Shown here: one piece after another, positions 1 through 64,000 of the stretch
How positions within the stretch are numbered: position 1 is the first letter of the stretch
How the letters are laid out: each line of letters starts with the position of its first letter
Origin: Leptolyngbya sp. FACHB-261
Lineage (GTDB): Bacteria; Cyanobacteriota; Cyanobacteriia; FACHB-261
Assembly (NCBI RefSeq): GCF_014696065.1
Contig: NZ_JACJPL010000027.1
Location: 744,001-808,000, forward strand
Reading direction: 5' to 3'
Length of the DNA stretch: 64,000 nucleotides
Made by a program: the position numbers and the translations under genes
Notes under the pieces: model-generated
Told to the model about the DNA's origin: nothing
Database searches by the model: none
The model's input: the letters and a program-made list of their open reading frames with translations, nothing else

Positions 1-867
1 TTTGAAAAACTCTAGCCAGCCAGGGAATGTCTTGGCTAGCGAGCTGATCAGGATAGCCAGAGCCGTCCCAACGCTCATGGTGATAGCGAATAATTGGCAG
101 GACGCCGCGCATGGTCCGTAGAGGGCGGCAAATACGCTCGCCGATCAGCACATGCTGCTTCATGATCACCCATTCCTCAGGGGTCAGGGCTCCTGGTTTG
201 AGCAATACGGAGTCGGGAACGCCAACCTTGCCAATGTCATGGAGGTAGCCGCCCCACATTAAGTCTTTGACTTCGGTGCGGGAGAGCCCCAGGAACTCAC
301 CAAACGCTTTGCCCTGTTTCACCAGGCGTTCGCAGTGGTTGCCGGTATTAGGATCTCGGCTCTCGACTGTTTCAGCGATTGAAAATAAAACCTTTTCCGC
401 GTGGTCCAAATCTTCGTTCAGGCGCTTCTGCTGCACGAGCGACTTCACCCGAGCACTCAGTTCAACCTGGTCGAAGGGCTTAGCCAGAAAGTCATCGCCC
501 CCAGATTCGATCCCCAGAATGCGAGAGCGTCGATCATTCAGAGCCGTGATGAAGATGACCGGAATTAAGCGGGTTTGCTCGTCTTGCTTGAGGCGACGAC
601 AGACCTCAAAGCCATCCATGCCTGGCATCATGACATCTAACAGGACAAGGTCTGGATTCGCCTCAACAATACAGCTGAGGGCAACAGGACCACTTTCTGC
701 CTCAATGACGTCATAACCCTCTGCCATCAGCAGAGCAACCGCAGTCAAGCGGCTAGGTTGGTGATCATCAACAACCAGAATGCGAGGCGCCCCTGCCTCA
801 ATAGTGCTCTCGGCACGAGAGGGGACAAGCTGAAGGCTGGGAACCTGATAGGAGGAGAGGGCCATAG
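1..867 (-). CDS. Two-component response regulator with HD-GYP domain (3' end outside the window)
   Basis: Reading leftwards from ATG at 867, the protein starts MALSSYQVPS and has a receiver domain over about residues 25-145 (RILVVDDHQ, phosphoacceptor in LVLLDVMMPG, conserved Lys in FLAKPF). A linker and an HD-GYP domain follow, with YLHDIGKVGVPD and the signature region HHERWDGSGYP. HD-GYP domains usually hydrolyse cyclic di-GMP, so this is probably an RpfG-like cyclic di-GMP phosphodiesterase controlled by phosphorylation. The frame is open to base 1, so the last part of the HD-GYP domain is missing. No partner histidine kinase is adjacent inside the window. Confidence 0.9.
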
Positions 868-983
868 AGTACTGCCTGCGCCACTGAATTGCAGTTCTTG
901 CTTTAAAGCCCAGTATCCTTGAGGGCTAACACGCCTGAAATCAGGTTTTCCACTGAAGATTCCAGCGACTCTCCGGCTAGGGT

Positions 984-1235
984 TCAGAAACTCCCCTCAT
1001 CACCACTGAGTAGCCAATTCAAAGAAACACCTAGGGCTTTAGCAAAACCCACGAGTTCCCAGTCGACAACTCGGCGCTTGCCGTTCTCGATCTGACCGAT
1101 CTTGACGTAGTCCAGCTGAACACCGTGTCGACCCAGACGACTAGCGAGTTCTTCCTGGGTGAGCTGAAGACGCTCTCGCATCCAGCGGACACGAACCCCG
1201 ATCAAGTTAGCGGGTTGAGAACTCTGGCGTTGCAT
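984..1235 (-). CDS. Small XRE-family helix-turn-helix transcriptional regulator
   Basis: An 83-residue protein that is almost entirely one Cro/C1-type helix-turn-helix: RERLQLTQEELASRLG forms the first helices, VKIGQIENGKRRV the recognition region, and ALGVSLNWLLSG the closing helices. It has no sensor domain, so it probably works as a dimeric DNA-binding switch or antitoxin-like repressor. It is divergent from the sigma factor gene that begins near 1621, with about 380 bases between them, so it could act on that shared region; this is inference. No toxin-like partner ORF is adjacent. Confidence 0.85.
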   Translation of the reverse strand: MQRQSSQPANLIGVRVRWMRERLQLTQEELASRLGRHGVQLDYVKIGQIENGKRRVVDWELVGFAKALGVSLNWLLSGDEGSF

Positions 1236-1620
1236 AGCTCCTAATTATCCGCCTGGTTCATTTTAAATGGGCTCAATCGTCTTTATTGGTCGTCGATCGA
1301 AAACCGATCAAGAGATATTAAACCAGATTAGCCCCTTGAGACCCTCGCCAAGTTGCCAGCCAAGAACCAGTTTTAGCGGTGCGCCCCAGCGATAAGTGCC
1401 GGTGTGCCGAGAAACAGGGAAAATCTAAATATTCGTGTATTTGGATATTTACATATTTATGAATATGCCGTACTCTTGATTTAGGTTGCTGCTTTAGATT
1501 GCCTGGCTAAGCAAAGCGTGATCGATTTCCATTAATCGGTTAGTTCTTGCCAGGTCTCATGTCAAATTTGAGCATTTACTTTTCCGGAGTAGAGGCTTGC
1601 AGTTGTTTGAGGTACTTCCT
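1236..1620. promoter_or_regulatory. Intergenic region between XRE regulator and sigma factor, with AT-rich inverted repeat
   Basis: No gene is visible. An AT-rich block at 1427-1466 is bounded by AATATTC and GAATAT in inverted orientation, with several internal near-repeats of ATATTT. It lies between two divergent regulatory genes and is a reasonable operator or promoter candidate. No clear -35/-10 pair was assigned. Confidence 0.35.
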
Positions 1621-2589
1621 ATGGACCTAGCTCCCGTTGCTGTCAGAGACTCTGTAGACTGCTATCTAAACGAGATTGGTCGGGTTCCTCGGGTGAATTA
1701 TGAGGAGGAAATTGCCCTATCACGCCAAGTTAGAGCCAAGGTAGCGATTGAGGCAGCCCGGGAACAACTGGCTGTAGCCTCAGGCGTGAGGCCAAGCCTT
1801 GATCAACTGGCGGAGCATCTCGGTCAAGAGCCTTATGAGATCCGGCGCACACTATGGCTGGGCAGTCAGGCCCAGCAGCGTTTGATTCGAGCTAATTTGC
1901 GACTGGTCGTTAGTGTGGCTAAGCGCTACGTCGGTCAGGGAGTGCCTTTTCTAGACCTGATTCAGGAAGGCAACATTGGTCTGATGCGAGCCACAGAGAA
2001 GTTTGACCCAGAGAAAGGCTATCGCTTCAGTACCTACTCTCACTGGTGGATTCGCCAGGGTATTACCCGAGCTGTAACCAATCAGGCTCGTACTGTCCGA
2101 CTCCCCCTACACATGGTTGATAAAGTCCGAAAGCTGAAGCGGACTCTGAGGAACCTGAGTTTGACTCACGGCCGCCGTCCCACCGAGACAGAATTAGCCG
2201 ACGCTATGGGTCTCAAGCTGAAAAAACTGCGTCTGATTCAGCAAGTTGCCCAGACCCCCGTCTCTTTAGATATGCCGGTGGGGGCTGAAGGCGATACCAG
2301 CTTGGGCGAGCTACTAGAAGACAGCCAGGCCCAGCAACCGTTCAAAGAGTTGCACGTTTACACAATGCGTCAAGAGCTGGAGCAGGCCCTGGCGGACTTA
2401 AAACCGCTTGAGCGGGAAATTTTGTCTCTGCGTTTCGGGCTAAACAGCAATGCTTGCCTAACCCTTCAGGAGATTGGTGAGCAACTTAACTTAACACGTG
2501 AACGAGTTCGGCAGTTGGAGAAAGTAGCCCTGCATAAACTTCGCCGCTCTCAGCAGCAACAGTCGCTCCAGCAGTACATTCGTTCCTAG
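1621..2589 (+). CDS. Group 2 RNA polymerase sigma factor (RpoD/SigA family, cyanobacterial type)
   Basis: Region 1.2 (VDCYLNEIGRVPRVNYEEEI) is followed by region 2 (LRLVVSVAKRYVGQGVPF, then DLIQEGNIGLMRA and YRFSTYSHWWIRQGITRA), region 3 (HMVDKVRKLKR, RRPTETELADAMG) and region 4 with the -35-binding helix-turn-helix (LTLQEIGEQLNLTRERVRQLE). It lacks the long region 1.1 of a primary sigma factor, so it is a non-essential group 2 factor for stress or nutrient responses. Start: the frame opens at TTG 1597, but ATG 1621 is preceded by GAGG eight bases upstream and begins right at the conserved part, so ATG 1621 is preferred. Which group 2 class (SigB to SigE) it belongs to cannot be told by eye. 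Confidence 0.93.
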   Translation: MDLAPVAVRDSVDCYLNEIGRVPRVNYEEEIALSRQVRAKVAIEAAREQLAVASGVRPSLDQLAEHLGQEPYEIRRTLWLGSQAQQRLIRANLRLVVSVAKRYVGQGVPFLDLIQEGNIGLMRATEKFDPEKGYRFSTYSHWWIRQGITRAVTNQARTVRLPLHMVDKVRKLKRTLRNLSLTHGRRPTETELADAMGLKLKKLRLIQQVAQTPVSLDMPVGAEGDTSLGELLEDSQAQQPFKELHVYTMRQELEQALADLKPLEREILSLRFGLNSNACLTLQEIGEQLNLTRERVRQLEKVALHKLRRSQQQQSLQQYIRS

Positions 2590-2694
2590 CTCAGCTTCCG
2601 GTCAACCGCTTCAGGATAGAACGTAAGATCAAGTTACCTCTGCGCCACCTGCAGAGGTAATGTTTCACGGCCCGATACGGGCTGAAGCGGCGGC

Positions 2695-4356
2695 ATGAGC
2701 GTACTCAATCGAGCCACCCAGCGGCGTCTTCAGCGGCTTAAGCAGATCTCTGCAATCTGGGAAGGGGATCAACGGCCTCTGCCTTCCCAGGTTGCACTGG
2801 GCGGAGCTGAGGAAGGGCTGCAATGCGTGCTGTGGGTAGATGTAGCCCAAAGTGCTGTGCGAGCTATGGATATGGTCGAGCTCGGTGCTGGACCCGAAGT
2901 CGTAGTCCGCACGCTCCTGAGAGCAATTGAAACGCCTCAGAGCCCAGCCTTACCAGCTCGCCCAAAACGGCTGCTGGTCCGCAACCGCGAACTACAATTC
3001 TTTCTGCGAGGGGTGCTCCAGGATCTGGGCATCACGGTTGACTATGCACCAGAGCTGCCTTTCATTGACGAGATTTTTGATGGTTTAGCGCAGCAGAGTA
3101 GTGCATCAACCCCAACTTTGCCGCCCGCAGCCGCCCAACCCCTATTCAACTTGGCTGAGCAACTTTGGCGGCGAGCTCCTTGGGAATTTCTGTGGGACCA
3201 CGAGGTGATCAGCGTAGAAATTCAGTCCTGGGATACTGAACCTCTCTACGCCACAGTAATGGGACGACTAGGGATGGAGCGCGGGGTAATCTTCTACCGC
3301 TCTCGTGACTCTCTATTGCGCTTCCGACAGCAGATTGTTGACCAAGAGGACGATGATCACGATACCGAGGCGGTGTTTTTAAGCCAAGACTGCCTATTTC
3401 TACTCTTTGACCAGGTAGATGAGGTTGAGGAAGCTGATATTAGCTTCGCCAAAGCTTCCGGTTGGCAAATCTCTGAGGTTTATCCAGTTTTTGGTAGCCT
3501 GCATCCGCTTGAGGGGGGTCGGCCTTTTCTTTACGACGAAGAGGCGTCGGTACTGCAGGTTGCTCTGACTGCCTTGACTCGTTTTCTCAAGCAGCATACT
3601 CGCCAGCTAGAGACAGGAGACTTCCCAAAGCTGCAAAGCCAGTGTCGAATTCCGTCCCCTGTCTGGCGCGAGCCGGGACCCAATGGTCCTCAGCTTGTGG
3701 AGAGGGAGCTTAGACAGGCGGGTGAGCTGGTTACTGTAGCGGTCGAAACCCTGCCCAACTTGGCAGACAGCCTGGTGAACCTATCAGAACCGGATCTAGA
3801 AAGCGAGATGCTAGTGCTGCGGGAGGACTTACTCCCCGAAGATGCACTGATTAAGCTGGACACACTGCCCCGCATCCTGGTAGAGAGCCTACGACAAGAT
3901 AGGCCTGTGGATTCAGGCACTGCCTCAAACCCGGTGATTGAGGGTGATCAATTACCAGTGCTGCTGGTTCAGACGTCTCGCCCCAAAGCTCTAGACCTAA
4001 TCACTCAGATTAAAGAGGCTGGAGGACTGAAGGCAATCGCCTTTAACCCAGGTGAGTCTCTACTGGGTGATGTCTATGAGTTGGGGGTCATTCAAACCAA
4101 CGACGGCAACTTGCACCTGTTCGGAGAGTTCGAGAATCAGGACCGAAGCTACACAAAAGCCAAGCGCCGGTGGGAGAAAACCTGTCAAAAAACCAGCGGT
4201 TACTGTGGCTTAGTTGTTGCCATGGGAGCAACAGGCCAGTCACGAGGCAATCCCCAACCCCGTCATCTGCTGGCTTTTTTTGATGCGCAAGCTCTGCCCG
4301 CAACAGAATTGGGACTAGGAGTTCTGCAGGCGCTTCCCTGGGTGGAGCCGGAATAA
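2695..4356 (+). CDS. Conserved cyanobacterial protein of unknown function (DUF6930-like)
   Basis: A 553-residue soluble protein with no signal peptide or membrane segment. The start (RLQRLKQISAIWEGDQRPLP), the stretch around LLVRNRELQFFLRGVLQDL, and the later PWEFLWDHEVI and VIFYRSRDSLLRF resemble from memory a protein found across cyanobacteria that carries a DUF6930 domain; the name is a recollection, not a search result. Acidic patches (QEDDDHDTE, DEVEEAD) lie in the middle. The C-terminal 100 residues form a separate block (KALDLITQIKEAGG, LHLFGEFENQDRSYTKAK). Its 3' end is 16 bases from the convergent exoribonuclease gene. No function can be inferred from context. Confidence 0.8.
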   Translation: MSVLNRATQRRLQRLKQISAIWEGDQRPLPSQVALGGAEEGLQCVLWVDVAQSAVRAMDMVELGAGPEVVVRTLLRAIETPQSPALPARPKRLLVRNRELQFFLRGVLQDLGITVDYAPELPFIDEIFDGLAQQSSASTPTLPPAAAQPLFNLAEQLWRRAPWEFLWDHEVISVEIQSWDTEPLYATVMGRLGMERGVIFYRSRDSLLRFRQQIVDQEDDDHDTEAVFLSQDCLFLLFDQVDEVEEADISFAKASGWQISEVYPVFGSLHPLEGGRPFLYDEEASVLQVALTALTRFLKQHTRQLETGDFPKLQSQCRIPSPVWREPGPNGPQLVERELRQAGELVTVAVETLPNLADSLVNLSEPDLESEMLVLREDLLPEDALIKLDTLPRILVESLRQDRPVDSGTASNPVIEGDQLPVLLVQTSRPKALDLITQIKEAGGLKAIAFNPGESLLGDVYELGVIQTNDGNLHLFGEFENQDRSYTKAKRRWEKTCQKTSGYCGLVVAMGATGQSRGNPQPRHLLAFFDAQALPATELGLGVLQALPWVEPE

Positions 4357-4372
4357 GTCAGACAACAAGCAT

Positions 4373-6421
4373 TTAGACGAGTTGCTCTTGAGGCATTAAG
4401 TCCTGGCGTTGCACCTCTCGGAACTGGATCAGGTCGCGCCGCGGATCAACGTCGCTCACCTGGACACTCAGCATCTCGCCCAGAGCAATATTTCGCTGCA
4501 TGCGCATAGGCAGCTTTAGTCCTAAATCTTCTAGCAAAATCAGGGCTAGGCCTTCGTGCTCGCGCAGCCAGACCAGCATTAGTGCTTGCCAAGTCTCATT
4601 TTTCTGGCGACGTAAAAACTCCAATTCCCAGTAGCGATTGGTCTGCCGCTCAACCTGGGTTGCATCATAGGTTGCGACGTCAACGGAGGCGATCACCTGC
4701 TTAAGCTCATCGGTGGTGAAGGGCAGAGTCTCACCGCGTAGATAGGCCTTGAGCTGAAAATGGGCGACCAAATCGCTATAGCGGCGAATTGGGGAAGTGA
4801 CTTGGGTATAAGCTGCTAAGCCAAGACCCGCGTGGCGATAGGGAACAGTTCCCACCTCGCTCCGAGTCATACAACGGCAAATCGCAAACTCGCGGACTGG
4901 TCCTGGCGGCAGTTGCAACAGCACTTCATCAGGAGGCAGTTCAGGCTGAGCCTGTGAGCGGAAGGGCACCGGTATCTGGTGGTCTTGGGCAAAGCGAGCA
5001 CCAACTTCGCCTGCCAGGATCATCATTTCAGCAACCAGCTGGCGGGAAACAGAGTCTTCCAAAACTTCAAGGTTGACGTCTGGCTCAGCGTTGGGTCTGC
5101 CACTCACCTTGATGACCGTCTCTGGCAGAGTGATAGGGATTGCGCCTTGAGCCCGCCGCCAATTGTAGCGAACGGTGGCCCAATGGTTGAGAATCGCAAT
5201 CTCGGGCTCAGCACTAATTCCTAACTGCAACATTTCGTCAACGTCGCTATAGGTGAGTCGATAGGTAGGCTGCACACGACTCGCGCAAATACGATATGAC
5301 TCGATTGCGCCATCAACCGACAGGTCCACGCCAAAGCTGAGCGCTTCACAGGCCCTGCCCTGAACCAAGCTCATGGGTCCTGCCGCCAATTCGATTGGAA
5401 ACATAGGCAGGCTACCCGTCGGTAAGTAAACGCTGGTGGCACGACGACGGGCTTCCCGCTCCAAACCATCGCCTAACTGAATCCAGCGAGTTGGGTCAGC
5501 AATGTGAATCCAAAGCCGCTGGCGACCATCTGCTAAGGTCTCAACGCTGAGGCCATCATCGATTTCGCGTGTGCTCTCATCGTCGATTGTGTAGGTTTTG
5601 AGATGAGTTAGGTCTAGCCGACTCTCGGCATCAGGGTCAGCAATGGGTTGAGCAAGATATTCTTGAGTCAAGCGCAGAACCTCCGCACTAAAGCGCGTCG
5701 GCAATTGAGCCTTTCGAATAGATAAGTTCTCGTGAACACTCCACAAGCCTAGATTGACAAGTAGGGTGAAGGCACCCTGCTCAGTGCTGGGATACTGAAC
5801 GGCATTGAGAACTTCATGAGCTACTAACCGGTCTGAGGCTTCTTCACCCCAAGTCGCGTAGCGCTCTAGAGCCTCAATCCGTAGCCGAGCGGCTGACGAC
5901 CACTCTACTGTCACACCGCTTAGCTGCTGCTGCACACGCTCAACGAAACCCAGCCATTCCTGAGCTCGCTGGGTTTCTACTTCTAGCTGGTGCTTCAGTT
6001 CAGCGACCTGACTACCAGAGCGGGGTTCATAGAGATCCCCCTTCTGCTTAAAGTATAGTCGGTCGTCAGTTAACAGCCGATGAGCAGCGTAGCAGGTGGG
6101 CGGGCTCTGCTCTGTAAAAAGAATTTGCGCCATTTCAGCCGAGCCAATGGGCGTCGAGCGGCCTTCCTCCATCAGAAATTCCCAGGCCACCTCCAGGCTT
6201 TCTGGATCGAGGTAGGGCTGGACTGTCTGCTTAAAGGCAGCAATTTCCCGATGAGTATATGGCTGACCCGTGACGGTATAAGCAATCTGACGAGGGTGCA
6301 GGATATGTGCCTGTCCCACTTCATCCAAAACTTGCCAGTGCTTCTTACCCTCTGGACGCTCGACAACGCCCAGGCGGTAGTCGCGCCCGTCCCGAAACTC
6401 GACGAGTGTCCCTTTCTCCAC
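4373..6421 (-). CDS. RNase II/RNase R-family 3'-5' exoribonuclease
   Basis: 682 residues, compared with about 640 for RNase II and 800 for RNase R. An N-terminal RNA-binding part (VEFRDGRDYRLGVVERPEG) is followed by the RNB catalytic domain, about residues 265-590. Its metal-binding stretch reads IDDESTREIDDGLSVE, where classical enzymes have Asp-x-Asp-Asp, so one Asp is Glu here; this may be normal for the cyanobacterial branch. The closing RNB motif AYTQVTSPIRRYSDL is intact. A short S1-like C-terminus (GEMLSVQVSDVDPRRDLI) ends the protein. The enzyme would degrade RNA processively. Genes for S18 and L33 lie upstream on the same strand, an order common in cyanobacteria. Confidence 0.9.
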   Translation of the reverse strand: MEKGTLVEFRDGRDYRLGVVERPEGKKHWQVLDEVGQAHILHPRQIAYTVTGQPYTHREIAAFKQTVQPYLDPESLEVAWEFLMEEGRSTPIGSAEMAQILFTEQSPPTCYAAHRLLTDDRLYFKQKGDLYEPRSGSQVAELKHQLEVETQRAQEWLGFVERVQQQLSGVTVEWSSAARLRIEALERYATWGEEASDRLVAHEVLNAVQYPSTEQGAFTLLVNLGLWSVHENLSIRKAQLPTRFSAEVLRLTQEYLAQPIADPDAESRLDLTHLKTYTIDDESTREIDDGLSVETLADGRQRLWIHIADPTRWIQLGDGLEREARRRATSVYLPTGSLPMFPIELAAGPMSLVQGRACEALSFGVDLSVDGAIESYRICASRVQPTYRLTYSDVDEMLQLGISAEPEIAILNHWATVRYNWRRAQGAIPITLPETVIKVSGRPNAEPDVNLEVLEDSVSRQLVAEMMILAGEVGARFAQDHQIPVPFRSQAQPELPPDEVLLQLPPGPVREFAICRCMTRSEVGTVPYRHAGLGLAAYTQVTSPIRRYSDLVAHFQLKAYLRGETLPFTTDELKQVIASVDVATYDATQVERQTNRYWELEFLRRQKNETWQALMLVWLREHEGLALILLEDLGLKLPMRMQRNIALGEMLSVQVSDVDPRRDLIQFREVQRQDLMPQEQLV

Positions 6422-6512
6422 GGCTGGTTTGCAACTGGTTGAGATTCCTACCCGCCCATGATATCAGGGCAAGTTCCCTTCCCTGGGCTTTTAGCTAAGC
6501 ACAGCTGCAGCT

Positions 6513-6803
6513 TCAACGCTGTCTGGGAACCTGGAGCAGCTTTGGATCAATATGGCCAGTCCAGACTGGTTCATGGTGCCCCATTGCACAGCCGAGCACC
6601 TGGATATCGTAGATACCAGGTGCGTTTAAACCTACTAAAGCACCGCGCACAGCTGCCATGGTGATGCTTTTCTCAGGTGGGGTATGAGCCTCACAGAAGA
6701 CGTAGAGGCAGCCGTTTTTAAATTCAGCCCGCACGCTTTGGCTGTCAAGAGCAAATTTGCTTTTGAGAAGACGGCTGACTTCTGGCAACTGCTGCATAAC
6801 CAT
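6513..6803 (-). CDS. Small conserved protein of unknown function
   Basis: 96 residues, ATG at 6803. The pattern LYVFCEAHTPPEKSITMAAV, then GLNAPGIYDIQVLG, then EPVWTGHIDPKLL resembles a small alpha/beta unit seen repeated in some cyanobacterial TPR or regulatory proteins, where an aromatic-rich close follows a 'lower-case V-Y-G' strand. Here a single copy stands alone between rpsR and the exoribonuclease gene on the same strand, so it may be cotranscribed with them. An overlapping plus-strand frame at 6684-6974 has no recognisable content. Function unknown. Confidence 0.65.
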   Translation of the reverse strand: MVMQQLPEVSRLLKSKFALDSQSVRAEFKNGCLYVFCEAHTPPEKSITMAAVRGALVGLNAPGIYDIQVLGCAMGHHEPVWTGHIDPKLLQVPRQR

Positions 6804-6908
6804 AACCAGGCCAGTGAATGCTATGGCTTAGTCTATTGCACGCCACTGGCTGGCTTCCTGCGCAAATTAACGGAAGTTCTAAGCAAATTAACTAGCGCTT
6901 GGTCTGGT

Positions 6909-7124
6909 CTAGCCTTCCTTATTAACGAAGGGCAGCAAAGCAATGATCCGGGCACGCTTGATCGATTGCGTTAGGTCACGCTGCTGCTTGGCGGTCAGGC
7001 CAGTAATGCGACGGGGCAGAATTTTGCCTCGCTCCGTGATGAATTTACGTAGGAGATCGACGTCCTTGTAATCAATAGGCTCGTCTGGCTTGAGAGGAGA
7101 AACACGCTTGCGATAGTAGGCCAT
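6909..7124 (-). CDS. rpsR: 30S ribosomal protein S18
   Basis: 71 residues with the family hallmarks: an N-terminal [11 protein letters not shown], then [19 protein letters not shown] and [30 protein letters not shown]. It binds the platform of the small subunit next to S6. The gene follows rpmG with only three bases between stop and start, so the two are surely cotranscribed. Confidence 0.98.
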
Positions 7125-7127
7125 TGA

Positions 7128-7316
7128 TTACTTGATCTCCTTGTGGGGGGTGTGGCGGTTGCAGTGACGACAGAACTTTTTCAGTTCTAAACGAGCAGTG
7201 GTATTACGACGGTTCTTGGTCGTGGTGTAGCGCGAGACGCCAGGGGACCTCTTGTCAGTGTTGGTCCGGCACTCGGTACATTCGAGGGTGATGATCAGAC
7301 GGACGCCCTTGGCCAT
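7128..7316 (-). CDS. rpmG: 50S ribosomal protein L33
   Basis: 62 residues with the L33 pattern: [35 protein letters not shown] and [14 protein letters not shown]. Both CxxC pairs are present, so this is the zinc-binding (C+) form. First gene of the rpmG-rpsR pair. Confidence 0.98.
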
Positions 7317-7389
7317 GGATTTAAGTTACGCATGCGCAACGGTTAAACAGCAGCGCCCAACCAGCCCGAGCGGTTGCGTGCACAAACCC

Positions 7390-7917
7390 CTATTGTTTCA
7401 CACGCGTACTCACTTGAGCAACCCACAGGCGAATTTTACGGTCTAGTGAAAGGCCGCGACGACTATTCACGACCAGGGTCTGACCAAGGCGGTCATGGAG
7501 AGCTTGACGTCGGTCGGTGTCATTGACCGCAAAACCAAGGTCGGCGAGAGGCAGTAACGCTAGGAGAAACAGCGCTGTTGGGTTGACCAGTGCCGCTAAG
7601 AGCCCCCAAGCGCCCAGTAGGGAAATTCCTTCCCGCTTGCTCAGCTCCAATAGACCAGGCACTCTGCCTGTGCGTTGCTCCAAGGTTTTGAGGCTCATCG
7701 CCCAATGGCCGGGGCTTTGTCCCTGATTACGAGCTACCAGAGCAACCCGCAGACCAAACCACAGAATTGCAAAGATTACAAACTGGACTGTGCCAAACGA
7801 GACTATGCTGCTGCCCAACCAGCACAAAACAAAATCAATAGCCAGGGCAATACCTCGGGTCCAAAGTTCAGCGATGGGGGGCCGCTTGCGACCAGAGGAT
7901 GCTGATTCTGAACGCAT
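7390..7917 (-). CDS. RDD-family membrane protein
   Basis: 175 residues. After a short polar N-terminus the segment ELWTRGIALAIDFVLCWLG carries the Arg/Asp motif that starts RDD domains and runs into a membrane helix. Further hydrophobic stretches lie near residues 40-65 and 105-125, and the domain closes with RRQALHDRLGQTLVV. RDD proteins are small inner-membrane proteins, some linked to ion or compatible-solute transport; no specific role is visible here. It is upstream of rpmG on the same strand, separated by about 75 bases, and divergent from moeA. Confidence 0.85.
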   Translation of the reverse strand: MRSESASSGRKRPPIAELWTRGIALAIDFVLCWLGSSIVSFGTVQFVIFAILWFGLRVALVARNQGQSPGHWAMSLKTLEQRTGRVPGLLELSKREGISLLGAWGLLAALVNPTALFLLALLPLADLGFAVNDTDRRQALHDRLGQTLVVNSRRGLSLDRKIRLWVAQVSTRVKQ

Positions 7918-7992
7918 GGCCGACTCCTGCCCATAAGCTTGAACGATCCTTTCAGTATAATTTCAGCGCTCTCCGCTAAGGACTGAACCTGC

Positions 7993-9255
7993 ATGCTGAG
8001 TGTTGCCCAAGCCGAAGCGCTTGTACTAGAGCTGGTCCGTCCCCCCGACCCCAATTCTGCCGCTGCCATAGAGACCGTGCCTCTAGAAGCCGCTCTGGGT
8101 CGCGTCCTGGCCCTGCCAGTCCAGGCAAACCTGGACTTTCCTCATTGGGATAATTCCTCAATGGATGGTTATGCAGTTCGCTACGCGGACATTAAAGGTA
8201 GCAGTGACGAGCGGCCTGTTCAATTGGCTCTGGTCGAAGAGATTCCAGCAGGGACGGCACCTCAGAAAACAGTTGGGCCGGGACAAACAGCCCGCATTCT
8301 TACGGGCTCCATGTTGCCCTCAGGTGCCGATACCGTTGTGATGCAGGAGAATACTCAGCGTCAGGGCGATCAGGTTTCTATTCTCAAGCCAGCTCAGTTG
8401 GGTCAGAACATCCGTAAGCAGGCTGCCTTTTATCGGGCAGGCGCTCGCTTGCTTGAAGCAGGGACTGAATTGGCAGGCCCTGAACTCGCGGCTCTAGCAG
8501 CAGCTCGCTGTACGCCAGTTTCGGTCTATCGGCGGCTGCGAGTTGCCGTGTTTTCCACTGGCGACGAGCTAGTCGCGTTGCAAGAGCTACCGCAAGAGCA
8601 ACCACTGCTTCCAGGGCAGATCATCGACTCAAATTACCTGGGCTTAGTCGCCTTGGTGCAGCAGTTGGGGGCAGAGCCTCTGTCTCTCGGTATCGTGCGC
8701 GACGATCCCACCGCCCTGAAGACCACCATGCTCCAGGCGCTAGCTAGCGCAGATGTTGTAATTTCCTCCGGGGGTGTCTCAGTCGGGGATTACGACTACG
8801 TCGACCAAATGCTTACAGATTTAGGGGCAACTCTGCACATTCGGGCCGTTGCGATCAAGCCCGGTAAGCCACTGACCGTCGCCACTGTGGAGCGTCCAGA
8901 GGGCCGCAAATTGTACTTTGGCCTGCCAGGCAATCCTGTCTCCTCCATGGTCAGTTTTTGGCGGTTTGTGCAGCCAGCTTTGCGAAAGCTCTCAGGGCGC
9001 CTCGGTCCCTGGCAACCACAGTTTGTGCAGGCTATAGCCACCACTCAACTCAAAGCTGCTGGGCAGCGCGAATCCTATCTTTGGGGCAAGCTAAGCCCAA
9101 ACCAGGGGAACTTGCAGTTTGCGCCCCTTGGTAGCAGCCATAACTCCGGCGACTTGATTAGCTTGGCTGGCGCAAACGCGCTGGCGGTGTTGTCTGTGGG
9201 GCAGACGGTTGAGGCGGGCGAACCGGTGTCGGTGATGTTGCTGCGGGAGTGGTAG
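7993..9255 (+). CDS. moeA: Molybdopterin molybdenumtransferase MoeA
   Basis: 420 residues, near the usual length of about 410. Motifs in order: DNSSMDGYAVR in the N-terminal domain, GPGQTARILTGSMLPSGADTVVMQENT, then in the MogA-like domain STGDEL, IISSGGVSVGDYDYV-type region, AIKPGKPL and FGLPGNPVSSMVSFWRFV. MoeA inserts molybdate into adenylylated molybdopterin, the last step of molybdenum cofactor synthesis. No other mo- gene is in the window. The last 98 bases overlap the 3' end of the convergent propeller gene. Confidence 0.96.
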   Translation: MLSVAQAEALVLELVRPPDPNSAAAIETVPLEAALGRVLALPVQANLDFPHWDNSSMDGYAVRYADIKGSSDERPVQLALVEEIPAGTAPQKTVGPGQTARILTGSMLPSGADTVVMQENTQRQGDQVSILKPAQLGQNIRKQAAFYRAGARLLEAGTELAGPELAALAAARCTPVSVYRRLRVAVFSTGDELVALQELPQEQPLLPGQIIDSNYLGLVALVQQLGAEPLSLGIVRDDPTALKTTMLQALASADVVISSGGVSVGDYDYVDQMLTDLGATLHIRAVAIKPGKPLTVATVERPEGRKLYFGLPGNPVSSMVSFWRFVQPALRKLSGRLGPWQPQFVQAIATTQLKAAGQRESYLWGKLSPNQGNLQFAPLGSSHNSGDLISLAGANALAVLSVGQTVEAGEPVSVMLLREW

Positions 9256-10807
9256 CAGGATTGCTAGGAGTTGTCAGCACCCAAAGGCTCAGGCAACGCT
9301 GGCGTAGGTCTTCCCGTAAAAAGGCAATACTGCGACCGTCTGGGGACCATTGAGGCCAAGCATCATCAGGAGTATTACGCAGGGCATAGACTTGGCCAGG
9401 ACCGAGGTTATCTGCACGCTGAAATGCCTGCTGCCAGTCGCTCTCAGTAAAACTGTGGTTGGTTAGCTGGGTGCGTTGACCATTAGCCACTTCGACCTGC
9501 CACAGTTCTTGAACTCGGTGTCGCACGACCCCAGACCGAAAAGGGCGACTGTCATTGCGGACATCTGACACCACCAAGTAACGACCATCTGGCGACCAAG
9601 CTGGCTGATGGCCAGTTGTCAGTTCAGTTGGAGTTTCTAGTTGGTAGCGGCGGCTGTCGAGCGCGCCTGACACTTGAACCTTAGCGACCCAAATATGTCC
9701 TGGCGCTCCTAGGGCCCCCGTAGGAGTGGCAACGTCAGTTCGGCTACCCGTCCGCGTAAAGGCAAGCTGGCGACCATCTGGACTCCAAGCGGCGGCCTCG
9801 CCCTGGGTCAGAACATAGGGTTGAGCATTGGCAGTGGTCAAGGACAGAACCTGGAGCTGAGGCGGGAGGGCAGTCCCATCCTTGCCTGGGGGTTGGTGCT
9901 GGGTAAACAGCACACTTTGCTCGTCGGGTCCCCACACAGGGTCAGTGATCAGGATGCGGCCATCAGTAGGTCTGACCAACGGCTGCAGCGTTCCCTGAGC
10001 TAGATCCGCCAGCCACAAACCGCCCGTTTGTCCCGCCCGTTGTAAAGCCAACACCAAGCGCTGACCATCTTTGGACAGGCTCATGCCTCGGATCAAATCG
10101 CCCGGTTGTAGCTTGAGTAGTGAGCCTGCTTGCTCAAGAGCAGCTTCAGCTTCCGACAACTGCTTCTGGGCGAGTGTGTTCTGGTCGGGGTTAGCAGCAG
10201 CGATGACCGGAGTTTGTCTTAGAACCGGATCTCGGTCATCTAGACCGACATAGGTTACTGCCGCGCGAGATTGCCATACAAAGCTAGAGGACTGGAGCGC
10301 GACCCGACGAGGTCGGCTGACCACAGCCACTTGAGTATCGGTACCGGGTGGCGAGGTGCTGGGCGTTGGGCCAACACCACCAATGAGCCAGCGTCCCCCG
10401 ATTGCGGACCGGACTAGGGACAAGTAGCGGATGTTGGCACCTAAGGCCTGAACTTCTTCTCCAGTACGCAAATCCAAGGTGACAGCGTACTGTTGCCAAT
10501 CTGGGGTCCAGCGCTCTTGCTGATAGGGACGAACTTCCACTAGACGCTCGACGCGGAGAGATTGAAGCGCCTCGGTCGAGCTCGGTGTGCGGAGCAAGGG
10601 CACCATGCGGGTTAGGGCCATCGCATAGTTTCCCGTTGCTGCGGCGGCAAAGTAAGACTGAACTACATTGATTCCGGGCTCGACCCGTGCTGCCTGAGCC
10701 TGAGCAGTCGGTGCTGCCACCCCTAGAGAGAGGGGGATCGAACTCAACAGGCTTAGCAGGCTGGCGGTTAAACCGAATGCTCTAGACAGTGAGGTAGGTG
10801 AGTTCAT
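9158..10807 (-). CDS. Exported protein with TolB/WD40-like beta-propeller repeats
   Basis: 549 residues with a signal peptide (LTASLLSLLSSIPLSLGVAA, cleavage probably after AQAQA). An N-terminal domain (residues about 45-150) ends with GGRWLIGG. A series of PD40-type blades follows, visible as repeats of 'W-SPDGR' : AAWSPDGRQLAFTR, PAWSPDGRYLVVSD, PQWSPDGRSIAFLR, with VWGPDEQSVLFTQ as a variant. Such propellers bind partners in the periplasm. The last 35 residues are a Pro/Thr/Ala tail that lies antisense to the moeA 3' end. The gene is single and divergent from the DUF3134 gene. Confidence 0.85.
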   Translation of the reverse strand: MNSPTSLSRAFGLTASLLSLLSSIPLSLGVAAPTAQAQAARVEPGINVVQSYFAAAATGNYAMALTRMVPLLRTPSSTEALQSLRVERLVEVRPYQQERWTPDWQQYAVTLDLRTGEEVQALGANIRYLSLVRSAIGGRWLIGGVGPTPSTSPPGTDTQVAVVSRPRRVALQSSSFVWQSRAAVTYVGLDDRDPVLRQTPVIAAANPDQNTLAQKQLSEAEAALEQAGSLLKLQPGDLIRGMSLSKDGQRLVLALQRAGQTGGLWLADLAQGTLQPLVRPTDGRILITDPVWGPDEQSVLFTQHQPPGKDGTALPPQLQVLSLTTANAQPYVLTQGEAAAWSPDGRQLAFTRTGSRTDVATPTGALGAPGHIWVAKVQVSGALDSRRYQLETPTELTTGHQPAWSPDGRYLVVSDVRNDSRPFRSGVVRHRVQELWQVEVANGQRTQLTNHSFTESDWQQAFQRADNLGPGQVYALRNTPDDAWPQWSPDGRSIAFLREDLRQRCLSLWVLTTPSNPATTPAATSPTPVRPPQPSAPQTTPPARLRQPS

Positions 10808-11178
10808 ATCTGGCTGAAGTTGCTATCCCATCTAAACAAATTGGTTTTAGCCTCTCTCCACCACCCCAGTCTCGGTTCTAGTCACAGCTCTGGAACCGGC
10901 CTGTATTAACAGACGTAGCCCTTCATCTGAGAGTTCCCCCTGCGTGGGGAAGAATGGTCTGATCAAGCAGTGTTAGAAAACGCACAGTGCAAGATTTTCC
11001 TGCTAAGTCCAATTGACTTAGCGTTAGGACTAGCTCGCACTAGCCATCAGATAGGTATCGGAATCAAGCCTCTTGCTCAATATTAAGGATCAAGTTCGAG
11101 GAAGTTCCGGATAGAGCCTAGCGCTCGACTCGATAGGATTGAATCTGTTTCAAATATTTGTTGAGAGATCCTTGACCG
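10808..11178. other. Divergent intergenic region, propeller gene / DUF3134 gene
   Basis: No ORF or RNA gene recognised. A short hairpin with CCCC/GGGG arms is present near 10937-10952. Promoters for both divergent genes should lie here, but none was assigned. Confidence 0.3.
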
Positions 11179-11433
11179 ATGAGCACGCTAAACAATCCTT
11201 CCCTACGCGAAGAACCCCGTCGCCAACGAGCTGAGGTGATTCCCTCTAACCGGGACTCCTCGATCTTGGACTGGCTAGAGAAATCAGGGCGGTTGATGGC
11301 CCGCGAACCAGACGAGCGAAGCTTGGCTGGTGCTGATTATCGCGACGATGAAGAGGAACTGAACGACCTGATGGCAGGCGACGATGGTGGTTACCTTGAT
11401 GACGATTCGGATGACGCTGATCTAGAGGACTAA
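11179..11433 (+). CDS. Small acidic DUF3134-type protein
   Basis: 84 residues. The N-terminus NPSLREEPRRQRAEVIPSNR followed by SSILDWLEKSGRLMARE matches my recollection of the cyanobacterial DUF3134 family. The C-terminal 35 residues are strongly acidic (DDEEEL, DDDSDDADLED). Function unknown in the family. The gene ends just before a hairpin at 11444-11470 and 100 bases before mraY. Confidence 0.85.
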   Translation: MSTLNNPSLREEPRRQRAEVIPSNRDSSILDWLEKSGRLMAREPDERSLAGADYRDDEEELNDLMAGDDGGYLDDDSDDADLED

Positions 11434-11443
11434 GGCACGTTGG

Positions 11444-11470
11444 AGGTTCTGCCCAGTAAGTGCAGAACCT
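11444..11470 (+). terminator. Hairpin between DUF3134 gene and mraY
   Basis: Perfect 9-base arms AGGTTCTGC and GCAGAACCT with a 9-base loop, just after the DUF3134 stop. No long T run follows, so it may be a weak terminator or an mRNA-stabilising hairpin. Confidence 0.5.
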
Positions 11471-11533
11471 AAGGCCAACCTTTGATTCAGAGACGGCAAT
11501 TCAATTGATACTTCTCAAAACGGTGAGTGTGGT

Positions 11534-12628
11534 GTGGTGAGGGTGATTGACGCTGAAGAAACCGGTCTAATCAGAGGTCAGCTGACGTCTGAAGGGGTGC
11601 GTAGCTCACTGACTTTGATCGGCGTTGTTAGCTTAACTGCCTTAGGGCTCGACCTGTGGCAATCACAGCTCTTGCTGACTCTACCCCTGTTGCTATCACT
11701 GGTCTTAAGTGCACTTGCGGGACAGGTAGCAATTCCCTGGCTGCAAGCTCTTAAGGCCGGGCAATTCATCCGAGAGGATGGCCCACGGGCCCACCTTAAG
11801 AAGGCGGGCACACCGACAATGGGGGGCATCTTTTGGGTTCCAGTTGCAGTGGTCGTAGCCCTTTTGTGGACGGGATTTGCCCCAGGCGCACTGCTGGTCA
11901 GTGTCGTTACTCTGGCCTACGCAGCCATCGGCTGGATTGATGACTGGCAAGTCATCCGCAAGAAGTCCAACCGGGGCATTTCGCCGTCAACCAAACTAGC
12001 GCTTCAGATTGCAGTTGCCGTTCTCTTCTGTGGTTGGCTGAAGTTCACTAACGCCGATTTGACAACGCTGGCTTTACCTTTGGGTCTGAGCTTACCCCTA
12101 GGCTTACTGTTCTGGCCCCTGGCAGGTTTTGTGATGGTGGCTGAGAGCAACGCTGTAAACCTGACTGATGGGCTAGATGGGCTAGCGGCAGGTACAGGGG
12201 CTCTGGCCTTCCTGGGTCTAGGAGCTTTGATGGGAACGGCCCATCCTGACCTAGCGGTTTTCTGTGCAGCCTTCAGTGGTGCAGCCTTAGGCTTTCTGGT
12301 TCACAACCGTAATCCAGCGCGGGTCTTCATGGGCGACACTGGCTCTCTGGCAATGGGAGGCGCGCTGGCTGCTACAGCAATCTTGGGCGGCAATCTGTGG
12401 GGTCTACTGCTGCTCAGTGGGATTTATGTACTGGAGGCAGTCTCAGTCATTGCCCAAGTCACTTACTACAAAGCGACTAAGGGACCAGATGGTGTGGGCA
12501 AGCGCTTGTTCCGTATGGCGCCTTTCCACCACCACTTAGAGCTAGAAGGCTGGTCAGAGACTCAGGTAGTCAGTACGTTCTATCTGGTCAGTGCAGGCTT
12601 GGTTCTGTTGGCGATTTTGCTGGCTTAG
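11534..12628 (+). CDS. mraY: Phospho-N-acetylmuramoyl-pentapeptide transferase MraY
   Basis: 364 residues, GTG start. A polytopic membrane protein with the MraY motifs: LKKAGTPTMGGIFW, GWIDDWQVIRKKSNRGIS, NAVNLTDGLDGLAAG with the catalytic Asp region, FMGDTGSLAMGG and the histidine cluster MAPFHHHLELEGW. It transfers phospho-MurNAc-pentapeptide to undecaprenyl phosphate to make lipid I for peptidoglycan. It is outside a dcw cluster, as in many cyanobacteria. A terminator-like hairpin follows at 12691. Confidence 0.97.
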   Translation: MVRVIDAEETGLIRGQLTSEGVRSSLTLIGVVSLTALGLDLWQSQLLLTLPLLLSLVLSALAGQVAIPWLQALKAGQFIREDGPRAHLKKAGTPTMGGIFWVPVAVVVALLWTGFAPGALLVSVVTLAYAAIGWIDDWQVIRKKSNRGISPSTKLALQIAVAVLFCGWLKFTNADLTTLALPLGLSLPLGLLFWPLAGFVMVAESNAVNLTDGLDGLAAGTGALAFLGLGALMGTAHPDLAVFCAAFSGAALGFLVHNRNPARVFMGDTGSLAMGGALAATAILGGNLWGLLLLSGIYVLEAVSVIAQVTYYKATKGPDGVGKRLFRMAPFHHHLELEGWSETQVVSTFYLVSAGLVLLAILLA

Positions 12629-12690
12629 TTCCTCGTCGATTGGGCCTTTAGGCAGCTGTAACGTCTTCCCCTTTGATAGAACTACTTACT

Positions 12691-12724
12691 AGCCCCGGCT
12701 GCCTGAGCTGGGGTTAGCTGTTTT
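12691..12724 (+). terminator. Probable rho-independent terminator of mraY
   Basis: A 10-base-pair stem (AGCCCCGGCT with AGCTGGGGTT, two G-T pairs) and 5-base loop, followed after a few bases by TTTT. It lies 60 bases after the mraY stop. Confidence 0.6.
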
Positions 12725-12737
12725 CAGTGCTTCTGTT

Positions 12738-13204
12738 ATGACCTACTCTGACCCAGACCGACCTGCCCAGCCTCCTCAACAGGGGACTAGGGAGCCTCAG
12801 CCAGGGCTCAGTCTTCGTCCTCTCTCAACTTGAGCTTCCAAGCTGGAAGTCAGCCGTGAGCGCAATCAGCAGGAGCAACAGATTCTCCGCCACGAGCGCT
12901 CTAGCACAGACAGAGCTTTAGCGGTGGACCGTAGCGCCCACGCAGTTGGCTACCTGTTTGGAGTGAGCTACGGTCTTCTGAGAACAGAGCTTGTCCTCAA
13001 GCTCATTGGATCCAGAAAATGGCGCTGTACAGTTGGTCAAGGCCGGGTCGGAGCCAGTTGCCCCGACCTTTTGAAAATATTGTCCCCAGGCACCAAACCT
13101 CGAAGAACACACTGTTGTTCGAGCCCTCTTACTTAATTACAATTGCCCTGCTCAGCCTGGTCCACAGGCTGATTGTCAACGGCCCCTGCCTAGCGCACGA
13201 CTAG
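12738..13204 (+). pseudogene. Decayed YggT-like membrane protein gene
   Basis: Reading from ATG 12738 gives MTYSDPDRPAQPPQQ, then an in-frame TGA after LSLRPLST, and in the same frame after the stop KLEVSRERNQQEQQILRHER and GYLFGVSYGLLRTELVLKLIG. A shift of frame then gives DPENGAVQLVKAGSEPVAPTF, and another gives FEPSYLITIALLSLVHRLIV. Joined, this follows the layout of cyanobacterial YggT-type proteins: a Gln/Glu/Arg-rich lead, a 'YFL.G.LE.LL..RF.L.L.GA' helix, 'N.F...I...SEPFVAPF' and a last helix. One nonsense change and two frameshifts make it non-functional. The family assignment is from memory. Confidence 0.6.
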
Positions 13205-13254
13205 GCGAACTAGAGCGACAAGGTTGGGAGTTATAAGATTGGGAGTTTGAAAAG

Positions 13255-13327
13255 CGAGCATGGAGGGACTCGAACCCCCGACACCCAGAACCGGAATCTG
13301 GTGCTCTATCCACTGAGCTACATGCCC
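13255..13327 (-). tRNA. tRNA-Arg (anticodon CCG)
   Basis: Complement reads GGGCATGTAGCTCAGTGG at the 5' end with a 7-bp acceptor stem against CATGCTC (one G-T pair), D arm, anticodon stem CCAGA/TCTGG with loop TTCCGGT giving CCG, and T arm GGGGG-TTCGAGT-CCCTC-like. No CCA is encoded. It would read CGG arginine codons. Confidence 0.95.
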
Positions 13328-13396
13328 TGAGATGTCTTTGCAGACACTTCTAACTAAGATAACTTGAAATGTGGGCTTTGCCAAAGGCAAGCCCGT

Positions 13397-14779
13397 TTAT
13401 TTGGGCCTGCTGCTACTTGGAGTAAACTCTCGTCGGCAGTCAGCTGGCAGGTTGAGGCAACAGGCAATTAGATCCTCTGGTCGACCAGGCACCTTGATCA
13501 CCGGCACCCCTAACTTGGTTTGTAAATCTGTGACCGTCCAATCATCAAGGAAACGCTGCTCACCGTCCTTGAGCATCAGTTCGGGCAACAGCAAGCCATC
13601 TCCCAGAAAACGGTCATGGAGGGTCTGGTAAATGTCCTGCCCGGTTAGCAACCCCGTGACGCTTAAGGTTTGCCCCCAAAACTCGCTGGCCAACGGTACC
13701 ATCTCAACTTTGAGGCCTGCTACCTGATTCAATCTGGCTACTACAGGGGCGAAAGCTTGCTCTACCGCATTGCCCACTACCCACAATAGGTGCCGGGGGC
13801 TGGCAAGCCGTTGAGGTAACTGCTGGGCAGCTTGCTCAAACTGTTGGAGGAAAAGCCGAATTGAGCCGACACCATTACCGATCTGCGGGTAGTCCTCGTA
13901 GTGCTCAGTGGGTGGTAGCTCTTGACCTGCAATGAGAAACCACTCATCGGCTAACCAGACAAAGGTAGAGCCCAGAGATGAGCAGAACTCAGCCTGAAAT
14001 GCTTGTACCTGAGCAATCACTTCCTGAGCCTTAGCAGGCGTGACTGGTATGAGTTCATCAGGATCAGGACGAAAGCGGGTTAGCCCCAAAGGCACGACCG
14101 CAACGGAGGCGACCGTGGGCACCTCACCGCGATGAAACTCCGCTAAATCCCGCAGGGTTCGGCTCAGGTGCTCAGCATCATTGATTCCAGGACACAGCAC
14201 CACTTGTGCGTGAATTTGCAAACGGTTCGCCTCAAACCAGTGCAACTGCTCCAAAATCTGACCCGCCCGGGAGTTCTTGAGCAAGCGAGTCCGCACTTCC
14301 GGCTCAGTGGCATGAATCGAAACGTAGAGCGGTGAGAGGCGTAGATTAGCGATGCGCTCCCATTCCGCCTTAGGCAGATTGGTCAGGGTCAGGTAGCTAC
14401 CGTAGAGAAAACTCAGCCGATAATCATCGTCTTTGAGGTAAAGAGTCTGCCGCATGCCTTCCGGCTGTTGATCGATGAAGCAAAAGGGACAGCGGTTGTT
14501 GCATTGGATCAGCCCGTCGAACAAAGCGGTCTCAAACTCCAGGCCCAGATCACTGTCGTAGTCCTTTTCGATCTCAACTTGATGAGGCTTGCCACTGGCA
14601 TCGAGCACATCCAGGACTAAGTCTTCATCGGCACACAGAAATTGATAGTCGATCAGATCGCGGGGGCGTTGGCCATTGATTGCCACCAGCCGATCTCCAG
14701 GTTCAAACCCAATTTCTTCAGCGATAGAGTCGGGTAAAACCCGGGTGATTAGGGCTGGACGAATGGCAATCGTGCTCAC
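13397..14779 (-). CDS. PDZ / radical-SAM-like / DUF512 protein (cyanobacterial FeS protein)
   Basis: 460 residues. An N-terminal PDZ-like unit (IRPALITRVLPDSIAEEIGF, PGDRLVAINGQRPRDLIDY) is followed by a radical-SAM-like cluster motif QCNNRCPFCFIDQ (C-x3-C-x2-C) and YLTLTNL, then the DUF512 domain to the C-terminus (FAPVVARLN, GLLTGQDIYQTL, LMLKDGEQRFLDDWT). This order defines a family annotated as a putative FeS-containing oxidoreductase restricted mostly to cyanobacteria and some clostridia. Substrate unknown. The gene is single, starting at ATG 14779 and ending 70 bases from the convergent side of the tRNA. Confidence 0.9.
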   Translation of the reverse strand: MSTIAIRPALITRVLPDSIAEEIGFEPGDRLVAINGQRPRDLIDYQFLCADEDLVLDVLDASGKPHQVEIEKDYDSDLGLEFETALFDGLIQCNNRCPFCFIDQQPEGMRQTLYLKDDDYRLSFLYGSYLTLTNLPKAEWERIANLRLSPLYVSIHATEPEVRTRLLKNSRAGQILEQLHWFEANRLQIHAQVVLCPGINDAEHLSRTLRDLAEFHRGEVPTVASVAVVPLGLTRFRPDPDELIPVTPAKAQEVIAQVQAFQAEFCSSLGSTFVWLADEWFLIAGQELPPTEHYEDYPQIGNGVGSIRLFLQQFEQAAQQLPQRLASPRHLLWVVGNAVEQAFAPVVARLNQVAGLKVEMVPLASEFWGQTLSVTGLLTGQDIYQTLHDRFLGDGLLLPELMLKDGEQRFLDDWTVTDLQTKLGVPVIKVPGRPEDLIACCLNLPADCRREFTPSSSRPK

Positions 14780-15268
14780 GGGACCCTGCTTGAACCAACT
14801 ACTAATCGATCTTACTGGTCTAGCTTCTGACTCAGGGCCCGGGCCATTCGTCCCAGGTTAGGCCCAATACTGCTTATTCAATTACTGCTTAAGGCTGAAG
14901 TGTAAAAAGCTACGGTGCACCAGGCTTCCACAAGAGTCTCTAGCTGCTGTCTAATGGCTGAGTCTCAAAGGAAAGTCAGAGCTTTTATGCCTTTCTAGCC
15001 AACTTATCAGAAATTTCCGCGATCAAAAAACAGTAGCCTGGGCAGAGTTTATACAGGGATAGAGGTATATTAATTCTCAGGATTACCTTAAATTTGCGGT
15101 ATCACAGATCAGAATCAGCTAGTATTCCCCCACTAGTAAAGTCTTCTGGATCAGAACGAATGTGGCATCTGGCTTCGCTCTGAACTGAATACCCGGATAT
15201 CCCTAGAAGTTCAGGTCAAGAGCGTCAAAAAGCCCGATCTACTCAGTGAGGAGATAAGGAGCTTCGAG
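14780..15268. other. Intergenic region upstream of the duplicated-domain gene
   Basis: No gene recognised in about 490 bases. A good ribosome-binding site (AAGGAG) sits about 8 bases before ATG 15269. No promoter was assigned. Confidence 0.3.
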
Positions 15269-16804
15269 ATGGATAGGGCTGAACTACTTCCGGTATCTAC
15301 AACAGACTCATTGACGGGCTCACTGGCTGCTGAACCATTGGTGGGCAGTTTTAGCACCGACCCGCTACTTAGCCTGGCCCCTGACCAGCTCAATCGACTG
15401 GTCACAATTGCGAACTTTACCTGGCGCCAGATCAACTCGGCGAACACTGCTCGGGTGGTGGGAGGCTCGGTTGATAGCTTTTTCCTGAGCGCTTTTGCCC
15501 AGTCAACCGATGGTGCTGTATTTGAATTTGGGGCTACAGTCGGCAGGCTACTGGGCTACACCACCAACAATCCAGACCAAGCGCAATTCGCGGTTTCGGC
15601 AGCTCTGCCAGATGAAGCAACTCCCGGTCGACCAACCCCTAACGTCTCAAGAACGACACTAGAGCTGACCTGGGGCCAAAGCCGCGTTCTAGCCAATAAT
15701 ATTGGCCGGGACTTCGTAGTTTACGAAGCTGGCAACCAGTCACGGCCAGAGGCCTTTGCTGTCTCTGTGCGTCGGGCTGGCCAACAAAATTTCACGCCCT
15801 TCCGCTACGAGTTTGCTGACTCGTTTGAGGTGTTGGAGCCGGGCACAGGCTTCGGCACTTTTGCCACCAGTTTTGACCTATCGAGTTTTGGCTTGAAACT
15901 CGATGAATCAATTGACGCAATCCGCATCCGCAGTGTCTCTAATGGTGGGCCATTGGGCGCTGACCGGATTTTGGGCATCGGGAAACAACAGGGACAGGGG
16001 CAGGTCGTCTCGCTCGGCCAACCCAACTACGAGATAGGCTCTCCCCTTAGGGTAGGACCTTTAGGGGCTGGAGGCCCCAAGGGACCGAGCGGGACCTACA
16101 CAACAGCCTATCTAGACGCTGACATCACTTATGTTGCGGGCCTGGGCAACGTTCTGTTCCGAGTCGCGGGCTTCAATTTCAATCAGGGCAACACAACCAC
16201 GACAGCTAGTCTTGTCCGAGGCAGCGTTCGGGAATCCTTCTTCAATGCTTTCGGTCAGGGCATCAGCAACTTCAACTTCAGTGGGACAACCGGGCAACTC
16301 CTGGGTAACACCTCGCAGCCTAACTTTGCCGTTGCAGCGGGCTTAGCCCCTGGTCGCCAACCCACTATCCTGCAGTCGAGTTGGGGCGGACGCAATTTGC
16401 GTAACCGACCCGGCGATGATTTTGTGATTTACGAGTCTGGCGACCGAGGCAACCCAGAAGCCTTTGCGGTCTCTGTACGACGGACCGGAGAAACCGGCTT
16501 TACCCGGTATCGCTATGAGTTTGCTGATTCCTTCCAGGCCTTGGAGGGCAACGCCGGGGTATTTGCGACTGCCTTTGACCTCAGTAGCTTCGGCATCGAA
16601 CCGGGCAGTGCGATCGATGCCATTCGCATCCAAACCCTGCTCAGCACTAGTCGAGTCAGTGAAGCTGGCCAGGGCATTGTGCGCGTTAATGGCTCACCCC
16701 TTAGCACGGGTCCTCTGGGTCCTGGGACTTTTGCCCCCAGCCCATTCACAGGTGATTTTGACCCTGATATTACCTACATCACCGCCTTGCACCCCTTAGC
16801 CTAG
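15269..16804 (+). CDS. Protein made of two tandem copies of an unrecognised domain
   Basis: 511 residues with no classical signal peptide and no membrane helix. After a Ser/Thr/Leu-rich lead of about 40 residues the protein consists of two homologous halves (about 48-285 and 290-511). Shared landmarks: 'GGSVDSFFLSAFAQ' versus 'RGSVRESFFNAFGQ', 'TVGRLLG' versus 'TTGQLLG', 'RDFVVYEAGN' versus 'DDFVIYESGD', then PEAFAVSVRR in both, YEFADSF in both, FDLSSFG in both, IDAIRI in both, and a closing DADITYV / DPDITYI. The pattern suggests a beta-rich extracellular adhesive or lectin-like domain, a guess from composition only. Lack of a signal peptide would fit type I export or an unusual route. Confidence 0.75.
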   Translation: MDRAELLPVSTTDSLTGSLAAEPLVGSFSTDPLLSLAPDQLNRLVTIANFTWRQINSANTARVVGGSVDSFFLSAFAQSTDGAVFEFGATVGRLLGYTTNNPDQAQFAVSAALPDEATPGRPTPNVSRTTLELTWGQSRVLANNIGRDFVVYEAGNQSRPEAFAVSVRRAGQQNFTPFRYEFADSFEVLEPGTGFGTFATSFDLSSFGLKLDESIDAIRIRSVSNGGPLGADRILGIGKQQGQGQVVSLGQPNYEIGSPLRVGPLGAGGPKGPSGTYTTAYLDADITYVAGLGNVLFRVAGFNFNQGNTTTTASLVRGSVRESFFNAFGQGISNFNFSGTTGQLLGNTSQPNFAVAAGLAPGRQPTILQSSWGGRNLRNRPGDDFVIYESGDRGNPEAFAVSVRRTGETGFTRYRYEFADSFQALEGNAGVFATAFDLSSFGIEPGSAIDAIRIQTLLSTSRVSEAGQGIVRVNGSPLSTGPLGPGTFAPSPFTGDFDPDITYITALHPLA

Positions 16805-16846
16805 AAGCGGTCACCGGGTTAGTCTAGTCAGCGGTGGTGGAATGAC

Positions 16847-17899
16847 TTAGCCTCCAGCACCGCTATCTTCTAGAGTGACCCGGGTCGCTTTGAGTGCTTG
16901 CAAGAGTGAACTGTGCTGCCAGTCCTCACACAGCAAAGTCTGAATTAACTTGAGGCTACGGTCGCTGTAGGCATGACCGGTCAACCCCAGATAAAAGCTA
17001 GAGCTGTGATGGCTCTCTGTGTTAATTAAACGGGTCAGTTCTTCGGCCCGTTCTAAAACTCGGCGCACCTGTGCCTGCAGGTTAGACCAGGCTGAGACAT
17101 TGCGCAGGTTGCTGAACGACTCAGCTACGGGGTCATTACGGTTCTGGATCAGCACCGTCTGCCTGCGGATCGCCGTGGGCAGCTCCTCAAATAAAATGAC
17201 CGGCCCATAGCCAATGAAACGAATCGGCAGAGTCCAGCGCTCGTAGTCACCAAAAAATTGAGTCAGGATGTGAAACACGACAGCTGCAATCAGCGTGCCT
17301 TGACTGTGGGCCAGCACAAAAACCTCAGCCCCATCCCGCAGTGCTTTGATGATCTCGTAGGCAAGGCGTAGGGTTGGGCGAGGCGCACCGGCAGGATAAT
17401 CCTGATAGAAATACGAACTCAGCTCTGCCAAATCCATTTTCTGCAGGAAGGGTAAGCTGCGAATGAATTCAGGGTCGAGCGAAGTTGTAGGAGCTAGGGA
17501 GCCAGATCGTCGGGATTGAACTTCCTTAAGAATGTCGGCGTTGGGATCTAAGTCTGTTTGGCTCAAGCTGGTAAGCATCGCGGCATAGCCCTTGAGGCGA
17601 GTCCGCGCCGCTTCATCAGGCTGCAAAAACTGCGCTAGTTCGGCTCGTTGTAGCAGACACTCTAGAAAATCGGCCTGGAAGCCAGCAGTGCTGTTGTGGA
17701 TACCGACAATATCAAAGGGGTGCTCCACCGTTTGCCACACGAGGACTTCTAGGTCGCGTAGCTGGTTAGCGTAGGGGCTAGTGACGCCATTGACGTGCAG
17801 TAGGCGTTTGGGACGTCCGGTGGGAAGGGCCTGGGGATAGAAAACTTGACAGCCATCCCACTGGGCTTCAGGCCGTCCACTAATTGCTTCAGAAACCAT
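16847..17899 (-). CDS. Alpha/beta-hydrolase-like protein
   Basis: 350 residues, ATG at 17899. The central EVFVLAHSQGTLIAAVVFHIL contains a G-x-S-x-G-type nucleophile elbow in the form A-H-S-Q-G, followed by a hydrophobic helix, as in lipase/esterase-like hydrolases. Possible acid and histidine partners lie in VLIQNRNDPVAE and TESHHSSSFYLGLTGHAY. An early strand reads RLLHVNGVTSPY. No signal peptide is seen. Substrate unknown. It is convergent with the duplicated-domain gene. Confidence 0.75.
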   Translation of the reverse strand: MVSEAISGRPEAQWDGCQVFYPQALPTGRPKRLLHVNGVTSPYANQLRDLEVLVWQTVEHPFDIVGIHNSTAGFQADFLECLLQRAELAQFLQPDEAARTRLKGYAAMLTSLSQTDLDPNADILKEVQSRRSGSLAPTTSLDPEFIRSLPFLQKMDLAELSSYFYQDYPAGAPRPTLRLAYEIIKALRDGAEVFVLAHSQGTLIAAVVFHILTQFFGDYERWTLPIRFIGYGPVILFEELPTAIRRQTVLIQNRNDPVAESFSNLRNVSAWSNLQAQVRRVLERAEELTRLINTESHHSSSFYLGLTGHAYSDRSLKLIQTLLCEDWQHSSLLQALKATRVTLEDSGAGG

Positions 17900-18422
17900 G
17901 GTTAAACATTCTAGTGAAATACTAGGTCTAGCGAAATCCAGGCGCTTCTGGGTCTAGGGCCCTGACCCCACTGGCACATCATTACTGGCACATCAGCGAC
18001 GATGCAGAGTTTGTTCTCTTCGGGGGAATACCCAAGCTAATCTCTCATCCCAAGGTCATCTGGTGGGTTAGCAACCAGCAGTTTCAGGTTTTCTTTAAAT
18101 CCACACTATTTAATTGAACTTAATTGAACTGCTCAGGATTTCAGCTAGAAGTGCTGAAAGCACATGAAATGAGAGGTTTTTATTGACATGCCTCTATGGG
18201 TAAGCAAGTCTCCCCAATGCTATCCAAATCTTTGGTCTGGGTAAGGCTCTAGTTAAGCAGCTGATGCCGCTTTTAAAGCTCTAGTCTTCTTCATCGCTGG
18301 GCTTCACATTCCAGCCTGCGGGAGCTTTTTGGCTACATGCTGCGTCCCAACTTTCCGGTATTGTTAGAGACTGTCCAGGTTAATGCCTGGGTACTGTTGC
18401 GTGTGGGGCTCAGAGTTTGAAG
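17900..18422. other. Intergenic region, hydrolase gene / MBL-fold gene
   Basis: About 520 bases without a credible ORF. A perfect tandem 10-base repeat TAATTGAACT lies at 18111-18130. Promoters for the two divergent genes are expected here but were not assigned. Confidence 0.3.
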
Positions 18423-19199
18423 ATGCGGCGGCGGCAGTTACTAGAGTTGGCACGTTCTGGAGCACTGTTCGGTCTGGGGTTAGCAGGTACAACCTGGGCG
18501 AGGCAGGCAGTGGCCCAAGGGGCACAGCAGCTACGCATTCAATACCTCGGCCACATGTGCTTTCTGTTTTCGGGAGCGGGTAAGCGGGTTCTGGTCAATC
18601 CTTTCCGGGCCTTGGGCTGTACTCAGCGTTACCGAGTGCCAGCAGTATCAGCTGATCTAGTCTTGATCAGCTCGCGGCTACTCGATGAGGGAGCCATTGA
18701 TGTTCTACCAGGTAATCCCCAAATCTTGTTTGAGCCAGGAGCTTACAACGTCCAGGGCTTAACTGTTCAGGGCATCCGTTCTCCCCATGATTTGCGGGAG
18801 GGACGGCGCTTTGGCGATAACGTGGCTTGGCGTTGGGCGCAGGCAGGCATTACCATCCTGCATTTAGGCGGTGCCGCAGCGCCTCTGACCCTAGAACAGC
18901 GCATTCTGACTGGTAGCCCCGACATCCTGTTTGTGCCAGTAGGCGGGGGAGCCAAGTCCTACAATGCTCAGCAGGCGGCAGAGGCAGTGAAGGCACTCAA
19001 CCCTAAAATCGTGGTGCCCACCCAGTACCGGGCTCCTAACTTAGCAGAGGGCAGTTGTGATCTAAGCTCGGTCGATGAGTTCTTGAGCTTGATGCAGGGC
19101 AGTACGATTCGCCGGGGCAACGGGGATTCTCTAACCCTAACCCCAGGACGATTGCCGGATAAAGGCCCAGTCGTGCAAACCTTCGCCTACCGGTTCTAG
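18423..19199 (+). CDS. Tat-exported metallo-beta-lactamase-fold protein lacking most metal ligands
   Basis: 259 residues from ATG 18423 (TTG 18417 is two codons upstream). The N-terminus MRRRQLLELARSGALFGLGL ending in AVAQ looks like a twin-arginine signal. The body follows the UlaG-like MBL fold: LRIQYLGHMCFLF, KRVLVNPF, FEPGAYNVQGLTVQGI, ITILHLGG, DILFVPVGGG, KIVVPTQY. Expected ligands are missing: where HxHxDH should follow the second strand there is ISSRLLDEGAI, HLGD is HLGG, and the closing His is TQY. SPHD is retained. It is probably not an active hydrolase and may bind a ligand in the periplasm. Confidence 0.8.
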   Translation: MRRRQLLELARSGALFGLGLAGTTWARQAVAQGAQQLRIQYLGHMCFLFSGAGKRVLVNPFRALGCTQRYRVPAVSADLVLISSRLLDEGAIDVLPGNPQILFEPGAYNVQGLTVQGIRSPHDLREGRRFGDNVAWRWAQAGITILHLGGAAAPLTLEQRILTGSPDILFVPVGGGAKSYNAQQAAEAVKALNPKIVVPTQYRAPNLAEGSCDLSSVDEFLSLMQGSTIRRGNGDSLTLTPGRLPDKGPVVQTFAYRF

Positions 19200-19280
19200 A
19201 ACGTTGCCTGTTTTAGATCTGAGTTGAGATTCTGAGCCGCTTGATAAACTGCAAGAAAGTCATTTGCGGGCGCTCAGAAT

Positions 19281-20594
19281 ATGCACTCGGAATTCGCACA
19301 GCGACGTCAGCAGCTCCTCGACAAACTGGGTAATGGCACAGCCATTTTCCACAGTGCACCGCCGCAGGTCAATCACAGCGATGTTGAATATCCCTACCGT
19401 CAGGAAAGTGATTTCTACTATCTAACTGGTTTTAATGAACCTGAGGCGGTGGCAGTCTTAGCGCCTCATCATGACGAGCACCGGTTTGTGCTGTTTGTCA
19501 GGCCTCGGGATCCGGAGAAAGAAACCTGGCACGGCTATCGCTCTGGAGTGGAGGGGGCCAAAGAACGCTACGGAGCTGATGAAGCTTACCCCATTGCCGA
19601 GCTAGACGAGAAGCTGCCCCAATATCTCGAAAAGGCTGACCGCATTTACTACAGTCTGGGCCGCGATCAAACTTTTAATCAGACCGTTCTCAAGCACTGG
19701 CAACAGCAGCTTGCTACCTATGCCAAACGCGGTCAAGGTCCCACCGCCTTGGAAGATGCTCGCGTGCTGCTGCATCCCTTGCGTCTGGTTAAGAGCGAGG
19801 CGGAGCTAGCCCTGATCCGCAAAGCAGTGGCGATTAGTGTGGAGGCACACAACGCAGCGCGGGAGCTGGCTCGACCCGGTCGTTACGAGTACGAAGTCCA
19901 GGCCGAGCTAGAGTACCTCTTCAAAAAGCATGGTGGCCTGGGACCGGCTTACCCCTCGATTGTGGCTTCTGGGCCGGGAGCCTGTGTGCTGCACTATATC
20001 GAGAATGATCGCCAAATACAGGACGGCGATTTGCTGCTGATCGATGCGGGCTGCTGCTACAGCTACTACAACGCCGATATCACTCGCACCTTTCCTGTAG
20101 CAGGCCGATTTACCCCGGAGCAGAAAACGCTCTATGAACTGGTGCTGAAGGCGCAATTAGCAGCCATTGAGGCAGTCCAGCCCGGTGAGCCCTACGGTGC
20201 CTTTCACGACGCTGCTGTGCGAGTCTTGACCGAGGGTTTAGTCGAGCTAGGGCTGCTGGTTGGGGAAATAGACAAGCTGATTGAAGAAGAGAAGTACAAG
20301 CCTTTCTACATGCATCGCACGGGGCACTGGCTGGGACTTGATGTGCACGATGTGGGTGTCTACAAATATGGCGACACCTGGCACAGTCTTCAACCTGGCA
20401 ATGTGCTCACAGTTGAGCCTGGAATCTACATTGCACCAGATATCAAGCTGGCAGAAGATCAGCCCCCCGTACCAGAGCGCTGGCATGGCATTGGTATTCG
20501 CATTGAGGATGACGTATTAGTCACCGCAACGGGACACGAAATTTTGACCCGCGAGGTTCCTAAAGCCATCGCCGATCTGGAATGGGCAATGTAG
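19281..20594 (+). CDS. pepP: Xaa-Pro aminopeptidase (aminopeptidase P, M24B)
   Basis: 437 residues, typical length. An N-terminal aminopeptidase P domain (FAQRRQQLLDKLGNGTAIF, QESDFYYLTGFNEPEAV) precedes the pita-bread catalytic domain. The five metal ligands are visible: two Asp in LLIDAGCCYSYYNADITRTF, His in HRTGHWLGLDVHDVG, Glu in LTVEPGIYI, and Glu in GIGIRIEDDVLVT. It removes N-terminal residues before proline using two metal ions, usually manganese. Cytoplasmic. ATG 19281 follows the MBL-fold gene by 80 bases on the same strand. Confidence 0.96.
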   Translation: MHSEFAQRRQQLLDKLGNGTAIFHSAPPQVNHSDVEYPYRQESDFYYLTGFNEPEAVAVLAPHHDEHRFVLFVRPRDPEKETWHGYRSGVEGAKERYGADEAYPIAELDEKLPQYLEKADRIYYSLGRDQTFNQTVLKHWQQQLATYAKRGQGPTALEDARVLLHPLRLVKSEAELALIRKAVAISVEAHNAARELARPGRYEYEVQAELEYLFKKHGGLGPAYPSIVASGPGACVLHYIENDRQIQDGDLLLIDAGCCYSYYNADITRTFPVAGRFTPEQKTLYELVLKAQLAAIEAVQPGEPYGAFHDAAVRVLTEGLVELGLLVGEIDKLIEEEKYKPFYMHRTGHWLGLDVHDVGVYKYGDTWHSLQPGNVLTVEPGIYIAPDIKLAEDQPPVPERWHGIGIRIEDDVLVTATGHEILTREVPKAIADLEWAM

Positions 20595-20695
20595 ATTGGG
20601 AGGCATCAAGTTCAGCCGCCAGACATTAACCTTCGAAGCCATAGCCTGATCAGGACAACCTGACAGGCTTTCAGATTGAGGTACAGGTTAAATAT

Positions 20696-23600
20696 ATGTC
20701 AGGGCAACCTCCCGCTCAAAAATCTTGGCTGCACGATGAAGCCGCACTGAGTAATGTTTTTGAACATATCTCTGACGGCATTTTCATCGTGGATGTGGAA
20801 ACCATTCAGGACGAAAGCGGCGCAGAGGTGATTGCCTTTCGTTACGTGGGCTGTAATCCAGCCGACGAACGGATGACTGGACTTTCTAATCAGGCGATTG
20901 CTGGCTTTCGCCCCCATGAATGCCTGCCTCCAGAAATTGCTGACAGAGTTTGTGCCAACTACAGGCGTTGTCTAGAGCACGCTGAGCCAATTAGTTATGA
21001 GGAATCATTCGATCGCCCGCCAAACTGGCTGGCTAGACCTGATGCTCAACCCATTGCTGGCTCCTCTGTTGGTGAGGGTTCTGTAACAGAGCCACCCCGC
21101 CAATTGTTGACGACTCTTTCAGCCGTTCGGGATGCTAATGGTCGAGTCTGGCGCATTATTGGCTCCGGTCAAGATATCACCGAGCGCAAACGGGCAGAGG
21201 CCGCCCTACGCCAGAGCGAAGAGTTGTTCCGGTCCCTGAGCGCCTGCTCCCCGGTTGGCATCTTTCTGGCAGACACTGAAGGCCGGTGCTTGTACACGAA
21301 CCCTCAGTGTCAAGCGATCTGCGGTTTGACGCTGGAGGAAAGCCTGGGTGAAGGCTGGGCAAAGGCTGTTCATCCAGAGGATCGCGAGTGGGTGTTTGCT
21401 GAGTGGTCACTCGCAGCGCGTGCGGGCCAGAAATGCTTCCAGGAATACCGCTTTCTGAGGCAGGATGGGAGCATATGCTGGGTCCGAGTTCGCACATCAC
21501 CACGGCTCTCTGACCAGGGAGAGTTAATGGGTCATGTAGGCACGATTGAAGACATTACCGTAAGCAAGCAACTGGAAGCAGAACGTCAGCAGGCTGAGGC
21601 CATACTTCAGCAGAGCGAAGCGCGCTACCGAGCTATTGTTGAGGACCAGATTGAACTGCTATGTCGTTTTTTGCCTGATGGGACTTTAACCTTCGCCAAT
21701 GACTCTTTCTGTCGCTACTATGGGCGCAACCAGAAAGAGCTGATCGGCAATCCCTTTTGGGCCTCGAATCCAAATATTGATCGTGACCAAGTCGCTCAGC
21801 ATATTGCCAGTCTTAGTGCAGAAAACCCTGTCGCCAGTATTGAAGAGTATTTCATCAATCAAAGCGGGCAATTACGCTATCAACTGTGGACTGACCGAGC
21901 CATTTTCGATGAGCAGGGCCGTCTAGTTGAAATTCAAGCGATTGGGCAAGATATCACAGAGCGAAAGCAAGCGGAAGAGGCATTACGTAGAAGTGAAGCT
22001 TACTACCGCGCCATTGTTGAGGACCAAACGGAACTAATTAGCCGTTCACGGCCCGATGGCACCCTAACTTTTGTCAATGAAGCCTACTGTCGCCACGTCA
22101 ATCAACCCCGCGAGACGTTAATTGGTCAAAACTATAAGCCTTTTGTATTGGAGCAGGACCGAGCACAATTAGAACAACATTTGGCTACGCTGAACCGCGA
22201 TAATCCTGTCGCCATTATTGAGCATCGAGAAGTAGCGGGCAATGGCGAAATTCGCTGGATGCAGTGGATCGACCGTGCCATCCTGGATGAGCAAGGCCAA
22301 TTAATTGAAGTGCAATCGGTAGGGCACGATATTACTGAGCGTAAGCGAACTGCTGAGCGGGAGCAACTGCTCTCAACCATTGCTCTACGGATTCGGCAAT
22401 CGTTAGATCTTAATGAGATCCTCAATGCAACCGTGACAGGAGTTCGGCAACTTATCCAGGCCGACCGGGTCGTTATTTACCGCTTTCAACCGGATTGGAC
22501 CGGGGTTGTTGTTGTGGAGTCTGTTGGCATCGGCTGGACACCGATGGTTGGCATGAAGATTACTAACCCTTTAGGAGAAAGCTATATTCAATCTTTGTCT
22601 CAGGGACAAGTCATAGCAATAGAGGATATTCACGTTGCAGAGATCGATCAATATCACCTTGATTTAGTCGCCCAATTTCAGGTCAGAGGCGACTTGGTAG
22701 TTCCCATCCCACAAGATCATCAATTGTGGGGACTGTTGATTGTTCACCAATGTTCTGGGCCCCGTAGCTGGCAAAGTTTTGAGATTGATCTGCTGAAGCA
22801 ATTATCAACCCAGGTTTCTATTGCGATTCAACAGGCCCAACTTTATGAACAGACCCAACTCCAAGCCCAACAGGAACAGGCATTAAACCGAATCACACAA
22901 ACGATTCGCAACTCACTCGATCTAGACACGATTTTTTCGACTGCGGTTGCAGAAATCCGCCAGTTGTTAAAAGCCGATCGCATGGTCCTGTTCCGCTTTA
23001 GCATCGAAACTAGCCTTGTTTTGGCTCAGTCAGTAGGCCCAGGTCTCAACCTGATTGGCGAGATTTCAACTGAACTTCACGAGGCCTGGGCCAAGCAGCG
23101 CCTTACCCATTTTCAGCAGGGTAACATTAGTGTGATGCCCGATTTTCAGCAGCTTTCATTTCCCGCAAAAGTTGACGAGTTTATTCAGCAATATCAAGTT
23201 AAATCATCCCTAGCTGTTCCTGTAATTCAAGGTGCTCATTTTCTGGGGGTTCTAACTGCTCACCAATGTTCTGGTTCCCGCTATTGGCAGCCCTTTGAAA
23301 TCGAACTACTAGAACGATTAGCAGATCAGCTAGCTATTGCTATTCAGCAGGCCGAACTCTACAAACAAACTCAACATCAGGCGCAACGAGCCCAAGCGCT
23401 TAACCGAGTTACACAAGTGATTCGCAGTTCGCTCGATTTAAACACTATTTTTACAACGGCAGTAGAGGAGATTGGCAAGCTGCTGCAAGTCGATCGTTCT
23501 GGCATCTTTCAATATGTATCTGAACGGCAAGTTTGGCTGAGAGTCGCTGATTATCGTCAACGAGATGATTTGCCTGTGACCTTAGGCTTAGAGATTCCAT

Positions 23601-25165
23601 CCACAAATAATCTAGTGAGTCTTCGCCTGAAGCAGCTAGAGATTGTTCAGATTGACGACACGACCAACACTGAACAAGGCGAAGTCAATCAGAACCTTGC
23701 TCAAGCCTTTCCTGGCGCCTGGCTGTTAGTGCCTCTCCACTTTCAGCGTTCCCTGTGGGGTTGCCTGAGTCTATCAATGGTGAACTCTAGCCATAGCTGG
23801 CAAAACTCCGAAGTGGATCTAGCTTGTGCTGTTGCCGATCAGCTCTCGATGGCCATTCAACAAGCTCAGCTCTATCAACAGGTGCAAGCACTTAACAGCC
23901 AGCTTGAACATCAGGTACAGGAACGCACTGCCCAATTGCAGCAAGCACTCGAATTTGAAGCAGTGCTCAAGCGAGTAACCGATAAGGTGCGAGATAGCTT
24001 GGATGAGCAGCAAATTTTGCGCACTGCTGTGCGAGAGTTAGTCCTCGCTCTGAACGTGGACTATTGCAATACCGCTGCCTACGTTATCAACTCCGATACG
24101 GGCAAGCTCGACCATCTAGTCATCGAGCACGAATATGGTCTCAAGGATTGGCCCTCCCTACAAGACCAAGTTTTTGAAGTTGCCGAGCTCTCTGAAATTT
24201 ACGACTATCTCTTTCAGGGAAAATACCTTCAGTTTTGTGAGTTATTTCCATTGCCCGGTCGGCCTAGAGCAGTAACCTTAGCCTGCCCTATTTTTGATGA
24301 GCAAGGGGTTATTGGCGGTCTGTGGTTATTTAAGCAGTCAGAGAGTGCCTTTGACGAAATGGAAGTGCGATTGACCCAGCAGGTGGTCAACCAGTGCGCT
24401 ATTGCTATCCGACAGGCTCGTCTTTACCAAGCATCACAATCTCAAGTCGTTGCCCTTGAGCATTTGAATCGGCTCAAAGATGATTTTCTGAGCACTGTCT
24501 CCCATGAATTGCGAACCCCACTCTCCAACATGCGTATGGCAATTCACATGTTAAAAACAACGGCTGGGGCCAAAAATGGTGAACGATATTTAGAAATTCT
24601 GCAAACGGAGTGTGCCCGTGAGATTGAACTGATTAACGACTTACTAGATCTACAGCGTTTAGAAACCGGTCTAGCTCCTATAGAAGCAGAATCTTTACAA
24701 CTGCAAGATTGGATTCCTGACCTGATTGAACCGTTCCAATCGCGGATCCTTGAACGGCAGCAAACGTTTCGGGTCGAGCTTGCCTCTGATCTACCGCCCT
24801 TGATCTCAGGCCGGAAGGAACTGAGCCGCATTCTCTCAGAGCTGCTCAACAACGCCTGTAAGTACACCCGACCGAATGGCACGATTACGCTCAAAGCTCA
24901 AGCCATCGTCGGTCCAGTCCCCATGATTGCGATCGCCGTTTGCAACAGTGAAGAACTGCCTCAGGCCGAATTGACCCGTGTCTTCGACAAGTTCTACCGT
25001 ATTCCCAATGCCGATCCCTGGCGACAGGGGGGCACCGGCTTGGGTCTGGCCCTGGTGCAAAAGCTGGCGGAACATTTGCAGGGAAAAATCAGTGTGCAGA
25101 GCCAAGCCAAGCAGACGGTCTTCACCGTGCTCTTGCCCCAAACCCCTGTCTCCCGAAGCCTGTAG
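20696..25165 (+). CDS. Large multi-sensor histidine kinase (4 PAS, 4 GAF)
   Basis: 1489 residues, no membrane segment. Four PAS/PAC units (about 17-165, 175-295, 307-430, 432-555), each closed by a 'GQDITERK'-type PAC end. Four GAF domains follow (about 565-720, 740-900, 915-1075, 1105-1260); the first two contain HQCSG followed by W and FEIELL, like phytochrome-type GAFs, but lack an obvious bilin-binding Cys-His. A coiled linker (QVQERTAQLQQAL) splits GAF3 and GAF4. The HisKA box is FLSTVSHELRTPLSNMR with His1270. The ATPase domain has NACKYT, FDKFYR and GGTGLGLALV. Ligands unknown. No response regulator is adjacent. GAF and PAS copies are internal duplications. Confidence 0.92.
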   Translation: MSGQPPAQKSWLHDEAALSNVFEHISDGIFIVDVETIQDESGAEVIAFRYVGCNPADERMTGLSNQAIAGFRPHECLPPEIADRVCANYRRCLEHAEPISYEESFDRPPNWLARPDAQPIAGSSVGEGSVTEPPRQLLTTLSAVRDANGRVWRIIGSGQDITERKRAEAALRQSEELFRSLSACSPVGIFLADTEGRCLYTNPQCQAICGLTLEESLGEGWAKAVHPEDREWVFAEWSLAARAGQKCFQEYRFLRQDGSICWVRVRTSPRLSDQGELMGHVGTIEDITVSKQLEAERQQAEAILQQSEARYRAIVEDQIELLCRFLPDGTLTFANDSFCRYYGRNQKELIGNPFWASNPNIDRDQVAQHIASLSAENPVASIEEYFINQSGQLRYQLWTDRAIFDEQGRLVEIQAIGQDITERKQAEEALRRSEAYYRAIVEDQTELISRSRPDGTLTFVNEAYCRHVNQPRETLIGQNYKPFVLEQDRAQLEQHLATLNRDNPVAIIEHREVAGNGEIRWMQWIDRAILDEQGQLIEVQSVGHDITERKRTAEREQLLSTIALRIRQSLDLNEILNATVTGVRQLIQADRVVIYRFQPDWTGVVVVESVGIGWTPMVGMKITNPLGESYIQSLSQGQVIAIEDIHVAEIDQYHLDLVAQFQVRGDLVVPIPQDHQLWGLLIVHQCSGPRSWQSFEIDLLKQLSTQVSIAIQQAQLYEQTQLQAQQEQALNRITQTIRNSLDLDTIFSTAVAEIRQLLKADRMVLFRFSIETSLVLAQSVGPGLNLIGEISTELHEAWAKQRLTHFQQGNISVMPDFQQLSFPAKVDEFIQQYQVKSSLAVPVIQGAHFLGVLTAHQCSGSRYWQPFEIELLERLADQLAIAIQQAELYKQTQHQAQRAQALNRVTQVIRSSLDLNTIFTTAVEEIGKLLQVDRSGIFQYVSERQVWLRVADYRQRDDLPVTLGLEIPSTNNLVSLRLKQLEIVQIDDTTNTEQGEVNQNLAQAFPGAWLLVPLHFQRSLWGCLSLSMVNSSHSWQNSEVDLACAVADQLSMAIQQAQLYQQVQALNSQLEHQVQERTAQLQQALEFEAVLKRVTDKVRDSLDEQQILRTAVRELVLALNVDYCNTAAYVINSDTGKLDHLVIEHEYGLKDWPSLQDQVFEVAELSEIYDYLFQGKYLQFCELFPLPGRPRAVTLACPIFDEQGVIGGLWLFKQSESAFDEMEVRLTQQVVNQCAIAIRQARLYQASQSQVVALEHLNRLKDDFLSTVSHELRTPLSNMRMAIHMLKTTAGAKNGERYLEILQTECAREIELINDLLDLQRLETGLAPIEAESLQLQDWIPDLIEPFQSRILERQQTFRVELASDLPPLISGRKELSRILSELLNNACKYTRPNGTITLKAQAIVGPVPMIAIAVCNSEELPQAELTRVFDKFYRIPNADPWRQGGTGLGLALVQKLAEHLQGKISVQSQAKQTVFTVLLPQTPVSRSL

Positions 25166-25220
25166 AGCGCAACAAGAGCTTATCTAGCAGTACCTAAGAC
25201 ACCGAGTCAAAGTAAATAAC

Positions 25221-25270
25221 TAGGGCCTCAGCCTGCCTCAGCAATAATTAGGGCCTCAGCCTGCCTCAGC
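25221..25270. repeat. Two-copy 22-base direct repeat
   Basis: Two identical 22-base copies (starting TAGGGCCTCAGCC) at 25221-25242 and 25249-25270, 28 bases apart. The second copy overlaps the stop codon of the convergent aldo/keto reductase gene. Confidence 0.8.
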
Positions 25271-26465
25271 TCCGCGAGAGCCGTTTCACCGCCTCCCCAC
25301 CCAAGATCTCATGCGCCTCGGCTAGTAAATCAGGAATAATGTCGCGGTGGGGGCTGGCTAGTAAACACTTCTGCAACTCACGGCGATTGAGTCGGGCAGC
25401 ACTCTGGCCTGGAAACCAGTGTCCGCCGCTGCCCAAGAGGTTGTAGCGCATGCGGCCATACTCAACCAGGTCATAGGCGAGAGCCAGATTACGCAGCCAG
25501 AGGATCATCGGAATATTGATGCCGTGCGGCGTCTCCTCCGGCTTGGGCAACCCCTGCTGCCAGGTTTCAACCCAATTAGCCCCGAGGCGATCGACGAGGG
25601 CTTGTTCCAGACTGCCTATAATCGGCGGCAACAGTTCTTGGGTACGGTCGAGCACCTCTAGAGTCTTCAGGTGTTCATCAAAATCCTGAGGCCGCGCTGC
25701 CCCTAGCGAAAGCGTATGCACCTGAGGGTGAGATAGACAAAACAAGTTATTGAAGACAATCGGGCTCAATGGTGAACACAGGTCCACCAGCTTTTGCGGC
25801 GGCCGATCGAGCAAGCCCCCTTTGTTTGTGGGGCTAATAATGAAAACCCCCACATCCTGTCGAGTGGCAGCTTCAATGGCAGGCCAGTTGAGCTGATTGA
25901 TGTAGTACCAGTGCAGATTGACATAATCAAACTCGCCCGTGTTAATCGCCTGCACAATCACATCGGTGGGACCGTGGGTCGAAAAACCGACAAAGCGCAC
26001 CTTTCCCTCGCGTTGCAGTGAACGCACCACATCCAAGCAACCGCCCTTGCGCACCGTCCATTCCAGCAGTTGTGGCGTGTTGATGCCGTGAAGGCCTAGC
26101 AAGTCAACATAATCCAGCTTCAGATAAGCCAGAGATTGCTCAAACGTGCGCCGAAATTCTTGGGCATTGGCCACTGGGGAAACTTTGGTTTGCACGATTA
26201 GCGACTCGCGCGGCAATTTAGGCAGCACCCAGCCCAATTGCATTTCCGAGGAGCCATAGCCCCGTGCCGTCTCGATGTGATTGATGCCCAGCTCTAAGGC
26301 TCTATGAATCGTTGCCTCTAAGTTGGCTTGGCCGTCCGCCGGAACCTCACGGGGCTGGATATCCTGCCACTTGTGCTGATAGCGCATTCCCCCACAAGAG
26401 AATACCGGCATCTGAAGATTGGTGCGACCAAAACGCCGCCGTACCATTGCAACTGTGGACTTCAT
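25266..26465 (-). CDS. Aldo/keto reductase
   Basis: 399 residues from ATG 26465; a TTG six codons upstream (26483) would lengthen it. A TIM-barrel AKR: FGRTNLQMPVFSCGGMRY, ELGINHIETARGYGSSE with the catalytic Tyr, LIVQTKVSP with the Lys, YVDLLGLHGIN with the His, VRFVGFSTHG. The usual catalytic-site Asp before 'TA..YG' is Glu here. A C-terminal extension of about 110 residues (from about 290) is rich in Leu/Arg; in related proteins this part may bind a 4Fe-4S cluster, but no CxxCxxC is present here. NADPH-dependent carbonyl reduction is expected; substrate unknown. Confidence 0.88.
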   Translation of the reverse strand: MKSTVAMVRRRFGRTNLQMPVFSCGGMRYQHKWQDIQPREVPADGQANLEATIHRALELGINHIETARGYGSSEMQLGWVLPKLPRESLIVQTKVSPVANAQEFRRTFEQSLAYLKLDYVDLLGLHGINTPQLLEWTVRKGGCLDVVRSLQREGKVRFVGFSTHGPTDVIVQAINTGEFDYVNLHWYYINQLNWPAIEAATRQDVGVFIISPTNKGGLLDRPPQKLVDLCSPLSPIVFNNLFCLSHPQVHTLSLGAARPQDFDEHLKTLEVLDRTQELLPPIIGSLEQALVDRLGANWVETWQQGLPKPEETPHGINIPMILWLRNLALAYDLVEYGRMRYNLLGSGGHWFPGQSAARLNRRELQKCLLASPHRDIIPDLLAEAHEILGGEAVKRLSRS

Positions 26466-26492
26466 GACCAACTCAGTTCTCAATTAAGGGCA

Positions 26493-27296
26493 TTAAGGGC
26501 TGAAAGTAGAAGGAATGGCAGCAAATTCTACTGTTTCACCCGGTCCGGGCGTGTAAAGCTGCGTGGCCAGACCCGACGCCTTTAGGCGGTCCTGAAACTC
26601 AGCCACACTGCCTAGACTACGGATCAACTTAGGCAACAAGCCACTAACTTGCATACTGTCTGACACGAGCGCGGTTGGCACAACAGCCCGGGGTTGTACT
26701 GCCTGCACAACGGCCAGCGCTTCTTCCGGTCCCATGATCACCTGTCCGAGAACGGGAAAGACTTGACCGACGACTGGCACGACTAGCACATCGACCCGGC
26801 CCACTTGCTGGGCTAGCTGCCGTTGCATTGCAGGGGCAACGGTATGGGGCTCATAGTAGAGCGTGCAATCATCACCCTGCGAAGCGCTCTGGAGAAGGTA
26901 GCCGTTTTCCTGGACGCCTTGGATCTTGGCACCTGGGACAGCTGTGATTCGGAGGCTTCCCAACTGATGAGTTTGCCAATTGGTGAGCGGGGTGACTGAG
27001 TTGTAGCCCAGGGAGCGGGCGATGCGAGCCGCTTCCGGTGTGGCAACGACGGGGATACTACGGTCGAGTTGCGCCAACGTGGGCCGATGGCTGTGATCAT
27101 CCAGATCCTGCGATAGCAGAATTAGATCCACTGGGGGTAATGTGGCTGGGGTGAAGGGTGCTGCCTGTTGACGGCGCAGTTCAAACAGCCAGGGGTGGTA
27201 GATCACCATTGGCTCAACCAGCCAGGGGTCAATCAGTACCGTTTTGTCAGCGAGACGTAGCAACCAGGAATTGAGGTCGATCCGGGTCAGTTGCAT
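26493..27296 (-). CDS. Metallo-beta-lactamase-like protein
   Basis: 267 residues. ATG 27296 shares its A with the TGA of the upstream small membrane gene (TGATG, with GGAG in front), which decides the start over the upstream in-frame codon at 27335. Fold landmarks: LTRIDLNSWLLRLADKTVLI, IDPWLVEP, LILLSQDLDDHSH, LRITAVPGAKIQG, DVLVVPVVG, RAVVPTAL. The HxHxDH motif is SQDLDDH, so two of its histidines are replaced, and the closing strand His is absent. Probably a UlaG-like fold with altered or no catalysis. Confidence 0.78.
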   Translation of the reverse strand: MQLTRIDLNSWLLRLADKTVLIDPWLVEPMVIYHPWLFELRRQQAAPFTPATLPPVDLILLSQDLDDHSHRPTLAQLDRSIPVVATPEAARIARSLGYNSVTPLTNWQTHQLGSLRITAVPGAKIQGVQENGYLLQSASQGDDCTLYYEPHTVAPAMQRQLAQQVGRVDVLVVPVVGQVFPVLGQVIMGPEEALAVVQAVQPRAVVPTALVSDSMQVSGLLPKLIRSLGSVAEFQDRLKASGLATQLYTPGPGETVEFAAIPSTFSP

Positions 27297-27493
27297 CAAC
27301 TCTCCTGTTCTTTGCGCCCAGATTGCACTGCCCAATAAAACAGCGCTGCGGTGAGCGGCACACTCACCAACAAAATGATGCTGGTGGCAACCACTCCAAA
27401 GCGAGGCTGACCGTAAAGCAGTTCAAAGACACAACCTACTGCGGCAATGGCACTGACGGTAGAGCTACCAAGGAAAAGAGAACTTTTAGGCAT
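27297..27493 (-). CDS. Small two-helix membrane protein
   Basis: 65 residues, MPKSSLFLGSSTVSAIAAVG at the start. Two hydrophobic segments: residues 8-26 (SSTVSAIAAVGCVFELLYG) and 34-58 (VVATSIILLVSVPLTAALFYW). It ends RKEQES and overlaps the following MBL-like gene by one base, so the two are translationally coupled. The family is not named by me; it resembles small conserved cyanobacterial membrane proteins of unknown function. Confidence 0.75.
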
Positions 27494-27671
27494 TACAAAA
27501 AGGCTTTTACTTTGCTTAACAATTATAGAAGCCGGTCAGCGCTTCGGCGTAGGCTGCCCTAGTAGCCTACGGTAGCTAACAATACAGTTCGCTGTAACTA
27601 GTAGAGAGACATATAGGTCTAGTTGCAGCAAACGTGAGTTGAGATCTCCTACAAGCTGAGGTTTGAGGCAG

Positions 27672-29225
27672 ATGAGCAAGCAGATTGAACCAGCGTTGAT
27701 GAAGACCCTTGCCATTATCGCTGGGGTCACAGCCGCAGGTCTCTGGGTGTTGGGCGGGTTAGTGCCACGCTGGTTGCCCAATGCAGAGCCCTCGGTCAGC
27801 CAATCGGTACCGGCAGGGCAGTCCTTAGCCCTGCTCGGTGACACTTTTAGCGGCTACAGCACCTTTCGCAGCCCCAGCTTTCAGAAGGCTCTCAAAGGCG
27901 TAGGTGTGGACTTGCGCTATGCCGATGAGTTCAATCAGACCAAGCGGGCAGAACTGCTAAATCAAGGGCAATCAGATTTATTAGCCACCACACTGGATCA
28001 GTTTTTGAAACAGCGACCCGAGGGCCAAATTGTCGCTCTCATCGACCGAACCGCTGGTGCTGATGCCGTTGTCCTAAATACGAAAAAATACCCTAATCTC
28101 AAATCGCTGCTCAATCTGCAACAGTTGGTTGCGCAGGCTCGTCCTCAAGGTCAATCGCTACGCATGGCCTTCGCTGGTGATACACCAAGCGAGTATTTGG
28201 CGCTACTGCTCGATACCAAGTTTGAAGCCTTCAACCTGGCCGACTTTCAGATCAGTAAAGTTGCGGATGCTTCCGATGCCTGGCAGCTCCTGCAAGATCC
28301 CAACAGCAACGTGGCCATTGCCGTCCTGTGGGAACCGTTCGTCACTCAAGCACGGCAACAGGGCTATACCGTTGTCCTATCGAGTAAAGATGTACCAGGG
28401 GCCATCGTTGATGTGTTGGTGGCATCTAAGCGGCTGGTGCAATCTCAACCCAGCACTGTGTCTAAGTTCGTTGAGACTTACTACCAGCACATTGATGCAG
28501 GCATCCGCAATACTTCTCAGTTACAAGCTCAGATTGCTGAGGACAGCCAGCTCTCGACCAACAGTGCCGCAACCGTATTACAGGGAATCGATTTTTTTAC
28601 AGCCCTTGAGGCTCAAGGCTGGCTAACCAACGGCACTCTACAGCGCCGAATTGGCTCAACTGCAGGGGTATTGGTATTAGCTGGGCACCTCAACCAAGTG
28701 CCTCAAGACACGACCTCCCTGTTCACTGCCCAGTTCATTAGCCAAGCGGCCACCGCCAGCCAGACTTTGATCGACCTTGTACGGGCCGATAACCCGGAGT
28801 TAGCAGACCGTTTGATAGGTAAGAGTGTGACTGCTGCTGTCCCTCGCAGTCTAGCCCAGCTCCAGAATGCGCCCGACATTGGCAATCTGCGGGTGCGAGG
28901 AGCAGTCAGCTTCGCCGTAGGCTCGACCCAGCTCACAACTCAGGGCAAACAGACGTTGAACCAATTAGCCCAGGAAATTGCTGAATTTAACGCCCAGACC
29001 GTTGCTGTTCGGGTTATTGGTCACACCTCGCACTCAGGCATTGCAGCAACCAATCAGGCGATTAGCCAACAGCGTGCCCAGGTTGTGGCCGCCTACCTGC
29101 GCAACCGGGGCCTTAAGCACAACATCACGGCTGAGGGTAAGGGCTTCAGCCAACCCCTACCTAGCCTTGCCCCTAATGATCCCAGAAATCAACGCACGGA
29201 AATCCGTCTGATTCGGGTCAATTAA
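27672..29225 (+). CDS. Solute-binding-protein-like domain fused to an OmpA peptidoglycan-binding domain
   Basis: 517 residues from ATG 27672, preceded by GAGG at 5 bases; a TTG three codons earlier is less likely. One N-terminal membrane anchor (about 10-35, KTLAIIAGVTAAGLWVLGG). Residues about 48-330 have the layout of a periplasmic type II solute-binding domain (ALLGDTFSGYSTFRSPSFQ, DLLATTLDQF, VALIDRTAGADAVV, MAFAGDTPSEYLALLL). Residues about 395-517 form an OmpA-like domain (VSFAVGSTQLTTQGKQTLNQLA, VRVIGHTSHSG, QRAQVVAAYLRNRG, RTEIRL); the usual GHTD reads GHTS. An anchored receptor tied to peptidoglycan is the simplest reading. No permease is adjacent. Confidence 0.82.
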   Translation: MSKQIEPALMKTLAIIAGVTAAGLWVLGGLVPRWLPNAEPSVSQSVPAGQSLALLGDTFSGYSTFRSPSFQKALKGVGVDLRYADEFNQTKRAELLNQGQSDLLATTLDQFLKQRPEGQIVALIDRTAGADAVVLNTKKYPNLKSLLNLQQLVAQARPQGQSLRMAFAGDTPSEYLALLLDTKFEAFNLADFQISKVADASDAWQLLQDPNSNVAIAVLWEPFVTQARQQGYTVVLSSKDVPGAIVDVLVASKRLVQSQPSTVSKFVETYYQHIDAGIRNTSQLQAQIAEDSQLSTNSAATVLQGIDFFTALEAQGWLTNGTLQRRIGSTAGVLVLAGHLNQVPQDTTSLFTAQFISQAATASQTLIDLVRADNPELADRLIGKSVTAAVPRSLAQLQNAPDIGNLRVRGAVSFAVGSTQLTTQGKQTLNQLAQEIAEFNAQTVAVRVIGHTSHSGIAATNQAISQQRAQVVAAYLRNRGLKHNITAEGKGFSQPLPSLAPNDPRNQRTEIRLIRVN

Positions 29226-29696
29226 GAGGTCATCTCGGGCTAGCAAAAGGATAGAGACGATATCCGTAATATCAACTACCCTAAAGCGTCTGCACACAGT
29301 ACAAGCCTTTAGCAAATATCCGCCTCAGTAGAATTAACAAAGTGAAAGACTCCGCAGAAAAACTCTAGAAATGACGTAGTAGATTTAAACACTTGGTTTA
29401 GCTATTAAATCGAGGCTGTTTCCGACCCTCATTGGTTCTAAGCCTAAGCTCAAAGCCTATACCCAAAGCTCAGGCCTAAAGCTCAGGCACAAAGCAGAGT
29501 GCAGAAGGATTTTCAAGCTTTCAGCGTAAGATTACTTAGAGCCATCGATGCTCCTGATACTCCTATTAAAGCCGTCTGTTGTTTAAGCCTCTTAAATAGG
29601 CCACATGGCTCTAGTGAATTCAGCTCAATTTAGTCAATACTTATAGCCAAGGGGATTAAGTGCCCACACCCACTAGTTTCTTCCCAGGACGACCGT
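29226..29696. other. Intergenic region with short repeats
   Basis: About 470 bases without a gene. Near 29444-29496 the heptamer AAGCTCA and variants of it recur four times in about 50 bases. AT-rich on both sides. No promoter assigned. Confidence 0.4.
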
Positions 29697-30236
29697 ATGT
29701 TAATCCTAACCGGAGCTGATGTGAAACCTTGCCGCATCCGAATGGGTGAGGTTGAGCAATTAGGTTTTTATTACCGCCATCAACTCTACCGTTATGTCAA
29801 CCGTTTTCCTGCGCATGACACTGCGGGTGCAGTACGAGCCTGCCGCGCTTCTCTAGACCAAGGTCAAGTCTCTGTGTTGGTTAAAACCAATGAGACCTAT
29901 AGCCTTTGGATCCAGCACCAAGCCCCCGTGCAACAACGTCAAAGCCTAACCGTTTCCAATTTGGAGAGTTTGATAGACGAGTTTGGCGATCAGACCGAGT
30001 TGCCTGTGGAGCTGAACCTACAGGAACGGTTCAAACAGTACATTAACAACAAACAGCTACAATCTACCCATACTAAGCAGAGCCTGAGCGATCTAGAAAG
30101 AGGCGAGAAGATCGCACGCCTGCAAGATTACGTCCGGCGCAAACAGCCCAGCGTAGAGGTGGGCGTGTCGGAGCTGTCTGAGGAGGATATTGCTACAGGG
30201 ATTCGCTGGCTCGATTCTAAAGTCCCCGCGCGGTAG
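29697..30236 (+). CDS. Hypothetical protein
   Basis: 179 residues, ATG 29697 with AGGA about 8 bases upstream. A compact N-terminal half (CRIRMGEVEQLGFYYRHQLY, FPAHDTAGAVRACRASLDQG, VSVLVKTNETYSLWIQ) may be an alpha/beta domain. The C-terminal half is charged and helical (LQERFKQYINNKQLQ, LERGEKIARLQDYVRRKQ) and closes with a 'EEDIATGIRWLDSK' helix. No family recognised. It stands alone between the OmpA fusion and hyuA on the same strand. Confidence 0.75.
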   Translation: MLILTGADVKPCRIRMGEVEQLGFYYRHQLYRYVNRFPAHDTAGAVRACRASLDQGQVSVLVKTNETYSLWIQHQAPVQQRQSLTVSNLESLIDEFGDQTELPVELNLQERFKQYINNKQLQSTHTKQSLSDLERGEKIARLQDYVRRKQPSVEVGVSELSEEDIATGIRWLDSKVPAR

Positions 30237-30313
30237 ACCCGTCCGATTTCTGCTACAGATCAAGCAATTGGGCCAGATAATCGGGTCAAACAATTGGGCT
30301 GAGTTTCCTATAT

Positions 30314-30335
30314 TTCAATAGCGATTCAATAGCGA
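30314..30335. repeat. Two-copy 11-base tandem repeat
   Basis: TTCAATAGCGA is repeated twice head to tail upstream of hyuA. Confidence 0.7.
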
Positions 30336-30406
30336 TAGCGGACGCCAATACCCTAGGCTGAGTGGATAGGTGATTTGCCAGCACGTGAGCCTATCCCACT
30401 GAAGCC

Positions 30407-32407
30407 ATGAACTCATCGCAAGGCTCGGTCATTCTGGCAACAGATACAGGCGGAACCTTCACCGATCTGGTTGCCATCGACAACGGACAAGTGCACACCG
30501 CCAAGGTGCCGACCACTCCCCAAGACCCAGCAATTGGCGTGCTTCAGGCAGTTGCAGTCAGCGGTGCCTCTACCCAGATTCAGACTTTTGCCCACGGGAT
30601 GACCGTCGGCACCAATGCGCTCCTAACGCGAACCGGGGCCAAGACAGCGTTAGTCGTCACGGCTGGCTTTACCGGGTTGCTGGAGATCGGCCGCCAGAAC
30701 CGACCAGCTCTCTATGATTTAAGTGCGCAGCGAGTTCCGCCACTCGTGCCCTTAGAACGGGTGGTGCCGGTGGCAGAGCGGATTGGGCCGAAGGGTGAGG
30801 TTCTACTACCCCTGACTGAAGAGGCCGTGGTTACTGTCGTGGAGCAGCTGCGGCAAATTGCACCGCAAGCAGTGGCGGTCTGCCTCTTGCACAGCTATCG
30901 CAACCCAGTGCATGAGCAACAGTTGGGAGCAGCCCTGCGAGCGGGGCTACCAGACATCGAAGTCTCACTGAGCTGTGAAGTACAAAGTGAGTTCCGCGAG
31001 TACGAGCGCTGTAGCACGGTTGCAGTCAATGCCTACCTCAATCCTTGTGTCGCCGCCTATTTGGACAGACTAGACCAGCAAGCTCAGGCGCAGGGGTTAC
31101 CAGCTCCTTTGATCAACCAATCTAATGGTGGGTTGGCAACTGTGCCGCTAGTGCGGTCCTTTGCGGTGCGCACAGTTCTATCGGGGCCGGCAGGCGGCGC
31201 AGTAGGTGCGGCTTACATTGCTAGACTTTCGGGTTTTGCCAATATTCTGGCCTACGACGTGGGCGGCACCAGCACCGATTGCTCGTTGGTGCTAGACGGT
31301 AGGCTAGCCACTCGGACAGAAGCGACGGTCGCCGGCTGCCCGATTCGAGCCCCGCAGATCGATATTCACACAGTGGCAGCTGGCGGCGGCTCTATCGCTT
31401 ACCTCGATAGTGGGGGCTTACTCCAGGTGGGTCCCCAGAGCGCGGGTGCTGTGCCAGGACCGATCTGCTATGGTCGAGGTGGCACAGCAGCCACGGTGAC
31501 TGATGCCAGTTTGGTTTTGGGTTATCTAGCGGCTGATGCCAGTTTGGGCACTCAAGGGCAAATTCGCTTGAACCGGCAAGCTGCAGAACAAGCCATTAGC
31601 CAATTGGGTGAACCTTTAGGGCTGGATTGGGTGGCAACGGCAGGTGGCATCCTGCGCATCAATATTGAGGATATTTGTCAGGCTTTACGCCTGATCTCGA
31701 TTCAGCGCGGCATCGACCCTAGAGAACTGGCACTGCTAGCTTTCGGCGGTGCGGGCGCACTATCCGCTTGTGCCGTCGCAACAGAACTGGGCATGACTAC
31801 GGTGCTAGTGCCGCGTTGGGCCGGGGTGCTGTCGGCGCTGGGGATGGCAATTGCTGATCAGCGTCAGGACTTGGTGTACTCGCGGCTGTACCGCAGCGAC
31901 CAAATTCAGGCCGAAGAGATCGAACGCATTTATGCAGAGCTCGCAAGTCGCGCCAGCTTAGGGCAACCGGACCAGCGCCAATACGAATTCAGCTTAGACA
32001 TGCGCTATCTGGGGCAAAGCCACGAGCTGACAGTGCCCATTGAGGTTGATTGGACGCCAGGCCAAATTGCTGCCGCCTTCCATCAGCTGCATCAACTCCG
32101 TCGCCACCACAGTGAGCCAGACCAGCCGGTTGAGTTCGTGAATTTTCGTCTGAGCGCGGTGCTGAAGGTGCCCAAGCCAACCTTAGTGGAACCAGCGGGA
32201 ACGGGAGCTAAGCCAATCGGCCAACGCCCGGTTTGGTTTGAGGGCCAATTTCAAGAGATTGCCGTTTACGATCGCACCCAACTGGGGCAGGGAGACTGCT
32301 TCAGTGGACCTGCCATTGTACAGATGCCTGAAAGTACTGCAGTCATCGCTCCGGGCTGGCAAGCGGAGATTGACACTTATGGAACCCTGGTTCTGCGCAA
32401 CACATGA
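30407..32407 (+). CDS. Hydantoinase/5-oxoprolinase subunit A (HyuA family)
   Basis: 666 residues, the length of an A subunit. ASKHA-type ATPase motifs: ILATDTGGTFTDLVAIDNG, AHGMTVGTNALLTRTGAKTA, TVLSGPAGGAVGAAYIARL, LAYDVGGTSTDCSLV, TVAAGGGSIAYLDSGGLLQV, PGPICYGRGGTAATVTDA, ALLAFGGAGALSACAVA. These enzymes hydrolyse 5-oxoproline or methylhydantoin with ATP, or act as acetone or acetophenone carboxylase subunits, always with a B subunit. No B gene is adjacent here (the next gene is on the other strand), so the partner must be elsewhere or absent. Confidence 0.9.
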   Translation: MNSSQGSVILATDTGGTFTDLVAIDNGQVHTAKVPTTPQDPAIGVLQAVAVSGASTQIQTFAHGMTVGTNALLTRTGAKTALVVTAGFTGLLEIGRQNRPALYDLSAQRVPPLVPLERVVPVAERIGPKGEVLLPLTEEAVVTVVEQLRQIAPQAVAVCLLHSYRNPVHEQQLGAALRAGLPDIEVSLSCEVQSEFREYERCSTVAVNAYLNPCVAAYLDRLDQQAQAQGLPAPLINQSNGGLATVPLVRSFAVRTVLSGPAGGAVGAAYIARLSGFANILAYDVGGTSTDCSLVLDGRLATRTEATVAGCPIRAPQIDIHTVAAGGGSIAYLDSGGLLQVGPQSAGAVPGPICYGRGGTAATVTDASLVLGYLAADASLGTQGQIRLNRQAAEQAISQLGEPLGLDWVATAGGILRINIEDICQALRLISIQRGIDPRELALLAFGGAGALSACAVATELGMTTVLVPRWAGVLSALGMAIADQRQDLVYSRLYRSDQIQAEEIERIYAELASRASLGQPDQRQYEFSLDMRYLGQSHELTVPIEVDWTPGQIAAAFHQLHQLRRHHSEPDQPVEFVNFRLSAVLKVPKPTLVEPAGTGAKPIGQRPVWFEGQFQEIAVYDRTQLGQGDCFSGPAIVQMPESTAVIAPGWQAEIDTYGTLVLRNT

Positions 32408-32502
32408 CGCAATCTAAGAGCTGGTTGATCTGAATTAGCAATGCCCAGTTCAACAGCTAAATTCCAGGGCCAAATTTCAGGGCTTGATTCTAGGATCCAG
32501 TC

Positions 32503-32528
32503 TCAGGGTTTAGAATTTCAGGGTTTAG
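32503..32528. repeat. Short repeated element after the STAS gene stop
   Basis: TCAGGGTTTAG occurs at 32503-32513 and 32518-32528; further CAGGG copies lie at 32465-32482. The second copy runs into the stop codon of the STAS gene. Confidence 0.6.
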
Positions 32529-32950
32529 TTATAGGACGGAGTCTGAAGGGCACTCAGGGCAGTAGCTTCGTCAGCAAAGTTTGGCAGCACCTCGCTCAGC
32601 CCCAGAACATAAAGCACGTACTGTACATGGGCATTAGCACCAAACAGGACCACCTTGCCCTGTGACTCTTCGCAGCACTCGACAACCTTCATGATCGCTG
32701 CAATGCAGGAGCTGTCGATGAAGCGAACCTGACTGCAATCGATCAGCAGGTCGTGTGCTCCCGGCTCAAGGGCCTGCTTGAGCTGCTGACGGATGTCTCG
32801 CACAACCGTGATGTCGGCGCGAACAGGCAGAGATACCCGAGCGACTGGGGTAGTCCAGAGCTCAGCGATTTCTGGGTGGATGCCAATAGATTCAAAACTG
32901 GGGCAAGCGGTGCGGAGGAAGTTGGCGAGGGATTGAGGGGTGGTCAACAT
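32525..32950 (-). CDS. STAS-domain protein (anti-sigma-factor-antagonist-like)
   Basis: 141 residues from ATG 32950, with a perfect AGGAGG in front. The first 35 residues are an N-terminal extension. The STAS domain follows: ARVSLPVRADITVVRDI, LLIDCSQVRFIDSSCIAAIMKV with the Ser-Ser phosphorylation site (DSS), and a C-terminal helix (LGLSEVLPNFADE). Such proteins are released or trapped by Ser phosphorylation through an RsbW-like kinase and in turn control a sigma factor or another output. No kinase or PP2C phosphatase gene is next to it. Confidence 0.88.
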   Translation of the reverse strand: MLTTPQSLANFLRTACPSFESIGIHPEIAELWTTPVARVSLPVRADITVVRDIRQQLKQALEPGAHDLLIDCSQVRFIDSSCIAAIMKVVECCEESQGKVVLFGANAHVQYVLYVLGLSEVLPNFADEATALSALQTPSYN

Positions 32951-33166
32951 CAGTTCCTCCTACAGCGAACCGGCTAGAGAACGAGGCTTTTGCGCTGCTT
33001 GTTCTCAAGGTATCGGTTTCCACTCGGCGGTGCATTCCCTTCTGGGCCAACCCCACTGCCAGCTTAGGACTCACCACTTGCCGAAACTGGCAAAGCATTG
33101 AAAGATGCCCTTAAACTGGCACTCTCAAAGCGGCCCGCCCAAAGGGGCACTCTCAAAGCGGCCCTC

Positions 33167-35011
33167 TCAAAACGGCTGGTAGCGCAACTCGAAATGGAGC
33201 CCCTTGTCTTGCAAGGAGTTGCCCTGATCACTAATCGTGACCAGAGGAATGCCGTAATCGATTTGCACCGATAGACCCGGAAGCACCAACCAGCGCACAC
33301 CCAAACCCACGCTGGCAATGGTTGTGGTTTCCGCGCCGCCCCGATTCCAACCCGTACCAAAGTCGAAAAACGGAGCTAGTTGCAGCACATTCGGATCCCC
33401 AGTTACGGGAATGCGCACTTCCAGGGAGGCTGAAACCGCATTGTCAGACACTAATTGGTTCTGGCGATAGCCACGTACGGTGTCAATTCCCCCCAGGCTG
33501 AAACGCTCTAAGGACAGCAGCGAATCAGGAGTTAATTGTGCATTAATTCGGACCAAACTTACGATTCTTGAAGTTAATTGCTGCACCCATTGAAACTGCC
33601 CTAACCAAGCAAAAAACCGCCCGTCTGGTCCTGCCTCATTCACGGTTGCATCAAAGGCATCTAGGCCAAGACTAAATTGTGATCTAGCTGCCAATACCCG
33701 TCGAGGTTGACGATCGACCCAATCTTGAAAAAAACGCAGCACGGTTACTTTGGAACGTCCCTGCTCATCAGGACCCTCGCCGAAGGGAAAAGGCTCGTCT
33801 AGCAAGAAAGTTTGGCTGCGCCGAAGATCGAGAGCTAGACCCAAAGCAACTTCGCGTTCCGGTGAGCGCAAGATCGGTTGGCGAAAACTCAATGAGAGGG
33901 TTCGCGTATCACTTCTAATACCTGAATTTTGAAAGGGTGCTTCAACGACATCACTGTCGCCGTTGTTATAGCTCAAGCTGAGCGTGCCATCTAGTGGATT
34001 CAGAGGCACAGAATAACTGACGCTATAGGTATCCAGTCCTTCTGTCAAACCATAACTAGCACTGAGACGATCGCCAAAGCCAAACAGATTGTCATGCACT
34101 GCAAATACATTGCCCTCCACGGAACCCACACTGGGCGATTGACGATTGGCAACTGAAATACCAGCATGAAACGGAGGAGCTTCGCGCAGGCGAATCTGCA
34201 AGACGTTACGACCAGGAGCACTGCCAGCAGTCAACTCTGCATTAACTTGGTCTAGTAAGGGATCTAGTTGCAATAATTGCAAGGCTTGTTCGAGCCGTCG
34301 CTGATTCAGTGGGCGACCGGTTGCTACAGCAATGCGGCTGCGCACATAGCCTTCCTGTAAGTGGGTTAAACCGCTGAGATCAACTCGCTCAAGTTGTCCT
34401 TCAATGACTTGAATTTGAACCACACCGCTACTGAGATTCTGGTTGTTCAGTAAGAACGCACCGGAAGTGATATAGCCGTTGTTGATGTAGAGCTGAGTAA
34501 TATCAGAGCGAAGTTTAATTAGGTCCTCAAATGTGAGTTCGCTATTTTCTAGGGGTTGGGTGAGGGCTGCAATTTCTGCTTGCAAAACTGTGCTACCCAA
34601 CACTTCTATTTCCTGCACCAAAAAACGTTCGCTATCAGGAGCAGAACGCTCTGGCACAGATGGCACTGTTGGCAGCTCAAGATTGGGCTCTGGCAGTGGT
34701 GCTGGTTCTTCAGGCAGAGAGGGACGGGGTGGCTCCGGTGGCCGGGGTAACAGCTGACCAGGATCGGGGGCATTGTCCGGCAGCTGAGGTGGTCGGGGCT
34801 GAGTCGGGGCTTGAGCAACCGCACCCGGAGCGAAATCGAGCAGAAGCGAGCCCAATTCAAGTTCTGATCCAGCAGGCGGACTCTGAGCAGAACTTTTAGT
34901 TGCAAGACTCGCTACGGTTGCAATACTGAGACCTGAGATTAAACAAGCCTTTAAAAGTGGGCTGAGCGAAAAGTTGTTCAGCTGATCATGCTTCTGAGAA
35001 CAAAACAGCAT
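33167..35011 (-). CDS. TpsB/FhaC/ShlB-family outer-membrane transporter
   Basis: 614 residues from ATG 35011; ATG 35050 gives 13 more and cannot be excluded. Signal region CLISGLSIATVASLATKSSA is followed by a long Pro-rich linker (to about residue 125), a POTRA-like region (RFLVQEIEVLGSTVLQAEI, LRSDITQLYINNGYITSGAF, VIEGQLERVDLSGL), a second POTRA half with LREAPPFHAGISVANR, and a beta-barrel with FSLGGIDTVRGY (the conserved lid loop) and a C-terminal strand ending in FELRYQPF, aromatic at the last residue as in outer-membrane proteins. TpsB proteins export large TpsA adhesins or proteases. No TpsA gene is in the window; the divergent neighbour is a CHAT protein. Confidence 0.92.
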   Translation of the reverse strand: MLFCSQKHDQLNNFSLSPLLKACLISGLSIATVASLATKSSAQSPPAGSELELGSLLLDFAPGAVAQAPTQPRPPQLPDNAPDPGQLLPRPPEPPRPSLPEEPAPLPEPNLELPTVPSVPERSAPDSERFLVQEIEVLGSTVLQAEIAALTQPLENSELTFEDLIKLRSDITQLYINNGYITSGAFLLNNQNLSSGVVQIQVIEGQLERVDLSGLTHLQEGYVRSRIAVATGRPLNQRRLEQALQLLQLDPLLDQVNAELTAGSAPGRNVLQIRLREAPPFHAGISVANRQSPSVGSVEGNVFAVHDNLFGFGDRLSASYGLTEGLDTYSVSYSVPLNPLDGTLSLSYNNGDSDVVEAPFQNSGIRSDTRTLSLSFRQPILRSPEREVALGLALDLRRSQTFLLDEPFPFGEGPDEQGRSKVTVLRFFQDWVDRQPRRVLAARSQFSLGLDAFDATVNEAGPDGRFFAWLGQFQWVQQLTSRIVSLVRINAQLTPDSLLSLERFSLGGIDTVRGYRQNQLVSDNAVSASLEVRIPVTGDPNVLQLAPFFDFGTGWNRGGAETTTIASVGLGVRWLVLPGLSVQIDYGIPLVTISDQGNSLQDKGLHFELRYQPF

Positions 35012-35050
35012 CGACGGATCGTTTCTCCCTCTCGTTGACACGCCCCACAT

Positions 35051-35471
35051 TGACCTGGATGAATCTCGATTGCTTCTTAAGACCCTTCAGCCAACCGCTA
35101 CTTAGGATACTGCTGTTCGGGAATAACAGAGCATAAGCAATAATACAGTGTGAGGTGACAAACGCTACCAACAAGCTCGCGTCTACCAGGTGACAGACTC
35201 CCTTAGGCCAAAAGCTATAGGAGTTCTCAATCTGTCCAGCAGGACCCCGTAGTATAGAATGTAACGAAGCATTAAAGGCATAGCCGCTACAAAAATTAGC
35301 GAGAACCCTAAACACGTCACTTAAGCGTGTTTAGGGGCTCTGCTAGCCAGAAGTAGGTTCATTGCTTGATTGAAGCATTCACGGAGAAATTGCTAAAGCT
35401 GTTTATAACTGCTCGCTTTTTGGTAGGTTTAAGAGCACAAATTCAGTTCAGTTTTCCGTTGGAGTTCTGCT
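35051..35471. promoter_or_regulatory. Divergent region between TpsB and CHAT genes, with a strong inverted repeat
   Basis: No gene visible. Perfect 11-base inverted repeat CCCTAAACACG / CGTGTTTAGGG at 35306-35316 and 35326-35336, 9-base loop. No T run follows, so an operator or a leader hairpin is as likely as a terminator. Confidence 0.55.
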
Positions 35472-38183
35472 ATGTTCCGCCAACGCTATCGAACCAGACC
35501 TTATCAAATTTTGGGCATTCTATTTTTTAGTAGTTTGGCTCTCTGCCTGTGGTTGGGTCCGGTAGTTTGGCAGAACGGGCGTCCCAAATTGGGCAGTATG
35601 GCAACCGCCCAGGTAATGCCCCAGGTAAAAGCGCAGGTAAAAGCCCAAGCACAAGCCGCTACTACGGCTCAAGCGGATAGCCAACATCAACAGGTGCAGC
35701 AAGGCGTTGAACGTTATCAGGCTGGAGATTTCCAGGGAGCAGTTGAGCGTTGGCAACCGGCCTTGGTCGCTTACCGCAACGCTAATCGCCCGACCGAAAC
35801 AGCGATTGTACTGGAAAATTTGGCGAGGGCTTACCAACAACTGGGGCAGATTGACCGCTCGATTAGCCACTGGGAGCAGGCGATTGCTACCTCTCGTCAG
35901 CTCGGCGACTCTCGGCAGGTTGCCAGATTACTAACTGAGCAAGCCCAGTCTTACAGCAGTTTAGGCCAGCACCGACAGGCTATCGCCCTGCTATGTGGTG
36001 CTTACGGCGAAGCGCACAATTGCGCTGAGGCTAGCGCCTTGCAACTAGCGCGTAGTCAGCAGGACCGTCCAACCGAGGCAGCAGCCTTGGGCAGCTTGGG
36101 CAATGCTTACCGGCTGAGTGGTGAGTATGGGCAGGCGATCGAGTACCTGAACGCAGGGCTGCAATTGGCCCGTGAGCTGAACCAAACGACGTACACAATT
36201 GCTGCCTTAAATGACTTGGGCAATGCTCATGCCAGTCTTGCTCAAAGCCAGTACCGTCAGGCTAGTTCAGCGGAGCAACGAGGTGGTAGCAACGAAGCCA
36301 GTCAACTGCGAACTCAAGGGCGCAACCAAGACAGCCAAGCCCTGCAATATTTCCAAGAAAGCCTGCAATTGGCACGCAGCCAGAAGGATCAGTCCGCCCA
36401 ATTACGGGCCCTGCTCAACCTGGTACCCACCTATCACCGCAGCAACGATTCAGATCGAGCGGCTGAGAGTCTGCAACAGGCCGTGGCCTTGCTCGACCGT
36501 CTGCCCGACGACCGGGAGAAAGTCTATGCTGCTGTTGATTTAGCCAGCTTGCTGCAACCAGCCTTGGCGCTCAATCTAAGTTTGGCAGGACCCCAGTGCT
36601 TGCAATCTCGGACAGAACCCCAAGCGATTGAATTGCTCAGCAAAGCAACCGCCATTGCTCAACGCATTCAGGATCGCCGCTCAGAGTCTTTTGCCCTGGG
36701 CAAGTTGGGGCACATTTACGAATGTCGCCAAGACTATACCAAGGCATTGGAATTAACTCGGCAGGCTCAATGGGCTGCCGATCAAAATTTGCTGGCTAAA
36801 GACAGTCTTTATCTATGGGAATGGCAAGCTGGTCGAATTTTCAAAGCTCAAAATCGGCAACCGGAAGCTATCCAAGCCTACGAGCAAGCTGTGAATACCT
36901 TAGAGACAATTCGCGGGGACATTCTGATTGCCAGTCGAGATTTACAGTTTGATTTTCGCGACACTGTTGATCCTATCTATCGTGACCTCGCCGAATTGAG
37001 ATTGAGCCGAGCACTCCTTCCATCGGTATCGGCTAAAGACCGCACGCAGGAATTAAGCTCGGTGCTAAACACGATTGATTCACTGAAGTTAGCTGAACTG
37101 CAAAACTATTTCGGCAATGACTGTGTACTTGCAGTGGGGCCACAGCCATTGAATCAGGACAGTATAGGCAGTGCTACTGCGATTATAAATTCGATTATTT
37201 TCCGCGATCGAACTGCTATTTTAGTGAGCCTGCCTGATGGCGAGAAAAAACTGCACTGGCTCAATATCGATAATGAACGACTGAGACAAACAATTAATGA
37301 GTTCCGCAGAATTTTAGAACGACGGGCTGATTTGATTTACGATCCCACCTTGTCACGGCAAGTCTATGACTGGATTATCCGTCCGTTTGCTGAAGATTTA
37401 GCTCGCACCCAAACAACAACCCTGGTATTTGTGCAGGACGGCATTCTGCGCAGTGTACCCATGGCTGCCCTTCACGATGGCCAGCAATTTTTGATTCAAA
37501 AATACGCTGTCGCCACAACTGCCAGCCTTACCCTTACTGACGCCAAAGCCTTGGACCGGCAAGGTCTTCGGGCTCTAGCGCTGGGGTTGACTGAGGAATC
37601 CGCAGTTGATGGTCGCACCTTCCCAGCCCTATCTAATGTTGGGCTAGAAATTGATCAAGTCGAGACTGAATTGCCAGGCAGCAAGCAACTCTTAAACCAG
37701 GAATTTACGCGAGAGAGACTGCGGCAGGAACTGACCACAACCAGCTATCCAATTCTACATATTGCCACTCATGGCGAGTTTGGTTCAGAACCAGAAAATA
37801 CCTTTTTGGTAATGGGCAATAACGACAAGCTCACGATCAATGACTTGGATGCTGTGATTCGGAGTGTCAATCGCAAGATAGGGCCAGTCGAGTTATTAAC
37901 CCTTACAGCTTGTCAAACGGCTGCTGGAGATGACCGGGCAGCGCTTGGCTTGGCAGGTGTGGCCATCCAGGCAGGGGTCAAAAGCGCCCTAGCGTCCCTT
38001 TGGTACATTGACGACGCGGTTACAGCTGAGTTAGTAACTCAGTTCTACGATGGTTTGCGCGATGCCAAGCTGAGCAAAGCTGAGGCCTTGCGAGCAGCCC
38101 AGCAGGCAGTGATTAACAAGGGTGGCTTTTCTGCCCATCCTGCTTACTGGGCCCCTTTTACTCTGATCGGCAACTGGCTCTAG
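35472..38183 (+). CDS. Secreted TPR and CHAT-domain protein (caspase-like fold)
   Basis: 903 residues. A signal-anchor (ILGILFFSSLALCLWLGPVVW, about 12-32) and an Ala/Gln-rich linker precede TPR repeats (about 70-480; LENLARAYQQLGQIDRSISHW, LGSLGNAYRLSGEYGQAIEYL, LGKLGHIYECRQDYTKALEL). The CHAT domain covers about 600-903. The catalytic pair is intact: His767 in LHIATHGEF and Cys814 in LTACQTAAGD, with ALGLAGVAIQAGVKSALASLW and AHPAYWAPFTLIGNW at the end. CHAT proteases of the caspase clan cut proteins. Exported here, with TpsB divergent and DUF928 convergent 28 bases away. Natural substrate unknown. Confidence 0.9.
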   Translation: MFRQRYRTRPYQILGILFFSSLALCLWLGPVVWQNGRPKLGSMATAQVMPQVKAQVKAQAQAATTAQADSQHQQVQQGVERYQAGDFQGAVERWQPALVAYRNANRPTETAIVLENLARAYQQLGQIDRSISHWEQAIATSRQLGDSRQVARLLTEQAQSYSSLGQHRQAIALLCGAYGEAHNCAEASALQLARSQQDRPTEAAALGSLGNAYRLSGEYGQAIEYLNAGLQLARELNQTTYTIAALNDLGNAHASLAQSQYRQASSAEQRGGSNEASQLRTQGRNQDSQALQYFQESLQLARSQKDQSAQLRALLNLVPTYHRSNDSDRAAESLQQAVALLDRLPDDREKVYAAVDLASLLQPALALNLSLAGPQCLQSRTEPQAIELLSKATAIAQRIQDRRSESFALGKLGHIYECRQDYTKALELTRQAQWAADQNLLAKDSLYLWEWQAGRIFKAQNRQPEAIQAYEQAVNTLETIRGDILIASRDLQFDFRDTVDPIYRDLAELRLSRALLPSVSAKDRTQELSSVLNTIDSLKLAELQNYFGNDCVLAVGPQPLNQDSIGSATAIINSIIFRDRTAILVSLPDGEKKLHWLNIDNERLRQTINEFRRILERRADLIYDPTLSRQVYDWIIRPFAEDLARTQTTTLVFVQDGILRSVPMAALHDGQQFLIQKYAVATTASLTLTDAKALDRQGLRALALGLTEESAVDGRTFPALSNVGLEIDQVETELPGSKQLLNQEFTRERLRQELTTTSYPILHIATHGEFGSEPENTFLVMGNNDKLTINDLDAVIRSVNRKIGPVELLTLTACQTAAGDDRAALGLAGVAIQAGVKSALASLWYIDDAVTAELVTQFYDGLRDAKLSKAEALRAAQQAVINKGGFSAHPAYWAPFTLIGNWL

Positions 38184-38211
38184 GGATTGCTGATCTCTTT
38201 CTTGAGTGCGT

Positions 38212-38994
38212 CTAGCGCCGAGCTGACGCCTGACGCTGCAAGGCAGCAATCTGCCGCAGGGAAGCACTTCGCCTCGCGCTAGGGCCAGGTCCTGACTCTT
38301 CCAAGCGGGCCAGATCTTCCAAGAGACTAGAGACAAGATCCCGCGATTTGGGGTCACTGGCAGCAGCTAGGGCTTCTCCTAAAGCGTCGTACCAAAAACC
38401 GGCCCTTGCATAGAGCTGAGATCGCATTAGGCGATCAGGCGTTGCCGCTAAAGCTCGGGCCAGGCTAGGCGATGGCTCAACCACACGAATTTGGCTTCTG
38501 GCAATCAAATCACCAGACGGATGATTGGGGTTGCAAACCATAACCACTTGCCAGAGGTAAGTTCGTCCAACACTCAGGCCCGGTTGGTTAGTCGGCAAGG
38601 ATACTTGCATCATGCCGGGCGAACTTTGCAACTCTAGAGTTTGCACTGGTTGAGGATTGAGCTGGTTGTTGGCGTTATATTCGTAAAGTTTGAACTGGAG
38701 TGGTTTAGCCTCACTGCCGGGTGCAAACCAGGCAAAGGTTGGCCGAGTCGAACTGGTTTGCCCAGCTGGTTCTAGGGGAGCCAATAGCGTGAGTGCAGGT
38801 CCAGCTTCACCTCGACAGCCGCCTCGGGTACCAGCAGTCCCAGAGGGGCCAGGATTATCCGGTGGCCCTCCAGGCGGTATGTATTGAGCGAGGGCAGTTG
38901 ACGGCAAGGCAAGCGAGAGGCCGAGAATAGCACTCAAGAGCAATTTGTGGTTGCCATAACGGCTAAAGCTGAGTATTAACATTTGAATCATCAT
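38212..38994 (-). CDS. DUF928-family exported protein
   Basis: 260 residues. Signal peptide KLLLSAILGLSLALPSTALA. After a Gly/Pro-rich spacer the body has the DUF928 layout: ALTLLAPLEPAGQTSSTRPTFAWF, PLQFKLYEYN, LSVGRTYLWQVVMVCNPNHPSGDLIARSQI, then ALAATPDRLMRSQLYARAGFWYDALGEAL. DUF928 proteins are found in cyanobacteria next to CHAT, TpsB and CHASE2 genes. Function unknown. Start: ATG 38994 or 38991; no clear ribosome site distinguishes them. Confidence 0.85.
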   Translation of the reverse strand: MMIQMLILSFSRYGNHKLLLSAILGLSLALPSTALAQYIPPGGPPDNPGPSGTAGTRGGCRGEAGPALTLLAPLEPAGQTSSTRPTFAWFAPGSEAKPLQFKLYEYNANNQLNPQPVQTLELQSSPGMMQVSLPTNQPGLSVGRTYLWQVVMVCNPNHPSGDLIARSQIRVVEPSPSLARALAATPDRLMRSQLYARAGFWYDALGEALAAASDPKSRDLVSSLLEDLARLEESGPGPSARRSASLRQIAALQRQASARR

Positions 38995-39162
38995 ATCGAA
39001 TGGACCACTGGCTCATTTAGCTCACTCACACCATACAAGAAGGTGTTAAAGCCGACAGCCGTCTTTTGCGACAGTTAACCTGCAACCAATGGCAAATCCC
39101 ATGTTGATTACTGCAAAGCTAATGGCTGAAATTGGCACAGACTAGAGTAGCCAACCGGACAT

Positions 39163-41055
39163 TTAACTCGAGTGGCGTTGCCAGAAACGTTTCTTAATCA
39201 CTGGCCAGCTCAAAAGACAGACGGTACCTTTAGGGCTTTGAGGAAGTCGCTGGAATTTGCCGCCTAGTTGACGAGCTAAATTCTCAGCCTGTTGCGTTCC
39301 CCGGCCTTTAGAGTTTGTGGTTAAACCGGCACCGTTATCAGTGATACGCAGCACATAGGTATTCTTTTCCTGAGTGCAAATGACGCTGAGCCGAGTCGCG
39401 GCAGTAGCGTATTTACCAACATTGCACAAGGCTTCTTCCAGAAAGCGACAGAGACTGCGCTTGTGATCGGCAGTGAGGCTGCGATCATCAATCGGGTCAA
39501 ATTGGCGTATTTTAATTCTGATGCTTTTGAAGCAGGGAAAGTCGCGTAGCAGAGTGTCAGAGTAGACCTCGTAGAGAATTTCGTGTAGAGGCGCTTGTAA
39601 GTCAAGCTCCTGTCCCTCGCCGAGGTACAGGCTGTCGTTTTGCGTCAGGCTTTCACGGCGCACTGATTCGTAGACTGAGCGTAATTCTTGATTGAGATGC
39701 TCTAGTTCTAGTAAAAGGCGACTTGAGGGCTCATCTTGTTCTCGGGCTTGGCGGAGCAGTCGCGCCAAAATCTGTAATGGGCCATTGTGAATGGCATCGA
39801 AAGTCTGATCAATGACTAATTGTCGCTGCTCAATTTGCGCCCTTAGGTAACGGTTGTATTGATAAAAAGGCGTGAGTCCAGCCCCATTGAGACCCAAGAC
39901 CAGCAGCGCAGGAACCACAGGAATCCACCAGCCCAGGAGCAGCAGCAAATAAGCGGCAGTCACCAAGATCAGGCTGGCCAGCATTAAACCCAGAAAAACT
40001 CTAAGCGGAGAATGAACAAACCGGCTCAAGCCAATGCCGACTAGGCCCCAAACCGTGACCCAGAGGTATTCCCACGGCTCACGCCAAGCGTTCAGCAGTG
40101 GCCGCTGATCGAGGACGGCACTGATTATCTGACTCACTGCATGGGCCTGGATCTCAACACCATCGACTAAACCGCGCTTCTGACCATCGCCAGCCACGGC
40201 TGTTGTATTCACGCTGTCTTTGACACTGTCGGCCGTCATGCCAATGATGACGACCCGGTTGCGGATCCAGTCAGGCTTGACTTGCCCATCAATAATTTGA
40301 CTGAAGGAAACCCTACGAAAAGGGGCTAGACCACCACGAAAGTTCAGCAGCAGTTGACTGGTTGTGCCAACCGATTCACCGATGTAGCCACCGAAGTTAA
40401 CGGAGAATCGGGGTAGCTCTGTTTTACCCAGACGCATGGCATTTTTGTCACGAATTCCATTACTGACTTCAGTTCTTAAATACTGCTCTGTTAAGCGGAG
40501 AGCCAGTGAAAACTTGTATCCCTGTTCTGTATTAATTCCTAATAAGCTACGCCGTAGACGGCCATCGGAGTCTAATAGAACATCAGCGAAACCAGCCTGC
40601 TGAGCAGGCAACTCTGGAGGGGGATTGACAGTAGAGTTACCGGCTCCTTTCAAAGCCCGTTCAATCACAATTAAATTCTTATTTTGTTGAAAGATAGCAG
40701 CCAGTTCTGAGCGACCAGAACCGACTGGCAAATCTCTAAAAATATCCAGGCCAATTGCTCTAGGCTGATAACTTTGTAGAGTTCTGAACAGGAGAGCTAG
40801 ATCACGATCAGGGACAGGGTAACCGAAGCGACGAATATCAGTTTCATTTACCCCGACGATCAGAATTCGCTCGTCAGTGGGCTCAGAGGGGCGAAGGCGG
40901 AGAAACGCGTCTAATGTGTTCCATTCTGAGGTTTCTAGGGCTCCAGTAAAACGGCTAACCATCACTAGCCCGATCACAATCAAACCGGGTAAAGCACCTA
41001 CTCGCCAGATGGTTAGCTCTCGCCGAATCGCCGCTGCTAATCTCACGGCCGTCAA
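39163..41055 (-). CDS. CHASE2-domain histidine kinase
   Basis: 630 residues. One N-terminal membrane helix (about 20-36), a large extracytoplasmic CHASE2 domain (about 40-320; ILIVGVNETDIRRFGYP, RAIGLDIFRDLPV, VVIIGMTADSVKDS, VDGVEIQAHAVSQI), three more membrane helices (about 335-400), then a cytoplasmic HisKA_3-like dimerisation region with His423 in FDAIHNGPLQILARLL. The ATPase domain has EEALCNVGKYATAATRL, ITDNGAGL and GRGTQQAENLARQLGGKF. Together with the NarL-like regulator directly upstream it forms a two-component system whose signal would be sensed outside the cytoplasmic membrane. The regulator stop is 28 bases away. Confidence 0.93.
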   Translation of the reverse strand: MTAVRLAAAIRRELTIWRVGALPGLIVIGLVMVSRFTGALETSEWNTLDAFLRLRPSEPTDERILIVGVNETDIRRFGYPVPDRDLALLFRTLQSYQPRAIGLDIFRDLPVGSGRSELAAIFQQNKNLIVIERALKGAGNSTVNPPPELPAQQAGFADVLLDSDGRLRRSLLGINTEQGYKFSLALRLTEQYLRTEVSNGIRDKNAMRLGKTELPRFSVNFGGYIGESVGTTSQLLLNFRGGLAPFRRVSFSQIIDGQVKPDWIRNRVVIIGMTADSVKDSVNTTAVAGDGQKRGLVDGVEIQAHAVSQIISAVLDQRPLLNAWREPWEYLWVTVWGLVGIGLSRFVHSPLRVFLGLMLASLILVTAAYLLLLLGWWIPVVPALLVLGLNGAGLTPFYQYNRYLRAQIEQRQLVIDQTFDAIHNGPLQILARLLRQAREQDEPSSRLLLELEHLNQELRSVYESVRRESLTQNDSLYLGEGQELDLQAPLHEILYEVYSDTLLRDFPCFKSIRIKIRQFDPIDDRSLTADHKRSLCRFLEEALCNVGKYATAATRLSVICTQEKNTYVLRITDNGAGLTTNSKGRGTQQAENLARQLGGKFQRLPQSPKGTVCLLSWPVIKKRFWQRHSS

Positions 41056-41083
41056 TCTCTCTGCACCTTGCGTTCAAGCGGCC

Positions 41084-41758
41084 TTAGTCGATCAACCCCT
41101 CTTCTCTAGCCCGCATTTCTGTCTGGATGCGAATGTTTTTGCCAGCATCAGGATAAACATCCAACACATCCTGGATTTTTGTCCAGTAGTGGCGTACAGT
41201 GCGCTCTGAAACACACATGCGTTCGGCTATGGTCTTGTCCTGTAAACCCTCGCGAAAGGCTAGATTGAGCACTTCCAGCCACTCAGGCTTCACTTCTACG
41301 CCTGTTCGCATTTCCTTTGGCGTATAGATTAAACCTTGCAAAGCCCAATCAACTCGAGTGAGCATTTCCTTAATGGGCAGACTTTTATCAGCAACAGTAA
41401 AGCCACCTTCATGGGCATCAATCAGAGGCCGCAAACGCACCAACGAACGAATGTGGGCACTTTGCACCACAATGTTGAGCGCTGGGTAATTCTTCATCAA
41501 CGTTCTTAATAGTTGAATGCCCGTATCAGTGCGTGCAGAACCACCCGCAAGCTCTGGCATGGAAAGATCCATAACGACCAACCCAGGCTGGAATTTTTCT
41601 GCTTGATTCTGAGCCTCTTGAGCAGTTTGGGCAGTTAAAATATCTGCTTCTGGGTAGTGGCGTCGAAGCACGTCTAAAGTACCACTGAGGACCGATTCGT
41701 GATCGTCGACCACAAGGATCTTTCGTGTCCCTGGCTCTGATAATGCTTGACTCATCAT
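41084..41758 (-). CDS. NarL/LuxR-type response regulator
   Basis: 224 residues from ATG 41758, with AGGGA 7 bases in front; ATG 41797 overlaps the upstream gene and ATG 41755 is one codon later. Receiver domain: KILVVDDHESVLSG, phosphoacceptor Asp (LVVMDLSMPE), QSAHIRSLVRLRP with a somewhat long loop, and Lys in VADKSLP. The C-terminal helix-turn-helix has LAFREGLQDKTIAERMCVSERTVRHYWTKIQDVL, followed by a basic tail. Expected to be phosphorylated by the CHASE2 kinase directly downstream. Targets are likely the genes of this cluster, by inference. Confidence 0.92.
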   Translation of the reverse strand: MMSQALSEPGTRKILVVDDHESVLSGTLDVLRRHYPEADILTAQTAQEAQNQAEKFQPGLVVMDLSMPELAGGSARTDTGIQLLRTLMKNYPALNIVVQSAHIRSLVRLRPLIDAHEGGFTVADKSLPIKEMLTRVDWALQGLIYTPKEMRTGVEVKPEWLEVLNLAFREGLQDKTIAERMCVSERTVRHYWTKIQDVLDVYPDAGKNIRIQTEMRAREEGLID

Positions 41759-41780
41759 CGATATCCCTACAGCTTCTAAC

Positions 41781-42542
41781 CTATTTTTGGGATCCATCTG
41801 TTTGCGGTGACCAACGGAAGTACCAAACCACCGTGAGATTCTTTTTGTGGTGGTAGCACTGTCCTGACGCTAAGAAGCGAAAAGCGCGACCAAGATACTC
41901 CCTGTCCCTGGAAGCATAACAGGAAATGAGAGCGGCAGCATCCGGATAAACAAACTGTACACTCAGCTCACTGATTGCCTGGTTCCAAAGTGAACGCTGC
42001 GCTTGCAAGCCAATATGAACCAAGCTAGCTTCTACGGCATTGAGTTGTAGCAGTTCATCCAACATTCTTAAAACTACAATACTTAAATCAGCTGACTCAG
42101 GATGCCAACTAGGCGGCAACTCTGATGTGAAATTAAGCTGAGGATAACTCGCTTGCCAGGGCTCTATTAGACTATGAATCGCCAGCGGCAAACTATCCTC
42201 AATATAAGCGGGAGATAAATGATCGCTAAGCTTTCTGAGATAGCTGTGCCAATCGTCCAGCTTGGTCAACCAATTCTGCTGATGGCTCGCTGAGATGCCC
42301 GTTTCATCTACTAGAGACAGTTCTAAACGTCGTCGCATGGTGAAGGTTTCCTGCAACAACCCATCCCGGATTTTTTCTGCCTCATGGAATAACTGGCTCG
42401 ACTGCTTCCGAGACCACCATTTGACAGCATGTTGAGTTTGAAAATATGACCAGATCAGCCACAGCGAGCCCATAATGCCAACCACTGAAGCGATGACTGC
42501 CGGACGAAGAAGGGAAAGCACAGGAAAACTAAAAGAGGTCAA
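41781..42542 (-). CDS. Membrane protein resembling a histidine kinase without the phosphoacceptor histidine
   Basis: 253 residues. One membrane helix at about 10-33 (RPAVIASVVGIMGSLWLIWSYF). A HisKA_3-like helix follows: EAEKIRDGLLQETFTMRRRLELS, where kinases of this class read I-H-D-G-L-L-Q; here Arg59 stands in place of His. The rest aligns loosely to an ATPase domain (VVLRMLDELLQLNAVEASLVHIG) but no DxGxG or GxG box is visible. It is first in a run with the regulator and the CHASE2 kinase (overlap of 17 bases with the long regulator start). Probably a regulatory pseudokinase that modulates the CHASE2 kinase or regulator. Confidence 0.75.
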   Translation of the reverse strand: MTSFSFPVLSLLRPAVIASVVGIMGSLWLIWSYFQTQHAVKWWSRKQSSQLFHEAEKIRDGLLQETFTMRRRLELSLVDETGISASHQQNWLTKLDDWHSYLRKLSDHLSPAYIEDSLPLAIHSLIEPWQASYPQLNFTSELPPSWHPESADLSIVVLRMLDELLQLNAVEASLVHIGLQAQRSLWNQAISELSVQFVYPDAAALISCYASRDREYLGRAFRFLASGQCYHHKKNLTVVWYFRWSPQTDGSQK

Positions 42543-42849
42543 GACTCAAAGAGGCGCCTGAATCGCTCTGCTGCTAGAGCATCGAGCAGTCTAAGATTCT
42601 CTTCTACGCTAGCTTACCCCTATCAGGTCCTAGCTTCTGGTTTATGACAGCCTATTTGCCAAAAGCAGACGAGCTCTCTGTACTATTACGCCATTTTCCT
42701 TGCCGAAAACTGCAATGGAATTTTGCGCCTGTACGCTATAACCCCACCTCGTATCTCAGAACTGGCGCGAACCTAAGGTGGTGGCACAAACTTGCCCTGA
42801 TGATTGCCAAGTACTATGCCAAACACTACAAGAGTATCGGTTGCAGGCT
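42543..42849. other. Intergenic region upstream of the signalling operon
   Basis: About 300 bases between the foldase gene stop and the signalling operon start. A plus-strand frame at 42644-42949 exists but has no support. Likely promoter region of the operon. Confidence 0.3.
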
Positions 42850-43551
42850 TCACCCAGTAGTCACCGTTCCCAGCTCGCTTAACTGCTCCTGTAGCCAGCT
42901 CTCTAATAATTCATCTAGTAGGCGTTGCCTCGTGGCCTCATCCAGTTGAGCGGGAAGCCGTTGCTCTAAACGCACGATCACAAGCCAATTGCCCACCGCA
43001 GTGGGTGGCCACAGCTGACCGGGTCGTCCCACAGTTAGCAACCGAGCCAGGGTCGGATGATAGCCTCCCAGCTCAACTGGCCCCACTAGACCTCTGGTTT
43101 TAGCCTCTGGTCCTTGCGAATACTCTCGGGCTAGCTCGGCAAAAGATTGTTCACCAGCCTGGATGCGGAAGTAAAGCTCATCTGCAACCCCTACATCTTG
43201 AGTGCGGATGAGCGAATAAATAACTTGATCCAACTGACTCTTGCGCTTAAGGAAGTATGACTCTAGCTTGTTGCCACCAACAATCTGCTTCAGCTTCTGA
43301 ATTTTTAGATCCCGCGTCACTAAAGCATCCAGATTTCCAGACGGTTCAACGGGGGGCTGGTTACGCTGGTGTTGCTCTCGCACCCGTTGACAAGCGAGCC
43401 CAATTTCCTCAGACGTACATTCAATCGAAGCAATAGCCTGATCAATCACAAGTTCGCGCAGTAAGCGGGGTAATAATTGATAGCGATCGAGTAAACCAAC
43501 AATTTGCTCGGAGGTTACAACTTGATCTTTGACTTGTAGAACAGCAGTCAT
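42850..43551 (-). CDS. Parvulin-type peptidyl-prolyl isomerase (SurA/PpiC-like)
   Basis: 233 residues. N-terminal helical part (VTSEQIVGLLDRYQLLPRLLREL, CTSEEIGLACQRVREQHQ, YFLKRKSQLDQVIYSLIRT) as in SurA-like chaperones, then a parvulin domain (ADELYFRIQAGEQSFAELAREYSQGPEAKTRGLVGPVELG, PGQLWPPTAVGNWLVIVRLEQRLP). No signal peptide, so cytoplasmic. In cyanobacteria such genes often sit next to type I secretion substrates, and here the calpain-like and PPC-repeat genes without signal peptides are just upstream. A role in keeping them secretion-competent is inference. Confidence 0.82.
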   Translation of the reverse strand: MTAVLQVKDQVVTSEQIVGLLDRYQLLPRLLRELVIDQAIASIECTSEEIGLACQRVREQHQRNQPPVEPSGNLDALVTRDLKIQKLKQIVGGNKLESYFLKRKSQLDQVIYSLIRTQDVGVADELYFRIQAGEQSFAELAREYSQGPEAKTRGLVGPVELGGYHPTLARLLTVGRPGQLWPPTAVGNWLVIVRLEQRLPAQLDEATRQRLLDELLESWLQEQLSELGTVTTG

Positions 43552-43875
43552 GGTACAGGCTCTCCTAGTTACGCTGTGTTGACTTCAGCGCCAGCAAACT
43601 TTGTTTGATGATCCAAATCTTAGGAGAGAAGCCCAATGAGCGCAGGGACTCTTTCTGTCAACTTAATTGCCAAAACCGAACACAGGTTTAGCCGAAAAGA
43701 GTAAGCGCCATGACCGAGAAATGCACGTCCAAAAAATGTATGCCCAAGCAATACACCCCCAAGCAATCCATTCAAGCCCTCATTTAGAAAACCCGCTCGA
43801 ATTGACAACCTTTCGAGCGGGTGCGGTTTTGCAGGAAGGGAAGGCTTTAGCTCAGGCTCAGGTTATTCCTTCAAA
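43552..43875. other. Intergenic region after the calpain-like gene
   Basis: Contains the terminator at 43786-43822 and nothing else recognised. The frames at 43620-43808 and 43667-43879 have no gene-like content. Confidence 0.35.
43786..43822 (-). terminator. Terminator of the calpain-like gene
   Basis: Arms ACCCGCTCGAA (43791-43801) and TTCGAGCGGGT (43812-43822), perfect, with a 10-base loop; on the minus strand the hairpin is followed by TTTTC. It lies about 55 bases after the stop of the calpain-like gene. Confidence 0.75.
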
Positions 43876-46098
43876 TTAAGCAAAGGTAATGGAGTCGAAG
43901 CTGCTTCTAAATTCAGCGAACGACAGGTCAATATAACCATCATTAGCATCACCACTGGCAGCTCGGCCATCGGTGCCCCAGGGATTGCGAACAACGATTC
44001 GTTGTTGACCGTTGCTGCTGTAGGCATTGGTCAGTGTATAGGCGTGGCCACCCATAATGCTGGTCGTCGAATTAGGGTTGTAACGGCCCAGTTCTACGGC
44101 TTGGTTAGACTGAAGCGCCATCGCAATTTGGTTGAATGAGACACTCTCAAAGCTGCCAGCTGACCCTTGGGCACCAAACTGGGCAGTTGGGCGACCAGTA
44201 ACGTAGCTCAGGGAGTTGAAGGGGTGATCACCATTGCCAATCAAGTTATAACCCGGTTGGCCTTCGTGCCATTCCCGCCACTGAGCATAGGCGCGTTCTA
44301 CCAAGGGAGCCCAAAGTACGTTGGCCACATAGTTAGGATTCACGCTCCCGTTCGCGCTAGCGCCGAACAGGTTGCCGTTGAGAGTCGCTAGGCGGCGATC
44401 GACCGTTGTATACTCAGCGCTGCCATTAGAGAAGAAGCGCATGGTGTAGGTGCTGTCTCCGTTGTCTGTGATCATGTTGTTGATCACAGCACTCACGCTG
44501 TTACCGCCAGCATTGGCAGGCGTGAAGGTTGCTGCCAGAGCCGCGAGGAAGGCACAATCGCCCAACTGTCCCTGGTCGATATCGCCGATTTGCGCCTGAC
44601 CTGCACTGCCGAACAAACTGCCCTGAACGTGGCTATAGATCAGTGCTGTCTGATTAAACTGAGCGGTCGGTGCTACTGTGCCCAAGAACCAGCGTCCGAC
44701 TAAATTAGACTCGAACTGGTTAGCTGACATATTGGCACTGGTGCCTACAGCCACTTGGTTAGTGAGCCAACGCACTGGCTCAGTCAGATTGAAGCGAGCG
44801 CTGTTGTTGACCAGAGTTTGTAAGTCAGTTCGCTCGTTGGCATCAATAACTGAGCCGTCTTCTATGTTGCGAAACAGAGCCAGCATGTCATTGCGATTGA
44901 GCTGACCATCTGAGGCTAAGGTCCGGGTCTGATTGATAACGCCTGTGTCTAGCAGGTTCTGGCTAAACCAATCATCAGTTGGAGCACTCGTAGCTGAAAC
45001 ATTTGCAGCCGAGGCATTCGTAGCGAGCCTGATGTTGTAACCCGTTTTGGTGCTACCGAAAGAGTTCACCCGGATGTAGTAGGTACCGGCATCCAGATTG
45101 CGGTTGATTGACTCAGCTAAGGAGCCACCCTTAACTGAGCGGGCTATCTCGCCACCGTTGCTGCCAAGCAGACGCAGATCCGCATCTGCCCTCAGCTTGG
45201 TGAGCGCAAGATTAACGCTACCGCGTTGTAGTAGGTCGAAGCGGTAGAAATCATTAACGTCTTTGCTACCGATGGACTCATTCCAAACACGATTGTGGCT
45301 AGAGAAGGAACCAAAGTGTGAAGCAGAGCCCCGATGATTACCGGCATCAGGAGCGCTAGTTTGCAGGTTCAACTGGTAACCGGTCTGAGCATCAGCGCAG
45401 GCATTGACTTGAATGTAGTAGGTGCCTGCTTCTAAGCCACGGTGGCCAATTGCTTCAGCCAGTGTTCCACCCCGAACCGACCGGGCAATTTCTACACCGC
45501 TACCATTGATCAGGTGCAGGTCAGCGTCTGCCGTTAAGCCCTTGAGAGAGATTTTGATACCGCTAGCACGAGTCAGGCGAAACCGGTAATAGTCGATCGG
45601 GTCACTGCTATCGACCAAGTCGTTCCGGTTTTTAGTAGCGCCATGGCTCTGCTTACCAAAGTTAAGGGCCGTCGCCAAGCTGTCATTGCCGTCGCTTAAG
45701 GCTGAGGCAGCGCCAACAGTCAGGCTAGGCTCAGCGCGTAAACCTTGCGCTGCATCACCGACAATCGTCGCTTCAGAGCTAAGACCGGTCAGGCCATCTC
45801 TGTTAGCTCCCGAGGTAGACAGGCTAGCAGTTTGGCTAGCGTAGCCATTGGTTAAGCTGTCCCAGGACTGACCAGCTAAGTTGGAATTGATTAGCTCAGC
45901 GTTGTCAACATTTTGATCGAGCAGGCTAATGGAGCTAAAGCCTACAGCGTCTCTTGTACTGGCGCGCTGGGAAGAGAACAAGCCTAATTCTGTCGCTGAG
46001 TTACTATCGAGCCCAGAGATCCCGGTCTGGAGAGGAGACAAATTAAGAGTTGCGTTAAGTCCGTTATTAGAATCTTGTGTGTGCAATTCGTTTAACAT
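43876..46098 (-). CDS. Calpain-like C2 cysteine protease with two PPC domains
   Basis: 740 residues, ATG 46098 with GGAGAGG in front. A low-complexity N-terminus of about 130 residues rich in Ser/Asn/Leu, without signal peptide. Two pre-peptidase C-terminal (PPC) domains at about 145-250 and 260-360 (YYRFRLTRASGIKISLKGL, DADLHLINGSG, AGTYYIQVN; then FYRFDLLQRGSVNLALTKL, AGTYYIRVN). The calpain-type core has Cys515 (GQLGDCAFLAAL), His685 (GGHAYTLTNAY) and Asn705 (RNPWG), so the triad is complete. A calcium-activated extracellular protease is likely. No signal peptide suggests type I secretion; no transporter genes are in the window. Confidence 0.9.
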   Translation of the reverse strand: MLNELHTQDSNNGLNATLNLSPLQTGISGLDSNSATELGLFSSQRASTRDAVGFSSISLLDQNVDNAELINSNLAGQSWDSLTNGYASQTASLSTSGANRDGLTGLSSEATIVGDAAQGLRAEPSLTVGAASALSDGNDSLATALNFGKQSHGATKNRNDLVDSSDPIDYYRFRLTRASGIKISLKGLTADADLHLINGSGVEIARSVRGGTLAEAIGHRGLEAGTYYIQVNACADAQTGYQLNLQTSAPDAGNHRGSASHFGSFSSHNRVWNESIGSKDVNDFYRFDLLQRGSVNLALTKLRADADLRLLGSNGGEIARSVKGGSLAESINRNLDAGTYYIRVNSFGSTKTGYNIRLATNASAANVSATSAPTDDWFSQNLLDTGVINQTRTLASDGQLNRNDMLALFRNIEDGSVIDANERTDLQTLVNNSARFNLTEPVRWLTNQVAVGTSANMSANQFESNLVGRWFLGTVAPTAQFNQTALIYSHVQGSLFGSAGQAQIGDIDQGQLGDCAFLAALAATFTPANAGGNSVSAVINNMITDNGDSTYTMRFFSNGSAEYTTVDRRLATLNGNLFGASANGSVNPNYVANVLWAPLVERAYAQWREWHEGQPGYNLIGNGDHPFNSLSYVTGRPTAQFGAQGSAGSFESVSFNQIAMALQSNQAVELGRYNPNSTTSIMGGHAYTLTNAYSSNGQQRIVVRNPWGTDGRAASGDANDGYIDLSFAEFRSSFDSITFA

Positions 46099-46250
46099 TT
46101 GCCTGCCTCTCCTCTAACACTGAGCCGTTTTTGCTTGGGATGAGCCCACGGTTTAATTAACTTGGATGAACTTGTTTGGTAAGTCTTTGCTGCGAACCAA
46201 CCGTTCTTCCTAAGCCTTAATCTACTGGGGAAAGCATCTAAGTTAGAAGA

Positions 46251-46357
46251 GCGACTTGGCCTAAACAACTACGCACACAAGCCTGGCGTAGATAACTACA
46301 GCGACTTGGCTTAGACAACTACGCAGATAAGTTTGGCTTAGATAACTACGCAGATAA
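46251..46357. repeat. Imperfect repeats of about 20-30 bases
   Basis: Four copies at 46251-46280, 46281-46300, 46301-46330 and 46331-46357 with the shared core CTTGGCTTAGA-AACTACGCA. The copies differ at several positions and vary in length, so this is not a CRISPR array. Confidence 0.75.
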
Positions 46358-46383
46358 GCTCAGCAATAGTGTGAGCGTCGTCA

Positions 46384-46428
46384 CTGACCCAATCAAAACT
46401 GACCCGATCAAAACTGACCTGATCAAAA
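46384..46428. repeat. Three 15-base tandem repeats
   Basis: CTGACCCAATCAAAA, CTGACCCGATCAAAA and CTGACCTGATCAAAA stand head to tail, just before the terminator hairpin (plus-strand order). Confidence 0.85.
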
Positions 46429-46463
46429 AAGGCGCTTGAGCTAGAAAAACTAACCCAAGCGCC
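46425..46463 (-). terminator. Rho-independent terminator of the PPC-repeat gene
   Basis: Minus strand: GGCGCTTG arm, 17-base loop, CAAGCGCC arm, then TTTTTT. Distance about 50 bases after the stop of the PPC-repeat gene. The clearest terminator in the window. Confidence 0.9.
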
Positions 46464-46511
46464 ACAAGTTAATCAGAGAGGATTTAGAGAGAAGCAATCT
46501 GGCGTAGATTG

Positions 46512-47933
46512 CTAGGCAGACAGGCTGAGCGTGTAGTTGGTATCGCCGCTAAATTGATAGACCTCAGCAATATAGTTGCCCGATGACAAGAAGGTATTGA
46601 TCGACTCTGCAACACTGCCTGCCCGGGCAGACTGACCCAAGACTTCACCCGAATCGAGAATGCCATTGTTGTTGCCGTCCCGAACCAAGCGAATATCCGC
46701 ATCTGCGCTCAAGCCACTTAGGGAGAAGTTGACGTTGCGACCAGAACTCAGGCTAAAGCGATAGGTATCGATGGTGTCGCTGTTGTTGACGGCGTCGGCG
46801 AAAGTGCGAGTGCCGCTTAGCGCGCCCACATTCACCTCAGTCGGCAGCAGATTACTCGGAGACGTGGTGGACATCTTCAAGCTGTAGCTGGTGTCACCAC
46901 TGTGTTGGTAAACCTGAGCGATATAGCTGCCCGCAGCTAGGGAGCGCAAGTTGATTGAGTCGTCAGCAGCACCGCCACGGGCTGAGCGAGCAAGCTCCTC
47001 ACCAGAATCAACGATGCCATTGTTGTTCCCGTCCCGGATCAGGCGGACATCAGCATCAGCACTCATTCCTGTCAAGGACAGGTTGAAACTGCTGGAGGCT
47101 CCAAGACTGAAACGATAGGTATCAGCAGTGTCATTGCCATTAACCAAGTCGGAGAAGGTCTGGGTGCTGCTTAGCGCCCCAACATTCACCTCTGTCGAGA
47201 CCAAATTGCTGGGTGTATAGGCTGCCGTCGTAGACATGTCCAGCGAGTAATTCGTGTTGCCACTGTATTGATAGACCTGAGCAATGTAGCTGCCTGCGGT
47301 CAAGGAGCGCAGGTTAATCGACTCATCAGCACTGCCACCCCGAGCAGCACGAATCACTTCCTCGCCAGAATCGATGATGCCATTGCTGTTGCCATCCCGG
47401 ATCAAGCGAACATCAGCATCAGCGCTCAAACCGCGCATCGACAGATTGAAGTTGCTGCTGGTGCCGAGGCTGAAGCGGTAGGTATCAGCTGTATCGGAAC
47501 TGCCAACAGAATCAGCGAAGGTGCGAGTGCCACTCAACGCGCCTACATTAACCTCAGTGGGTAGTAAGTTGCTAGGGTTAGAGTTAGACAACCGCAGCGT
47601 GTAGTTGTTGCTAGTATCACCACTGTAGCGGGAAACCATTGCTAGATAGTTGCCAGTTTCCAAAGAGCTGAGGTTAATTGATTCGTCAGCGTTGTTGAAC
47701 CTTGAGGAGCCTAAGACATAAGTGTCCGATGAATCAAACACCCCATTATTATTGCTGTCGCGATAGAGGCTAATATCAGCATCGGCACTCATACCTGTTA
47801 GAGAGAGATTAAAACCGCCAGCGGTACCAACGCTAAACCGGTAGAAATCTCTGTTAAAAGTCGGACTAACAAAGGTGGAGTTAGAGTAGGGCTGAGAAGC
47901 GAGTGAGCCAGCGTTGTAATATGTATCCGTCAT
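46512..47933 (-). CDS. Four-repeat PPC protein with EF-hand-like calcium loops
   Basis: 473 residues, no signal peptide, ATG 47933 with GGGATAGGA in front. Four tandem PPC-like repeats of about 115 residues (near 1-120, 121-240, 241-360, 361-473): each has FYRFSVG or TYRFSLG, LTGMSADADVRLIRD, a D-x-N-x-N-G-x-x-D-S-G-E loop (DSNNNGVFDSSD, DGNSNGIIDSGE, DGNNNGIVDSGE, DGNNNGILDSGE), then SINLRSL and GSYIAQVYQYSG. The loop fits EF-hand ligand spacing. Repeats two and three are nearly identical. Probably an extracellular calcium-binding surface or matrix protein, exported without a cleaved signal. Confidence 0.88.
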   Translation of the reverse strand: MTDTYYNAGSLASQPYSNSTFVSPTFNRDFYRFSVGTAGGFNLSLTGMSADADISLYRDSNNNGVFDSSDTYVLGSSRFNNADESINLSSLETGNYLAMVSRYSGDTSNNYTLRLSNSNPSNLLPTEVNVGALSGTRTFADSVGSSDTADTYRFSLGTSSNFNLSMRGLSADADVRLIRDGNSNGIIDSGEEVIRAARGGSADESINLRSLTAGSYIAQVYQYSGNTNYSLDMSTTAAYTPSNLVSTEVNVGALSSTQTFSDLVNGNDTADTYRFSLGASSSFNLSLTGMSADADVRLIRDGNNNGIVDSGEELARSARGGAADDSINLRSLAAGSYIAQVYQHSGDTSYSLKMSTTSPSNLLPTEVNVGALSGTRTFADAVNNSDTIDTYRFSLSSGRNVNFSLSGLSADADIRLVRDGNNNGILDSGEVLGQSARAGSVAESINTFLSSGNYIAEVYQFSGDTNYTLSLSA

Positions 47934-48142
47934 CGTCCTATCCCTTTAACACTCTAAGCTTTTGGTGGGCGGCGAGTCATTAGTTGACTTGCTTGTGTTC
48001 AACAATAAGGTTCAGCACCTTCTAAAAGCAGCCAGTTTTCCAGCCAACTGCTTTGCCGAAAACAGCCATCTCTCTTACAGACAACAACTCAACTAATTAC
48101 AAGAAGGAGTAATAGATTCATCAATTAAACCTGTAAAGCTAG

Positions 48143-48166
48143 AGGTTTGCCCATATGGGCAAACCT
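48143..48166 (-). terminator. Perfect 24-base palindrome
   Basis: The 24 bases read the same on both strands (AGGTTTGCCCAT and its complement). Position: after the stop of the hypothetical gene at 48229 (minus strand) and 210 bases before the start of the PPC-repeat gene. It may be a terminator with no T run, or an operator. Confidence 0.5.
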
Positions 48167-48228
48167 TTAGTGATTACTTAGCTACTAAAATGACAACAAG
48201 AGCGTTAAGGCAGGCTTGAAATAAAAGA

Positions 48229-48546
48229 CTAAAGAGCCTGGTGTCGCCGCTGTGCCCGCTCCAGCAACCTCTTGAGATTTGCTGTGCTTGGACATAGTAA
48301 AGGGCGCTCCGCCTGAGCCTCGGGCGCAACGCGAATATCCAAGCTGCTAGACATAAAGACTCGATTCAAGCAGTCGTGTAAGTCTTGGGCTCGCTTGCAA
48401 AGTTGACGGTATGTATGCTGTGTCGGGCAGACAATCACTAACTTGGGAGGAAGACCCGAAAGGCTCCATTGGCAAGGGCTCAAGAGACTTTTGAGGGAAC
48501 AATTGAGACTGGTGTAGAAAAGTTGAGAAAGGCTGTAAGCTTGCAT
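48229..48546 (-). CDS. Hypothetical protein
   Basis: 105 residues from ATG 48546, no ribosome site visible. Codon use looks gene-like. A strand-like segment LPPKLVIVCPTQHTYRQLCKRAQDLHD and a basic C-terminal helix (TANLKRLLERAQRRHQAL) suggest a small nucleic-acid-binding or regulatory protein, a guess only. A palindrome 60 bases after its stop could end its transcript. No homology recognised. Confidence 0.45.
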   Translation of the reverse strand: MQAYSLSQLFYTSLNCSLKSLLSPCQWSLSGLPPKLVIVCPTQHTYRQLCKRAQDLHDCLNRVFMSSSLDIRVAPEAQAERPLLCPSTANLKRLLERAQRRHQAL

Positions 48547-49540
48547 GGGTGCTTAGTCTAGCTGGTTCCAGTGCGCTGGGGCTGGCTTGGAGGGTCATCA
48601 GTTGCAATTGAGACCGTCCATTCTTCAGTTGTGGCCTGAATCATGATCAATGACCTCGTTCGAGAGTCATAACTTTAATCATCAATCTGCTCGCACTCAA
48701 GCTGAGAAGTTTACTCGAACCGCTACTCATTACTCTCGGCTCATCTGCAAAACAGGGGAAAACCAAGATTTAATTAATATGAAAGTGTGATTTCCAACAC
48801 AAAAAGCTCTCGCCCCAAACAACTTCGTCTAAATCACTTTTATCTTGAGTGAAACTGGCAGATGCAAAGGCAGAAGATCTAATTGATTTGGATAGTACTC
48901 TACAACCAATCCAAAGTAATTAATCAGACCAACCAATTGATTTAACTATCAATAAACCTTGAGCAACAAAGCCGCTTTTGAGCCAACACACCGAGCAACC
49001 ACCCTGACTAGCCAAAATAGGGCAAAGGGCAAAACAGGACTTTCTATTAATTTTTCACAAATCCTGAAAAGTTCAAGCAAATTCAAGAATCGTCCGGATC
49101 CGATACCTCGTGCTCGTATAGCCTGCTGGAGGAAGTTGTCATTATCACGAACTGCGGTATAGAAAATCACTCCTATGGCTACTTCTCCACTGAGAGTTAC
49201 GGCATCTGTGACTAGCACTCCAGTGCCTTTACCGCAGGCTCAACCGCTTAAGCAACTGATTCAAACAGAATGGGCAGCTTGGCAACGAGGTTGAGTTTCG
49301 AGGGAGTTTTGACAGTCTGTGTACCCTGTGTTGTGTTCCCTGTTTCGGGTGTTCATCGGGCAGGTCAGGGGGGATAAAGAGCGAGTACAGTCAATCGCAT
49401 CGGCAACAAAATATCAGGCTCAATCTCAGTCCCTCTGGCTTCGGACACTGAGCAAACGGCTGCCTGCTGCTACATCTTGGGCAGGCCGGTTCGAGTGCCG
49501 TCAGTCGATCAGGTAATTGAACTTCGAGAAGCAGCTTGTC
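48547..49540. other. Long intergenic region
   Basis: About 1 kb with no convincing gene. A 39-codon frame at 49175-49294 (starting MATSPLRVTASV) is the only plus-strand candidate with plausible codons, and it lacks support. The stretch is AT-rich around 48760-48980. Confidence 0.4.
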
Positions 49541-51037
49541 ATGCACAATTCAGCCGCACGTCGGACCCGGAACTACACTCTGGGCCTTACTTTGAACCTA
49601 CTCTATGTGGCGCATGCGACTCCTGGGCAGGCCGCGGAACTTATCAGCGCACGCAGCGCTGATTCCTTTGTTGATTCCATCGGTTTCAACACTCACTTCA
49701 CCTACACCAACACGCCCTATGTTCAGGACTACAGCGAGGTTGTCAGGCCCCGTTTGCAGGAATTGGGTATCCGTCATATTCGTGACGGCGTTGTGCCCGA
49801 GCGCATGGATTACTACGAAAGGCTAAAAGATTTAGGTAGCATCGGCATTCGCTCCACATTGATTTCTGGAACCGATATTGACCCACAACAAACGGTTGCG
49901 ATTGCCAAACAATTGGGCAGTGCTCAAGCCGCTGTTGAGGGGCCTAACGAGTACGACAACAACCGAGACAACCGAGATCCGGCATACTGGGTACCTACGG
50001 TTCGAAACTACACTCAACAATTGCACAACGCCTTCAAAAGCGACTCAGCCACAGCCAATATTCCTATTCTTGGCCCTTCCTTTGTTGGCGGAGAGGCTAG
50101 CGAGTTGGTCGGCGACCTGAGTCCCTGGGTGGACTACGGCAACTTTCACCCGTACAACTACCCTGACCACCCAGGATCGGGAGGGCATCTCAACAACGAG
50201 ATTACAAGGCGCTCGCAACCCTTCAAAGGCAAACCGATGATTGCGACGGAAGCTGGTTACCACACGGGCGGCCCTGATTCCGATCGACCCATTTCTGAAA
50301 CGGCACAGGGCAAATATCTACCTCGGCTATTCCTTGAGCACTTTAATCGAGGGATCGAGCGAACCTTTGCTTATGAATTGCTCGATCAATGGTCTAAGCC
50401 TAATGACCGCGAGGCTAATTTCGGGATCCTACGCAATGATGGTTCACCCAAACCGGCATTCAACGCGATCAAGAATCTAATTCAGTTACTCAGTGACCCT
50501 GGCGATGAATTTGCCTTGCAATCCTTGGATTATGTGCTTGGTGGGGATACCACCGACATCAGTCAAACTCTCCTGCAGAAACGCAATGGCAACTTCTACT
50601 TAATTCTTTGGCAAGAGGTAGCCAGCTACACACCGTTCAGCCGGGAGCCGCAGGTTGGTACTGACCTTCTGGTTCAGGACAAATTGGTAACCCTGACACT
50701 CAACAGTCTGATCGGTCAGGCTATTGCCTACGAACCTTTCAGCTCCTCTAATCCCATCACCGCATACAAAAATCCCCAGGAGATTAATCTCAGTGTGGGC
50801 GATCATCCCCTGGTTCTTGAACTCATTCCAGGCTGGATCAAAGACATCGTTTCCAAGCCCGTACAATCTCCTGTCCCAACACCTGATGTGCCTACTGATC
50901 CACAAGGTGCAACTGAAATTCCTGCCCCCGCATTACTACCTGGCCTCATTGGTTTGAGCTGGCGGATTATGCGCAAGCGTGGCTCTTCTGATGAGATTCT
51001 GGCTGAGAATTCAGTGAGCAATGTGGCGTTTGGCTAG
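49541..51037 (+). CDS. Secreted glycoside-hydrolase-like protein with PEP-CTERM-like tail
   Basis: 498 residues from ATG 49541; the frame opens with TTG at 49517. Signal sequence near LGLTLNLLYVAHATPGQAAE. The main domain (about 40-330) has the order of a clan-A TIM-barrel glycosidase: GFNTHFTYTNTPYVQD, IRHIRDGVVPE, VEGPNEYDNN (acid/base Glu region), VDYGNFHPYNY, IATEAGYHTGG (nucleophile Glu region), FAYELLDQW. A beta-rich C-terminal domain follows. The end IPAPALLPGLIGLSWRIMRKR matches cyanobacterial PEP-CTERM tails, but 19 further residues follow the basic cluster. Substrate unknown. Confidence 0.82.
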   Translation: MHNSAARRTRNYTLGLTLNLLYVAHATPGQAAELISARSADSFVDSIGFNTHFTYTNTPYVQDYSEVVRPRLQELGIRHIRDGVVPERMDYYERLKDLGSIGIRSTLISGTDIDPQQTVAIAKQLGSAQAAVEGPNEYDNNRDNRDPAYWVPTVRNYTQQLHNAFKSDSATANIPILGPSFVGGEASELVGDLSPWVDYGNFHPYNYPDHPGSGGHLNNEITRRSQPFKGKPMIATEAGYHTGGPDSDRPISETAQGKYLPRLFLEHFNRGIERTFAYELLDQWSKPNDREANFGILRNDGSPKPAFNAIKNLIQLLSDPGDEFALQSLDYVLGGDTTDISQTLLQKRNGNFYLILWQEVASYTPFSREPQVGTDLLVQDKLVTLTLNSLIGQAIAYEPFSSSNPITAYKNPQEINLSVGDHPLVLELIPGWIKDIVSKPVQSPVPTPDVPTDPQGATEIPAPALLPGLIGLSWRIMRKRGSSDEILAENSVSNVAFG

Positions 51038-51501
51038 CTCTTAGCAATTGATTGACAGCTAGTGCATCTCAGTTGAGCAATTGGCGCGACAGCAATCGAG
51101 TCGCGCCAATTGCTGTAATTCAGGTCGTCCGCGCATCTTTCCCTATTGGGCACGACATCCGCACTACAGCTTAATTTTGTAAACCAGCATTAAGACTTCA
51201 TTTCTACAACTCTCTCAACCGAGGCTAGTCGCGTGCTTATGCTTACAAGTACAAAAGAGTTGAACACAAAAGAGCCTAGAGGTTTTAGTCCCTGTAGAAA
51301 CGCTTGTAAGATGCTGTAGAAATTGATAGAGTAATCTGCGTTTGGTTAACTGTAGGTTTGATTCTCAATCTAAGGTCAAACTGGAACTGATACAGTGAGC
51401 GTCTGGATTCAGTAGCACCAGCTACAGTCGTGTCCCAGTTGATCAAGCATGTTCGTAGGGGTGAATCCCAGTTCACCATCAGCCGATTTCAGGGGAGCTA
51501 A
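51038..51501. promoter_or_regulatory. Intergenic region and long leader of the NMT1-like lipoprotein gene
   Basis: A perfect 15-base inverted repeat (AGCAATTGGCGCGAC, loop of 9) at 51076-51114 should end the glycosidase transcript. A smaller hairpin GGTGAA/TTCACC at 51460-51477 lies just before ATG 51502, next to GGGGAG. The leader of over 200 bases may hold a riboswitch; none of the known consensus sequences, including TPP and ykkC, was recognised. Confidence 0.5.
51076..51114 (+). terminator. Hairpin after the glycosidase gene
   Basis: 15-bp perfect stem with a 9-base loop, 40 bases after the stop. No T run, so factor-dependent or bidirectional termination, or an mRNA end-stabiliser. Confidence 0.6.
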
Positions 51502-52587
51502 ATGAAGGAATCTCATCACCTCTTGCACCGGCTAGGTAGTATTAAGCGCCGCAAATTTATCCAATTCGGATCCCTTGCTCTGGGTAGTGGTCTCTTGGCA
51601 GCTTGTTCTAATGGCAATACAGCCACTACCACAGGCACAGGCACAGCAGCAACTCCATCGGCCATTCCCGACAAAGTAAGTTTTGGCACGAATTGGTATG
51701 CCCAAGCTGAGCACGGAGGCTTTTATCAAGCCGTAGCAACAGGGATTTACAAAGATCATGGCATGGAAGTCACGATCAAAATGGGGGGCCCTCAGGTCAA
51801 TGGCACTCAATTGTTGATGGGAGGTGTGACTGACTTCTTCATGGGCTATCCAGCCGATGCGATCAAGGCAGTTGAAGAAGGCATTCCCAAAGTCACAGTT
51901 GCCGCAGCTTTTCAAAAAGACCCTCAGGTTTTAATTGCCCATCCCGAAGTTGGCAACGACACGTTGGCCAAACTCAAGGGCAAACCAATTTTGATTTCCT
52001 CAGCCGCTAACACAACCTACTGGCCTTTCTTAAAAGTGAAGTACGGTTTTAGCGATACTCAGAAACGTCCTTATAACTTCAACCTTGGGCCTTTTCTGGT
52101 CGATAAGAATTCCGTTCAGCAGGGTTACCTCACATCCGAGCCTTTTGCCGTCGAAAAGGAAGGGGGCTTCAAGCCTGTAGTTCTATTGCTAGCAGATAGT
52201 GGCTACACTCCCTACGCAACAACAATCGAAACTCGCAAAGATCTAGTCGAGAAAAACTCCGATTTGGTACAGCGATTTGTTGATGCTTCAATCAAGGGTT
52301 GGTACAGCTATCTAAATGACCCAGCGCCGGGCAATGAGCTAATCAAAAAAGACAACCCTGAAATGACTGATGAGCAATTGGCCTATAGCCTTCAAAAACT
52401 GAAGGAGTACGGCATTGTTGGCTCTGGCGATGCCGAAAAGCTGGGAATCGGTGCCATGACCGAAGAGCGCTGGAAGTCATTCTTCGAGACGATGGTGCAA
52501 GCCGGAGTGTACAAACCTACAACGGATTACCGCCAAGCCTTCACGCTGGACTTCATCAATAAGGGACCAAACGCCTACAAATCTTGA
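51502..52587 (+). CDS. ABC transporter substrate-binding lipoprotein (NMT1/THI5-like)
   Basis: 361 residues. The N-terminus SIKRRKFIQFGSLALGSGLLAAC is a Tat-like lipoprotein signal with a lipobox (LAAC, Cys35). The mature protein begins with a Thr/Ala linker, then NWYAQAEHGGFYQAVATGIY, the hallmark of NMT1/THI5-like binding proteins of nitrate, taurine, aliphatic sulfonate and pyrimidine uptake. QLLMGGVTDFFMGYPADAI and LTSEPFAVEKEGG are further family landmarks. Substrate not decided. The ATPase gene follows 225 bases downstream. No permease is present in the window. Confidence 0.9.
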   Translation: MKESHHLLHRLGSIKRRKFIQFGSLALGSGLLAACSNGNTATTTGTGTAATPSAIPDKVSFGTNWYAQAEHGGFYQAVATGIYKDHGMEVTIKMGGPQVNGTQLLMGGVTDFFMGYPADAIKAVEEGIPKVTVAAAFQKDPQVLIAHPEVGNDTLAKLKGKPILISSAANTTYWPFLKVKYGFSDTQKRPYNFNLGPFLVDKNSVQQGYLTSEPFAVEKEGGFKPVVLLLADSGYTPYATTIETRKDLVEKNSDLVQRFVDASIKGWYSYLNDPAPGNELIKKDNPEMTDEQLAYSLQKLKEYGIVGSGDAEKLGIGAMTEERWKSFFETMVQAGVYKPTTDYRQAFTLDFINKGPNAYKS

Positions 52588-52812
52588 GCCCGTAAACTTG
52601 CCACTTGCCCTTACGAAATGATGCGAAATGAAGAGGGGCTCAGTAGGCACTTAATCGGTAGTCACCCAAGGGTTAAGCATTGAGCGAGCCGGATCCTGAA
52701 CTCGCTCTGGAGACCGACTTCTGAGCCAACCTCCGCATCAGCCCTGCAAGCGAGTCAGTGCCAAGATGGTCTCAGTCGTTCTCAGTTACGGTTAACGCCT
52801 GAAGGTTCACGC

Positions 52813-53631
52813 ATGAATACACGTCCCGCCATTCAGCTCAGTGACGTTGATAAGGTCTATGCCAACGGTACTGTTGCGCTTCGGGGCGTGAACTTGACGA
52901 TTGGGCGCTCTCAATTTGTCAGCCTGGTTGGCCCTTCAGGTTGCGGCAAAAGCACGATCTTGCGTTTGATTGCCGGGCTGGGGCAGAAGAGCGCAGGCGA
53001 TATTCAGCGTTGGCAGCCAGAGGATGTAACAGAGCCGTCATTGCATGAATTGGCCTTCGTCTTTCAAGAAGCCGCCCTAATGCCCTGGGCATCAGTAGCC
53101 GATAATATCCGCTTGCCCCTAGAACTCGCCCGAGTGCCTCGTCGGGCTGCGAATACGGCTGTACGCGAAGCGATTGGGCTGGTTGGTTTAAGCGGCTTCG
53201 AGCGGGCCTATCCTCGGGAGTTATCGGGGGGAATGAAAATGCGCGTTTCGATTGCCCGTGCCCTAGTGACTCGGCCCACAACCCTGCTCATGGACGAGCC
53301 CTTCGGCGCCCTTGACGAGATGACCCGTAGCCGCCTCAATAGCGACTTACTAGAACTGTGGCAGCAGAAGCGCTGGACGATTGTGTTCGTCACCCACAAT
53401 GTCTACGAAGCTGTGTATTTGTCGAATCGAGTGGTGGTAATGGCGGCTCACCCCGGTCGGATCACAGCAGATATTCCGATTGAGGCGGCCTATCCGCGCA
53501 CCGAAGAGTTTCGAACTTCATTGCAGTTCAACCAATATTGCCGACAGGTTTCTGCCTCCTTAGCAGGGGTATGGGAAGATCCATTACCGAGTGGAACCAC
53601 TCGCCATTCACGAGATGTCGCCCAGTCCTGA
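52813..53631 (+). CDS. ABC transporter ATP-binding protein (NitT/TauT type)
   Basis: 272 residues. Walker A VGPSGCGKSTIL, Q-loop AFVFQEAALMPWASV, signature ELSGGMKMRVSIARAL, Walker B TLLMDEPFGALDEM and H-loop IVFVTHNVYEA are complete. The EAA-binding 'MPWASV' form and high similarity in arrangement to SsuB/TauB suggest it energises uptake with the NMT1-like binding protein upstream. A permease gene would be expected between or after; the next gene is instead an MFS transporter, about 100 bases downstream. Confidence 0.93.
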   Translation: MNTRPAIQLSDVDKVYANGTVALRGVNLTIGRSQFVSLVGPSGCGKSTILRLIAGLGQKSAGDIQRWQPEDVTEPSLHELAFVFQEAALMPWASVADNIRLPLELARVPRRAANTAVREAIGLVGLSGFERAYPRELSGGMKMRVSIARALVTRPTTLLMDEPFGALDEMTRSRLNSDLLELWQQKRWTIVFVTHNVYEAVYLSNRVVVMAAHPGRITADIPIEAAYPRTEEFRTSLQFNQYCRQVSASLAGVWEDPLPSGTTRHSRDVAQS

Positions 53632-53734
53632 ACCAGGCCCAAAGAACCAGCGCGGTAGACTCTAAAGGGCATTTTGGATTTTTGCCTGAATTGCCCAAGA
53701 GTGCCCAAGATTTCTCAAGTTGGTTAGCCGCAGC

Positions 53735-55012
53735 ATGCGCTTCTCCCGGTGGTTTCGCTGGCTACCCCAGCTCGATGTCCGTGTTTGGATTTTGTTTGTT
53801 GGGCGACTGGTATCGCAGACTGGCACTGGCTTTACCTTGTTTTATGCCGCGATATTCTTTGTCAATCAAGTTGGACTGACCCCCACCGAGGTTGGCGTTG
53901 GTTTAGCGGCAATGTCGGTGTCAGGGGTTGGCGGTCGCATCGTTGGTGGCTCAATGGCTGACTCCCCACGCTGGGGCAGACGGCCAACCTTGTTGTGGTC
54001 CACAGCGATCTCTGCTGCGGGAGCCTTGCTGTTTGCCTGCGCCAACGGCTTTGTCAGCTTTGTATTTGCCAATCTAATTGCAGGCATCGGGCAAGGACTA
54101 TTTTGGCCAGCAGGGGAAGCAGCCATTGCCGATATCACCACCCGTCAGCAGCGCAATGAAGCCTACGCCCTCACGCGTCTGGCGGACAACTTAGGCCTGG
54201 GAATTGGGGTGGCCCTTAGCGGCTTAGTGATGTCGTCAGCGGCCCATCGAGCAGGCGGCTCGCTCAATCAGGTTTACCGCACTCTATTTGTGGTCGATGC
54301 TGTTTCCTTTGTGGTGTTCTTCGCCGTGGTTTACTTTGCGATCACGGAGACCCGCAAGAAGTCTGAGTCCGCTCCAGGTCAACGAGGCTGGATTGTGGCC
54401 TTGCAGGATCGTAGTTTGCTAGTCTTTGCCGCGATCAATGTCCTATTCACTACCTACCTGGCCCAAATTAGCAGCAGCCTGCCGCTCTATTTCAATAACT
54501 TCATCGAGTTTCCGCCAGAGATTATCAGCTTGCTATTTACCGGGCACATCGCCCTAGCCGCTGTAGTTCAACTCCCCGTGGCTCGACGTCTCAATCGCCT
54601 GAGCCGTACCGATGCCCTGTCGTTATCTCTGCTGTTGTGGGCAGCTGGGTTCAGTCTAGTTTGGGTCAGTGCGCTCTTGCCCTCTGCCGAGCTGCTCCTG
54701 GCCGTTCTGGCACTGGTTCTCGCTTCGTTCGGCATGGTAACTTACAACCCCTCGGCATCAGCGCTGGTGGCCGATTTGGCCCCGGCTCAACTGCGTGGTG
54801 TGTACTTGTCGATCAATTCCCTGTGCTGGGCAGCAGGCTATGCCGTGGGGCCCTTTGTCGGCGGTGTTGTATTGGACCGGCCTCAGCCTTGGCCCAATCT
54901 GTTGTGGTTGGGACTGGCGCTGAGCGCGGTTGCGGGTTTACTTGGGTTGCAGGAATTACAGCGGATTCTGCCTGAAGCGATGAATCGGGGCTACTCTTCT
55001 ACACGTCCCTGA
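53735..55012 (+). CDS. MFS transporter
   Basis: 425 residues from ATG 53735; TTG 53720 gives five more. About 12 membrane helices. MFS features: GLAAMSVSGVGGRIVGGSMADSPRWGRRP (the loop 2-3 motif GGSMAD-x-x-x-x-RR), the FANLIAGIGQGLFWPAGEAAI helix, and SLNQVYRTLFVVDAVSFVVFF. It could be a drug or metabolite exporter; substrate unknown. It lies directly after the ABC ATPase gene on the same strand. Confidence 0.9.
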   Translation: MRFSRWFRWLPQLDVRVWILFVGRLVSQTGTGFTLFYAAIFFVNQVGLTPTEVGVGLAAMSVSGVGGRIVGGSMADSPRWGRRPTLLWSTAISAAGALLFACANGFVSFVFANLIAGIGQGLFWPAGEAAIADITTRQQRNEAYALTRLADNLGLGIGVALSGLVMSSAAHRAGGSLNQVYRTLFVVDAVSFVVFFAVVYFAITETRKKSESAPGQRGWIVALQDRSLLVFAAINVLFTTYLAQISSSLPLYFNNFIEFPPEIISLLFTGHIALAAVVQLPVARRLNRLSRTDALSLSLLLWAAGFSLVWVSALLPSAELLLAVLALVLASFGMVTYNPSASALVADLAPAQLRGVYLSINSLCWAAGYAVGPFVGGVVLDRPQPWPNLLWLGLALSAVAGLLGLQELQRILPEAMNRGYSSTRP

Positions 55013-55080
55013 TGCCGGTTCTGCTGAGATAGGCTGGAGGTCTCGCTGAAGCGAGTCGTTCTTTCCAGCCTCTTGTTGCG

Positions 55081-57084
55081 ATGACTGCCACGCCCCCCCC
55101 GCGCCCGAAGACCCCCAAAAAGCGCCCACCCATGATCTCCTGGCTGCTGTTTGGCGTGGCAACTGCCCTATTTGTGAACAGCTTGAGTGACTTCCAACGC
55201 ACTCAAGTCAAATCAATTCCCTACAGCCAGTTCATTGAGGCTGTCAAGGACAACAAGGTTCGAGAAACTGAGATCACCGACGGCTTGATCCGAGGCTATT
55301 TCAGAGACTCGGCTTCGCCTACCACGTCAGCCAATGATCAGGCGACAGCTCCCTCTGGGACGTCAGGCCCAGGGCCAGCACCATCCGCAGAGCCTAGCCC
55401 AGAGCCAAGCTCAGCATTAACCCCAGTCCCGACCCCAACAGCCGCTCCAAACCCACTGCGGGCTGAGCGTCGCCAACCGCCAGATTTCGTTACGGTGCCC
55501 CTTGAGGACCCGCGTTTGCCCGCCCTGCTAGATCAGCACAACGTGGAATATCGGGTGTTGCCGCCAGAAGTTAACTGGTTTGGGGTTCTGCTCAACTGGC
55601 TGGTGCCACCCTTGCTATTGATCGGCGGCTTCTGGCTACTGACCAATGCTCAGGGACGGGGCACAGGGGTGATGAGCATTGGCAAGAGCAAAGCCCGCCT
55701 CTATGCAGCAGACGATGCCCAGCGCACTCGCTTTTCTGACGTGGCCGGGGTAGATGAGGCCAAGGCCGAACTTCAGGAAGTCGTTGATTTTCTCAAGTTT
55801 CCTGAGCGATACAGCCAGCTCGGCGGCAAAGTGCCCAAGGGTGTGTTGTTGATTGGCCCCCCTGGTACCGGCAAAACGCTACTGGCCAAAGCGGTGGCCG
55901 GTGAGGCGGGAGTGCCCTTCTTTGCGCTGTCTGGCTCCGACTTTGTCGAGATGTTTGTCGGCGTAGGCTCAGCGCGGGTCCGCGACCTATTTGCTCAGGC
56001 GCAAAAACAAGCACCCTGCATTGTTTTTATTGATGAACTGGATGCTCTGGGTCGCTCCCGGGGTGGCAATCCTCTGGGCAGCAATGAAGAGCGCGAGCAA
56101 ACCCTGAACCAACTCTTGGTGCAGATGGATGGCTTCGCCAGCAATAGCGGCATTATTTTGCTGGCAGCTACCAACCGCCCTGAGAGCCTGGATCCGGCTC
56201 TGCGGCGCGCTGGTCGCTTCGACCGACAGGTCTTGGTTGACCGCCCAGATGTCTCGGGGCGGGAGGCGATTCTCAAGGTCCATGTGCGCGAGGTCAAGTT
56301 AGCAGAGGGCGTGGATCTAGCCAAGATTGCGGCTCGCACCCCCGGTTTTGCTGGTGCAGATCTAGCCAACCTGGTGAACGAAGCCACTTTGCTGGCCGGG
56401 CGCAACCAACGCTCAGGCGTGATGATGACTGACTTTGAAGAAGCGATTGAGCGGGTAATCGCAGGCTTAGAGCGTAAGAGCCGGGTACTGAACTCTAACG
56501 AGAAGGTAGTGGTGGCTTACCACGAAGTCGGCCATGCCATTGTTGGCGCCCTGATGCCAGGAGCGGATCCTGTCACCAAGATTTCGATCATCCCACGAGG
56601 TGCATCCGCCTTGGGCTACACCCTACAGTTACCCACCGAAGATCGCTTCCTGATGGAACGGGAAGAACTGCTGGGGCGCATCACTACTCTGCTGGGCGGC
56701 CGCGCTGCCGAGGAAGTCACCTTTGGGCGCATCACCTCTGGGGCCAGCAATGATATTGAGCGGGCAACTCAGACTGCCATCTTGATGGTCACCCAATTTG
56801 GCATGAGCAAGCTGGGGCCGGTGAACTACGAGCAGGACCAAGGGGGCTTTCTCGAAGCCTCGCAAAAGCGCCGCATGGTCAGTGAGAAAACTGCTCAGGC
56901 CATTGACCAGGAAGTCAGCCAGATCATCGACGCCTGCCACCAGCGAGCAGTGGCAACCCTGCGTGAAAACCAAGCCCTGCTAGTCGAGATGGCGGAACAC
57001 CTGTTGGAGCGGGAAATCCTGGATGGGCCCGATCTGCTGGGCTATCTCAAGCGTTCCGTGCCCCTACCCGCTGCCAACAGCTGA
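55081..57084 (+). CDS. ftsH: ATP-dependent zinc metalloprotease FtsH
   Basis: 667 residues. N-terminal membrane helix (about 19-37), an extracytoplasmic region and a second helix (about 160-182). AAA+ core: [19 protein letters not shown] (Walker A), [18 protein letters not shown]-type Walker [22 protein letters not shown] (SRH). The zinc site is [15 protein letters not shown] with E at the second metal ligand region downstream. The Pro/Ser/Ala-rich insertion at about residues 78-130 lies in the region outside the membrane. FtsH degrades damaged membrane proteins, including D1 in cyanobacterial photosystem II. Precedes sasA by 108 bases. Confidence 0.96.
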
Positions 57085-57191
57085 AGGACTGTAAGAAAAG
57101 CTTCAGACTTCCTTAACAACTGACTGGATGACAAGCTACTCTAGGAGTATTTCTACCCTTTCTGTCGACATCCCGTCCTCCCAGGCAGACC

Positions 57192-58376
57192 TTGACGCAA
57201 CCGCCCTTCCCCTTGCCTCCAGGCGTGCAAGAGCTATCCGCAGTGGGACAGCAGCCCGACTCTGTCTTGAAGTTGCTGCTGTTTGTTGATCGGCGCCCAG
57301 GTGCACAAGAACTGATCCGGCAAGCCCGCTCACTGTTGGAGCGTTTGGGCTCTGGCTTGCAAATGGAATTGGAAGTTGTCGACATTTGTGAGCAGCCCTA
57401 CCTAGTCGAACACTTCAAGCTAGTTGCAACCCCTGCCCTGGTCAAAATCAATCCGTCACCCCGCCAGACCCTAGCTGGCAATAATCTGGTTTACCAGATT
57501 GAGCACTGGTGGCCTCGTTGGCAACAAGAGCTGGTTGAAGCCAGCTCCGATGGCGCGAGCCTCGACCAAGGCAAACGCGAGGCTGATTCGCTGGCGGCTT
57601 CGGCTCAGGTTCTGCGTCTATCCGATGAGTTGTTTCGGCTGCAGCAGGAGAAAGAAGAGTTGCAGCAGCAGTTGGCTTTTAAGGATCGCATCCTGGCGAT
57701 GCTGGCCCATGACCTGCGCAATCCTCTGACCGCCGCTTCGATTGCCCTAGAAACCATTGAACTGAGCGGTGATCGCCTCACCCCTCAATTGATGGCCCAG
57801 ATGGTGCGCCACGCTCGCACCCAAACCAAGGCCATGAACCGCATGATCACCGATATTTTGCAGGCGGCGCGTGGCACCAGTGCAGAGTTTACGATCGCGG
57901 CCTGCCAATTTGACATTACACACTTATGCAAAGAAGTTTTATTGCACCTGCGCAACCGCTTCGATAGTAAGCAGCAAACCATCGAAGAGGATCTACCCAC
58001 CGATCTGCCCCTGGTTTACGCCGACACGGAGCGTATTCGGCAAGTTCTGATCAATCTGCTCGACAACGCCAGCAAGTACACCCCAGCCGGTGGCACTATT
58101 CAGATGCGAGCCATGCATCGAACCACTCAGAAAGTGCAAATCAGTGTGGGAGACAACGGTCCTGGCATTCCAGAGGAAAACCGAGAGCGAATTTTTGAAG
58201 ACCAATTCCGCCTCAAACGCGATGAGGCCCAGGATGGGTACGGCATTGGCTTGTCGCTGTGCCGCCGCATTATCCGCGCGCACTATGGCCAGATTTGGGT
58301 TGACTCGGTGCCAGGCTGCGGGAGCTCCTTCCACTTCACTCTGCCTGTCTTTGATCAGAAACGCTCTACCCAGTAG
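57192..58376 (+). CDS. sasA: Circadian clock output histidine kinase SasA
   Basis: 394 residues, TTG start (AGG 8 bases before it; no better ATG). KaiB-like N-terminal domain at about 25-110 (VLKLLLFVDRRPGAQE, LEVVDICEQPYLVEHF, LVATPALVKINPSPRQTLAG), a coiled-coil (EELQQQLAFKDRILAM), HisKA with His173 (LAHDLRNPLTAASIAL) and an ATPase domain (LLDNASKYTPAGG, VGDNGPGIPEENRERIF, GYGIGLSLCRRII). SasA binds KaiC through the KaiB-like domain and phosphorylates RpaA to drive daily gene expression. The kai genes and rpaA are not in the window. Confidence 0.95.
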   Translation: MTQPPFPLPPGVQELSAVGQQPDSVLKLLLFVDRRPGAQELIRQARSLLERLGSGLQMELEVVDICEQPYLVEHFKLVATPALVKINPSPRQTLAGNNLVYQIEHWWPRWQQELVEASSDGASLDQGKREADSLAASAQVLRLSDELFRLQQEKEELQQQLAFKDRILAMLAHDLRNPLTAASIALETIELSGDRLTPQLMAQMVRHARTQTKAMNRMITDILQAARGTSAEFTIAACQFDITHLCKEVLLHLRNRFDSKQQTIEEDLPTDLPLVYADTERIRQVLINLLDNASKYTPAGGTIQMRAMHRTTQKVQISVGDNGPGIPEENRERIFEDQFRLKRDEAQDGYGIGLSLCRRIIRAHYGQIWVDSVPGCGSSFHFTLPVFDQKRSTQ

Positions 58377-58397
58377 GTTGCCCCAACCCTGGCTATC

Positions 58398-58435
58398 GCG
58401 TTAATGGCCAGGCAAATGCGTTAATAGCTAGGCAA
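58398..58435. repeat. Two near-identical 18-base direct repeats
   Basis: GCGTTAATGGCCAGGCAA and GCGTTAATAGCTAGGCAA at 58398-58415 and 58418-58435, two differences, just after sasA. Confidence 0.8.
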
Positions 58436-58605
58436 CTACGTACACCATATACATAGGCAAACCTGCTTCGGGATCTGTTTCCAGATCAATTCAAGACTTC
58501 TCAAGTCTGCATAATTTCCCTTTCTACGTGGATATACCATGTCACTGAGGCAGAAATTTCTGTGCTCTGGTGAATGTTCGGATCCATTTGGAGAGGCAGC
58601 GAGTT

Positions 58606-59817
58606 ATGACGTCTCGAGCCCAATTCTCTGCCTCGCGGCATCTGGCTGGCTTGGCAATGATCTCGCTGGCTTCTGCCGCTGCGTTGATCAATGTCTGTAA
58701 GTATCCGCTCCTGACTTCTCTAGGCTTAGCTCCCTCTGTACCAGTGCTCTACGACTGGGGAGGTTTAGCAGCAGTTGAAAGCTATCTAGAACAGGTGAAT
58801 GTCAAAGCCCGGGACGACGAGGGGAATACACCGTTGCATTGGGCCGTTCTCTTCAACATTGATCAACGAGTTGCTCCCTTAGTAGCCCGCGGTGCGGAGG
58901 TCAACGCTCGCGATGCGGAAGGCGATATGCCCCTGCATCTGGCAACTACCCAAGGCGCGCGGCTATTGGTCGCTCAACTGATTGCTGAGGGAGCCCAGGT
59001 CAACGCCAGAGATCATCAGGGCAATACGCCCCTGCATCTGGCAATCCGCCATCGACAAACAGGGGTTGCAGCGTTTTTGCTTAATCACGGTGCTCAGGTT
59101 GAGGCTACAGATCGCCAGGGCCTCACACCCTTGCACCTCGCTGCTGAGCAGGGCAATGCAGACTTCGTCGCTCTGCTGCTCCAGCGAGGAGCTCAAGTTA
59201 ATACCACTGACCGCAAAGGGAATACCCCGCTCAACATCGCAGCCCGCTTTGACCAGGAAGCCGTTGCTGCCTTGCTGCTGCAACGAGGGGCGCAGGTCAA
59301 TAGTCATAATGGGCAGGCGATCACACCTCTGCATACCGCTGCCGAGAGCAGCAGTCTGGCAGTAGCCACTCTGCTCCTGAAGCAAGGGGCTGACGTCAAC
59401 GCTCAAGACAAGCGGGGTCTAACCCCTTTACACTTGGCAGCGGCAACTGGCTGGAGCGGTCAGAAGCAGCTAGCCGCCTTACTGATTGACCACGGCGCTC
59501 AGCTTGAGGCCAAAGACCCTCAAGGGCTGACGCCTTTACATCAGGCAGCCCGTTATGGACAACGTAACGTCGCTGCGTTGCTGATTGCTCAAGGTGCCTC
59601 AATTAACGCCAGAGATAACCACGGCTTAACGCCTCTGCATGTTGCTGTTCGCTCGCGGGCGGAGTATGGCCAGAAGGGAGTTCCAGAGCTGCTGCTGGCT
59701 CGCGGTGCGGCGGTCAATGCACGGGACCAGCAGGGTGTGACGCCTCTCGGTTACGCCATCCACTCCAACCGTTATCGCCTCATCCGTCTGCTGAAGCAAA
59801 AGGGGGCAGTTCAGTAA
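58606..59817 (+). CDS. Ankyrin repeat protein with N-terminal export or anchor signal
   Basis: 403 residues from ATG 58606, with GGAGAGG ten bases upstream; GTG 58570 is an upstream alternative. The N-terminus (RHLAGLAMISLASAAALINVC) is a signal peptide or anchor. About ten ankyrin repeats follow from residue 60, each with the 'GNTPLH.A..' and 'GA.VNA.D..G' patterns, nearly without gaps to the last ones (TPLGYAIHSNRYRLIRLL). Cyanobacterial ankyrin proteins are protein-binding scaffolds; partner unknown. Extracytoplasmic location is suggested by the signal. Confidence 0.9.
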   Translation: MTSRAQFSASRHLAGLAMISLASAAALINVCKYPLLTSLGLAPSVPVLYDWGGLAAVESYLEQVNVKARDDEGNTPLHWAVLFNIDQRVAPLVARGAEVNARDAEGDMPLHLATTQGARLLVAQLIAEGAQVNARDHQGNTPLHLAIRHRQTGVAAFLLNHGAQVEATDRQGLTPLHLAAEQGNADFVALLLQRGAQVNTTDRKGNTPLNIAARFDQEAVAALLLQRGAQVNSHNGQAITPLHTAAESSSLAVATLLLKQGADVNAQDKRGLTPLHLAAATGWSGQKQLAALLIDHGAQLEAKDPQGLTPLHQAARYGQRNVAALLIAQGASINARDNHGLTPLHVAVRSRAEYGQKGVPELLLARGAAVNARDQQGVTPLGYAIHSNRYRLIRLLKQKGAVQ

Positions 59818-59960
59818 GCCCTCTCAGCTGACACTATTCAATAGATGGTCAGTAGATGGCTTAGAAGATAACTCAGACAGCAATGGACAGTTTGGAGAAG
59901 CTCTAGAGATTCAGGCCAGGGTGACCTGGTTAGACTTGAGGCAACCAGTCACCCCATTCG

Positions 59961-60167
59961 ATGTCACCTGCCTCTGATCATTCTGGATCAAACCAGGCAC
60001 ACCAGACCCCAGGCCAACCTTTACTGACGGCCATGGCAGCGCTGGTTTGGAGCGTCGTTTTTGTGGGCAACTGGTTAGTGCTTGGGTTGCTCGGGTATGT
60101 TGGCTGGCGACTGTTGCAGCCCTCATCCCAGTCGCCTCAGCCAAGCCAAACACAGATGCGGCGGTAA
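59961..60167 (+). CDS. Small single-helix membrane protein
   Basis: 68 residues, ATG 59961. Polar Gly/Ser/Pro-rich N-terminus, one membrane segment (about 25-50, MAALVWSVVFVGNWLVLGLLGYVGW), and a Ser/Pro/Gln-rich tail. It ends nine bases before the GTPase gene and probably is its cotranscribed partner. No family recognised. Confidence 0.65.
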   Translation: MSPASDHSGSNQAHQTPGQPLLTAMAALVWSVVFVGNWLVLGLLGYVGWRLLQPSSQSPQPSQTQMRR

Positions 60168-60176
60168 TGCGGACTT

Positions 60177-62096
60177 ATGGTACGTCTCAAGCTCTGGCAA
60201 TGGATCGTGTTGGCACTGCCCCTAGCTTCGGTAGCGGCTTTCTTGCTGGTAGCTGCTGGCGTTCAGATTCAGCACTGGGGAGTGAGCTGGATTTGGGCTG
60301 TGGTAGTGCTGGTGCTGGCAGGCTGGCGCTGGCTGTTGGTGTACTGGCTGCGCTCACCCGTGGTTGTGGAGTTAGAGCAGGCTCTAGAAGCCGCAGAATC
60401 ATCAGAACCTCTAACGGCCCTTGATCCAAGCGCTGCAAATACGAACGACCCAGCTGTGAAGGCTCAGCAGGTTATTCAAGCCACGCTTGAGCAAGCCCGC
60501 ACTGACCCAGCGCCTTGGGAAGACTGGAGCATATTTTTTCAGCGTAGCCGCGAGTTGGTCGAGGGCATCGCCCGCATCTACTATCCCAATACAAAGCATC
60601 CGCTGCTGAATATCTACGTGCCTCAGGCTTATGCTCTGATGCAGGGCACCACCAATGATGTGGAGCGGTGGATGCAGCAGTTGGCGCCGGTGCTGAACCA
60701 AGTTACCGTCGGGCAAGCCTACCAGGCCTACCGCACTTACCAGCGCTTTGAACCCGCAGCCCGAACTGCTCTTCAAGTTTGGGATTGGGCGCAGTGGGTG
60801 TTGAATCCAGCCGCTGCTCTGGCTCGAACCGCCACCCGGGGTCAAACGGACCAAGCCCATCGCCAACTGTTGATCCACTTTGCCGACATTCTGCGAGCCG
60901 AAGTGTTCAAGAACCTGGGCACCCGTGCGATTGAACTCTACGGGGGCAAAGCTGCCAGTCCGATTACGATCAGTGCGCCGACTGCTCAAACTCAGACCCT
61001 GCGCGAGATTTTAGCCCAAGCTGATCCTGAGCGTGAAACCCGTCCAGTTCAGGTGATGTTGGTCGGGCGCACTGGGGCTGGTAAGAGCAGTCTGATCAAT
61101 ACGCTCTTTGATTGCGAACGTGCCCAGGTCGATGTCTTGCCCAGCACCGACCGCCTACAGGATTACCACTTTCAGGTCGAAGCTGAGGAATCGCTGATTC
61201 TATGGGATACACCGGGCTACGAGCAGGTGAATGGGGCTGAACTGACCGAGCAAGTCCTGGACCAGGCCAGCGCCATCGATTTGCTGCTCTTAGTCACACC
61301 AGCCCTGGATCCAGCTCTACAGATGGACCTCGACTTTCTGAAGCAGGTCCACAGCACAACCGGGGCAGAGCTACCTGTGATTGCTGTTGTTACCCAAGTT
61401 GACCGTTTGCGCCCGCTACGTGAATGGCAGCCACCCTATGACTGGCAGCACGGGGATCGCCCTAAGGAGCACTCGATTCGGGAAGCAGTCGAGTACCGGG
61501 CAGAATTGCTAGGGGAAGAGTGCCGCTCGATTTTGCCCTTGGTTACTCAAGATGCTACTAAGCAACGGTTAGCTTGGGGCACGGAAGCCCTTTCCTTGGG
61601 GCTGATGTTAGCGATAGATCCAGCCCGGCAGTATCGTCTAGGACGCTTTCTACGTGATTTAAATGCTCGCTCCCGCTCGGCAGGACAGATTATTGACCGC
61701 TACGTGTTTCAAATGCGCACGGCTCAGGGAATCACTTCTTTAGTCAAAAGCCCAGTGCTACATTTTGTCTCGCGTCTCACTACAGGCTCTAGCTTATTGG
61801 CAGAATTGCTGACTACTAAAATTCCGGTCGAACAATCGCCTGCCGTTGTCAGCAAACTGCAAATGGCCTACGAACTTTGGGCGCTGCTAGCTCCAGCCAC
61901 TGCCGCCAATTTTGATCTCCTAGCTATTTGGCCCCTACTCCTGAATAATCCAGAACCCGCTGAAGTTAATGCCCGAGCCTTTGGTCAAACTTTAGTGGAA
62001 CATTGGACCCAGTCCTACAGCGTGGATAAACTGCCGGAGCGTTTTCAATACTATCTGTCGCAGCAACTACCAGTTCAGCAAGCTCAAACCCGCTAG
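60177..62096 (+). CDS. Membrane-anchored GTPase
   Basis: 639 residues. Two N-terminal membrane helices (about 8-28 and 36-58), a helical region, then a GTPase domain at about 280-430: G1 MLVGRTGAGKSSLIN, G3 LWDTPGYEQV, G4 VVTQVDRLRP. The long N-terminal helical region and C-terminal hydrophobic segments (ALLAPATAANFDLLAIWPLLL) resemble the bacterial YcjX/DUF697-like GTPases and dynamin-like families. Function in envelope maintenance is plausible, not proven. The small membrane protein upstream overlaps its operon. Confidence 0.85.
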   Translation: MVRLKLWQWIVLALPLASVAAFLLVAAGVQIQHWGVSWIWAVVVLVLAGWRWLLVYWLRSPVVVELEQALEAAESSEPLTALDPSAANTNDPAVKAQQVIQATLEQARTDPAPWEDWSIFFQRSRELVEGIARIYYPNTKHPLLNIYVPQAYALMQGTTNDVERWMQQLAPVLNQVTVGQAYQAYRTYQRFEPAARTALQVWDWAQWVLNPAAALARTATRGQTDQAHRQLLIHFADILRAEVFKNLGTRAIELYGGKAASPITISAPTAQTQTLREILAQADPERETRPVQVMLVGRTGAGKSSLINTLFDCERAQVDVLPSTDRLQDYHFQVEAEESLILWDTPGYEQVNGAELTEQVLDQASAIDLLLLVTPALDPALQMDLDFLKQVHSTTGAELPVIAVVTQVDRLRPLREWQPPYDWQHGDRPKEHSIREAVEYRAELLGEECRSILPLVTQDATKQRLAWGTEALSLGLMLAIDPARQYRLGRFLRDLNARSRSAGQIIDRYVFQMRTAQGITSLVKSPVLHFVSRLTTGSSLLAELLTTKIPVEQSPAVVSKLQMAYELWALLAPATAANFDLLAIWPLLLNNPEPAEVNARAFGQTLVEHWTQSYSVDKLPERFQYYLSQQLPVQQAQTR

Positions 62097-62225
62097 AGAT
62101 TGGAAAAATTGATTAGGAGAACCTGAGAGACTCAACAATGCATAAACTGAACTTAAACGCAAAGGTTCAGAATAGGGTTCGCGAGTCGCTTGTTCGCCAC
62201 TAACTTGAAGCTAGAAAAGACAAGC

Positions 62226-62256
62226 AAGAGCCCCTGACTTCCGTCAGAGGCTCTTC
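62226..62256. terminator. Bidirectional hairpin between the GTPase gene and the WGxxGxxG gene
   Basis: Arms GAGCCCCTGAC and GTCAGAGGCTC (one mismatch), loop TTCC, at 62228-62253. It lies between the convergent GTPase and WGxxGxxG genes. Confidence 0.6.
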
Positions 62257-62293
62257 CAGTTATCTAAAAAGCTCAACAACTAAGCGCAAGGGC

Positions 62294-62599
62294 CTAGCGG
62301 ATATTGCCAGAAGAACGGCCTACAACATCAGGCTCACGGTAGCGCACTGGCTCTTCCTTCTTACGAGCTAGACCAGCCAAGCCGGCCAAACCGAGCAGGC
62401 CAAGCCAGCCCCAGTCAAAGTCGCGATCGCCTTCAACGGGATCAGTTTCTTGCAGAGGAGTGGAATCCAGGGTGGGACTGTTGGGGTCAGTCGTGGTGTT
62501 GTTGGTTTGAGCAGAAACAGGCAGGGTTGAAGGCAGAACCGACAAGCTTAAGCTAAGAGCGCCAACGCCGACCAGCTTAGAGACATCAGAAAGTTTCAT
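62294..62599 (-). CDS. WGxxGxxG-type small exported protein
   Basis: 101 residues from ATG 62599 (AGAGGA in front). A signal peptide (KLVGVGALSLSLSVLPSTLPVSAQ) is followed by an acidic, Asn/Thr-rich region and a C-terminal hydrophobic stretch WGWLGLLGLAGLAGLARKKEE, which matches the WGxxGxxG tail of cyanobacterial sorted proteins, then a basic end. It is expected at the cell envelope. Role unknown. Confidence 0.85.
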   Translation of the reverse strand: MKLSDVSKLVGVGALSLSLSVLPSTLPVSAQTNNTTTDPNSPTLDSTPLQETDPVEGDRDFDWGWLGLLGLAGLAGLARKKEEPVRYREPDVVGRSSGNIR

Positions 62600-62870
62600 G
62601 ACAAATTTTCCTCTTTTTTCCTTATTTGGCAACTCAGAAAACACTCAGGTTAGGCTACCTGAAAGCGCTATCAATTCAGCCAGTTAAATCAACGAACACT
62701 GCCTAGCTTATCGGTTGCTCTTGCCCTAGGTATCCATCCTCAGCCAGAAACCTAGTCTCCTCAAGGCTCTTACTCTGGAGATAGACAAAAACCCAGGTCA
62801 AAGCTGTAAAAACAGTTAGAAACAACCTGTTTTTTTGTTAGGCTCTTTGGGGTAAAACACTGCTTCTAAT

Positions 62871-63362
62871 ATGGATCCCGCTTCCACAGCCTCCCACCTT
62901 GAGAGCCAATATTCAGGCCAATACTCAGGTGAGACAAGCAGCGCTGACCATCGTCATATTCAGTTTTGCACTGATCCCCAACGCTTAGAGATTACTCAGC
63001 TACAGTCTCTGTTTAAAGTAGCTGCCTTTTGGGCGCAAGACCGCAAGGCAGAAGATTTAGTCCTTGCGTTAACGCACAGTAATCCAGTTGTGACTGTCTG
63101 GGATGGGGATCAACTAATTGGGTTCGCACGCGCAACATCTGATGGAATATATCGAGCCACAATCTGGGATGTTGTAATTCACCCCAACTATCAAGGCTCT
63201 GGCTTAGGGCGTAAGTTAGTGCAGACCGTTTTGGCCCACCCGCACGTTGCTCGGGTCGAACGGATTTACCTGATGACCACTCATCAGCAGGCGTTCTATG
63301 AGCGCATCGGCTTTACGGTCAATTCCAGTACAACCATGCTGCTCGTCAATAGCGCAGTCTGA
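62871..63362 (+). CDS. GNAT-family N-acetyltransferase
   Basis: 163 residues. After an unstructured N-terminus of about 30 residues, the GNAT fold: VVTVWDGDQLIGFARATSDG, TIWDVVIHPNYQGSGLGRKLV (acetyl-CoA loop Q-x-x-G-x-G), VERIYLMTTHQQAFYERIGF at the closing motif. Acetyl-CoA-dependent acetylation of an amine is expected; substrate unknown. Confidence 0.9.
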   Translation: MDPASTASHLESQYSGQYSGETSSADHRHIQFCTDPQRLEITQLQSLFKVAAFWAQDRKAEDLVLALTHSNPVVTVWDGDQLIGFARATSDGIYRATIWDVVIHPNYQGSGLGRKLVQTVLAHPHVARVERIYLMTTHQQAFYERIGFTVNSSTTMLLVNSAV

Positions 63363-63383
63363 GCCCTAACCTGATTCGAGGAA

Positions 63384-64000
63384 TCACTCCCCAACGCGCC
63401 ACGCTTCTAAAGCTTCGTAGGCGGGGCAGTAGCCCTCAGGGCTGACCTTGAAGCTAGACAGCGGCGACTCAGGATTCCAGCAGCGCTGACCCCGGAAAAA
63501 GCGGCAACTGCCACAGGAACGACCTGAGCCTGGGCTCGGTTCGGTCTCGCTTGAGGCACTCAGCAACTCTCGGGGGGTCAGCCCACGTAGCACTAACTCC
63601 TCACCTTGCCAACGAGCTTCAATTAAGCCAGTGTCAGCAAACATTCGCCAGCGGGGATCTTGCTTGATTTCCCCTGGTAGGTCCAAAGAAACCAGCTCAT
63701 CTAGTTCGGTTACTTCACCCTCATAGCGAACTTCAGGCAGAGCCTGAGCGGCAGGCGTTGCTGCATAAAAACTCTCGCCGATCGGCAGTTCCACTAGAAG
63801 CCCAGGATTGGGGGTATGAATTTGATAACGGTTACGCAGCTCATCTAGGTTGGCCAGATCACTGAGATAGGTCTCCGAGCCATGCACAAACACGACATGC
63901 TGAGGACGTAGATTGTGGATCAGTTGGGTCGTGCTAGACCCGTCACAGTGGTCACCAAGCAAGTAAGTTTCCACGCTAATCGGCGTATCGGTCGTGCCAC
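63384..64000 (-). CDS. 3' part of an MBL/beta-CASP-like nuclease with a four-cysteine C-terminus (5' end outside the window)
   Basis: Continuous frame to base 64000; the window holds the last ~205 residues. It starts GTTDTPISVETYLLGDHCDG and QLIHNLRPQHVVFVHGSETYL, the closing part of a beta-CASP (CPSF-type) nuclease, in which a conserved His and Asp lie in the DHCDG stretch. The C-terminus adds a metal-binding-like block C-x2-C-x7-C-x17-C (CGSCRFFRGQRC, then C before PAYEAL). Such enzymes cut RNA or DNA. The catalytic HxHxDH part is beyond the edge. Confidence 0.78.
   Translation of the reverse strand, partial: GTTDTPISVETYLLGDHCDGSSTTQLIHNLRPQHVVFVHGSETYLSDLANLDELRNRYQIHTPNPGLLVELPIGESFYAATPAAQALPEVRYEGEVTELDELVSLDLPGEIKQDPRWRMFADTGLIEARWQGEELVLRGLTPRELLSASSETEPSPGSGRSCGSCRFFRGQRCWNPESPLSSFKVSPEGYCPAYEALEAWRVGE

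Follow-up and report, generated by a model that had tools for sequence, protein, structure and literature searches.

A cyanobacterial gene set linking two-partner secretion, predicted exported CHAT proteases and DUF928-CHASE2 receptors

The locus studied here raises the question of whether a group of envelope genes lying side by side in Leptolyngbya sp. FACHB-261 belongs to one system or has come together by accident. In the window (the whole 64,000-nucleotide stretch of DNA that was analysed), an earlier note had described a seven-gene cluster at 33167-42542; the gene identities stand, but the span holds six genes, and Pfam profile matches verified the coordinates and domains of the TpsB, TPR-CHAT, DUF928, CHASE2 kinase and response regulator calls. 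A parvulin-like foldase (42850..43551, minus strand; Rotamase 2.3e-7) and a calpain-like protease with PPC domains (43876..46098, minus strand; Peptidase_C2 1.1e-15) do follow the cluster as reported, but the conserved core excludes both. Paralogues of each lie near TpsA genes (at L061 and L066 for both families; calpain-like relatives also occur at L209, L206 and L186), yet parvulin paralogues are rare at other cluster loci, and for want of conservation with the cluster we rejected the two genes as members.

The gene at 35472..38183 (plus strand; CHAT 2.9e-61, plus TPR) encodes a protein with an N-terminal signal-peptide-like segment, followed by TPR and a C-terminal CHAT cysteine protease domain that carries the His-Cys dyad (LHIATHGEF / LTACQTA). 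This dyad is intact in 132/137 relatives, and a signal-like N-terminus, judged with a simple heuristic, is found in 102/111. Judged from its sequence, the protein appears to be an exported caspase-like protease, with proteolysis as its predicted activity. Exoproteomics of Nostoc water extracts was considered as support and set aside as too weak, a CHAT protein being listed there from a single short peptide.

Across a 421-bp divergent promoter region (35051..35471) lies a TpsB/FhaC-type outer-membrane transporter (33167..35050, minus strand; POTRA_2 E=3.5e-23, ShlB 9e-34) with the POTRA domains and Omp85 barrel of type Vb secretion. No TpsA gene adjoins it and no TPS domain was found anywhere in the window, which is explained by the 14 TpsA genes that the search proposed by the earlier note recovered elsewhere in the genome, one of them fused to CHAT. 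In a close relative (L209), TpsA is located between TpsB and CHAT, while single ORFs joining TPS to CHAT occur at another locus of the genome studied (L053) and at L098, L119 and L172. A TPS-beta-helix-CHAT single ORF was present in 20/20 sampled top candidates from cyanobacteria, where from their sequences such ORFs look common, and in another phylum Nitrospira has a compact TpsA-TpsB-CHAT-DUF928 operon. Since TpsA and CHAT form one polypeptide in many genomes, including at one locus of this one, the initial suggestion that the secreted cargo is either the CHAT protein itself or a partner encoded elsewhere gains strength from these fusions and from the distant TpsA genes, while keeping the standing of a guess. 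Proteases that act as processors or cargo of TpsA proteins are already known, as in LapG-CdrA and SphB1-FHA (PMC5422565).

How far does this arrangement recur? CHAT, DUF928, CHASE2 and TpsB had been said to recur together, and we find them as neighbours in many genomes. The genome studied has eight DUF928/CHASE2 loci, the window being one copy, with DUF928 near CHASE2 at 8/8 (p=5e-13) and CHAT near DUF928 at 6/8 (4e-9); it has only three TpsB genes, and for 3/3 both a DUF928 and a CHASE2 gene are found within 10 kb (1e-5 for TpsB near DUF928). For the comparison with chance that had been called for, CHASE2 lies within 10 kb of DUF928 at 50/80 loci of other cyanobacteria, against 2.1 expected and a maximum of 11 in 200,000 simulations, and among 38 CHAT-anchored loci of at least 20 kb DUF928 is present at 30, TPS at 29, CHASE2 at 24 and TpsB at 10, the anchors chosen skewing these samples toward clustered loci. 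The clustering is not accidental, and the scenario in which CHAT and TPS pair only here fails, as the linkage of CHAT to TpsA or TpsB extends far beyond this genome.

One partnership within the set joins CHASE2 to the DUF928 protein (38212..38994, minus strand; DUF928 3.3e-37), which has a signal-peptide-like N-terminus. Adjacent DUF928-CHASE2 pairs are on the same strand in 78/84 cases; CHASE2 is present in 48/48 genomes with DUF928 versus 7/16 genomes of the class without it (p=4e-7); and copy numbers of the two are correlated (rho=0.90, or 0.82 with genome size accounted for). Within genomes, the DUF928 of a locus co-evolves with the CHASE2 ectodomain of that locus (r=0.54, with 0/3000 shuffles as high). 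CHAT-TPS co-evolution is suggestive (19/3000), while in these small within-genome sets that of DUF928 with CHAT was not significant (1147/3000) and none was detectable between CHAT and CHASE2. Some CHAT loci have neither TPS nor DUF928, and some DUF928-CHASE2 pairs have no CHAT within 10 kb, a sign that the coupling between export layer and sensor layer is only loose. The AlphaFold2 model of DUF928 (pLDDT 83) is an FN3-like beta-sandwich with a helical tail, and its best PDB match is the C-terminal domain of MtxA (E 9.5e-6, TM 0.39-0.53). No viral relatives were found in IMG/VR; the DUF928 alignment, when tried as a scan query, had too little conservation to work. Based on these data, we propose that DUF928 is an extracytoplasmic partner of the CHASE2 receptor.

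In the window, the receptor (39163..41055, minus strand; CHASE2 4.7e-62) has a DesK/NarX-like histidine kinase output. Its HATPase_c match (2.4e-4) misses the Pfam cut-off, yet 12 homologues retain its H, N and G boxes; the H-box reads IHNGPLQ, and the closest solved relative is VraS (4gt8). The adjoining gene encodes the kinase's partner, a NarL/LuxR-type response regulator (41084..41797, minus strand; response regulator 3.2e-11, GerE weak) with a receiver and a DNA-binding output, whose orthologue adjoins the CHASE2 kinase at 10 related loci of other genomes and at L055. The last gene (41781..42542, minus strand) encodes a membrane-anchored protein of 253 aa without a Pfam match. The earlier call of a pseudokinase was borne out by profile and structure comparison, which points to a histidine kinase whose H-box is degenerate: hhalign aligned the protein with the CHASE2 kinase (E=9e-5, probability 59%), and Foldseek returned 191 PDB matches at E<=1e-3 for its model, the 50 listed all being histidine kinases or kinase-like sensors. 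It has DHp-like helices and a CA-like domain, with the phosphoacceptor His replaced, a residue that one homologue (L192) retains. The order of this gene and the regulator, with the CHASE2 kinase next, is found at 4/5 homologue loci, the fifth being a fragment that stops after the regulator.

Other copies carry other outputs. Among CHASE2 proteins we found kinase, cyclase, GGDEF-EAL, EACC2-type CHAT, SpoIIE, AAA (AAA_35) and TIR outputs, with 13 changes of output domain on the tree. The TIR output is ThsB-like, and with PADLOC it gave the sole strong match among the cluster families (E 2e-54); TPR and BovA matched partially and the others not at all. TIR-CHASE2 was rejected as a common form, as among the TIR loci checked only this genome has one. 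Three paralogues of the genome (L050, L053, L054) are CHAT-CHASE2 fusions, and across the sample DUF1822 adjoins 19/30 CHAT-CHASE2 genes versus 0/70 other CHASE2 genes. These fusions are the CHAT-CHASE2 subtype of EACC2, in which a constant N-terminal domain and a caspase-like domain precede variable C-termini that include CHASE2, with DUF1822 and ECF-sigma genes as neighbours (Kaur, Burroughs, Aravind, eLife 2021, PMC8195603). The window CHASE2 protein has no CHAT part, and the EACC2 neighbours DUF1822 and ECF-sigma are absent from the window cluster.

Taken together, we put at about even the chance that the cluster represents a single copy of a three-layered modular envelope system. In the export layer, TpsB would carry TpsA exoproteins over the outer membrane, and the Sec-exported CHAT protease would act on them or travel with them, CHAT being TpsA's own C-terminal domain in many genomes. 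In the sensor layer, the exported, FN3-like DUF928 would pair with CHASE2 and report the state of the export layer, e.g., proteolytic release, a jam or contact. The output layer would be formed by the cytoplasmic end of CHASE2, exchangeable between copies; in the window, a phosphorelay would run from the histidine kinase to the NarL-type regulator, with the pseudo-kinase as a tuner, and the regulator would probably adjust the divergent tpsB/CHAT transcription as well as other targets. We infer the binding of DUF928 to CHASE2, the cleavage of TpsA by CHAT, the direction of the signal and the targets of the regulator. The divergent promoter region contains a perfect 11-bp inverted repeat, CCCTAAACACG-N9-CGTGTTTAGGG, at 35306-35336. 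Its core occurs once in the whole genome and the repeat is absent upstream of CHAT genes at related loci, which rules it out as a system-wide operator and leaves it a candidate operator; a motif common to both divergent promoter regions was sought and scored no better than shuffles. Tentatively, the set could represent a new class of outside-in envelope signalling, in which exported caspase-like proteases create a surface signal that DUF928-CHASE2 reads into varied outputs. On an outside-in reading, the proteases would stand alone or at the C-terminus of TpsA, and the outputs would be two-component, second-messenger, caspase-like or TIR.

A special case of this modular system would be the control of adhesin shedding, in which the exported CHAT releases TpsA as LapG does CdrA while the receptor sets attachment, motility or biofilm. 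Proteases that release TpsA are known (LapG-CdrA, SphB1-FHA; PMC5422565), the CHASE2-GGDEF protein Dgc2 of Leptolyngbya boryana suppresses motility and biofilm (PMC10581220), GGDEF-EAL outputs are found beside DUF928, and CHAT-TPS co-evolution is suggestive; in the TPS-CHAT fusions, however, the protease belongs to the exoprotein, an arrangement equally compatible with self-processing or with an effector, and we consider this version somewhat unlikely. A role in conflict or programmed death, with CHASE2 sensing envelope attack or damage and firing EACC2, TIR or other effectors and with exported CHAT in the extracellular trigger, draws on the EACC2-type CHAT outputs with DUF1822 and a sigma-like gene, on the ThsB-like TIR and AAA_35 outputs, and on the role in conflict and apoptosis predicted for EACC2 (PMC8195603). 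However, most sampled outputs are ordinary signalling domains (adenylate cyclases, kinases, GGDEF-EAL, SpoIIE), TIR-CHASE2 was seen in this genome alone among the TIR loci checked and the window copy is a plain two-component system, which makes this role improbable.

Contact-dependent competition or kin recognition, with TpsA-CHAT as a CdiA-like effector, DUF928 as its immunity protein and CHASE2 as an accessory sensor, we regard as more doubtful still. CHAT does sit at the C-terminus of TpsA, where CdiA toxin domains sit, and DUF928 genes occur now and then in tandem arrays (L288, L145, L121, L129). But DUF928 co-evolves with CHASE2 and not detectably with CHAT, for which reason we rejected it as a CHAT immunity protein; CHAT is absent from the vicinity of many DUF928-CHASE2 pairs; and CHAT is conserved, as its dyad shows, with no exchange for unrelated toxin domains. 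DUF928 moreover appears to be exported itself, whereas Cdi immunity proteins that counter cytosolic toxins are not known to be. Finally, large duplicated families of surface genes could be co-located in variable regions without a shared function, since every family here is expanded and composition differs by locus; same-strand adjacency, correlated copy numbers and co-evolution of DUF928 with CHASE2, TPS-CHAT fusion and an operon conserved in another phylum leave this very improbable.

We conclude that this surface system is widespread in cyanobacteria and undescribed as a set. The earlier claim of novelty holds for the whole but not for the CHAT-CHASE2/DUF1822/sigma subset, which is EACC2 (PMC8195603), nor for one Nostoc punctiforme DUF928 and CHASE2 neighbourhood noted previously (PMC5587647); our literature search found no link of TPS to CHAT and no role of DUF928 with CHASE2. 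CHASE2 is among the commonest extracytoplasmic sensor domains in cyanobacteria and its ligand is unknown (PMC10581220), and the locus-by-locus pairing makes DUF928 a concrete candidate partner. Cyanobacterial caspase-like proteases are discussed as intracellular; the family found here is large and appears to be exported, in part in the form of TPS exoproteins, and two-partner secretion would thereby gain a new cargo. The set also connects the predicted EACC2 conflict systems with a surface secretion machine.

Compared with known systems, EACC2 includes the CHAT-CHASE2 subtype found at three loci of this genome, but the window copy has no such protein, and DUF928, two-partner secretion and an exported CHAT are unmentioned in its description (PMC8195603). 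FhaB/FhaC-SphB1, CdrA-LapG and LepA share TpsB, TpsA exoproteins and a protease as processor or cargo, whereas here a caspase-like CHAT takes the place of that protease, in many cases as a fusion to the TpsA C-terminus, and a DUF928-CHASE2 receptor accompanies it. In CdiA/CdiB/CdiI, the TpsA exoprotein likewise ends in an enzymatic domain; here one conserved CHAT stands in place of diverse, variable C-terminal toxins, and our small co-evolution sample gave no detectable DUF928-CHAT co-evolution and no sign that DUF928 behaves as an immunity protein. The TPR-CHAT architecture and His-Cys dyad are those of the Craspase protease Csx29 and of HetF, itself a cyanobacterial CHAT protein, but these act intracellularly, while the signal-like N-terminus and the TPS fusions suggest that the window CHAT is exported. 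Other CHASE2 receptors, e.g., Dgc2 of L. boryana, share this sensor domain and couple it to kinase, cyclase or GGDEF outputs (PMC10581220), whereas here that sensor is paired with DUF928, its candidate partner, and with secretion genes.

The evidence argues strongly that the cluster at 33167-42542 is a real system that recurs and is for the most part undescribed, as the earlier note had proposed for its CHAT, DUF928, CHASE2 and TpsB genes; the mechanism that we attach to it is a reasoned proposal. The span holds six genes with the claimed domains, TpsB, DUF928, a CHASE2 kinase, a NarL-type regulator and a 253-aa protein, all on the reverse strand, and an exported TPR-CHAT protein on the forward strand, while the seventh gene counted previously lies outside it. 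The 253-aa protein, regulator, kinase and DUF928 genes follow in this order with gaps of -17, 28 and 168 bases and, given these gaps and the common strand, may form a single transcription unit. The divergent TpsB and CHAT genes are separated by 421 bp, within which a perfect 11-bp inverted repeat (35306-35336; its 9-bp core has one site genome-wide) is a possible operator. Elsewhere in the window, the parvulin and PPC-calpain genes (42850-46098) have paralogues adjoining TpsA genes at two other places in this genome (L061 and L066), and a four-PPC-domain protein (46512-47933) is encoded downstream of the calpain-like gene.

The H-box of the kinase reads IHNGPLQ, the kinase homologues have intact N and G boxes, and in related loci the kinase adjoins the regulator. 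The 253-aa protein lies upstream of the regulator in five homologue loci and in five further loci from the CHAT scan; its structure model resembles histidine kinases, and in alignment with the kinase H-box Arg replaces His, at a position that varies among relatives. RetS acting on GacS offers a parallel.

Comparison of neighbourhoods across cyanobacteria showed that DUF928, CHASE2, CHAT, two-partner secretion (TPS) and TpsB genes recur together. DUF928 turned up in 48 of 146 genomes from the phylum, spread over 35 of 77 genera, but in no control genome (0 of 14). Within about 10 kb per flank of 80 DUF928 loci, CHASE2 was found in 50, against 2.1 expected by chance, exported-type CHAT in 32, TPS in 29 and TpsB in 15. 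A second scan, anchored on exported CHAT, gave 79 named loci, and the 38 loci with a length of 20 kb or above contained DUF928 (30), TPS (29), CHASE2 (24) and TpsB (10), counts biased to the window CHAT type because its nearest relatives were retained. DUF928 also occurs as two or three consecutive genes (L288, L145, L121, L129). The CHAT-anchored scan also reached Nitrospira, which belongs to a different phylum and in which TpsA, TpsB, CHAT and DUF928 are consecutive on one strand without CHASE2 (L215, L224, L232, L258 and L257, the last labelled Nitrosospira); the operon is incomplete in L217 and L228.

Family searches of the 6.95-Mb genome itself gave 8 DUF928, 10 CHASE2, 14 CHAT, 3 TpsB and 14 TpsA. 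All 8 DUF928 genes have CHASE2 within 10 kb, 6 of 8 exported-type CHAT genes have DUF928 nearby, and all 3 TpsB genes lie near both DUF928 and CHASE2. The TpsA gene noted as missing from the cluster has counterparts elsewhere in the genome and, with 14 TpsA to 3 TpsB, the window TpsB presumably exports TpsA proteins from other loci. In the close relative L209, TpsB and CHAT flank a TpsA gene. The copies in this genome vary: TpsA and CHAT are distinct genes in some loci, and L053 (12152-16621) encodes TPS, beta-helix and CHAT in a single 1489-aa ORF. A DUF928 paralogue in L053 (11090-12136) has an extra peptidoglycan-binding domain.

CHASE2 is present in 48/48 genomes with DUF928, compared with just 7 of the 16 listed genomes of the class that lack DUF928, and the copy numbers of the two correlate (rho 0.90; 0.82 after genome size). 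DUF928 distances correlate with CHASE2 ectodomain distances (0 of 3000 within-genome permutations as high), CHAT-TPS distances more weakly (19/3000), and DUF928-CHAT distances gave no signal in a small sample (1147/3000). From these correlations we read two modules, TPS-CHAT and DUF928-CHASE2, frequently at a common locus. In the locus sets, DUF928 lies within 1.5 kb of 84 of 93 non-fragment CHASE2 proteins (78 of the 84 on the same strand), which is not an unbiased rate since DUF928 or CHAT served as the anchor for these sets. AlphaFold2 models DUF928 confidently (pLDDT 83) as a beta-sandwich plus a helical tail; its best PDB match is the MtxA C-terminal domain (E 9.5e-6), followed by FN3- and adhesin-like domains.

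CHASE2 proteins adjoining DUF928 have CHAT, cyclase, three kinds of kinase, GGDEF-EAL, GGDEF, SpoIIE, AAA_35 or TIR outputs, and on the ectodomain tree 12 output labels require 13 changes, with at least three for cyclases. The TIR-CHASE2 protein (L049, 7772-9487, this genome) adjoins DUF928 and an exported-type CHAT, and its TIR resembles Thoeris ThsB (PADLOC, E 2e-54); no second one was seen among the TIR loci checked.

By a simple, lax hydrophobicity rule, a signal-like N-terminus is present in 102/111 exported-type CHAT and 129/148 DUF928 proteins, compared with 1/29 CHAT-CHASE2 proteins and 301/806 other genes. The His-Cys dyad is retained in 132/137 CHAT and 34/35 CHASE2-type CHAT. A profile of four TPS-CHAT fusions has matches in 128 of 194 class genomes (E<=1e-90), mainly in ORFs above 1200 aa, and all 20 high-scoring matches retrieved were TPS-CHAT single ORFs. 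In L098 (4109-9577), one ORF encodes, in frame, a family-2 glycosyltransferase (Pfam) followed by an internal signal peptide and then TPS and CHAT; sequence resemblance adds L289, L290, L292, L295, L296 and L300, with L302 remnant-like. This joining recalls the glycosylation of HMW1-type TpsA proteins.

None of the papers searched pairs "CHAT domain" with "two-partner secretion" or "filamentous hemagglutinin". TpsA proteins as protease substrates have precedents in LapG-CdrA and SphB1-FHA (PMC5422565), and a DUF928-CHASE2-WD40 neighbourhood has been noted once (PMC5587647). The CHASE2-GGDEF protein Dgc2, whose ligand is unknown, suppresses motility and biofilm (PMC10581220). The predicted EACC2 conflict systems cover the CHAT-CHASE2/DUF1822/sigma subset, and their description leaves out both DUF928 and secretion (PMC8195603).
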